Assembly: GCA_034189865.1 (NCBI GenBank)
Contig: JAXHTV010000025.1
Span: 1-36,929 of the forward strand
Length of the DNA: 36,929 nt
Origin: Pseudomonadota bacterium
Lineage (GTDB): Bacteria > Pseudomonadota > Gammaproteobacteria > UBA5335
Direction: 5' to 3'
Shown: one piece after another, positions 1 through 36,929 of the stretch
Layout: each line of letters starts with the position of its first letter
Position numbering within the stretch: the first letter of the stretch is position 1
Notes under the pieces: model-generated
The model's input: only the letters and a program-made list of their open reading frames with translations
Database searches by the model: none
What the model was told of the DNA's origin: nothing
Translations under genes and position numbers: made by a program

Positions 1-269
1 CCGAAATCGACCTGCCAGATACCGGACCAGTTTTCAGTTACCGAGCCTTCGATGTAGAAACGCATCCGACGGAGGAAAAAATCGTCGGTCGCATCGGCAT
101 CGGGTCCAACTGCAGGATCGAAGTCCTCATACTTGTACTGGGCCTGCAAACGCCCCCCTATTTCCACATACTTGTCGCCGTCTTCATAGACGGTAATACC
201 GGCGTGAGAAATCACCGGTGCGAGCGCCGCCATGCCCAAGACTACGCCCAATTTCTGCGTGGTTTTCAT
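1..269 (-). CDS. Phosphate-selective porin (OprO/OprP type), 5' part only
   Basis: The visible N-terminal 89 residues begin with a short signal peptide (MKTTQKLG followed by a hydrophobic stretch ending near Ser-His-Ala). They continue into beta-barrel sequence of the porin O/P family, with the features YVEIGGRLQAQY, a D-rich loop, and FFLRRMRFYIEG. The rest lies beyond the left edge. A GGAG motif sits about 7 bases before the chosen ATG. The gene lies downstream of phoB-phoR on the same strand, and a four-half-site Pho box array is placed directly in front of it. The expected role is an outer-membrane channel for phosphate or other anions induced by phosphate starvation. Family assignment is from recognised N-terminal pattern; substrate is inferred from context. 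Confidence 0.8.
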   Translation of the reverse strand, partial: MKTTQKLGVVLGMAALAPVISHAGITVYEDGDKYVEIGGRLQAQYKYEDFDPAVGPDADATDDFFLRRMRFYIEGSVTENWSGIWQVDF

Positions 270-380
270 CCATTACTCTCCGTCACGTTCGTGGCCGTTT
301 TACTGACCGGCAGTCACAGTCCAAGTTCATATATGCTTGTTCTCACCGCCACTGCATGCAGTCGACAGCAGACGCGGAGA

Positions 381-386
381 ATCCTA
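381..386 (-). promoter_or_regulatory. Candidate -10 hexamer of the PhoB-dependent porin promoter
   Basis: TAGGAT (4 of 6 matches to TATAAT) lies exactly 10 bases after the last Pho half-site. That is the usual distance where a Pho box replaces the -35 element. The predicted transcript has a leader of about 105 nt before the porin ATG. Confidence 0.5.
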
Positions 387-396
387 GAGACGCCGC

Positions 397-435
397 ATGA
401 CCAAAACATGACACGATTGTTTCAGTTTTATGACA
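397..435 (-). promoter_or_regulatory. Tandem Pho box: four PhoB half-sites at 11-bp period
   Basis: Read on the minus strand, the hexamers TGTCAT, TGAAAC, TGTCAT and GGTCAT start at 435, 424, 413 and 402. Each is exactly 11 bases from the next, with A/T-rich or mixed 5-base spacers. PhoB is known to bind head-to-tail 11-bp repeats of the type CTGTCAT-N4-CTGTCAT, so this is two adjoining Pho boxes. The array points to the porin at 269, about 130 bases downstream. Confidence 0.82.
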
Positions 436-467
436 CTCAGCGCGTGGTTTATTGAATCTAATCGCCA

Positions 468-1799
468 CTAAACAGACGAACGCCTTGGTGCTTGCTCGGC
501 GGTCCCTCGCGACTTAAGCACGATACGACTGGAAGGGAAGTGGCAAGTGAAGGTGCTTCCGACATCGGGCTGACTCTCAATGGTCAAAAGCGCATCGTGT
601 CGTTGCAGACCGTGTTTGACGATGGCCAGACCAAGGCCGGTCCCGCCCTGCTCTCGACCCCGACCACTGTCGACGCGATAGAACCGTTCTGTCAGCCGGG
701 GCAAGTGATGATCAGCGATACCGATCCCGGTATCGGATACCGAAACCACAAGCTCGCCTGCCTCCTCGGCCGAGCGAACGTGGATACTTCCCCCGTCGGG
801 GGTGTACTTGACCGCGTTGGACAAAAGATTGTCGAAAACGCCACGTAACTCGCTTTCAACGCCGCGCAATCCAAGTTCGGGCGCCGCATCCAAGGTGATC
901 TGAAGACGATCTCCTGCCAATGCGCGTGCGTCCTCACACACTTGGCTTAACAGCACCGCCAAATCGACGGGCATCACGTCGCCCGCACCCTCCGATTCAT
1001 CCAGGCGAGAAAGCAGGAGAAGATCCTCCACCAATTGCGTCATACGCCGGACTTGAGCCTGCATTTCCTGCACGGGGCCCTCCCAGTGGCGCATCGGGCC
1101 TTTCACATCCTCTCGAATCACCTCAAGATAACCGGTCAAAACCGTCAGAGGTGTTCGCAACTCGTGGGATGCGTTGGCGACGAAGTCGCGGCGGACCTGA
1201 TCGAGCTGATGAACACGGGTGATGTCCCGGACCAACAGCAGCCGTTGGTCTTCGCCATAGGGCACCAATTGCAGTGACAAAACGACACCCGGGTGTACGG
1301 GTGAGGGAATCGTCACGGGTTCGGAATAATCTCCCGCCGAGAGATACTGGACGAACGCCGGGGCTCTGACCAAATTGACGATGAGTTGATTATTGTCGGC
1401 GGGCGCCTGCAGATCCAACCATCGCTGCGCCGCGGAGTTGAACCACAGGATCCGCAGCTTGGGCGACAACACCACCGCGCCATCGGGCATCGCTTCTGTC
1501 GAACGAACGAACTCTTTGAGAATTCCCGCGAGACGGCGTTTACGCTGCCGACTTCGCCGTTTGATCTGATGGATTTGAAGATGAATATCAGCCCAGACGC
1601 CCCGCCCCTCTGGCGGCACGACGCGCTTCACGCCGCGCAACCAGCGATCCAGACGATAAGCTTGTCGGGCATGAAACGAGAGCAGAAAACCCAGGGCAAT
1701 GACGAGCGACCACGAAAGCTGTCCGGTCAGCAAGCCAATAAAGCTTGCCAGGACTAAAATCGCAGCCAGGCGCCAGGCCTCATAGGCCCAGGGCGACAC
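468..1799 (-). CDS. phoR: PhoR phosphate-regulon sensor histidine kinase
   Basis: The 443-residue protein has two N-terminal membrane helices (about residues 10-25 and 28-43). These are followed by a basic linker, a PAS domain (about 95-195), a HisKA domain with the phospho-accepting His212 in ASHELRTPL, and a HATPase domain. The ATPase shows the N box around Asn324-Asn328, the G1 motif DTGIG (356-360) and GGTGLGLAIVKH (385-396). The absence of a large periplasmic domain, with a cytoplasmic PAS, is the PhoR architecture; PhoR is known to sense phosphate status through the Pst/PhoU complex. The gene starts only 5 bases after phoB, so the two are co-transcribed. No pst or phoU genes occur in the window. 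Confidence 0.93.
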   Translation of the reverse strand: MSPWAYEAWRLAAILVLASFIGLLTGQLSWSLVIALGFLLSFHARQAYRLDRWLRGVKRVVPPEGRGVWADIHLQIHQIKRRSRQRKRRLAGILKEFVRSTEAMPDGAVVLSPKLRILWFNSAAQRWLDLQAPADNNQLIVNLVRAPAFVQYLSAGDYSEPVTIPSPVHPGVVLSLQLVPYGEDQRLLLVRDITRVHQLDQVRRDFVANASHELRTPLTVLTGYLEVIREDVKGPMRHWEGPVQEMQAQVRRMTQLVEDLLLLSRLDESEGAGDVMPVDLAVLLSQVCEDARALAGDRLQITLDAAPELGLRGVESELRGVFDNLLSNAVKYTPDGGSIHVRSAEEAGELVVSVSDTGIGIADHHLPRLTERFYRVDSGRGREQGGTGLGLAIVKHGLQRHDALLTIESQPDVGSTFTCHFPSSRIVLKSRGTAEQAPRRSSV

Positions 1800-1804
1800 G
1801 ACGT

Positions 1805-2500
1805 TTAACCTTGAACGGAGAAACGATATCCGGCGCCACGGACCGTCTGCACCAAATGGGCCACGCCGTGCTGCTCCAACGCCTTACGAAGGCGGCGGAT
1901 ATGGACATCGACCGTCCGTTCTTCCACATAAACGCTTGGCCCCCACACACGATCTAAAAGTTGGCTGCGACTGTAGACACGCTCCGGGTGTCCCATAAAG
2001 AAATGTAGCAAGCGGAACTCGGTCGGGCCAAGATTCACCAATTCGCTATCGACTGTCACGCGGTGCCCCGATGCATCCAGTCGGACACCACCCATCTCGA
2101 GCAGGTCTTCCTCGCTCTCAGGACTCGCCCGGCGTAGTACGGCGTTGATTCGGGCCACCAACTCCCGCGGGGAGAAAGGTTTGGTGATGAAGTCGTCGGC
2201 ACCGGCATTCAGGCCGCGGACTTTGTCGTCCTCCTCCGCACGCGCCGTTAACATAATAATCGGAATTTCGCGGGCGACATGATCCTTGCGCAGGCTGCGG
2301 GCCAAATCCAAGCCACTCATGCCCGGCATCATCCAGTCAAGCAGGACGACGTCGGGCCGGATATCGGCGATCGCTGTTCGGGCCTCGGCGGCATCAGCGG
2401 CCTCCAACACCTGGTACTGCTCACGCTGAAGTGTAAAACTCACCATCTGGCGAACGGATTTTTCATCGTCAACGACCAAAACGGTTTTAGATGCGCTCAT
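1805..2500 (-). CDS. phoB: PhoB phosphate-regulon response regulator
   Basis: This is a 231-residue OmpR/PhoB-family regulator. The receiver domain (about 1-120) has the acidic pair Asp11-Asp12, phospho-acceptor Asp55 (LLDWMMPG), Thr85 and Lys107 (ITKPFSPREL). The C-terminal winged-helix domain (about 130-230) ends with the recognition part VDVHIRRLRKAL and VRGAGYRF. It is the first gene of the phoB-phoR unit. Phosphorylated PhoB is expected to activate the porin promoter at 397-435. The ATG at 2500 is preceded by a weak GAAGAG ribosome-binding motif. Confidence 0.95.
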   Translation of the reverse strand: MSASKTVLVVDDEKSVRQMVSFTLQREQYQVLEAADAAEARTAIADIRPDVVLLDWMMPGMSGLDLARSLRKDHVAREIPIIMLTARAEEDDKVRGLNAGADDFITKPFSPRELVARINAVLRRASPESEEDLLEMGGVRLDASGHRVTVDSELVNLGPTEFRLLHFFMGHPERVYSRSQLLDRVWGPSVYVEERTVDVHIRRLRKALEQHGVAHLVQTVRGAGYRFSVQG

Positions 2501-3027
2501 CGATACTCTTCACAACGAGTTGGATTTTAAGACAGAGGCATTACAACAAACGACTATGACAGTATGGTTAACATCGTGACGAGTAAGTCCCAAAACCACG
2601 CCCCAGCCGACTATCCGCTAAGAGTTATGACCACGTCCTGGCTCGACCATTCACATATTTGCAATATACTACCGGGCTGTCACACGACCAATACCACGCG
2701 TTGACCAGGCTGCACCCGCTCCGATAAGCATGGCCCCCTCCCGCCAGACGATAGGCCAGAGCCGAACCGGGCAAAAAACGTTAGAGACGTCACGCCACAA
2801 AAAGTGGCACAATATACGGCCTTTGCATCCAGCGGTGGGCTGGCTCGACGTTTTTTATTTATTTAACGTATCGATACTCCACAACGCTTAACTTAATAAA
2901 AAGAATGCCGGCACTTTTGTCGTCGGCAAACCGAACGTGTCGCGATGCCGGGTGACCAGGACGCACCTTCACCGTATTGGCAAGCTAGCCAGGAAGCGCA
3001 AGCTTCGCCCTTGGTACAACGACGATC
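2501..3027. other. 527-bp divergent intergenic region between phoB and the PAS sensor
   Basis: No credible gene is seen. It holds the phoB promoter candidate, and a perfect short hairpin GCCAC-AAAAA-GTGGC at 2794-2808. It also contains a second near-copy of the phoB start region (ATCGATACTC..CACAACG, 2870-2886 compared with 2499-2517). The stretch 2848-2900 is A/T-rich and probably carries the promoter of the gene at 3028, but no clear -35/-10 pair stands out. Confidence 0.6.
2524..2529 (-). promoter_or_regulatory. Candidate -10 of the phoBR promoter with a lone Pho half-site upstream
   Basis: TAAAAT (5 of 6) lies 24 bases before the phoB ATG. Further upstream on the same strand, CTGTCAT (2556-2562) matches a single Pho half-site, but no partner half-site at 11-bp phase is convincing. 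Autoregulation of phoB is common in the family; here the sequence support is weak. Confidence 0.3.
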
Positions 3028-4524
3028 ATGGCCAAAACCTCCTCGCCTTTTTATCGTTCGTACCCAACGTTTGCGTTTGGGGTGCTTGCCTTACCGATCA
3101 TCTATGCCGCGCTGGGCGTTACCTGGGTCGTTCTCACCGACCAGTTGCTCCATATCATCATGCCCAACAGTTCGGCCTACCCGATATTGCAAACGGTAAA
3201 AGACAGCTTATTGGTTGTCATCACCGGTTTTCTGATCGGCTGGGTTCTGGCGCGTTTGAGAATCCGCCTGCGGAATGGGGAAAACCGCATTCGCTCGGTG
3301 TTGAACAGCACCAGCGACGGCATGATCGTGCTACGTGACGGACACATTGTTCTTTCCAACCTGGCCTGCTGCCGGCTTCTCGGTTATGAACGGGAAAGCG
3401 AATTGCTGGGCTTGGATGGAAAGCGTTTCTTTGATCCGCAAGCGTGGACAGAAATGCGCGAACACTGTCGGGGCCAAGATTTTGGCTTAGCGTCTTCACG
3501 ACGTAATCACATCGTGGCCAAGGACCGCCAGGGAAATCGATTCCCGGTGAGTGTGGGACTCAGCAAACTGCAGATGGGAAAAAACCGGTACCAAATCCTG
3601 CTGATCTCGCCGCTGGATCAAGCCCACGAACACGCATCGAGTCTGCAATCCGAAAGAGACTTTCTCATGCAGGTGCTGGAAAACCACCCCGACGGCTTGG
3701 TGGCACAAGACGAGAATCGAGAAATACGGTTCATCAACCGAGCCGCCCGCCACCTGCTGGGGCTGCCCTTGAATGCCTGGCCAACGGATCACTTAGTGAA
3801 CAAGCTTGAGATCCCGGCCCCGTCGGACGCCCCGCTTTCGCCAGTTTCGGCCGCCGATATAACGGGTTATTCGAGTGAACAAACGCCCTTGGCGGCAAAA
3901 TCGTTCGAGGTGCGGGATGACGAGCAGCGCACAGTCGCGCAAGCCCTCGCGCTCTCGCCGCTCGATGCCGTCACCGGGCACTCCGCCGGGGATCATCCAG
4001 CCTCAAAAACCCTGCAGGTTTTGCTCGAGTTGCAACGCTTGTCGAAACAAGTGACCGATGTGGAGTCGTTTCTAAAAGATGCCTGCCCGGCGCTGCATCC
4101 GCTGCTCCGTCCACGCCCCTGGATCGCTCTGGCCTTAGTCGATTCAAAAACCCACCAAGGGCAAATGTTCCAACCCAGCGGTACAGAGCGGGACCCCGTG
4201 AGCTGCGTTCCGTTGCGCGTGATAGAGCCCCCCGTGGCAGACGCCGAACATGCGCGGGTGTTCGACATGGATCAGCCCAGTCCATTGGGGCATCCCCCGG
4301 CTATCCGCCATGCCCTCGAAAACGCAGGGATCGATCACTACCTGCAAATTCCGGTTCACGCGTCCAATGGCGTTCTCGGCTTGGTCATTGTCGGGCTTCG
4401 CGACGGCCGGCGACCGTCACCCGAAGTGGAATATGTCTTGGCCGATTTTGCGACCAAAGCCACAGCCGTTTATTCCGCGCCATCAAATGGCGAGACGCCG
4501 ACCGTGCAGCGGGCAGCCCCTTAG
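3028..4524 (+). CDS. Membrane PAS-PAS-GAF-like sensory protein lacking an output domain
   Basis: The 498-residue protein starts with two membrane helices (about 13-38 and 58-80). Their connecting segment contains LTDQLLH and LQTVKD, resembling the N-terminal membrane module often found in PAS-GGDEF/EAL proteins. A PAS domain follows (about 85-195; NSTSDGMIVL and LLGYERESELLG), then a second, shorter PAS (about 213-270; ENHPDGLVAQDENREIRFIN). After a Ser/Pro/Ala-rich linker comes a GAF-like C-terminus (about 330-485). No HisKA, HATPase, GGDEF, EAL or DNA-binding domain is visible, and the gene ends naturally with TAG. The start lacks a good Shine-Dalgarno. It is divergent from phoB and convergent with pepN (10-bp gap). 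Signal and target are unknown. Confidence 0.7.
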   Translation: MAKTSSPFYRSYPTFAFGVLALPIIYAALGVTWVVLTDQLLHIIMPNSSAYPILQTVKDSLLVVITGFLIGWVLARLRIRLRNGENRIRSVLNSTSDGMIVLRDGHIVLSNLACCRLLGYERESELLGLDGKRFFDPQAWTEMREHCRGQDFGLASSRRNHIVAKDRQGNRFPVSVGLSKLQMGKNRYQILLISPLDQAHEHASSLQSERDFLMQVLENHPDGLVAQDENREIRFINRAARHLLGLPLNAWPTDHLVNKLEIPAPSDAPLSPVSAADITGYSSEQTPLAAKSFEVRDDEQRTVAQALALSPLDAVTGHSAGDHPASKTLQVLLELQRLSKQVTDVESFLKDACPALHPLLRPRPWIALALVDSKTHQGQMFQPSGTERDPVSCVPLRVIEPPVADAEHARVFDMDQPSPLGHPPAIRHALENAGIDHYLQIPVHASNGVLGLVIVGLRDGRRPSPEVEYVLADFATKATAVYSAPSNGETPTVQRAAP

Positions 4525-4534
4525 CTCACCTGAG

Positions 4535-7162
4535 TCAATCCGCCAAAGAACGCGTCACCAGATCGGCCACATCCACTGGGAGCGCCGCTTCAGAGCGAAT
4601 GCGCAACAACGCCTCGCGCATCCCATCGTTGTGGGGTGCCGCGAAACCACGCCAATTGACCAGTGCAGTGGTGATTCGAGCGGCCACTTGCGGATTGATG
4701 CCGGACAGCGCGATGACTTGGTCAGCGGTAAATTCGTACCCCCTACCGTCCCGGGCGTGAAAACGGGACGGATTGGCCCGACAAAATGTGCCAATCAACG
4801 CCCTGACTTTATTCGGCAACTTGAGACTGAACGCGGGATGCGCCATCAACGTTCCGATGCGCTCCAGACAATCCGTCCGCCGCGATGCCGCCTGCACTCT
4901 CAACCACTTGTCGACCACCAAATCTTCATCTCGCCAACGATCGTAAAAACGCGACAGCGCAGAATCGGCAGCATCCCCACCCTGCTCGGCCAACAAGGTC
5001 AAAGCGGCCAGTGCGTCGGTCATATTTCGGGCATTGTTGAACTGGTGAACACACGAATCGCGAAACGCATCAGCATCGCTGGCGCCCATCAAGAAGTACA
5101 GGCAGTGGTTCTTCAACGCCCGGGTTCCGGTGGAATCTTCGCTCGCCAGGTCCGAGTAACGGCGAACCAATACGTCGCCGAGGCGATCACCGATATGACG
5201 TCGCAACAGCTGCCGGGCAGCGTCGAGTGCCAATGGGTCAACAATCGGCTGTAGGGCGACGAGGTAATCGAAATCCGGCAATTCCAGCAAGGTTGCCACA
5301 AAGGCCGGATCCCCTGACGGGTCACCCAATACCTGACCGATCGCCTCACATAGGGGCTCGTCCAAGGCGGTCACCGCTTGTGAGACACTGGCGCCCAAAA
5401 TCCACTCCGTGAGCAAACTCTGTCCGGCGTCCCAACGATTGACCGGATCGTCATCGTGCCTAAGCAAGAACAAACGATCCTCCCGACTCGGGATGGTCGC
5501 GACTCGAACGGGGGCCGAGAACCCCCGGAAAAGCGAGGCCACAGGCCGATGAGGGACATTCAGGAATTCTACTGTTTGGATAGACTCCCGCAGTTCAAGC
5601 ACCATCTCCCTGCCCTGCGCCTGCTCGTCGCCCGATCGTTGCAGCGGCACGTGTCGCCCATCCGGCGCAAACAGTGCCAGGCGAACCGGGATATGCAACG
5701 GCTCTGCCTCTACCCGCCCGGGGGTGGAAGACGGCTGCTGTTGAAACTCCAACCGGTATCGACCCGAAGCTTGATCGTACGTCGAACGGATGCTAATCCG
5801 TGGCGTCCCGGCCTGCAGGTACCAACGTCTGAACTGAGCCAAATCCCGACCGTTGGCGTCCGCCAAGGCCGCGAGAAAATCCTCCACCGTGACCGCTTGG
5901 CCGGTGTGCCGCGCAAAATACAAATCCATGCCGCGGCGAAACCCGGAGGCACCGAGCAAGGTATGCAACATGCGAACGACTTCGGCGCCCTTCTCATAAA
6001 CCGTCGGCGTATACAGATTGTTGATCTCCCGATATTCCGCCGGACGAACCGGATGGGCCGTCGGACCGGAATCTTCGGGAAACTGGGATGTTCTCAGATG
6101 CTGAACTTCCCGGATGCGCTGAACGCCGGCAGAATGCATGTCCGCAGAAAACGACTGATCGCGAAATACGGTCAGTCCTTCTTTGAGGCTCAGCTGGAAC
6201 CAGTCCCGGCAGGTGACGCGGTTGCCGGTCCAATTGTGGAAATACTCGTGCGCGACCACTGACTCAATGTGCTCGAAATCCCGGTCGGTCGCGGTATCGG
6301 ACCGCGCCAGCACGTATTGCGCATTGAAGATATTGAGACCCTTATTCTCCATCGCCCCCATATTGAAGGCACTAACCGCAACGACCATGTATAAGTCGAG
6401 GTCGTATTCCAGCCCATAGACATCTTCGTCCCAGCGCATGGCGCGCTTCAAAGAATCGATCGCGTAGCGGCACTTGTCCTGTTCGCCGTGCTCGGCGAAA
6501 AAATGAAGTGTCACCCGGCGCCCCGAACACGTCTCGAATTGATCCTCTACACAGGCCAAATCCGCTGCAACCAAGGCAAACAGGTAGCAGGGCTTGGGGT
6601 AAGGGTCATCCCAGATCACCTCGTGCATGTCGTTTTCCAACGCTCGCCTGGCAACCAAATTACCGTTGGACAACAAGACCGGATAACGCGACTGGGAGCT
6701 CCGAATCGTAGTACGGAAACGGCACATCACATCGGGTCGATCGGGGAAATAGGTGATACGGCGAAAACCTTCCGCCTCACATTGAGTGAAAAGTCCTTTC
6801 TCGGCTGCATACAACCCTTCCAGGCTGTTGTTCTCAAAGGGTCGGATGCGATTAACGATCTCCAACTCGAAAGGTTCATCCCGCGGCGCGGCCAGAGGAA
6901 TCACCAACCGATCTGCTTGCTGATCGTAATCTCCCTCACCCAGCATCCGGTCCGCACAGCGCACCGAAACCAGCGATAACCCCTCCCCCGCAAGAACCAG
7001 AGACGGCGAACCCTCGGCAGCGGGGTTACGGCGCAGCATCATCGTCGATTGCACCGTCACGTACTCATCACCCAACTCAAACAGCAGGTCGCAGCGATCG
7101 ACCCAAAAAGCCGGCGGACAGTAGTCACCCAGTCGGGTCATATCGGGCACAGTCGAACTCAT
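4535..7162 (-). CDS. pepN: Aminopeptidase N (M1 zinc metallopeptidase)
   Basis: The 875-residue length equals E. coli PepN-type enzymes. The substrate-binding GAMEN motif is at 269-273, the zinc motif HEYFH at 305-309, and the third zinc ligand Glu328 lies in KEGLT; all active-site hallmarks are intact. The N-terminal beta domain, thermolysin-like domain and long helical C-terminal domain (ending MREALLRIRSEAALPVDVADLV) are all present. It removes N-terminal residues from peptides in the cytoplasm during protein turnover. The ATG at 7162 has AGGAAG about 10 bases upstream. It is transcribed alone and convergent with the sensor gene. Confidence 0.96.
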   Translation of the reverse strand: MSSTVPDMTRLGDYCPPAFWVDRCDLLFELGDEYVTVQSTMMLRRNPAAEGSPSLVLAGEGLSLVSVRCADRMLGEGDYDQQADRLVIPLAAPRDEPFELEIVNRIRPFENNSLEGLYAAEKGLFTQCEAEGFRRITYFPDRPDVMCRFRTTIRSSQSRYPVLLSNGNLVARRALENDMHEVIWDDPYPKPCYLFALVAADLACVEDQFETCSGRRVTLHFFAEHGEQDKCRYAIDSLKRAMRWDEDVYGLEYDLDLYMVVAVSAFNMGAMENKGLNIFNAQYVLARSDTATDRDFEHIESVVAHEYFHNWTGNRVTCRDWFQLSLKEGLTVFRDQSFSADMHSAGVQRIREVQHLRTSQFPEDSGPTAHPVRPAEYREINNLYTPTVYEKGAEVVRMLHTLLGASGFRRGMDLYFARHTGQAVTVEDFLAALADANGRDLAQFRRWYLQAGTPRISIRSTYDQASGRYRLEFQQQPSSTPGRVEAEPLHIPVRLALFAPDGRHVPLQRSGDEQAQGREMVLELRESIQTVEFLNVPHRPVASLFRGFSAPVRVATIPSREDRLFLLRHDDDPVNRWDAGQSLLTEWILGASVSQAVTALDEPLCEAIGQVLGDPSGDPAFVATLLELPDFDYLVALQPIVDPLALDAARQLLRRHIGDRLGDVLVRRYSDLASEDSTGTRALKNHCLYFLMGASDADAFRDSCVHQFNNARNMTDALAALTLLAEQGGDAADSALSRFYDRWRDEDLVVDKWLRVQAASRRTDCLERIGTLMAHPAFSLKLPNKVRALIGTFCRANPSRFHARDGRGYEFTADQVIALSGINPQVAARITTALVNWRGFAAPHNDGMREALLRIRSEAALPVDVADLVTRSLAD

Positions 7163-7303
7163 GAGAGGATGCTTCCTGAGTGAGGATCCAGACCCGCATA
7201 CCGAGACATCACGGCCAGATGACAGCGACCGACGAACCCGCGTGATCGGATCAATGGAACTCTATGTTGCAAGGGGGGGTCTACATGGATCATCATCTAT
7301 TTT

Positions 7304-7326
7304 AAGCATGCAAGGAATGCAAGCTT
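7304..7326. promoter_or_regulatory. Operator-like inverted repeat upstream of the RND pump operon
   Basis: AAGCATGCA (7304-7312) and TGCAAGCTT (7318-7326) are inverted with one mismatch around a 5-base centre. They lie in an A/T-rich patch in front of the efflux operon. Size and symmetry suit a dimeric repressor, but no regulator gene is adjacent. Confidence 0.3.
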
Positions 7327-7364
7327 TAAGAATTGCGAGAGAAAATTCACCTAGACCACTGGCC

Positions 7365-7393
7365 TTGATGGAAAAACTAGAGCCAGATAGTAT
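7365..7393 (+). promoter_or_regulatory. Candidate sigma70 promoter of the RND operon
   Basis: TTGATG (7365-7370) and TAGTAT (7388-7393) are separated by exactly 17 bases, each matching 4 of 6 consensus positions. The adaptor ATG follows about 54 bases after the -10. Confidence 0.42.
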
Positions 7394-7446
7394 GGTCGGC
7401 CTAATTTCAACCACTCAATAATATCAGCTCACGGAAGAGTACCAAG

Positions 7447-8616
7447 ATGCCTCGAGGCTTACTGAGATTTGTAGTTTTAGCGGCCATAATCCTCGTGGCG
7501 GGGATTTGGATTTATGGTTTGGTGACCACCGACGAAGAGCTGGCTGTTCCAGACAAGGCGATCGTTCCAGTCGAAACCACGACGATAGCCAACCGAACCA
7601 TTCGCGAGTACCGCTTTTTTTCCGGCACCTTACGACCCAATGCTCAATTCATTGTTGCGCCCAAAATGGGCGGCCTTCTGGAAGGCTTGGTCGTTGATAT
7701 CGGCGATACCGTTGAGAAAGGACAGATGGTCGCCTGGTTGGAAGATGATGAAGTCATCCAGGAAGTCGTGCGCGTCGAAGCCCAGCTTGAGGTTGCCAAA
7801 GCACAACAGGCTGAAGCCAAAGCGTCCGGAGCCGTCGCACGACGGGAATTCGACCGGGTCAAAAGGCTGCGATCACAAAAAGTCGCGTCAGAAGCGGAAT
7901 ACGACGCCGCACTCACGCGCTTGAGCGCCGCCGAAGCGCGAACCAGCGCCGCCAACGCACAACTCCGTCAGGCCGAAGCTGCGCTGAAATCGGCCGAAAT
8001 TCGCTTGTCCTACACCAAGATCCAAGCCGATTGGGCCGATGAAGATACTCAGCGCGTTGTGGGCCAACGGTTCGTTGATGCCGGCACCATCTTACGTCCC
8101 AGCGAACCCATCATTTCGGTGTTGTCGATCGAACCCATCGTCGCGCAAATCACCGTGGCGGAACGGGACTACACCCGCATGAGTATCGGTGAGCCCGTCA
8201 CCGTCCTGACTGACGTGCACCCAGGCCAAGAGTTTCCCGGCGAAATCGTACGAATCGCTCCCCAGTTCAACGAATTCTCCCGTCAAGCTCTGGTGGAAAT
8301 CGAGATAGATAACCAGAGCAAGGATCTCAAGCCCGGCATGTTCATTCGTGCGCGAGTGCTATTTGCAGAAGCAGAAAACGCCATCGTGATTCCCGCCAGC
8401 GCCATCGTGGAACGAAACGGCAAACCCGGGGCCTTCGTGGTTGAAGAGTCGGGCGACAAAACGCTCGCGCGATTCGTCCCGCTACAGCTCGGGTTAACCG
8501 AGAATGAGGGAATTCAGGTTGTCGAACCGGCTATTGAGGGTCAAGTCGTAACCTTGGGCTTGCACCTGTTGGACGACGGAACGCCGATCAAGATCTCCGA
8601 GACACGATCATTTTAA
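7447..8616 (+). CDS. RND efflux periplasmic adaptor (membrane fusion protein)
   Basis: The 389-residue HlyD/AcrA-family protein has a single N-terminal membrane anchor (about 5-26) and no lipobox cysteine. The biotinyl-lipoyl half motif is around APKMGGLLEGLVVDIGDTVEKGQMVAWLEDD (split around 73-103). A long Ala/Glu-rich coiled-coil hairpin (about 108-180) follows, then beta-barrel and membrane-proximal domains (IVAQITVAERDY, PGMFIRARVLF, VIPASAIVERNGKPGAFVV). It links the permease to the outer-membrane factor encoded directly downstream. It is the first gene of a three-gene operon. Substrate cannot be deduced. Confidence 0.92.
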   Translation: MPRGLLRFVVLAAIILVAGIWIYGLVTTDEELAVPDKAIVPVETTTIANRTIREYRFFSGTLRPNAQFIVAPKMGGLLEGLVVDIGDTVEKGQMVAWLEDDEVIQEVVRVEAQLEVAKAQQAEAKASGAVARREFDRVKRLRSQKVASEAEYDAALTRLSAAEARTSAANAQLRQAEAALKSAEIRLSYTKIQADWADEDTQRVVGQRFVDAGTILRPSEPIISVLSIEPIVAQITVAERDYTRMSIGEPVTVLTDVHPGQEFPGEIVRIAPQFNEFSRQALVEIEIDNQSKDLKPGMFIRARVLFAEAENAIVIPASAIVERNGKPGAFVVEESGDKTLARFVPLQLGLTENEGIQVVEPAIEGQVVTLGLHLLDDGTPIKISETRSF

Positions 8617-8698
8617 CTGTTAGTACAGCGGACTTCGTCAACCTAATCTAACTCATGGACTCGCGGCACACGGATTGGCCGCCGGGGATGCAATAACT

Positions 8699-11600
8699 AT
8701 GAATATCCCGCGTTTTACGGTTACTAGACCCGTTTTTACCAGCATGGCCATGCTGATCCTGGTGATCCTGGGCTCTTTCACTTTGCTCAGAACCAACATC
8801 GATCTGATGCCGGACTTGAGCTTGCCCACACTCACCGTCATCACGACCTATGAGAACGCCAGCCCGGAGGAGATGGAAGAACTCATCACCGAACCGCTGG
8901 AGGCTGTTTTAGCCTCCATCACGGGTGTTGAAACGTTACAGTCGACCTCACGGGAAGGACAAAGCGTCATCCGGGTCAGTTTTATTTGGGGAACCAACCT
9001 AGACGCTTCGGCCAACGATATCCGGGATGGCTTCGATCGTATTCGTGGCCTGCTGCCGGAAGACGCTGATGAGCCCATCATGCTCAAGTTCGATACCAGC
9101 AGTTTCCCGGTGATCATCCTCGGCGTCGGCAGCCAGCTCGACCCCATCACCCTGCGGCGAATGATCGACGAGCAGGTCAAGTTCCGCATCGAACGCCTAG
9201 AAGGCGTGGCGGCGCTCAACATTTGGGGCGGTCTGGAACGGGAAATTCAAGTCCATTTGTATCCGGACAAAGTCAAAGCACTGCGCCTGAGTATGGAGGA
9301 AGTTCTCCAAGGACTGCGGACCGCCAACGTCACCCTACCTGCGGGCAGCGTAGAAAAAGGCACGGCAGAAGTCCGCATCCGCGTGCCCGGTCGTTATGAA
9401 TCCTTAGATCAGATCCGTAATACGGTGGTCGCAAACCGCGCGGGCGTCCCAGTCTATCTGTATCAAATCGGAGATGTCGTAGACACGCACGCCAAGATCG
9501 AGCGCAAGGCACTGATCAATGGCGACCCGGGCGTGCAAATGTTGGTTCGCAAGCAAGCGGGCTACAACACGGTAGAAGTCACCAACCGAGTGATGGCAGA
9601 GCTTGAGAAAATCAAGCGTGATTTCCCTCAACTGTCCATCGTGCCGGTGATCAACACCGGCGAGTACATCCAGCGCGCCATGGACAACATGACCATGTCC
9701 TTATATTTCGGCGCGGCGATGGCGTTCTTGGTGTTGTTGTTCTTCTTACGGAATCTTCGGGCATCCCTTTTGGTGGCCACGGCCATGCCCATTTCCGTTT
9801 TGTTCGCCTTCGTGCTGATCTACTTTTCAGGATTCACCCTGAACATGATGACCATGGGTGGTCTCGCCCTGGGCATCGGCATGATGGTCGACAACGCCAT
9901 CGTGGTGCTTGAAAACATTACGAGGAAGCGGGAAGAGGAAAATTTAGATCCCATCAACGCATCCATCGACGGCGCCCAACAAGTAGCCCTGGCTATCACC
10001 GGCGGCACCCTCACCACCATGGTGGTGTTCCTGCCGCTAATCTTCGCCGAGGGTATCGCCGGCGAAATGTTCGGACAGCTGGGTTACGTGGTGAGCTTTT
10101 CCCTTTCGGCATCGCTGCTGGTCGCCCTCGCGCTGGCACCGATGTTGGCTTCCCGGCTCCTGCAACGCCAAATCAGCTTGGGAGACCGGGTCAGTGCCAT
10201 TGCTGATCGCATCGGAGCCATGCTGAGCAGGATGGAAGCACGCTATAAACGCTTCCTCGAGCCGTGTTTGCGCCACCCCTGGCGGGTGGTAGGCACGGGT
10301 GTCGGCTTGGTTCTTCTCACGACCGCCATGATTCCACTGATGGGCACCGAATTCATGCCGCCTTCCGACGAAAGCGAAGTCCGCGTTGAATTCGAAATGC
10401 GTCCCGGCACACGCTTGGATGTGGTCGAAGAAAAGATGCAGCAGTTGATCACGATGATCCGAGACCGCGTACCCGAGTTGAAGCACATGGTCGTCACCAT
10501 CGGCCCCACACTGATTCGGCCGGAAGCAAAAGCAACCGGGGAAATGATCATCGCGTTGGTTCCGGTGGTAACCCGGGAACGCTCCAGCGACGATGTTGCC
10601 GATCAGTTGCGTATCGAATTAGCGGATTTTCCGGGGGGCATCCTCCGCAGTCGCGCCCCGCAGGACATCATGCTGCAGATGATTGGAGGTGGTGAGCCGA
10701 TTCAGCTTGAGATCCGCGGCTATGATCTCGATACGCTGCACACCATGGCCAATCAAATCGCCGAAGGCCTTAATAATGTTCCGTATATCACGGATATGCG
10801 GTTGCCTGAGCAGGAAGGCGTCCCTCAGATTCTATTTCAGGTAGATCGCCAGAAAGCGGCTGACCTGGGCCTGAGCGTGGCGCAGATTGCCCGCACCATG
10901 GAAATTGCGGTGGGCGGAAGCATCGCCAGTCGCTACACCGAGGGTGCTGAAGAAGCAAACATCGTCATCAAGCTGAAAGATGCCCAACGCATGTCGGTAG
11001 ATGACATCCTCGATCTCACGCTGCTAAATCCGATGGGGCAGCAGATCATGCTTCGAAATGTTGTCAGAACGGAAGCCAATCTGGGCCCCGTCAAGATCGA
11101 ACGCAAAGACCAGCAACGGACCATCACCCTGGGTGCTAACTTTACGGGCGCGGATTTAGGAACCGTGATGACGGAAGTTCGCAGAGTCGTGGCCGACGTC
11201 CCGGCACCCGTCGGCTACCAAGTTGTCTATGGCGGACAGTACCAAGAGCAAATCGAAGCGTTCAAAGACCTGATGATGGTTCTCGGTCTGGCGGTGATCC
11301 TGGTCTACATGATCATGGCGATGCTGTACGAATCGCTGAGGGATCCGTTGGTGGTGATGTTCTCGGTGCCGCTCGCCATTATCGGGGTGAACATCATCCT
11401 GTTATTGACGGATACGACCTATAACATCGTGTCAATTATCGGATGCGTCATTCTCGTCGGCGTCGTGGTGAATAACGCGATCGTGCTTGTGGACCAAACC
11501 AATTATCTGCGAAGAGACCGCGGCTTCGGTTTGGACGAGGCACTGCTGGAGGCTGGCCGAACCCGTCTACGCCCTATTCTCATGACGGCCATGACCACCA

Positions 11601-11758
11601 TACTGGGGCTGGTGCCGCTGGCCATCGCTCAGGGCGAGGGCGCTCAGATTCAGCAGAGCATGTCACGGGCGGTGATCGGTGGGCTACTCAGTTCCACGGC
11701 GATCACCCTGGTGATCGTTCCCACGGTCTACAAGCTATTTCACCGCAAGGAAGCGTAA
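8699..11758 (+). CDS. RND-family inner-membrane efflux permease (AcrB/MexF superfamily)
   Basis: The 1019-residue length and layout fit a full RND pump: one N-terminal helix, a first periplasmic domain, helices 2-7, a second periplasmic domain, and helices 8-12. The N-terminus MNIPRFTVTRPVF is typical of the family, so the ATG at 8699 is preferred over a TTG at 8675. In TM4 the sequence is GMMVDNAIVVLENI: the first proton-relay Asp of AcrB is kept and the second is Asn. In TM10, VVNNAIVLVDQ has Asn where AcrB has the relay Lys. This pattern is common in a non-AcrB subgroup of RND pumps, so the pump is not assumed inactive. It ends 2 bases before the next gene. Confidence 0.94.
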   Translation: MNIPRFTVTRPVFTSMAMLILVILGSFTLLRTNIDLMPDLSLPTLTVITTYENASPEEMEELITEPLEAVLASITGVETLQSTSREGQSVIRVSFIWGTNLDASANDIRDGFDRIRGLLPEDADEPIMLKFDTSSFPVIILGVGSQLDPITLRRMIDEQVKFRIERLEGVAALNIWGGLEREIQVHLYPDKVKALRLSMEEVLQGLRTANVTLPAGSVEKGTAEVRIRVPGRYESLDQIRNTVVANRAGVPVYLYQIGDVVDTHAKIERKALINGDPGVQMLVRKQAGYNTVEVTNRVMAELEKIKRDFPQLSIVPVINTGEYIQRAMDNMTMSLYFGAAMAFLVLLFFLRNLRASLLVATAMPISVLFAFVLIYFSGFTLNMMTMGGLALGIGMMVDNAIVVLENITRKREEENLDPINASIDGAQQVALAITGGTLTTMVVFLPLIFAEGIAGEMFGQLGYVVSFSLSASLLVALALAPMLASRLLQRQISLGDRVSAIADRIGAMLSRMEARYKRFLEPCLRHPWRVVGTGVGLVLLTTAMIPLMGTEFMPPSDESEVRVEFEMRPGTRLDVVEEKMQQLITMIRDRVPELKHMVVTIGPTLIRPEAKATGEMIIALVPVVTRERSSDDVADQLRIELADFPGGILRSRAPQDIMLQMIGGGEPIQLEIRGYDLDTLHTMANQIAEGLNNVPYITDMRLPEQEGVPQILFQVDRQKAADLGLSVAQIARTMEIAVGGSIASRYTEGAEEANIVIKLKDAQRMSVDDILDLTLLNPMGQQIMLRNVVRTEANLGPVKIERKDQQRTITLGANFTGADLGTVMTEVRRVVADVPAPVGYQVVYGGQYQEQIEAFKDLMMVLGLAVILVYMIMAMLYESLRDPLVVMFSVPLAIIGVNIILLLTDTTYNIVSIIGCVILVGVVVNNAIVLVDQTNYLRRDRGFGLDEALLEAGRTRLRPILMTAMTTILGLVPLAIAQGEGAQIQQSMSRAVIGGLLSSTAITLVIVPTVYKLFHRKEA

Positions 11759-11760
11759 GC

Positions 11761-13578
11761 ATGACCGAACAAAATCAGACTTCCGAGCGCGCTTTGTTCA
11801 GCGTCACTCCGGCGAGCCGGCTCCTTCTGTGCGCCTTGGCTCTACCCATCGCAGTAGGTTGCAAAACCGCACCGGAGTATCAGCCGCCCGAACCGCAATC
11901 GACTCCGGGTCCATCGGCTCTACAGAGAAGCGTCCAGGAACAAGCAACCGAATATACCCGCTTTTCCGGACCGCCGATTATCGAAGATAGCGGTCAAGGC
12001 GCGCTCGAAGTTTCTCGGGAACAAGCTGTGATGCTAGCTCTGAAAAACAATCGGTTGCTTGCAATCCAAACTTTGACTCCCATGTTACGGGGTGCTTTCG
12101 AGGACATCGAACGTTCGCGCTATGACGTCAATCTGTTCGCCCAAGCATCGTACGGCAAAGACAAAAGCCAGTTCTTCTTCCCGGGCGTCGGCACCATTCC
12201 GGAAGGACTCGAATTTGATCCGCGTCCGTCGTTCTTACCCCCCTTCTTATCCCCCAGCGAGCCGGTGACAATCGAAGGCGGCGCCGAGTCTCTTAAAGCC
12301 GAACGGGGCGAAGCAGAAGTCGGGCTTAGCAAGCGTTTTGTCACGGGTACCCAGGTCGACGTGTCGGTATCGAGCGAAGTACTCAAAAGCCAGAGCGATA
12401 CCATCGAAGAGTTAATCCTCGAAGACCTGGATGTGGAAGCCGGCGACCAACAAAGTCGATTTCGCGTGGGATTGACACTGACCCAGGCGCTGTTGCGGGG
12501 CGGAAGTCCGACAGCCAATTTGGCACGAATTCGTCAGACCGAGGTGGAGTCGTTGGCCTCGGCTTATCAACTCCGCGGATTCACACAGTCGTTGGTGGCC
12601 CAAACCGAATCACTCTATTGGGACTACTTCCTGTTCAAACGACGCATTGAAATTCTCGAAGACTCTGTCGCCGTGTCAGAGAAGCAACTGGGCGAGTTGG
12701 AAAAACGGGTACAAGTTGGTCAAATTGCGGAAACCCAACTGCCTGCTGCCAGAGCGGAATTGGCGTTCCGCCGCCAAGCTCTGATCGAAGCCCGCAGCGG
12801 ACTCGAACGACTCCGCCTGCGCTTTTTACAGATCATGAACCCGGAAAGTCTTGATGGGTGGGATCGTCGTATCGAAATTCTCGATACACCGACCCTTCCG
12901 CCCGCCATTGAGGACTCAGTCGAGGATCATATCAAACTGGGCCTTCGCCTAAGGCCCGACCTCAACGAAGCTCGGCTTCAGCTGCAAAGCGGAGAGCTTC
13001 AGGTTGTTCAGACGAAGAACGGATTGCTCCCGCTCTTGAACTTATTCATTAACCTCGGCAAAAGCGGCTACGCCGATTCGTTTTCAGACTCCGTCGACAG
13101 TTTCTCGGACGGTGACGAAAACTACTACGATATCGGCGCAGGGATTCGTCTCGACTATCCCCTGCGGAATCGACAAGCCCGAGCCATTCACACCCAGGCG
13201 GTGACCAGTCGGAACCAACGGGAATTGGCTTTGCAGAATCTCGAGCAAAGCGCGGAACTGGACGTTCGCAGCGCCTACCTGGAAGTCGAACGCGCCAGAG
13301 AACAAGTGAACGCCACCGGAATCACCCGACGATTCCAGGAAGAAGCCGTACGTGCCGAACGTGAAAATTTTCGCGTCGGCCGAACCACATCCAGCGTAGT
13401 CACCCGCGTGGAACGAGATCTGTTCTCCGCAGAAGTCGATGAAGTTCGCGCGATCGTGGATCTGCGTAAAGCCATGATCGAACTCTATCGCCAAGACGGC
13501 AGCTTATTGCAACGGCGGGGCATCACGACACCGGGAACCGACGCGTCCGCAAGTTACGGGCTTCCGGCCGGCGGATAA
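11761..13578 (+). CDS. TolC-family outer-membrane efflux protein, probable lipoprotein
   Basis: This is the third gene of the pump operon, starting 2 bases after the permease stop. The N-terminus has a hydrophobic signal followed by PIAVGCKTAPEYQPPEPQ, a plausible lipobox with Cys at about 34 and a Pro-rich linker. Two OEP repeats follow; long helices are evident around 275-345 and 490-580 (SLVAQTESLYWDY, LDVRSAYLEVERAREQV). At 605 residues it is over 100 longer than common TolC homologues. The extra length lies in the N-terminal 60-200 region, which includes Pro/Phe-rich segments (FFFPGVGTIPEG, RPSFLPPFLSPSEP). It forms the exit duct of the tripartite pump. Confidence 0.9.
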   Translation: MTEQNQTSERALFSVTPASRLLLCALALPIAVGCKTAPEYQPPEPQSTPGPSALQRSVQEQATEYTRFSGPPIIEDSGQGALEVSREQAVMLALKNNRLLAIQTLTPMLRGAFEDIERSRYDVNLFAQASYGKDKSQFFFPGVGTIPEGLEFDPRPSFLPPFLSPSEPVTIEGGAESLKAERGEAEVGLSKRFVTGTQVDVSVSSEVLKSQSDTIEELILEDLDVEAGDQQSRFRVGLTLTQALLRGGSPTANLARIRQTEVESLASAYQLRGFTQSLVAQTESLYWDYFLFKRRIEILEDSVAVSEKQLGELEKRVQVGQIAETQLPAARAELAFRRQALIEARSGLERLRLRFLQIMNPESLDGWDRRIEILDTPTLPPAIEDSVEDHIKLGLRLRPDLNEARLQLQSGELQVVQTKNGLLPLLNLFINLGKSGYADSFSDSVDSFSDGDENYYDIGAGIRLDYPLRNRQARAIHTQAVTSRNQRELALQNLEQSAELDVRSAYLEVERAREQVNATGITRRFQEEAVRAERENFRVGRTTSSVVTRVERDLFSAEVDEVRAIVDLRKAMIELYRQDGSLLQRRGITTPGTDASASYGLPAGG

Positions 13579-13901
13579 CGGCTGGTCAATCGCGCGAACT
13601 TAGAAGCCCGTATGCCGTCAAAAATCACCTAATCACTCATCTGCAGTGTGTAAGGGATTCCGGTTTTGCCCGTAAGAATATGCTGACGAGCTAGATTAAG
13701 GCCTTTTTTTTGATTGTTTTTCAAAATGTTAAGAGCCATCAGCCAAGGAAGGCATAATATTGACAACCCCAATAACTTGATCAATCGGCATCGAATGCGA
13801 ATAATGCCGCAACGCGAGCTACGTAATGTATTCACGGGCCGAGAACCACGATTAGGACATCGAAGTGTGTCCGATCATTTATTTTTGTGAGGAATTAGAG
13901 A
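13579..13901. other. 323-bp intergenic region after the RND operon
   Basis: No credible gene and no clear terminator for the pump operon; an oligo-T tract follows a small palindrome (AAGGCCTT then T run, around 13699-13711). The 3' half carries the promoter candidate for the ABC1-family gene and an inverted repeat GGACA-N8-TGTCC (13855-13872) in its leader. Confidence 0.5.
13777..13805 (+). promoter_or_regulatory. Candidate sigma70 promoter of the ABC1-family gene
   Basis: TTGATC (13777-13782) and AATAAT (13800-13805) are spaced by 17 bases, 4 and 5 of 6 matches. The start codon is 96 bases further on, leaving a leader that includes a short inverted repeat. Confidence 0.4.
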
Positions 13902-15248
13902 ATGCAAAGAACCGGTGATGTCATGGAAGAGCCGATTCTGAGCCGTCAATCGCTGGCGCGGGTATGGCGCGGCCGGCGACGTTACTTTGACGCAATCAAG
14001 ACCGTCTACCTGATCGACCGGTCTTATCGCAAAGTCCGCAAAAGAGTTAAGCACCTACAAAGCTGGCGTGATCGCAAGCCTTACTACAAGGCCATTCACC
14101 CGGAAAACGCGGAACTGCTCTACAATCTTTGTAAGCGTAATGGCGCCACCTGGGTCAAACTCGCTCAGTTCATGAGCGCGCGTCCCGACATGCTTCCGCG
14201 GGAATATATCGCCGCGCTGAGCCGTCTTCAGAATGATGCGCATCCTGTTCCTTTTCACGATCTCACCTCCGTGATGGACGAAGAACTGGGTGCGGACTGG
14301 CGTAGCCATTTCGAGTGGGTAGAGGAAACCCCGATTGCGACGGCATCGATTGGGCAGGTGCACAAAGCCAAGCTTAAAGATGGTCGTTTGGTCGCGGTGA
14401 AAGTCCAACTGCCTAAGGTTAAACGACTGTTCTATCAAGATTTCAATCTGTTCCGAATGCTGGCGGAAGCGCTAAAGAATCGCATCCCACAGGTTGATAT
14501 CAAGCAAATGGTGAACGAGCTGCTGCGGATGACCGCAGAGGAACTGGACTTCCGGATCGAAGCCGATAATCTCAAGCAGTTTGCCGCGCTTTCTCACCAT
14601 CCGCGGGTCCGCATTCCGACGCTGATCGAGGATTTGTCCAAAGAGCGGGTGTTGGTCACCGAGTGGATCGACGGTTCCCGCCTGGTCGACCACCTAAATC
14701 GGAGCAACAAGGAAGAGGCGCGCGACCTGTTGTCGGTTGTCCAAGACAGCTACATGCAGCAGATCACGAAATTCGGTGTATACCAGGCCGACCCCCATCC
14801 GGGTAACTTCCTCGTTGACGCCGACAAGAACGTATTCATTCTCGACTATGGTGTGATTGGTCACCTCACGCCGAAGGAGACCATGAACTACACCCGCTTG
14901 ATGCTGCACATGATGGGACAGGGCCAAGCGGACATCGGGAAGCTCATGCTGGAATGCGGGTTCGGCGGACTGGATCCCGAAACGGTCGAGGAAATGTCTC
15001 AATATTTCGTTCGTACCAAACGCGGCAAACCTGAAGCCAAGACACGTGCCGGTGAAATCATGCGCGATTTGAAGAAGAAAGGCGTTGACGAGGCTATCGG
15101 AGAATTGATGGAGGTGTTCCAAGAACATCGGATCATCGTCCCGGATTCTTTTGTCGGTATGGCCCGCGTGCTGATGACGATTGGTGGACTCATGCAGATC
15201 TACCGGGTGCCCTTCAACTGGATGCCGTCGGTATCCAAAGCATCCTGA
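13902..15248 (+). CDS. ABC1/UbiB-family atypical protein-kinase-like protein
   Basis: The 448-residue protein has the ABC1 fold: nucleotide-binding Lys167 in LVAVKVQLP, the EADN motif at 220-223, the catalytic-loop motif QADPHPGN at 295-302, and DYG (metal-binding Asp315) at 315-317. Two family hallmarks are altered: the usual KxGQ is KLAQ (86-89), and the Ala-rich loop is ATAS (146-149). The long C-terminal membrane helices of UbiB are absent; the protein ends after a short hydrophobic stretch. ABC1 proteins support ubiquinone biosynthesis or lipid homeostasis; this one looks like a divergent paralogue rather than UbiB itself. GAGG lies about 11 bases before the ATG. A strong terminator follows. 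Confidence 0.85.
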   Translation: MQRTGDVMEEPILSRQSLARVWRGRRRYFDAIKTVYLIDRSYRKVRKRVKHLQSWRDRKPYYKAIHPENAELLYNLCKRNGATWVKLAQFMSARPDMLPREYIAALSRLQNDAHPVPFHDLTSVMDEELGADWRSHFEWVEETPIATASIGQVHKAKLKDGRLVAVKVQLPKVKRLFYQDFNLFRMLAEALKNRIPQVDIKQMVNELLRMTAEELDFRIEADNLKQFAALSHHPRVRIPTLIEDLSKERVLVTEWIDGSRLVDHLNRSNKEEARDLLSVVQDSYMQQITKFGVYQADPHPGNFLVDADKNVFILDYGVIGHLTPKETMNYTRLMLHMMGQGQADIGKLMLECGFGGLDPETVEEMSQYFVRTKRGKPEAKTRAGEIMRDLKKKGVDEAIGELMEVFQEHRIIVPDSFVGMARVLMTIGGLMQIYRVPFNWMPSVSKAS

Positions 15249-15268
15249 GTGAGATCATCCGCTATCCG

Positions 15269-15300
15269 AAACGCCGGGCAAATGCCCGGCGTTTTTATTT
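15269..15300 (+). terminator. Rho-independent terminator of the ABC1-family gene
   Basis: An uninterrupted 11-bp stem (15269-15279 with 15284-15294) and an AAAT loop run into a T-rich tail. It ends the transcript 20 bases after the stop codon and separates it from the sulfur-transport pair. Confidence 0.92.
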
Positions 15301-15393
15301 TCACTACAATAACCGAATGCGTTACAGCCATTCACTGACAACTCCGGCACAGCACCTCTCTGAGCCACGAGAAAGAAAAGCGGAAGCAGATCA

Positions 15394-15822
15394 ATGACGG
15401 AATTTACACCCTGGACCGGCTTGGCCGGCGGACTGCTGATCGGTACGAGCGCTGTCATACTTCTGGCTTTGAACGGGCGAGTCGCCGGTATCAGCGGCAT
15501 TCTCGCCGGGCTGCTGCCGCCGCGGCGGGACCAGCAACGTACCTGGCGATGGATGTTTCTGGTCGGATTGATACTGGGCGCAGGCCTATATCAGCTGGTA
15601 CAGGGAAATATCCCGGCGTTTAGGACCGATTTTCCTTTGAGCTATCTCATAGCCGGAGGGCTGCTGGTCGGTCTGGGTACCCGTCTGAGCGGCGGCTGCA
15701 CCAGTGGACATGGCGTGTGTGGCCTGGGTCGACTCTCCGGCCGCTCGCTGGTGGCGACCCTATCATTCATGGCATCCGGCATGATCACGGTCTACTTGAC
15801 CCGTCACTGGTTCGGAGCTTGA
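15394..15822 (+). CDS. YeeE/YedE-family sulfur-compound transporter, first half
   Basis: The 142-residue membrane protein has about four helices and the family signature [14 protein letters not shown] (about residues 96-110), whose cysteine lines the transport path in YeeE-type channels. Such short proteins pair with a second half; the partner gene begins 4 bases downstream. By analogy with YeeE (thiosulfate) and PmpA/PmpB, the pair probably imports or exports thiosulfate or another reduced sulfur species. The usual neighbours (sulfide-responsive repressor, rhodanese, persulfide dioxygenase) are not seen here. GGAAG lies about 8 bases before the ATG. Confidence 0.85.
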
Positions 15823-15826
15823 AACC

Positions 15827-16276
15827 ATGCGGAATCTGGCCGGCCTGGTAGCGGGCATCATTTTCGGGTTCGGATTAGCAACATCGGATATGCTCAATCC
15901 GGTCAAAGTGCAAAACTTTTTGGATATCGCCGGAACGTGGGACCCAAGCCTGGCCTTCGTCATGGGGGGCGCCGTGGTGGTGACGCTGATCGGCTTTCGC
16001 ATCATCCTGCGACGGCCTAAACCGAGGTACGACTCGCGGTTCTATCTACCCACCCGCCAAGACCTCTCGGTCGATTTGTTGGGTGGCTCAGCCTTATTTG
16101 GAATCGGCTGGGGATTAACCGGTTATTGTCCCGGCCCCGCCATCGCCGTGGTGTTCATCATGCCGGGAGAATCGCTCGTATTCGTGGGTTCGATGGTGCT
16201 CGGTTCTTACCTCGCCGGATTGTGGCAGCAGAAATCTCGCCAAGACGATTTCTCGACCACAGAGGTATGCGGCTAG
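15827..16276 (+). CDS. YeeE/YedE-family (DUF6691-type) sulfur transporter, second half
   Basis: The 149-residue membrane protein has helices at about 5-22, 40-60, 85-105 and 113-135. The pseudo-repeat signature GWGLTGYCPGPA (about 99-110) carries the matching cysteine to the GCTSGHG of its partner. It is co-translated with the preceding gene (4-bp gap, GGAGC before the ATG). The N-terminal FGFGLATSDMLNPVKVQNFLDI pattern (split around 14-36) is typical of this second component. The two together make one channel. Confidence 0.86.
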   Translation: MRNLAGLVAGIIFGFGLATSDMLNPVKVQNFLDIAGTWDPSLAFVMGGAVVVTLIGFRIILRRPKPRYDSRFYLPTRQDLSVDLLGGSALFGIGWGLTGYCPGPAIAVVFIMPGESLVFVGSMVLGSYLAGLWQQKSRQDDFSTTEVCG

Positions 16277-16313
16277 GCTATTTTCCACCGCACACCCTTA
16301 TTCGGAACATCGC

Positions 16314-16607
16314 TCAACGTAAACTCGCGGCGTACAGGGCGATCAGAATGATCGCCATCACTCCCAGTATTTGACTGGGCCATTTCAGCCAATGGCTGCG
16401 TCGGATCGACCAACTGCCCAGGGCATAGACCCCGGTACCCAGTATGAATACCCCGGTTGCCTGCAGGACCAAAGGCAGCTCGTCCGCCAAGCGTGGCGTG
16501 GTGCCCATGTAGTAAAGATACATCATGGCAACCACGGCCAGAACCACTGCCATGGTCGCACACAGCGCGGCCAACGCCAGATTAAAAACAAATAGATACT
16601 TACTCAT
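16314..16607 (-). CDS. Small integral membrane protein of unknown function
   Basis: The 97-residue protein starts at MSKYLFVFN and has three hydrophobic helices (about residues 5-32, 47-65 and 76-95) with a short polar loop MGTTPRLADELP. A TTG 33 bases upstream could add 11 residues (MLNRDPVLIYR), but no good ribosome site marks either start. I do not recognise the family. It is convergent with the YeeE/YedE pair and lies downstream of an acyl-CoA ligase on the same strand. Hydrophobic pattern and clean termination favour a real gene. Confidence 0.55.
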   Translation of the reverse strand: MSKYLFVFNLALAALCATMAVVLAVVAMMYLYYMGTTPRLADELPLVLQATGVFILGTGVYALGSWSIRRSHWLKWPSQILGVMAIILIALYAASLR

Positions 16608-16684
16608 TCGATAGATCAGTACGGGATCTCGGTTGAGCAACGCAGCATATAAACCCGTCCCGACGGGACAAATCCCCTAAAGGG

Positions 16685-18310
16685 TTACTCACTATCCCAT
16701 CGCCAGTCTTTGAAACCCTGCCGCAATGCCAGTTTATTGAACTTGCCTGTCGAGGTGCGTGGAATCTCTGATTCAAACACATAGCCCTCGGGGCACATCC
16801 ATTTTGGGAGCTTCGACTGCAAGAACTCAGACAATTGCTTACGGGTGAGTTCCGATTGCGCTTTTCTGACAACCACGGCCAAGGGCCTTTCGCCCCACTT
16901 GGGATGGGCTACGGCGATGACAGCCGCTTCGGCAACTTCCGGATGCCCCATGATCGCGTTCTCGAGCTCCACTGAACTGATCCACTCCCCACCCGACTTG
17001 ATCAGGTCCTTTGTGCGATCCGTAATTTTGATATACCCGTCGGGATCCACCACGGCTACATCACCGGTTCGAAGCCAACCGTCCGCGGCGAACTTATCTG
17101 ATGCCGCATCCTTGTCCAATCGATAGTAGGCGCCCGTAATCCAAGGCCCTCGGACTTGAATCTCACCCACCGCCTTACCATCCCAAGCTTGCGCTTGGTC
17201 CCGCTCGTCCGTGATCCTAAGATCAACAAAGGGGCATGGCAGACCCTGCATGGCTCGATAGGCATATCGTTCGTCATCCGACTGGCTGGCTTGAGCCGGC
17301 TTAAGCCGCGAGATCGCGGCTAGTGGTGATGTCTCGGTCATCCCCCAACCCTGAATGACGTTGAGTCCGAAGCGGTCGAACCTGCGAATCATGGATTCGG
17401 GAACCGCGGAACCGCCAACGACCATGCGCATGTTGGCGAGCTTCCATCGATCGGGGTTGGCATCGAGCGCTTGCAAAATCCCCATCCAGATCGTTGGCAC
17501 ACCGGCGGTTAAAGTCACTTTTTCGGATTCGTACAAATTCAGAAGACTTTCCGCATCCAAGTGAGGTCCCGGGAAGACCAGTTGACTCCCCACCATGGTG
17601 CAAGAGTACGGAAAACCCCAGGCATTGGCGTGAAACATCGGCACCACGGGCACCGCCACATCATTAAAGGAGATTCCCACCGAATCGGGCAAAGCCGAAG
17701 CCAAACTGTGGAGTACCGTAGAGCGGTGGGAATAGACCACCCCCTTGGGGCGCCCGGTGGTCCCGGAGGTGTAACACATGCCACAGGGGTCATTCTCGTC
17801 TTTCTCAGGATAAACAAAATCACCGCGCGCTTGAGCAAGGATCCCCTCATAGTCTTCGAACGGCTCGGGTACGGGCTTGCCCGTTAACGGCACAACCCAA
17901 ATGTGCTTAAAGTGGACTTTGTCCTCGATTCGCGCCAACAAGGGCAGCAGAACGTCATCGACAATCAGGATCTGATCTTCGGCGTGATCCACGATGTAAG
18001 CCAAATCATCCGGCGCCAAACGCAAATTCAAGGTGTGTAGCACCGCACCCGCCGCCGGAACACCGAAATAGGCCTCCAAATGCGCGTAGTGGTTCCACAT
18101 CAAGGTGGCGACCCGATCCCCCGGCCGGATTCCCGAGCGAATCAGCATCTCCGCCAGCGCCTTGGCCCGCTGATGAAAATCACCGTACGTATGTCGGTGC
18201 AGGCGCTTGTCCGGCATATTCGAAACGATCTGGACGTCGGAGAAAAACGTCCCCGCCCGCTCAAGGATATGATCCAGTGTAAGCGGATAGTTCATCATGG
18301 TCGATTGCAT
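16685..18310 (-). CDS. AMP-forming acyl-CoA synthetase (medium/long-chain, AlkK-like)
   Basis: This is a 541-residue ANL-superfamily ligase that activates fatty acids to acyl-CoA by way of acyl-AMP. The P-loop YTSGTTGRPKG and following HRS are at about 177-191, the A5 motif is GWGMTETSP, and the hinge region is WLRTGDVAVVDPDGYIKITDR (Asp of TGD). The C-terminal catalytic Lys is in RTSTGKFNK. PMFHANAWGFPY and the overall length resemble the AlkK-type medium-chain ligases. The ATG at 18310 (MQSTMMNYPLTL) is chosen over longer options because AGGA lies about 8 bases upstream. Small GC hairpins follow the stop but no clear terminator. It sits third after MAPEG and quinone oxidoreductase genes. 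Confidence 0.92.
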   Translation of the reverse strand: MQSTMMNYPLTLDHILERAGTFFSDVQIVSNMPDKRLHRHTYGDFHQRAKALAEMLIRSGIRPGDRVATLMWNHYAHLEAYFGVPAAGAVLHTLNLRLAPDDLAYIVDHAEDQILIVDDVLLPLLARIEDKVHFKHIWVVPLTGKPVPEPFEDYEGILAQARGDFVYPEKDENDPCGMCYTSGTTGRPKGVVYSHRSTVLHSLASALPDSVGISFNDVAVPVVPMFHANAWGFPYSCTMVGSQLVFPGPHLDAESLLNLYESEKVTLTAGVPTIWMGILQALDANPDRWKLANMRMVVGGSAVPESMIRRFDRFGLNVIQGWGMTETSPLAAISRLKPAQASQSDDERYAYRAMQGLPCPFVDLRITDERDQAQAWDGKAVGEIQVRGPWITGAYYRLDKDAASDKFAADGWLRTGDVAVVDPDGYIKITDRTKDLIKSGGEWISSVELENAIMGHPEVAEAAVIAVAHPKWGERPLAVVVRKAQSELTRKQLSEFLQSKLPKWMCPEGYVFESEIPRTSTGKFNKLALRQGFKDWRWDSE

Positions 18311-18449
18311 ATCGTTTCCTACTGCCCTCCGCCATTGGGGGGGCGGCAAATAAAGCCAAACCGTCATTTTTCGACTGACCGGGAAACCCGCTGACGCCCC
18401 AACCCGTGATCTGCACCTGCCGGCAAGAAACCGCTGGCCAAGCCCGGCG

Positions 18450-19430
18450 TCAGGACAGGCTCAGAACGATTTTCCCAAAATGCCGACCGGATTCCATGCG
18501 CTCGTGAGCAGCGGTCGCATCGGACCAATCGTAGACATCATCCAAAACCGGCCAAATAATCTTGGTATCAAACAATGGCAGTATGTGTCGCTCGAATCGT
18601 CGCACCAGATCGATTCTTCGCTCCAAGGGTAGACTGCGCATCGTCATTCCCTGAACGCTTAAACGTCGCATAAGCGCGGTCGCCAGATCAAACCGGCCGT
18701 CGGTGCCGGCCAGCATACCGACCAGGACCAAACGGCCCTCGTCACGCAAACAGTGCAAGTTGTCTTGTAAATGGCCGCCACCGAGGAGATCTAACACCAC
18801 CTCCACGCCGAAGGCCGCGGATGCACGCACCCGCTTGACCAAAGAGCCCTCGCCGTCGACACATCCGTAACTAAGGCCCAGTTTTTCGAGACGCGCAAGG
18901 CGCGACGAGGACCGACTGGTCCCAATGACCACCGCCCCGGACCAATGTGCCAGCTGACAGGCGGCAATACCAACCGAAGATGTCGCAGCGCGGATCAAAC
19001 ACGAATCGCCGGCCGTTAGCCCACCGAGATCAAACAAAGCTCGGTAGGCGGTGAGAAAAGCCTCCGGTATCGCCGCGGCTTCTGAGTACGAAGCAGAATC
19101 CGGTATGGCCAGCGTCTCCCGCTCGTTGACGACCAGGTACTGCGCATAGGCGCCGCCCGCCACCAGCCCCATGACCCGATCACCCGGCCGCCGCAACGAG
19201 GTATGTGCGCCCGCCTTCTCCACGATCCCGGCATACTCCAAGCCTGGCAACATGGGATCGAAACCGGCCGGCGGCGGATACAAACCCCGACGTTGTAATA
19301 GATCGGCCCGATTGACGCCCGCCGCGTGAACCCGAATCAGCAGGTCGTTCGGGCCCATTGCCGGTGGCGGGATGTCCGCTTCGGCAAACGCCTCGGGTCC
19401 GCCGAAACGAGTGATCCGGATAACGCGCAT
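18450..19430 (-). CDS. NAD(P)H:quinone oxidoreductase, zinc-free MDR family
   Basis: The 326-residue medium-chain dehydrogenase/reductase starts at MRVIRITRFGGPEAF, the usual quinone-reductase N-terminus. Motifs include HAAGVNRADLLQRRGLYPPP, PGLEYAGIVEKAG, AQYLVVNERETLAIPD and the substrate-loop EAFLTAYRALFDLG. The nucleotide-binding loop reads AATSSVGIAACQLA instead of the more common AGGVG form. No structural zinc cysteines are seen. The resemblance is closest to TP53I3/QOR-type enzymes that reduce quinones using NADPH. It begins 20 bases after the MAPEG stop, so the two are probably co-transcribed. Confidence 0.9.
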   Translation of the reverse strand: MRVIRITRFGGPEAFAEADIPPPAMGPNDLLIRVHAAGVNRADLLQRRGLYPPPAGFDPMLPGLEYAGIVEKAGAHTSLRRPGDRVMGLVAGGAYAQYLVVNERETLAIPDSASYSEAAAIPEAFLTAYRALFDLGGLTAGDSCLIRAATSSVGIAACQLAHWSGAVVIGTSRSSSRLARLEKLGLSYGCVDGEGSLVKRVRASAAFGVEVVLDLLGGGHLQDNLHCLRDEGRLVLVGMLAGTDGRFDLATALMRRLSVQGMTMRSLPLERRIDLVRRFERHILPLFDTKIIWPVLDDVYDWSDATAAHERMESGRHFGKIVLSLS

Positions 19431-19450
19431 CAGACAATCGGGTAGCGGGT

Positions 19451-19849
19451 CTAGAATGCTGCTAACAATTCGAATGCCACGATCAGTTGAGCGGCAAATC
19501 CGGCAAAAAAAGCCAGCGTACGGGCGATCGGGACACCCAGGGTATAGACGAGGTAATGAACCAGGCGAGCCCAAAAATACAAACAGCCAGCGAATGCCGT
19601 CATGGCGGTAGACACACCCGCCGCCTGGGCACATAGCACCAGGACACCAAAGACCACCAGATTCTCGACGGCGTTGGCATGAGCCTTCATGGCTCGCTGC
19701 GCCCAATCGGATTCCGGTAAATCACCCTGCCGCGGGTTGCTCATCGCGCCAAACAGCCCACGAATGGAAATCCGATTCAAAACGTAGGGCAAGAAAAAAA
19801 GCGCCGTCATCGTCGCAGTCAAAGCAAGCCAATACAACTCGGCCGACAT
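19451..19849 (-). CDS. MAPEG-family membrane protein
   Basis: The 132-residue protein has four membrane helices, at about 5-25, 60-80, 83-105 and 110-130. It carries the MAPEG signature pattern KAHANAVENLVVFGVLVL. The eukaryotic family holds glutathione transferase/peroxidase enzymes; bacterial short members are mostly uncharacterised. The start is strongly supported by AGGAGG six bases before the ATG. Together with the downstream quinone oxidoreductase it may serve detoxification of lipid-derived electrophiles; that role is inferred. Confidence 0.88.
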   Translation of the reverse strand: MSAELYWLALTATMTALFFLPYVLNRISIRGLFGAMSNPRQGDLPESDWAQRAMKAHANAVENLVVFGVLVLCAQAAGVSTAMTAFAGCLYFWARLVHYLVYTLGVPIARTLAFFAGFAAQLIVAFELLAAF

Positions 19850-19878
19850 AAACTCCTCCTAAGTCCCAGATGACCTTT

Positions 19879-19884
19879 AGTATA
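19879..19884 (-). promoter_or_regulatory. Candidate -10 for the MAPEG operon
   Basis: TATACT (5 of 6) lies about 30 bases before the MAPEG start in a locally A/T-rich stretch. No well-spaced -35 is present, so support is limited. Confidence 0.28.
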
Positions 19885-20075
19885 AATCACGTACCTCGAC
19901 GGTTTAGCAACACCGCGTAGCGGCCAAGAACATACCCTTCCCACCACCGTCAAAGCAACTGCTTCAAGGTCGTTCCGTACCGTCACCCACAAAGTATCCA
20001 CCAGCACCGAGTGGCTTCGGATTTTCCCGCGACAATCGCGGTTAAAGCAACGATAAACCCGTCCCATCCGCCCAT

Positions 20076-20109
20076 AAAAAAGGCCACTGGCTGACACCAG
20101 CGGCCTTTT
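20076..20109 (-). terminator. Rho-independent terminator of etfBA
   Basis: On the minus strand a 13-base arm (20109-20097) pairs with 20090-20078 with a single mismatch around a 6-base loop, and six U residues follow (20081-20076). It begins about 40 bases after the etfA stop. Confidence 0.9.
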
Positions 20110-20150
20110 CCAAACCGGTCCGTCCGTCCGACTAGACCAATCGATTTCTA

Positions 20151-21098
20151 CTAAACGAGGTTTTCCAGTTCGGGCAGAATCTGGAACAAATCGCCGACCA
20201 GACCCAAATCAGCCACCTCGAAAATCGGGGCTTCTTCGTCTTTGTTAATGGCGACGATCGTACCGGCGTCCTTGATCCCAGCCAGATGCTGAATCGCACC
20301 GGAGATCCCGACGGCAAAGTACAACTCAGGCGCAATGATTTTACCGGTCTGGCCAACTTGCAGATCATTGGGAACGAAACCAGAGTCCACAGCCGCTCGC
20401 GAAGCGCCCACCCCAGCGCCGATCTTGTCGGCAAAGCTGTAAATCACCTTGAAGTTTTCCTCACTGCCGACACCGCGGCCACCGGAAACGACTTTCGGCG
20501 CCACTTGCAGGTCGGGGCGATCACTCTTACTCGTCTCCTGCGAGACGAAACGGGTGTGGGTCGGCAGCTCCACATTCAAATCAGCCGACTCTACCGCAGC
20601 GGAATTCCCGTTTTCTACGGCCTTGAACGACGCGCAGCGCACGGTTGCACACAGCGTCTGGCCTGCGGGCGCCTCCACCGTCACGATCGCGTTACCGGCG
20701 TAAGTCGGACGCTGGAAGGTGTACTCGGCTTCGACCTTCATGATATCGGTCACTTGAGTCACGCCGATGGTCGCCGCCACACGTGGCATGACATCCTTAC
20801 CGAAGGTGCTGCTGGTCGCCAGCACGTGGCTGTAACCACCCTGCTCAACCAACGCCAGCACCTGGGGAGCCACGACGGCTGCCAGCGGATGCTCATTAGC
20901 CGCATTGGCAACGGTGATTACTTTGCTCACGCCCTGAAGGCCTGCGGCTTCACCCGCAACCGCGCCCATATCACCCGCGCCGAACAGCGCGACATCCACC
21001 GTCTCGGCGTTAAATTGGCTGGCACACGCGACCACCTTGGCCACATTCGCGCTCAAAACGCCGTTGGCGAATTCTCCGATTACCAGTACCTTGCTCAT
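20151..21098 (-). CDS. etfA: Electron transfer flavoprotein alpha subunit
   Basis: The 315-residue protein has the C-terminal FAD-binding domain of ETF alpha, with [51 protein letters not shown] (split) and [17 protein letters not shown]. With EtfB it accepts electrons from acyl-CoA dehydrogenases and passes them to ETF:quinone oxidoreductase. The start overlaps the etfB stop by one base (TGATG), implying translational coupling. A terminator follows. The sequence is of the standard aerobic type, without bifurcating-ETF features. Confidence 0.96.
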
Positions 21099-21844
21099 CA
21101 GAGTAGCCCCCTGTCTTTCAATTCCTTGACCAGATCTTCTGCACTGGCGACCTTATGTCCGCCCTGACGCGGCGCCGGCGGTTCCGTCTTCAATACCTTC
21201 AGCGCAGGTGCCGACTCGACACCCAAATCGCCCATGCCGGTAGTTTCCAGGGGCTTTTTCTTGGCTTTCATGATATCGGGCAGTTTGACGTACCGCGGCT
21301 CATTCAAGCGCAGATCTGCACTAATAACGGCGGGAAGATCGACTTCGATGGTTTCCAGCCCGGCATCGACTTCGCGCGTGACCCGGGCGGTGCCGCCGTC
21401 CACTTTGATCTCCGAGGCGTAAGCAGCATGAGGACGGTTCATCAGCGCGCCAATCATCTGCGCCGTTTGGCCCGCGTCATTATCAATGGCCTGTTTCCCG
21501 ACCAGAATCAGCTCGGCGCCTTCCTTCTCTGCCAACTTAGCGAATACGCGCGCGACGGTCAGCGGCTCCACCGTGTCGTCCGCTTCGACCAGAACGGCCC
21601 GATCAGCGCCCATCGCCAACGCGGTACGCAATTGTTCCTGCGCGGCGGACGGCCCGATGGAAACAGCAATGACTTCGGTTGCTGTTCCGGCCTCTTTCAG
21701 CCGCAGTGCTTCTTCGACGGCGATCTCGTCGAAGGGGTTCACACTCATCTTGACCCCGTCCAGCGCGACCCCTGAACCGTCCGGCTTGACCTGTACGCGC
21801 ACGTTGTAATCAACGACACGCTTGACACCGACCAATATCTTCAT
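21098..21844 (-). CDS. etfB: Electron transfer flavoprotein beta subunit
   Basis: The protein is 248 residues when started at the ATG at 21844 ([14 protein letters not shown]), the conserved ETF-beta N-terminus. A TTG 15 bases upstream is less likely; GGAG lies 9 bases before the ATG. Family motifs are [20 protein letters not shown], the AMP/nucleotide region [20 protein letters not shown] (about 120-140) and the C-terminal [12 protein letters not shown]. It forms a heterodimer with EtfA. The nearby acyl-CoA dehydrogenase is a natural electron donor. Confidence 0.96.
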
Positions 21845-22172
21845 GACTTTAAGCTCCAAGTCCCTTCAACGATGAAGTCTGTGGGGCGTGTCGAATCACC
21901 CCGCCCGGGCGGCTTCGTTTTGCCCCGTCAGCCTCCGCGCAGCGTTAGATCACGCCGCGGACTCCCTACTGTAAAACCTGCCATCGATCTCACCACGCGG
22001 CCGCGTAACGGCCACATGATTCGAAACGGTCATTAGAACGCTCCGAAAGCGTGTTACGAGGCCCGAGCGACAGGCGATCCAACGCGCTTCCGCGTGGAAG
22101 CGGATGCGCACAAAGACGCGCAATTTAACACAAAATGGGCGCTTTTTCCCAGTCCTGAGATCACGGCAATAG
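21845..22172. other. 328-bp intergenic region between the acyl-CoA dehydrogenase and etfB
   Basis: No credible gene. A perfect 7-bp stem hairpin with a 4-base loop lies at 22085-22102 but lacks a U tail in either direction. The etfBA promoter should be here, but no clear hexamer pair was identified. Confidence 0.5.
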
Positions 22173-23939
22173 TCAGGGTGAAAACATGGCTCTCTCGACC
22201 TTAGCCAACACCGCCTTTCCTTGCGAAACTGATGCTCGCCACCCATCCGCCAACGGCAGCAAATGCCGAACGAAAAACTCCGCCGTAAGACACTTGCCTT
22301 GGTGGTAAACAGAATCGGCCGCCGGTCCCGACTCCACGGCACGCCCCCAATACCAAGCGAGACCGACAAAAGCCAACCAGCGAAGATAATCCGAGGCAAC
22401 CGCCGCCCCCCAATCCGGGTCGGCTTCCGTTCGCCTTTGCAGCTCGGCGGTGGCGCGTTGCAAGGGCGGCAGATGTATTTTCAAAGCCTCGACGATGAGT
22501 GCCGACTCAGGTGGATGAGAACCGGCGAGCCACGACTCGATGCGGGCAAACAAACGACTCGGTAGCCGTCCCTGTTTGATTCGCAGTTTGCGCCCCACCA
22601 AGTCCAGCGCCTGGATTCCGTTGGTTCCCTCGTACAGACAAGTGATTTTGGCGTCGCGCAGATACTGCTCCATACCGTGGTCGCGTATATAGCCATGGCC
22701 ACCGTAAACCTGAATGCCAAGCGACGTCACGTCCATCGCCGCGTCGGTAAAAAAAGCTTTGCAAACCGGCGTCATGAGGTCGACAAAATCGGCGGCCGAT
22801 TCCCGCTCCGCCTCGGATTCCCCCGCCGCGGCAATATCCGCCTGCATGGCGACATCGTAAGACATCAGTCGAATTCCTTCGGTGAAAGCCTTCATTGTCA
22901 TCAGCATGCGGCGCACATCGGGATGATCGATGATCGGTACCGTCTCCTGGGTGCGATCGCCTTTATGACGACGACCTTGATGGCGCTCCAGGGCATACGC
23001 GACCGCGTTTTGGGTCGCCGCCTCAGCCAGCCCCAACCCTTGCTGCCCGACGGCCAACCGGGCCCGATTCATCATGGTGAACATGAGTTTAAGCCCCTGG
23101 TTGGGCTCGCCCACCAGCCAACCCTCCGCACCGTCGAACCCCATCACACAGGTCGACGCGCCATGAATACCCATTTTTTCTTCCAAACCCTCGCAGTACA
23201 CCGCATTTCGATCGCCAAGGCGCCTATCGGCTCCCGAAAGAAACTTCGGCACCAAAAACAGGCTGATCCCACCCACACCCGGCGGGCTATCGGGCAATCG
23301 CGCGAGCACCAAGTGGATAATATTCTCCGCGAGATCGTGTTCTCCTCCGGTAATAAAAATCTTTCTCCCATGGAGCCGATAACGGCCTCCGTCTGCAACC
23401 GCGCGAGTTCGAATTCTCGCCAAATCACTCCCGGCTTCAGGTTCCGTGAGGCACATTGTCCCGGTCCACGCGCCCGAGACCAACCGGTCGAGATAGACTG
23501 CCTGCAGCTCCGAACTGCCGTGGTTTTGCAATACGTCGCACGCACTGTCGGTCAGCATGGGATAGAGCGCGAAGGCTGCACAGGCACCGCTCAACATCTC
23601 CATCACCGCTTGCGACAACACGAACGGCAGGCCCTGGCCGCCGTGATCGACGCCATGAGACAAACCGGGCCAGCCCCCTTCCACAAAACGCGCGTAGGCC
23701 GAGGGGTACCCCGCCGGTGTCGCGACCTCACCATCCCGAAATTGGCAACCTTGCTTGTCGCCTGTGGCATTGATGGGCGCGATTTCTTCCTCAATCAACC
23801 GAGCCGCCTCAGCCAGAACGGTGGTCACCGTATCCGGGGTCAGATCTTGAAAAGCCGATAATGAACCGAGGCTCGACACCTGCAAAACATCGTTCAGCGC
23901 GAAATTCAGCTCGCGAAGAGGCACTTGATAATTGGCCAT
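22173..23939 (-). CDS. Acyl-CoA dehydrogenase, DmdC/long C-terminal-extension type
   Basis: The 588-residue FAD enzyme is clearly longer than classical 380-residue acyl-CoA dehydrogenases. The N-terminal MANYQVPLRELNFALNDVL pattern is typical of the family annotated as 3-methylmercaptopropionyl-CoA dehydrogenase or AcdA-like long acyl-CoA dehydrogenases. Flavin and substrate motifs are TGTMCLTEPEAGSDLA, KIFITGGEHDL, VYGGHGYIRDHGMEQYLRDAKI and LYEGTNGIQALDL, the last carrying the presumed catalytic Glu. It introduces the 2,3 double bond into acyl-CoA and feeds ETF. The ATG at 23939 has GGAG seven bases upstream, better than the GTG at 23951. True substrate (fatty acyl or methylmercaptopropionyl) is undetermined. 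Confidence 0.9.
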   Translation of the reverse strand: MANYQVPLRELNFALNDVLQVSSLGSLSAFQDLTPDTVTTVLAEAARLIEEEIAPINATGDKQGCQFRDGEVATPAGYPSAYARFVEGGWPGLSHGVDHGGQGLPFVLSQAVMEMLSGACAAFALYPMLTDSACDVLQNHGSSELQAVYLDRLVSGAWTGTMCLTEPEAGSDLARIRTRAVADGGRYRLHGRKIFITGGEHDLAENIIHLVLARLPDSPPGVGGISLFLVPKFLSGADRRLGDRNAVYCEGLEEKMGIHGASTCVMGFDGAEGWLVGEPNQGLKLMFTMMNRARLAVGQQGLGLAEAATQNAVAYALERHQGRRHKGDRTQETVPIIDHPDVRRMLMTMKAFTEGIRLMSYDVAMQADIAAAGESEAERESAADFVDLMTPVCKAFFTDAAMDVTSLGIQVYGGHGYIRDHGMEQYLRDAKITCLYEGTNGIQALDLVGRKLRIKQGRLPSRLFARIESWLAGSHPPESALIVEALKIHLPPLQRATAELQRRTEADPDWGAAVASDYLRWLAFVGLAWYWGRAVESGPAADSVYHQGKCLTAEFFVRHLLPLADGWRASVSQGKAVLAKVERAMFSP

Positions 23940-24000
23940 ATTTATCTCCACAGCACGCGTCGTTTGGAGTACGACTTGTTACCCGTTCGCGTGGTTACCC

Positions 24001-24045
24001 CCCAAAAAAAAGGGTCCAGAGACAGCGTACCGTCCCTGGACCCTT
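24001..24045 (-). terminator. Rho-independent terminator of the thiolase gene
   Basis: On the minus strand a 14-bp stem with one mismatch (24045-24032 with 24023-24010) and an 8-base loop precede eight U residues. It lies between thiolase and the acyl-CoA dehydrogenase, so the latter needs its own promoter or read-through. Confidence 0.92.
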
Positions 24046-24098
24046 GATGCTGCATGTCACCAAAAGCGCGTGCAGCTTGCTCTGCCGAAGCGGGTGAA

Positions 24099-25280
24099 CT
24101 ACACCACTTCGAACAGACCGGCGGCGCCCATGCCACCGGCAATACACATGGTCACGACCACGAACTTGGCGTTGCGGCGCTTACCTTCCAACAACGCCGC
24201 ACCCACCATACGCGCACCGGACATGCCGTAAGGATGACCGATAGCGATTGCACCACCGTTCACATTGCATTTCTCGAGCGGAATGCCCAACTCGTTGATG
24301 CAGTAAACAGACTGGACGGCAAAAGCTTCGTTCAGCTCCCACAAGTCGATGTCGTCCATGCTCAGACCATTGCGCTCGAGCAGACGGGGTACGGCGTAAA
24401 TGGGCCCGATACCCATAATGTCCGGCTCGCAGCCGGCGGTGGCGAAGCCGCGAAAAATGCCGAGCGGCTCGACATTTTTCTTTTCGGCGTAGTCGCTGTT
24501 CATGATGACCACCGCGGCGGCACCGTCAGACAACTGACTGGCGTTACCGGCGGTCACCGTGCCTTTGGGTCCAGAAACGGGATTCAAAGACTGCAGCTTT
24601 TCCAGCGTGGTTTCGGGACGATTGCCCTCGTCACGCTCAAGGGTAACTTCCCGCTTCTCGGTCTTACCGGTTTCTTTGTCGGTGACCAGCATGGTGGTGG
24701 TCAAGGGGACAATCTCTTCGCCCAAACGGCCCGAGCTTTGTGCTTCGGCCGTTCGTTGCTGGCTGACAAGCGCGAACTCATCCGACTGCTCGCGGGTGAC
24801 GCCAAAGCGCTTGGCGATGTTCTCAGCCGTAGGGATCATCGGCATCATGATACCGGGCTTCATCTTCATCACGCCCGGCTCCATGGCGTGTTTCATATTG
24901 AGGTTGTTCTGCACCAAGCTGATGGACTCGACGCCCGCACCGATGGCGACCGGAACTTTGTCGACAATGCAACGCTGGGCGGCATGAGCAACGGCGGAAA
25001 GACCGGATCCGCAGAAGCGAGCCAAAGTGGCACCGGTGGATTCAACCGGCAGGCCGCCGCGGATGGCCGCCATGCGACCGATGTTGTTACCGGTAGCACC
25101 TTCCGGCAGGCCGCAGCCCATGATGACTTCTTCAACTTCGGCCGGATCGATGCCGGCACGCTTCACGGCGTGCTCGATCACGTGCCCACCCATCACGGCG
25201 CCGTGGGTGTTGTTCAAAGAGCCCTTGAAGGCTTTGCCGATACCCGTGCGGGCGGTGGATACAATTACTGCGTCTGCCAT
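24099..25280 (-). CDS. Thiolase (acetyl-CoA C-acyltransferase)
   Basis: The 393-residue enzyme has the nucleophile Cys90 in [11 protein letters not shown], the His of [17 protein letters not shown] and the second Cys in [13 protein letters not shown]; all catalytic positions are present. It cleaves 3-ketoacyl-CoA with CoA in beta-oxidation, or condenses acetyl-CoA in reverse. NEAFAVQSV is also conserved. AGGAG lies nine bases before the ATG, and a strong terminator follows. The adjoining dehydrogenase, ETF and ligases support a degradative role. FadA-like or AtoB-like specificity cannot be decided by eye. Confidence 0.94.
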
Positions 25281-25618
25281 TAACTTAAACTCCTGTAATG
25301 GATTATCCCGTCATTGGATAACTATAGGTCGCCCCTTAGCGCCTGTTGCGGCCCAGCGTCGAGTCACGCCTTGGAGCATCCAACTTGGAACCTGGCGAAC
25401 TGGACGAGGTGGATCGGCTTGCGTTGCCATGAAAACCACATCGCGAACCGGCGTCGTAACCCCGCTGGGAGGAGATGCCGGAAACGGGAACACTGACCAT
25501 GGGAACCGACATTGGGCCCGGCCGCGTCCCGCGACCCGTAACGGTACACTGACCCGCCAGGGATATCTAGAGGCTCGTACTATTCCGCCGGAAAACCCAT
25601 TGCGCGAATCCAAAGCCA
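25281..25618. other. 338-bp intergenic region between acyl-CoA ligase and thiolase
   Basis: No credible gene; open frames here show no recognisable pattern. The thiolase promoter is expected in 25300-25400, where A/T-rich hexamers such as TATAGT (minus strand, around 25321-25326) occur without a clear -35. Confidence 0.45.
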
Positions 25619-27166
25619 TCACACCTTCTTTCCCGCATCCTTCCAATATTCATCCCGAAGCAAGCGCTTATAGAGCTTGCCGGTGGGCAAACGCGGCAAA
25701 GCGGGATTGAAATCTACGGTACGCGGAATCTTGTAGCTGGCCAGGTGACGGGAGGCAAACTCGAGGATTTCCTCCGCCAGTTCCGGCCCCGACGACACAC
25801 CCGGAAGCGGTTCGATCACCGCTTTGACGGACTCCCCCCAATCCTCATCGGGCACTCCGAATACCGCCACGTCCGCGACTTTCGGATGCTGGTGCAGCAC
25901 GGCCTCGATCTCCGCCGGGTAGATGTTCACCCCGCCGGATATGATCATGTCGGTCTTGCGATCGGAGATGTACAACCACCCGTCCTGGTCCAGATACCCC
26001 ATGTCGCCGACGGTGAACATCCCCCCCTGGCGCGCCTTTTCAGTCTTATCCTTGTCCTTGTAGTATTCAAATTCACCCATCGGCGATCCCATATAGATGG
26101 TGCCCACTTCGCCGGGTCCTAGCTCGCCGCCATCGTCATCCAGAATCTTGAGTGTGGCGCCGGGAAAGGCACGACCCACGGTACCCGGATGCTCCAGCCA
26201 TTCTTTGGGCTTGACGTAGGCACCACCGCCTTCGGTGGCCGCGTAGTATTCATAGATCACCGGCCCCCACCATTCCATCATTTTTCGCTTGGTATCCACC
26301 GGGCAGGGCGCCGCCGCATGAATCACACTGCGCAGACTCGATACGTCGTAGCGCGCGCGCACCTCTTCGGGCAGCTTAAGCAAGCGATGGAACATGGTGG
26401 GAACCATGTGCGTTGCGGTCACCCGATACTTTTCGATCCGCTCCAGACAACCCTCCGGCGTCCATTTGTCCATCAGCACCAAACTTTGCCCTTGATGCAT
26501 GGCGCCGGTACTGAAGGCGCCAGGCGCCGCGTGATAAAGCGGCCCTTGCGCCAGATGGACCCCTTCCCCGGGCTTAATATCAAACATCGCACTGAGCATA
26601 CTGCCCATCATGGCGGCGGCTTCGGGGGGACCCCCCGTGAGTGCGCGGCGCACCCCTTTGGGCCGACCGGTGGTGCCCGAGGTATACAGCATCAACTGTC
26701 CTGCTTCGCGGTCGGGAGGGGCGGTTTCGGGCTGTCCCTCATGCAGCGAGGCATATGGACGAAACCCGCTGATCTCGCCAACGCTGAAACGTCGGTCCAC
26801 CGGGAATTTGAGCGCTTCGGCAGCGGTCCGCGCCGCCTCGGCGTAACGTGCATTGGCGACAAAGGCTTTGGCTTCGGAGTTCTCTAAGATATATGCAATT
26901 TCTGGCCCGGTGAGATGGTAATTGATGGCGGTCATATACAGCCCGATTTGCTGTGTCGCCATAAAAACCTCGATCCACGCCGATTCGTTGGGCAACAGCA
27001 CGGCAACGAGATCACCCCGCTTGAGCCCTAACGAACGCAGGCCATGGGAAAGCTGGTTGACCCGTCGCCCCAATGCGCCAAAGCTCATCTCTTCGCCATC
27101 ATCCGTGACCAACGCCAAACGATCCGGGTCCTGTGCGGCCCATGCCCAAAATCCGTAGGTCGCCAT
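25619..27166 (-). CDS. AMP-forming acyl-CoA synthetase, second paralogue
   Basis: The 515-residue ANL ligase has P-loop LYTSGTTGRPKGVRRAL, YEYYAATEGGGAY in the A5 position, FTVGDMGYLDQDGWLYISDR at the hinge, ISGGVNIYPAEIE, and the C-terminal LPTGKLYKR with the adenylation Lys. It differs from the ligase at 16685 throughout the substrate-binding half, so the two probably activate different acids. The start MATYGFWAWAAQDPD has AGGAG about 10 bases upstream; longer starts are unlikely. It follows a ketopantoate-reductase-like gene by 96 bases. Substrate chain length is unknown. Confidence 0.91.
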   Translation of the reverse strand: MATYGFWAWAAQDPDRLALVTDDGEEMSFGALGRRVNQLSHGLRSLGLKRGDLVAVLLPNESAWIEVFMATQQIGLYMTAINYHLTGPEIAYILENSEAKAFVANARYAEAARTAAEALKFPVDRRFSVGEISGFRPYASLHEGQPETAPPDREAGQLMLYTSGTTGRPKGVRRALTGGPPEAAAMMGSMLSAMFDIKPGEGVHLAQGPLYHAAPGAFSTGAMHQGQSLVLMDKWTPEGCLERIEKYRVTATHMVPTMFHRLLKLPEEVRARYDVSSLRSVIHAAAPCPVDTKRKMMEWWGPVIYEYYAATEGGGAYVKPKEWLEHPGTVGRAFPGATLKILDDDGGELGPGEVGTIYMGSPMGEFEYYKDKDKTEKARQGGMFTVGDMGYLDQDGWLYISDRKTDMIISGGVNIYPAEIEAVLHQHPKVADVAVFGVPDEDWGESVKAVIEPLPGVSSGPELAEEILEFASRHLASYKIPRTVDFNPALPRLPTGKLYKRLLRDEYWKDAGKKV

Positions 27167-27262
27167 AACGACTTGTCTCCTCTTGGTTAACGCGTATGTT
27201 GTGGCATCTTCTCTGGATGCCTGCCTCACTCGAGTGCCTTATCAAACCAATGTGTTAGCTTC

Positions 27263-28219
27263 TTAGGCTCCCTGCGAGGCCACTGATTGCATTCGCCGCT
27301 GTTGAATTTTCATAAGCTGCAGCAACGTCTCCAAAACCGGAACCGGCACTCCCAATCGATGCGCGGCACTAACTGCTCGGCCCAGCACCGCATCCACCTC
27401 CATCGGACGACCGTGCTCGAAATCCAGCGCCATACTGGTCTTGTAGGGCGGCATAGCCCGGGTACGCTCGATGTTCAGATCCACCACCTCATCTGGTAAG
27501 GGGTGACCCTCGGCAGCGGCTATGAAGGTGACTTCCCTCATCGCCGAGCGGATCAATCGCTCGCCGCCCTCCGCACTCAATATCGTGGCGGTATCAACAC
27601 CACCCGCCAAAACCGAGACCGGGTTAAACGACGCATTCCAAACGCATTTACCCCAACGCGCGGTTTCGACATCATCCGTGATGTCGCAGGCAATACCGCT
27701 TTGTCGGAATGCTTCGGCCAAGCGTTCGAGCGCGCCGACACCCGGGGCATCGCCATACAAGCCCAGCACCAAATCACCATAAGCGCGATGGACGATCCCG
27801 GCGGGCGCGGCCCGGCTCACGGCAACGAACGCCAACCCGCTGATCAGCGGGTTGTTGGGAAACCGGGCGGCGATGTCCGATTCGATGTGAATACCGTTTT
27901 CGATTAACACGAGGGTGGTCTCGGGCCCCACCGCCGGCTGGATCAACGCCGCCCGGTCAAGTCCATCGATCACTTTTACGCACAGCAGCAGGTAGTCAGG
28001 GAATCCACGATAATCCGCGGGACTGCTGAGTACCTCGCTGGGGCGAAAGGACAAATGCCCCAAGGGACTTTGAATATCAAACCCGCCTTGCTGCACTTGG
28101 GCGTAGTTTCCGCGGCAGACCACGGCGACATCGTGTCCCTGGCGGGCCAACAACCCCCCATAGAAGCCACCGATAGCGCCACCACCGACCACTAAAATAC
28201 GAAGTGGTTCGTTACTCAT
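27263..28219 (-). CDS. 2-dehydropantoate 2-reductase family protein (PanE/ApbA-like)
   Basis: The 318-residue NADP-dependent reductase has Rossmann motif VVGGGAIGGFYGGLLARQG at the N-terminus and ARWGKCVWNASFNPVSVL, which holds the conserved Lys and Asn of the active site. It also carries the C-terminal MALDFEHGRPMEVDAVLG (Glu-containing) and AAHRLGVPVPVLETL. PanE reduces ketopantoate for coenzyme A synthesis; many family members act on other 2-oxo acids. Between an anion symporter and an acyl-CoA ligase it could serve catabolism instead. The ATG at 28219 is chosen for the GGAGAGG before it. Confidence 0.88.
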   Translation of the reverse strand: MSNEPLRILVVGGGAIGGFYGGLLARQGHDVAVVCRGNYAQVQQGGFDIQSPLGHLSFRPSEVLSSPADYRGFPDYLLLCVKVIDGLDRAALIQPAVGPETTLVLIENGIHIESDIAARFPNNPLISGLAFVAVSRAAPAGIVHRAYGDLVLGLYGDAPGVGALERLAEAFRQSGIACDITDDVETARWGKCVWNASFNPVSVLAGGVDTATILSAEGGERLIRSAMREVTFIAAAEGHPLPDEVVDLNIERTRAMPPYKTSMALDFEHGRPMEVDAVLGRAVSAAHRLGVPVPVLETLLQLMKIQQRRMQSVASQGA

Positions 28220-28250
28220 TACCCTCTCCGCGCCCGTCGTCACCGCGTAC

Positions 28251-29696
28251 TCAACCCGTCGTCACGCTGATCCCGATCGGCCAGACCCTAGGCAACCACT
28301 GCATCACAAACAGCGTAACGAGCACCAACGCTATCAGATTCAGGACGATGCCGGTACGCGCCATTTCACGGATCGACAGACGGTGACTGCCAAAGACCAC
28401 CGCATTCGGTGGCGTGGCCACCGGTAGCATAAAGGCATAAGACGACGTCACTGCCACCACCACCATAAACGACAGCACAGGCAAGCCGGCGGCCGCAGCG
28501 AACGCCCCCAGAACCGGGATTAGAAGGGTTGCGGTCGCCGTGTTGGACGTCAGCTCCGTTAACATCAAAACCAACGCCGCGGTGGACGCCAAAATGAGGA
28601 CGGTGGGCATGGCCTCGAGCAAGGTCAAACGCTGACCCAACCATTCACTGAGGCCGGTGCTTTGAAACGCGCCTGCCAGCGCGAACCCCCCACCGAATAG
28701 GATCAGAACGTCCCAAGGCACGGATTTGGCCGATTCCCAATCCAGTAAGCGCTGCCCCGGCCGACCCGACGGGCTGATAAACAGCAACAAGGCACCACAG
28801 AGACCCACGCCTGCATCGTCGATCCGGCCAAACCATTCGGCGGGAAGAAAATCCCGAATAATCCAAAGGCCAGCCACGGCAGAGAACACCATTAAGACCC
28901 GCCGCTCGGGAACAGACAGGGGTCCCAGGCGGGCGAGTTCGTCTGCAATCAGTTGGCCGCTGCCCTGCCCGCCCCCTTGGTCCTCGAATGACGAGTCCAT
29001 GCGCCGGGTGAGGTACCATCCCGCACTGCACAGCATGACAGCAGACAAAGGAACGCCGAAGGCCATCCATTGCGCAAATCCGATCGAGTAGCCATAAAGC
29101 TCGTAGGCGAGACCGGCGAGAATGGCATTGGGCGGTGTGCCAATGAGCGTCGCCACGCCGCCGATGGAAGCGCCATAAGCGATGGCCAACAGAAGCCGCG
29201 ATGCGAATCTTTTATCGCCGACCTCGCTGATGGCCAAGGCTATGGGCAGCATCATCAGTGCGGTTGCAGTATTGCTGATCCACATGGACAAAAAAGCGGT
29301 GGACAACATGAACCCCAGCAACAAACGTCGCGGCTGGTAGCCGATGCGACGAATGGTCTCCAAGGCGATGCGGCGATGCAACTGCCACCGTTGCATGGCG
29401 ATGGCAATGAGAAACCCACCGAGAAAAAGAAAAATCAGGGGATTGGCGTAGGCATTGGCGACCTCGGCGGGCGACGAGACAGACAGCCAAGGCAGAAGAA
29501 CGATGGGCAATAGCGCGGTTGCGGCCAGCGGAATCGCTTCGCTCACCCACCAAACCGCCATCAAAACCGCCAGCGCTGCCACCGGAACGGCATTTTCGGG
29601 CATGCCCAAGTGCTCGCCGGTCCAGAACAAAACAGCAAATGCGGTCAGACCGGTCACAATTCCGATGACGCCCAAGTGTGCTGACTCCTTAGGCAA
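28251..29696 (-). CDS. DASS/SLC13-family sodium:anion symporter
   Basis: The roughly 481-residue transporter has about 11-12 membrane helices. Both signature SNT motifs are present: MWISNTATALMM in the first half and LTSNTATATLLIP in the second, followed by MLPVATPPNAVVFG. The family imports C4-dicarboxylates, sulfate or related anions with Na+. No ATG fits the N-terminus. A TTG at 29696 is preferred because AGGAGG lies six bases upstream; TTG at 29675 (AGGAG, nine bases) and at 29714 are alternatives. It starts 33 bases after the UDP-glucose dehydrogenase stop, so the two may share a transcript. Confidence 0.88.
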   Translation of the reverse strand: MPKESAHLGVIGIVTGLTAFAVLFWTGEHLGMPENAVPVAALAVLMAVWWVSEAIPLAATALLPIVLLPWLSVSSPAEVANAYANPLIFLFLGGFLIAIAMQRWQLHRRIALETIRRIGYQPRRLLLGFMLSTAFLSMWISNTATALMMLPIALAISEVGDKRFASRLLLAIAYGASIGGVATLIGTPPNAILAGLAYELYGYSIGFAQWMAFGVPLSAVMLCSAGWYLTRRMDSSFEDQGGGQGSGQLIADELARLGPLSVPERRVLMVFSAVAGLWIIRDFLPAEWFGRIDDAGVGLCGALLLFISPSGRPGQRLLDWESAKSVPWDVLILFGGGFALAGAFQSTGLSEWLGQRLTLLEAMPTVLILASTAALVLMLTELTSNTATATLLIPVLGAFAAAAGLPVLSFMVVVAVTSSYAFMLPVATPPNAVVFGSHRLSIREMARTGIVLNLIALVLVTLFVMQWLPRVWPIGISVTTG

Positions 29697-29729
29697 TTGC
29701 CGCCTCCTAAGCAATGCGTCTGGCGCTGG

Positions 29730-31076
29730 TCAGCCCTTGTCGACTCCGTTGATCACCGGACGGCCGATCCCGTAGTAGCTAAAACCCAGCTCCCGCAGGG
29801 CCACGGGGTCATACAAATTGCGGCCGTCGAATATCACGGGCTGTTTCAAACGGGCGGCAATTTCACCCAGGTCCGGACTACGAAACAAATTCCACTCGGT
29901 CACCACCACCAAGGCATCGGCGCCGTTCAGGACATCCCAATGGTTCTCGCATAGTGTGAGATGGGGATGATCAGGATAAAGTCGCAGGGTCTCGTCCATG
30001 CTGGCGGGGTCGTAAGCCTGAACTCGGGCTCCCGCAGCCCACAGCGCCTCCATCAACACACGGCTGGGCGCTTCTCGCATGTCGTCGGTGCCCGGCTTGA
30101 ACGCCAAACCCCACAGGGCGAAAGTCCGACCGGAAAGATCGCCTTCGAAGTGAGCCAATATCCTCTGAAAGAGGCGGCGCTTTTGATCCCCGTTCACGGC
30201 CTCGACGGCGCGCAGAATCCGCGCCTCATAGTCCACACCCCGTGCGGTGTGAATCAACGCGCTGACATCCTTGGGAAAACACGATCCCCCATAACCCACG
30301 CCCGGATAGATAAAGTGGAATCCGATTCTGGGATCGGACCCCAAACCGATACGCACGTGTTCAATGTCAGCACCCACCCGTTCGGCGATGTTGGCGAATT
30401 CATTCATCACGCTGATTTTGGTAGCTAACATGGCATTGGCCGCGTACTTGGTCAATTCGGCCGAGACCGCGTCCATCACCAGCATGCGGTCGTTCTTTCG
30501 ATTGAAAGGCGCATAGAGCCGGTGCATGTCAGCAACCGCCCGCTCGTCCTCACTGCCGACGATGATGCGATCGGGCTTCATAAAATCCTGAACCGCGTCG
30601 CCCTCTTTGAGAAATTCCGGATTGGAAACCACGGCGAAGTCGATCTGTTGCCCACGGCTAGCCAGCACCTCCGAAATGGTGTCAGTCACACGCCGAGCCG
30701 TGCCCACCGGTACAGTGGATTTATTCACCACCACCCGATAGTCCACCATGTGCTGAGCAATGGTCTTGGCCACTGCAAGCACGTGCCGCAAGTCGGCCGA
30801 CCCATCTTCGTCGGGCGGGGTTCCCACCGCGATGAACTGGAACAAACCGTGGGCGACACCCGCCGCCGCATCGGTCGTAAAAATGAGGTTGCCGGCCGCG
30901 ATACCCTGGGCGATGAGTTCGTCGAGGCCGCTTTCGCGGATGGGTACGTCGCCTTGGCGCAGTCGCTCCACTTTCGTCTCGTCGATGTCCACACACATCA
31001 CCTGATTGCCCATCTGGGCAAAACAGGCTGCCGTCACCAGCCCCACGTAGCCGCTGCCAAAAACTGTTACCTTCAT
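29730..31076 (-). CDS. ugd: UDP-glucose 6-dehydrogenase
   Basis: The 448-residue enzyme starts at [19 protein letters not shown], the NAD-binding loop. Motifs are NKSTVPVGT (119-126), [11 protein letters not shown], the catalytic Cys266 in GGSCFPKD and [16 protein letters not shown]. It oxidises UDP-glucose to UDP-glucuronate for capsule, exopolysaccharide or lipid A decoration. Upstream in-frame extensions lack family similarity and are dropped. Apart from an FkbM methyltransferase 152 bases upstream, no polysaccharide genes occur here. A weak AAGGG precedes the start. Confidence 0.95.
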
Positions 31077-31228
31077 GAAATTACACGTACCCTTCTCGCG
31101 AACGATGGTGGACGGCTCAAAACTGCCAAGGCACTGCGCAAATGTACGCTGCCGCCGGGGACGGATTGTATCAGTCGGCGGCCTTCGTGCGCGACGCACC
31201 TGACGCCGCCACGACCGACCCAAAATAA

Positions 31229-31975
31229 CTATTCAAGCCGGGCATACACATCACCGGAGATACTGTCGGGCGAGATTTGCTGTAACTGCTCGATCATCGC
31301 TCGCTCCCCCAGCCACTCGGGCTCGAACCATTGCATTTGTTCGCCCAAAGACCGATTGAACCGGTAATTGCCTAAAGATGCCAAGTATGTCAGACAGGCG
31401 ATAGCCAAATCCGGCCGGGCCGGAAGATACTCGAACGACAATGCCCTCAAGGGCCGGCTTAGCCCCTGAAGCACCTCATACTCGAAACCCTCCACATCGA
31501 TTTTGCAAAATGCCGGCTCACCGAATCGCGCAATCAGGTGATCGAGCGTCAACATATCCACTTCCACCTGCCGATCCCATGACACCCTCCGAAACGACCG
31601 AACCGATGACAGACTCTCAATCCACCGATCAGACATTGTGGTGACGGTCGGTGTGCGGCGGCTGATGTGAAGTGTGGCGTTTCCTGCTTCGGTTCCCAGG
31701 GCGGCAGGAACAATCTCCACTTGGTCAGATCGTCCATACATGTGCTCAAGCCAAGCCAAACACTGCGGTTGAGGCTCGACGGCAACCACCCGAGCGCCCA
31801 ACGCGATCCAGGCACGCACCCGCCCGCCGACATGCGCGCCCACATCGAAGCACAGATCACCCGGACGGATGAATTGACCATAGAATTGCACGGCGCGCCG
31901 GTGGCGACCCGGGTAGGCGTGATACATCCAGAGCGAACGTAGCAGGCCGTAAGCTTGAGAAAAATCCACTTTCAC
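31229..31975 (-). CDS. FkbM-family SAM-dependent methyltransferase
   Basis: The 248-residue protein has the SAM-binding motif [16 protein letters not shown] (about 42-57), the acidic loop [14 protein letters not shown] and the FkbM signature [15 protein letters not shown]. The start is a GTG ([10 protein letters not shown]); no ATG fits before MYHAYPGRH. FkbM enzymes O-methylate sugars or other small molecules, often in surface polysaccharide loci. Its place just upstream of UDP-glucose dehydrogenase suggests a role in a surface glycan; that is inference. It is divergent from the TraB-family gene (111-bp gap). Confidence 0.85.
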
Positions 31976-32033
31976 GCACCGTTCTGCTGTTCTTTACCCG
32001 TCGACAATGGCTTGATACCGTGGGCGCCTGCCG

Positions 32034-32048
32034 GCATGCTTCGCATGC
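32034..32048. promoter_or_regulatory. Short perfect inverted repeat in the fkbM/traB-family divergent region
   Basis: GCATGC, a TTC spacer, and GCATGC again form a compact hairpin or operator-like element 39 bases before the TraB-family ATG. No U tail, so it is not a terminator. Confidence 0.25.
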
Positions 32049-32086
32049 GATCTATATCTTGTACTGACCGCAAGTAGAACCCGAGT

Positions 32087-33289
32087 ATGAACGATTTCGC
32101 GGTATCCGAGCCCACTGTTTCAGTCGCCGTCGGTGACACCCAAATCACGCTACTGGGAACCGCCCACGTCTCCCAATCCAGCGTCGACGCGGTCAAGCAC
32201 TTGATCGAGTCCAATCACTTCGATGCCGTTGCGATTGAACTGTGTCCGAGCCGCCATTATGCCCTGACCCGTCCCGATTCCATCGCGCAAATGGATTTGA
32301 TCCAGGTGATTCGGGAAGGCAAAGCCGGGCTAGTGGCCGCCAGCCTGGCCCTTGGCGCCTATCAACAACGTCTTGCCGACCAACTCGGTGTCGACCCGGG
32401 CGGCGAAATGCGGGCCGCCGCCAATGCCGCCGAAGCCGCGCAGTTGCCACTGCTGCTCATCGACCGTGATGTCGGCGTGACGATGCGCCGAATCTACTTC
32501 AGCGTTCCTTGGTGGCAACGCCATGTCTTAGTGGCCGGGTTGCTGGCCAGCCTGCTGTCCCGAGAGCAGATCCGGGAAGAAGACATCGAGCAGCTCAAAC
32601 AAGGCGATATGTTGCACCAAGCCTTCGCTGAGTTCGCCGAACAATCCGAGCATCTCTACCGCGCGCTGATTGAAGAACGCGATCATTACATGGCCGCTCG
32701 TCTGCGCGAAGAAATCGATCGACACCCCCACGGACACATTTTGGTGGTGATCGGAGCCGGACACATGGATGGTCTGGTCAAACAACTTCGCGCCGCCCCG
32801 TCGCAGACGCCTTCCGAGGAAATTGCCGAACTCTCGGCTACTCCGCCATCGCGCCGATGGCCAAAAGCGATTCCCTGGATCATCGTTGGGATTATTTTTA
32901 CCGGTTTTGCCATCGGTTTTGCCCGCAGCCCGGACCTGGGCTGGCAATTGGTCGGGGACTGGGTGCTCATCAACGGAACCCTGGCCGCACTGGGCGCGCT
33001 GGTGGCGCTGGCCCATCCTTTGACCATCATCGGCTCCTTTTTGGCGGCACCGATCACGTCCTTGAATCCGACCATAGGCGCTGGCTTCGTCGCCGGCGGA
33101 CTGGAAGTATGGTTGCGCAAGCCACGGGTGCTCGATTTCAGCAACCTGCGTGCGGACGTCGCGCAACTGCGTGGTTGGTGGCGCAATCGGGTCTCGCGCA
33201 CTTTGCTGGTATTTTTGTTCGTCACATTCGGTTCCGCAGCGGGAACCTACATCGGCGGTTTCCGGATCCTCGAGCGCCTGTTCAACTGA
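32087..33289 (+). CDS. TraB/PrgY-family membrane protein
   Basis: The 400-residue protein has an N-terminal TraB domain with GTAHVS (24-29), ELCPSRH (51-57), LLIDRDVGVTMRR and VVIGAGHMDG, the conserved His/Glu positions of the TraB/GumN (Tiki-like) fold. The C-terminal third (about 265-400) holds several hydrophobic helices, including AIPWIIVGIIFTGFAIGF and LLVFLFVTFGSAAGTYIGG. Related proteins are proposed membrane proteases or pheromone shutdown factors (PrgY); bacterial function is unclear. No SD is strong. It ends by overlapping the convergent dusA stop by 8 bp. Confidence 0.87.
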   Translation: MNDFAVSEPTVSVAVGDTQITLLGTAHVSQSSVDAVKHLIESNHFDAVAIELCPSRHYALTRPDSIAQMDLIQVIREGKAGLVAASLALGAYQQRLADQLGVDPGGEMRAAANAAEAAQLPLLLIDRDVGVTMRRIYFSVPWWQRHVLVAGLLASLLSREQIREEDIEQLKQGDMLHQAFAEFAEQSEHLYRALIEERDHYMAARLREEIDRHPHGHILVVIGAGHMDGLVKQLRAAPSQTPSEEIAELSATPPSRRWPKAIPWIIVGIIFTGFAIGFARSPDLGWQLVGDWVLINGTLAALGALVALAHPLTIIGSFLAAPITSLNPTIGAGFVAGGLEVWLRKPRVLDFSNLRADVAQLRGWWRNRVSRTLLVFLFVTFGSAAGTYIGGFRILERLFN

Positions 33290-34274
33290 CAGCGCTGGCC
33301 GTAGCCGCTGAGCGCAACAGATCCAACGCCTGGGATATCACCGCCGCCGATGCGCCCGAGCCATGGACGTTTTCGCTCAGGTAACGGCGAAAACGCCGCG
33401 CCCCAGGCACCCCCTGAACCAGGCCTGACAAGTGCCGCGTCATGTGGCGCAAGGGTGTGCCGCGCTCGAGCTCCTCGTTCACGTAGGCTTGGTAGCGGGA
33501 AATCACCTCCGCGCGCGAGATTGCTTCGCTGTGTTCGCCGTAAAAAACCGAATCGACGTGACTAAGCAAGTACGCGTTGTGATAAGCGGCACGCCCCAAC
33601 ATCACCCCGTCCACGTATGCGAGCTGCGATTTGGCTTGGTCGAGATCATTCAAGCCGCCGTTGATGATAATCGCAAGGCCAGGAAAATCGCGTTTGAGCC
33701 GGTAGACCGTCTCATAACGCAAGGGCGGAATCTCACGGTTCTGCTTCGGATTCAGTCCGCTCAACCACGCCTTGCGAGCGTGAATGATAAACGTATCGCA
33801 ACCGCCATCAGCCACGGTTGCGATGAATGCCACAAGCGCTTCGTAACTGTCCTGGTGGTCGATACCAATCCGGGTTTTAACCGTGACGGGCAAATCGGCG
33901 GCCTCTCGCATCGCACGAACGCAATCGGCCACCCGGTCCGGCTGTGCCATCAGACAGGCGCCAAAACGTCCGTTTTGCACCCGATCACTGGGACAACCCA
34001 CATTCAAGTTGACCTCATCGTAACGCCATTGCGCGGCGAGACGTACGCACGCCGCAAGCTCCGATGGGTCACTCCCACCCAGTTGCAGGGCCAATGGATG
34101 TTCGCAGTCAGAATAGTCGAGCCAGCGAGCCGGCTTGCCATGGAGCAGGGCACCGGTTGTGACCATCTCGGTGTAGAGTAGAGCATGGCGGCTCATCACG
34201 CGGAACAGATAACGCGCGTGGCGATCCGTATACTCGAGCATCGGTGCAACACAAAACTTTCTATCCAGCGTCAA
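33282..34274 (-). CDS. dusA: tRNA-dihydrouridine(20/20a) synthase DusA
   Basis: The 330-residue flavoprotein has VAPMLEYTDRHARYLFR at the FMN-binding start, YTEMVTTGALLHG, NVGCPSDRVQNGRFGACLM with presumed catalytic Cys107, VKTRIGIDHQDSYE, FIIHARKAWLSGLNPKQNR (split) and INGGLNDLDQ. These match DusA rather than DusB or DusC. It reduces U20/U20a in the tRNA D-loop. The start is TTG with AGGTGG upstream; no ATG precedes the conserved CVAPMLEYTD. It is convergent and 8 bp overlapping with the TraB-family gene and divergent from cbpA. Confidence 0.95.
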   Translation of the reverse strand: MTLDRKFCVAPMLEYTDRHARYLFRVMSRHALLYTEMVTTGALLHGKPARWLDYSDCEHPLALQLGGSDPSELAACVRLAAQWRYDEVNLNVGCPSDRVQNGRFGACLMAQPDRVADCVRAMREAADLPVTVKTRIGIDHQDSYEALVAFIATVADGGCDTFIIHARKAWLSGLNPKQNREIPPLRYETVYRLKRDFPGLAIIINGGLNDLDQAKSQLAYVDGVMLGRAAYHNAYLLSHVDSVFYGEHSEAISRAEVISRYQAYVNEELERGTPLRHMTRHLSGLVQGVPGARRFRRYLSENVHGSGASAAVISQALDLLRSAATASAVS

Positions 34275-34383
34275 CAGCCACCACCTGTGATAAACCCACC
34301 ATCGGGGCGTTAGTTTACCATCGGCGTCTACGAAACGACTTGGAGCGCGTCGCCATCAACATCGGAACGCACCGCTTTTTCCG

Positions 34384-34410
34384 GTTGAAACTGGCAACGC
34401 CCGCCCCAAT
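34384..34410 (+). promoter_or_regulatory. Candidate sigma32 (heat-shock) promoter of cbpA
   Basis: GTTGAAA (34384-34390), a 13-base spacer and CCCCAAT (34404-34410) closely match the sigma32 consensus CTTGAAA-N13-15-CCCCATNT. The cbpA ATG lies about 66 bases after the -10. The match is by eye only. Confidence 0.5.
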
Positions 34411-34476
34411 GTAATAGCTGAAAAAACCGGTGTTTTGGCGCCCTGCGATGCGCCGCTGCTCAATGAACCGTGATGT

Positions 34477-35385
34477 ATGAAATATAAAGACTATTACCAA
34501 ATCTTGGGTGTCGCGCGAGATGCCTCTCAAGACGAGATCAAGCTCGCCTACCGCAAGCTGGCCCGAAAATACCACCCGGATGTGAGCAAAGAACCGGATG
34601 CCGAGGCCAAGTTCAAGGAAGTGAGCGAAGCCTATGAAGCCCTGCGCGACCCCGAACGACGAAAAGCCTATGATCAGTTCGGCCACCAATACCGGGCCGG
34701 GGACCAGTTTCGGCCGCCACCCGGCTGGGATCGCGGTTTCGGATTTGGTTCCGGCGGAGGTGGATTCGGCGATTTCAGCGACTTTTTCCAAGCCATTTTT
34801 GGCGATGCCGACCGCCGCGGCGGTGCCTTTCGTGAAACCTGGGGCCGACAAACAAGCGAAGATCAGCACACCAAGATCGACATATCCCTAGAAGAGGCGT
34901 TTCGCGGCACGACCCGCCAAATCAGCATAAAAACACCCACCGGGACACGCAAAATCAGCGTCAAGATACCGGCGGGTGTGCAAGCGGGTCAGAAAATCCG
35001 CGTTCCCCGCCAAGGGCAACGGGGACCGGGCAGCGGCCATGCCGGTAGCCTTTATTTGGAGATCGAGCTGCGACCCCATCCCTGGTTTCAGGTCGATGGG
35101 CGGGATGTGCGACTCGACCTTCCGCTAACGCCTTGGGAAGCGGCCTTGGGAGCAACGATAAAAATCCCGACTTTGGGTGGGAGCGTCGAGCTGAAAATCC
35201 CGCCCGGCAGCCAAAGCGGCCAGAAACTTCGTTTAAAGGGTCGAGGCCTGCCCGGCAAGCCGGCGGGTGACCAATACGTGATTTTGCAAATCCACACGCC
35301 ATACCCGAAAAACGACAAGGAACGCGGGATCTACGAAGCCATGGCCGAAGAAATGCCCCTGAATCCGAGAAGCGGTTGGTCGTAG
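34477..35385 (+). CDS. cbpA: DnaJ-class co-chaperone CbpA
   Basis: The 302-residue protein has an N-terminal J domain (about 1-70) with HPD at 33-35, a Gly/Phe-rich linker (about 80-110; [17 protein letters not shown]), and two C-terminal beta substrate-binding domains. The DnaJ zinc-finger cysteines are absent, which is the CbpA (type II/B) form. Motifs [23 protein letters not shown] (split around 148-170) and [22 protein letters not shown] (split) are typical. It stimulates DnaK ATPase. No cbpM modulator gene follows. The ribosome-binding site is weak (GTGATG). Confidence 0.94.
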
Positions 35386-35397
35386 CGATCAGCCGCC

Positions 35398-35895
35398 TTA
35401 CAGGGCTTGAGATTCAGCCAAGGCGGCTTCGATATCAGCACGAAGCGCTGAATCATCGGGCTGGGTTGTGGGCGCATACCTTCCGCGCACAGACCCTGAT
35501 CTACCGATGAGAAACTTTTCGAAATTCCATTTGATCGGGCCTGGGTAACCACCGCCGTCACTCGTCAACCAAGCGTAAAGCGGGTGCTGCTGATCACCAT
35601 TCACTTCAATTTTGCTGGTGAGCGGAAACGTCACGTCATACTTGGACTGGCAAAAGCTCTTGATCGTCGCCTCGTCGCCGGGCTCCTGATTCATAAACTG
35701 ATTACAAGGCAGTCCTAAAATCACCAGGCCCTGATCCTTATACGCCCGGTACAATGCCTCGAGCCCGGCATATTGCGGCGTGAGACCGCACTTGCTCGCC
35801 ACATTGACCACCAAAACCACCTGGCCGCGATAACTATCCAGCGGCAGCTCTTCCCCGTCGATCGTCTGGACGGAAAACTCATACAAGATGCTCAT
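35398..35895 (-). CDS. Glutathione peroxidase family (thiol peroxidase, Cys form)
   Basis: The 165-residue protein has peroxidatic Cys36 in NVASKCGLTP, the Gln of GLPCNQFMNQEPG and the Trp/Asn of PIKWNFEKFLI: the complete catalytic tetrad. It uses Cys, not selenocysteine. It reduces hydrogen peroxide and lipid hydroperoxides; bacterial Cys-GPx usually take electrons from thioredoxin. A second Cys in SFCQSKYDVTF could be the resolving residue. The start MSILYEFSVQTIDG has AGGAG five to six bases upstream. It lies 66 bases downstream of the DAHP synthase on the same strand and is convergent with cbpA. Confidence 0.94.
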   Translation of the reverse strand: MSILYEFSVQTIDGEELPLDSYRGQVVLVVNVASKCGLTPQYAGLEALYRAYKDQGLVILGLPCNQFMNQEPGDEATIKSFCQSKYDVTFPLTSKIEVNGDQQHPLYAWLTSDGGGYPGPIKWNFEKFLIGRSGSVRGRYAPTTQPDDSALRADIEAALAESQAL

Positions 35896-35961
35896 TCTCA
35901 CTCCTATTCGCGATGCCACTGGCCTTTCCCGCCAGCCGCCGCGATCCGGTTGATCAAACGG

Positions 35962-36929
35962 CTAAGAAACGGCGGTGGTACTGAGGCGCTGAGGCAATAC
36001 ATCCTTCAGCATAGCCTTCAATTCCAGCAGCAGTTTTTCGGTCGATTCCCAATCAATACATGCGTCGGTGACCGATACGCCGTACTCCAACTGCTTCGGA
36101 TCATCACCAATCTTCTGATTGCCCCAGCCGAGGTTACTTTCCAACATGATTCCCACAATGGAACGGTTACCTTCAAGAATCTGGTTGGCCACGTTACGTG
36201 CCACCAACGGCTGCAAGGCCGGATCTTTGTTCGAGTTGGCATGGCTACAATCCACCACGATGTTCGGACGAATACCGGCCTTTTCCAACGCATCCTCGCA
36301 TAACGCGATGCTCACCGAGTCATAGTTGGGTTTCGCTCCGCCGCGCAACACGATGTGTCCGTAGGCGTTGCCACGGGTGCGAACGACCGTAATACGGCCA
36401 TCCCGGTTGATTCCCAGAAAACTGTGCGGGCTATTCACCGAGTGTAGGGCATTGATCGCCACATCGAGGCTCCCGTCCGTGCCATTTTTGAAGCCCACGG
36501 GCGTCGACAAGCCGCTGGCCATCTCGCGGTGAGTCTGGGACTCCGTCGTGCGTGCTCCGATGGCCGACCAACTGATCAAATCGGAGACGTATTGCGGCAC
36601 GATCGGATCCAACGCTTCGGTTCCGGCGGGCAACCCAAGCTCGGCCACTTCCACCAGAAGTTCTCGGGCCAGCCGCAAGCCTTCTTCGATGTGGAAGGAA
36701 TCGTCCATCCGCGGATCGTTGATCAGCCCTTTCCACCCCACGGTGGTACGCGGCTTCTCAAAATAAACCCGCATCACCACCAGGAGTGTGTCATCAACCT
36801 GCTGCGCCAACCGGGCCAAACGGTCCGCATAGTCGCGAGCGGCACGGGCGTCGTGAATCGAACAAGGCCCGACCACAACAAGCAGACGATGCTCTTGCCG
36901 ATCCAAAATCTCCTCAATGGCACGACGGC
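35962..36929 (-). CDS. 3-deoxy-7-phosphoheptulonate (DAHP) synthase, class I, 5' end outside window
   Basis: The reading frame is open to the right edge; the codons before position 36906 read [15 protein letters not shown], matching the AroG-type ARKAIHKILKGNDDRL region. About 50 N-terminal residues are therefore missing. Visible motifs are [10 protein letters not shown] (catalytic Cys), [51 protein letters not shown] and DCSHANS. It condenses PEP and erythrose-4-phosphate, the first step of the shikimate pathway. Which aromatic amino acid inhibits it (AroF, AroG or AroH type) cannot be judged without the N-terminus. Confidence 0.95.

Follow-up and report, generated by a model that had tools for sequence, protein, structure and literature searches.

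PhoB binds direct-repeat Pho boxes, and structural models support a strict spacing between these boxes and the core promoter elements (PMC10294691). The Pho box itself is described as a pair of 7-bp repeats separated by 4 bp (PMC4563254). In Pseudomonas aeruginosa, OprO and OprP are reported as well-known PhoB targets (PMC8025907), and the two genes were up 82- and 87-fold under low phosphate (PMC9769906). For marine heterotrophs, a Pho box has been described in front of PlcP and a glycosyltransferase (PMC4796936).

The window, which is the whole stretch of 36,929 bp that was analysed, is identical to contig C25 of a 2.9 Mb assembly in 72 contigs. It carries phoB, phoR and the beginning of an OprP/OprO-type porin gene, and the array in front of the porin is very probably a canonical PhoB-activated promoter at which PhoB binding is predicted. 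All findings fit the published background on PhoB, OprO/OprP and PlcP.

The array, its regulator and the porin

The features of the locus are as follows (window positions).
1-269, minus strand: N-terminal 89 codons of the OprP/OprO-type porin, start codon at 267-269; the gene continues in contig C7
381-386, minus strand: -10 element TAGGAT, 4 of 6 letters matching TATAAT
397-402, minus strand: promoter-proximal Pho half-site 4, GGTCAT (7-mer TGGTCAT), half-site score -5.2 by the E. coli matrix
408-413, minus strand: Pho half-site 3, TGTCAT, half-site score 7.7
419-424, minus strand: Pho half-site 2, TGAAAC, degenerate, half-site score 9.0
430-435, minus strand: Pho half-site 1, TGTCAT (7-mer GTGTCAT at 430-436), half-site score 10.3
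468-1799, minus strand: phoR, sensor kinase (TIGR02966, 400.9 bits, cut-off 334.2; PF11808)
1805-2500, minus strand: phoB, response regulator (TIGR02154, 354.6 bits, cut-off 296.2; comparison with E. coli PhoB)
2525-2573, minus strand: two weak, mutually out-of-phase Pho-box-like pairs before phoB (13.0 and 12.2 bits)

The sequence of the array and the -10 element, 436 to 381 on the minus strand, is GTGTCATAAAA CTGAAACAATC GTGTCATGTTT TGGTCAT GCGGCGTCTC TAGGAT. Direct reading of this strand places the four half-sites at a spacing of exactly 11 bp throughout, with a gap of 10 nt from half-site 4 to the first base of TAGGAT. Four hexamers in exact 11-bp phase with TAGGAT ten bases on had already been claimed in the sequence-only reading, and both the letters and the coordinates agree with it. 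A Pho box promoter was defined here by at least two CTGTCAT-type 7-mers with 4-bp spacers and an 11-bp period, by a -10 element 10 nt past the last half-site without a consensus -35, and by the presence in the genome of a cognate PhoB whose recognition-region residues are conserved. Four such units were found, the -10 lies at the defined distance, and promoter prediction called no sigma-70 -35/-10 pair at the array; half-site 4 takes the place of the -35 in the porin promoter.

The array was scored with a matrix of 15 half-sites from six promoters of E. coli K-12 MG1655 (phoA, phoB, pstS, phoE, ugpB, and phoH), which was applied to the window, to 115,122 bases of stretches from the same genome (some overlapping), and to the upstream regions of five phosphatase genes. 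With 19.3, 27.0, and 21.8 bits, respectively, the array outscored every other two-, three-, and four-unit site on both strands of the window. When the window was shuffled 200 times with its dinucleotides preserved, 2 of the shuffles came up to the two-unit score and none to the score for three or four units. An Rfam search of the window returned no family at its gathering score, and a covariance model of the array was not obtained because the alignments shifted by one repeat unit.

Both models behind the phoR and phoB assignments are curated NCBIfam models with curated cut-offs. The PhoB of the window is identical to E. coli PhoB in 132 of 231 aligned columns overall; for the DNA-binding half the figure is 67 of 105, and the phospho-acceptor D53 is the same in both proteins. 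The ten positions checked in the recognition region (193, 194, 197-201, 203, 217, and 219) are also all identical, in agreement with the E. coli matrix performing without adjustment.

The porin gene is split between two contigs. Window positions 1-121 equal C7:111491-111611, an exact contig overlap of 121 bp inside the porin gene, and contigs C25 and C7 thus adjoin. The full protein has 381 aa and scores 63.4 bits (3e-17) with Pfam Porin_O_P (PF07396), above the curated cut-off of 20.9, which places it in the OprP/OprO family. A profile built from this porin and five phoBR-linked relatives matches the solved Porin P structure 2o4v at 3.9e-48 and also matches Porin O. The single porin sequence gave no direct sequence match to the solved OprP structure, so that its phosphate selectivity is putative, and a scan with this sequence found no relatives among the named genomes. 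Downstream of the porin lies a strong intrinsic terminator with 10 pairs in its stem and a z-score of -3.9 for folding, followed by phoU on C7. With a predicted promoter on one side and a terminator on the other, the porin therefore looks like a single-gene unit. Elsewhere in the window, an RND efflux adaptor, a permease, and a TolC-like outer-membrane gene lie in a row at 7447-13578.

Porins linked to phoBR in other genomes

TIGR02966 matched in 79 of 114 genomes of the class at the threshold used, a number that includes the genome of the window, and 60 phoR loci were sampled from these genomes, with 18 left out. An OprP-type porin was found beside phoBR in six of the 60 loci. The porin is divergent from phoB in four of them, upstream on the same strand in one (L142), and downstream of phoR in one (L166). 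A phased Pho array in the direction of the porin was computed for all six loci, with four-unit scores from 15.2 to 34.1; the 99th percentile was 12.2 for 350-bp pieces cut from the same loci, a null that hence contains true Pho boxes. One of the six (L153) had scored below zero with an ORF start placed too far upstream, and its array was recovered in the porin's direction when 4200-5100 (901 bp) was rescored. Linkage of such a porin to phoBR, together with a Pho array, thus recurs across the class.

Two of these loci resemble the window in different respects. L166 (genome G046) has the same phoB-phoR-porin order and a phased Pho array, but lacks a good -10 at the 10-nt gap. The L142 porin (genome G091), 48% identical to that of the window, has four half-sites, a 10-nt gap, and GATAAT, whereas its gene order differs from the window (porin-phoB-phoR). 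Among the 80 named loci nearest by PhoR, which were mostly from Pseudomonas, no porin matching the search profile was found beside phoBR. Among the papers listed by literature searches there was likewise no phoBR-linked OprP-type porin, from which absence is not claimed.

Pho boxes elsewhere in the genome

The motif shared by the regulon was searched across the whole genome with a pattern of two hexamers, a 10-nt gap, and -10 letters at up to 2 mismatches, and the same pattern read backwards served as the control. The pattern had 29 matches vs 7 for the reversed control. Six of the 29 precede the porin, pstSCAB, a second pstS-like gene, the sqd (sulfolipid) operon, phoA, and phoD; only the phoA and phoD matches are independent, the pattern having been shaped with the porin, pst, and sqd sites known and the box of the second pstS already visible earlier. 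The other 23 matches were without an assigned phosphate gene. A PhoX-like gene and a second and third phoD gene had no match at up to 2 mismatches. A 9-nt-gap pattern gave 21 matches vs 17 for its control, a comparison that serves only as a loose control of spacing, as the -10 letters are not the same in both patterns either. An earlier pattern from the same genome, CTGTCATNNNNCTGTCAT at 3 mismatches, had 121 matches vs 61 for the reversed control and was rejected as too loose for single sites.

The pstSCAB operon on contig C7 is preceded by TTGTCAT, 10 nt, and then TATTTA. Between pstSCAB and the second pstS-like gene, the Pho boxes are divergent (L003:1290-1760, C7:99290-99760), and both have a -10-like hexamer 10 nt on. 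Upstream of phoA (contig C3) and phoD (contig C13) lies one match of the 10-nt-gap pattern each. By the E. coli matrix, the sites of phoA (8.8, three units), phoD (1.8, two units), and the second pstS (9.6, two units) are weak. As at the porin, phoA and an operon on contig C28 have four 7-mers in 11-bp phase, followed by a gap of 10 nt, with several of the 7-mers degenerate. A genome scan for Pho boxes, as proposed in the sequence-only reading, recovered pst and phoA, here by pattern search. The “self-contained” phosphate response that this reading had predicted for the locus is not supported: pstSCAB, phoA, phoD, and the lipid operon sit with their own boxes on other contigs, and the remainder of the porin as well as phoU lie on C7.

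On C28 (L065:708-3961, C28:5707-8960 of the window's genome G000, minus strand), an array of four half-sites with CATACT 10 nt on stands before an operon with genes for a GT4 glycosyltransferase, a UDP-sulfoquinovose synthase-like protein, and an LpxH/PlcP-like phosphoesterase. The synthase was called with NF041015 at 3.9e-103, under its curated cut-off. The phosphoesterase is labelled PlcP-like from its metallophosphoesterase match and its neighbours. The Pho box before this operon predicts membrane lipid remodelling under phosphate control in this organism. Tentatively, the Pho regulon of the lineage may couple phosphate capture (porin, pst, PhoA, and PhoD) to the replacement of phospholipid by sulfolipid through the C28 operon, and four phased half-sites may be its preferred strong-promoter form, a proposal we hold with somewhat less than even confidence.

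Further Pho-like sites were observed in the genome. A Pho-box pair, TTGTCATATTGCCGTCAT, lies 5' of an outer-membrane protein of the Alginate_exp family without a good -10 (L066:2543-3975, C33, minus strand). Nearly identical pattern matches at two contig ends (C28:112-144 and C35:24383-24415; L107 and L110) are probably copies of a repeat, and a 317-aa ORF begins 53 nt downstream of one of them. At C6:64178-64210 (L094), an intergenic Pho-like pair with a matrix score of 16.1 is without an identified target.

Competing readings and comparison with known systems

The gap between phoR and the array is about 32 nt, phoB, phoR, and the porin share one strand, and no terminator was found in this gap, so that read-through from phoBR could also supply porin transcript. 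That the porin is transcribed mainly in this way from an autoregulated phoBR operon, with the array secondary or boosting, is nonetheless improbable. The Pho-like pairs before phoB, which would serve such an operon, reach a three-unit score of 7.4 vs 27.0 for the porin array with its -10 at the right gap, and the L142 porin lies upstream of phoB, where read-through from phoBR cannot reach it, yet its promoter is laid out in the same way. The best of the pairs before phoB ends 51 nt short of the phoB start, and autoregulation of phoB through them is possible. A chance resemblance or a decayed site outside PhoB control, to which two degenerate half-sites of four and an imperfect -10 might point, is highly improbable given that no shuffle reached the three- or four-unit score, that the array recurs before phoBR-linked porins in other genomes, and that pst, phoA, and the sqd operon of the same genome have boxes in common with it.

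The porin promoter is an ordinary, well-formed example of the known phosphate-starvation control system, although half-site 4 is a poor fit to the E. coli matrix and only 4 of 6 letters of the -10 match. By analogy with E. coli and Pseudomonas, low external phosphate would lead PhoR to phosphorylate PhoB, and PhoB dimers would line up head to tail on the four half-sites in 11-bp phase, of which half-site 4 lies at the -35 position. Bound PhoB would then recruit sigma-70 RNA polymerase to TAGGAT, and the induced porin would be transcribed as its own unit up to the terminator before phoU, with phosphate presumably passing through the OprP/OprO-type pore.

The interpretation given in the sequence-only reading stands for a Pho box array in E. 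coli register before a phosphate-type porin directly after phoB-phoR; besides self-containment, two of its parts are not supported. For the “strongest output on the porin”, the scoring shows only that no other scored stretch of this genome exceeds the array at three units of the E. coli matrix. The “lineage-specific motif” is at odds with a matrix made only from E. coli sites that puts the array first in the window, and with a PhoB in which the recognition residues are those of E. coli. For a gammaproteobacterium that has been little studied, the ordinary E. coli rule serves to annotate the phosphate regulon.

The PhoB-activated promoters of E. coli (phoA, pstS, phoE, and phoH) are alike in having CTGTCAT-type 11-bp direct repeats in place of the -35, and phoA, read from MG1655, shares the 10-nt gap to the -10. 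While E. coli phoA has two half-sites, the array of the window has four in phase, the second and fourth of which are degenerate. With P. aeruginosa oprP/oprO, the locus has the porin family PF07396 in common. By the locus numbers in PMC9769906, oprP and oprO (PA3279/PA3280) lie away from phoB (PA5360), whereas the window has one porin, directly after phoBR.
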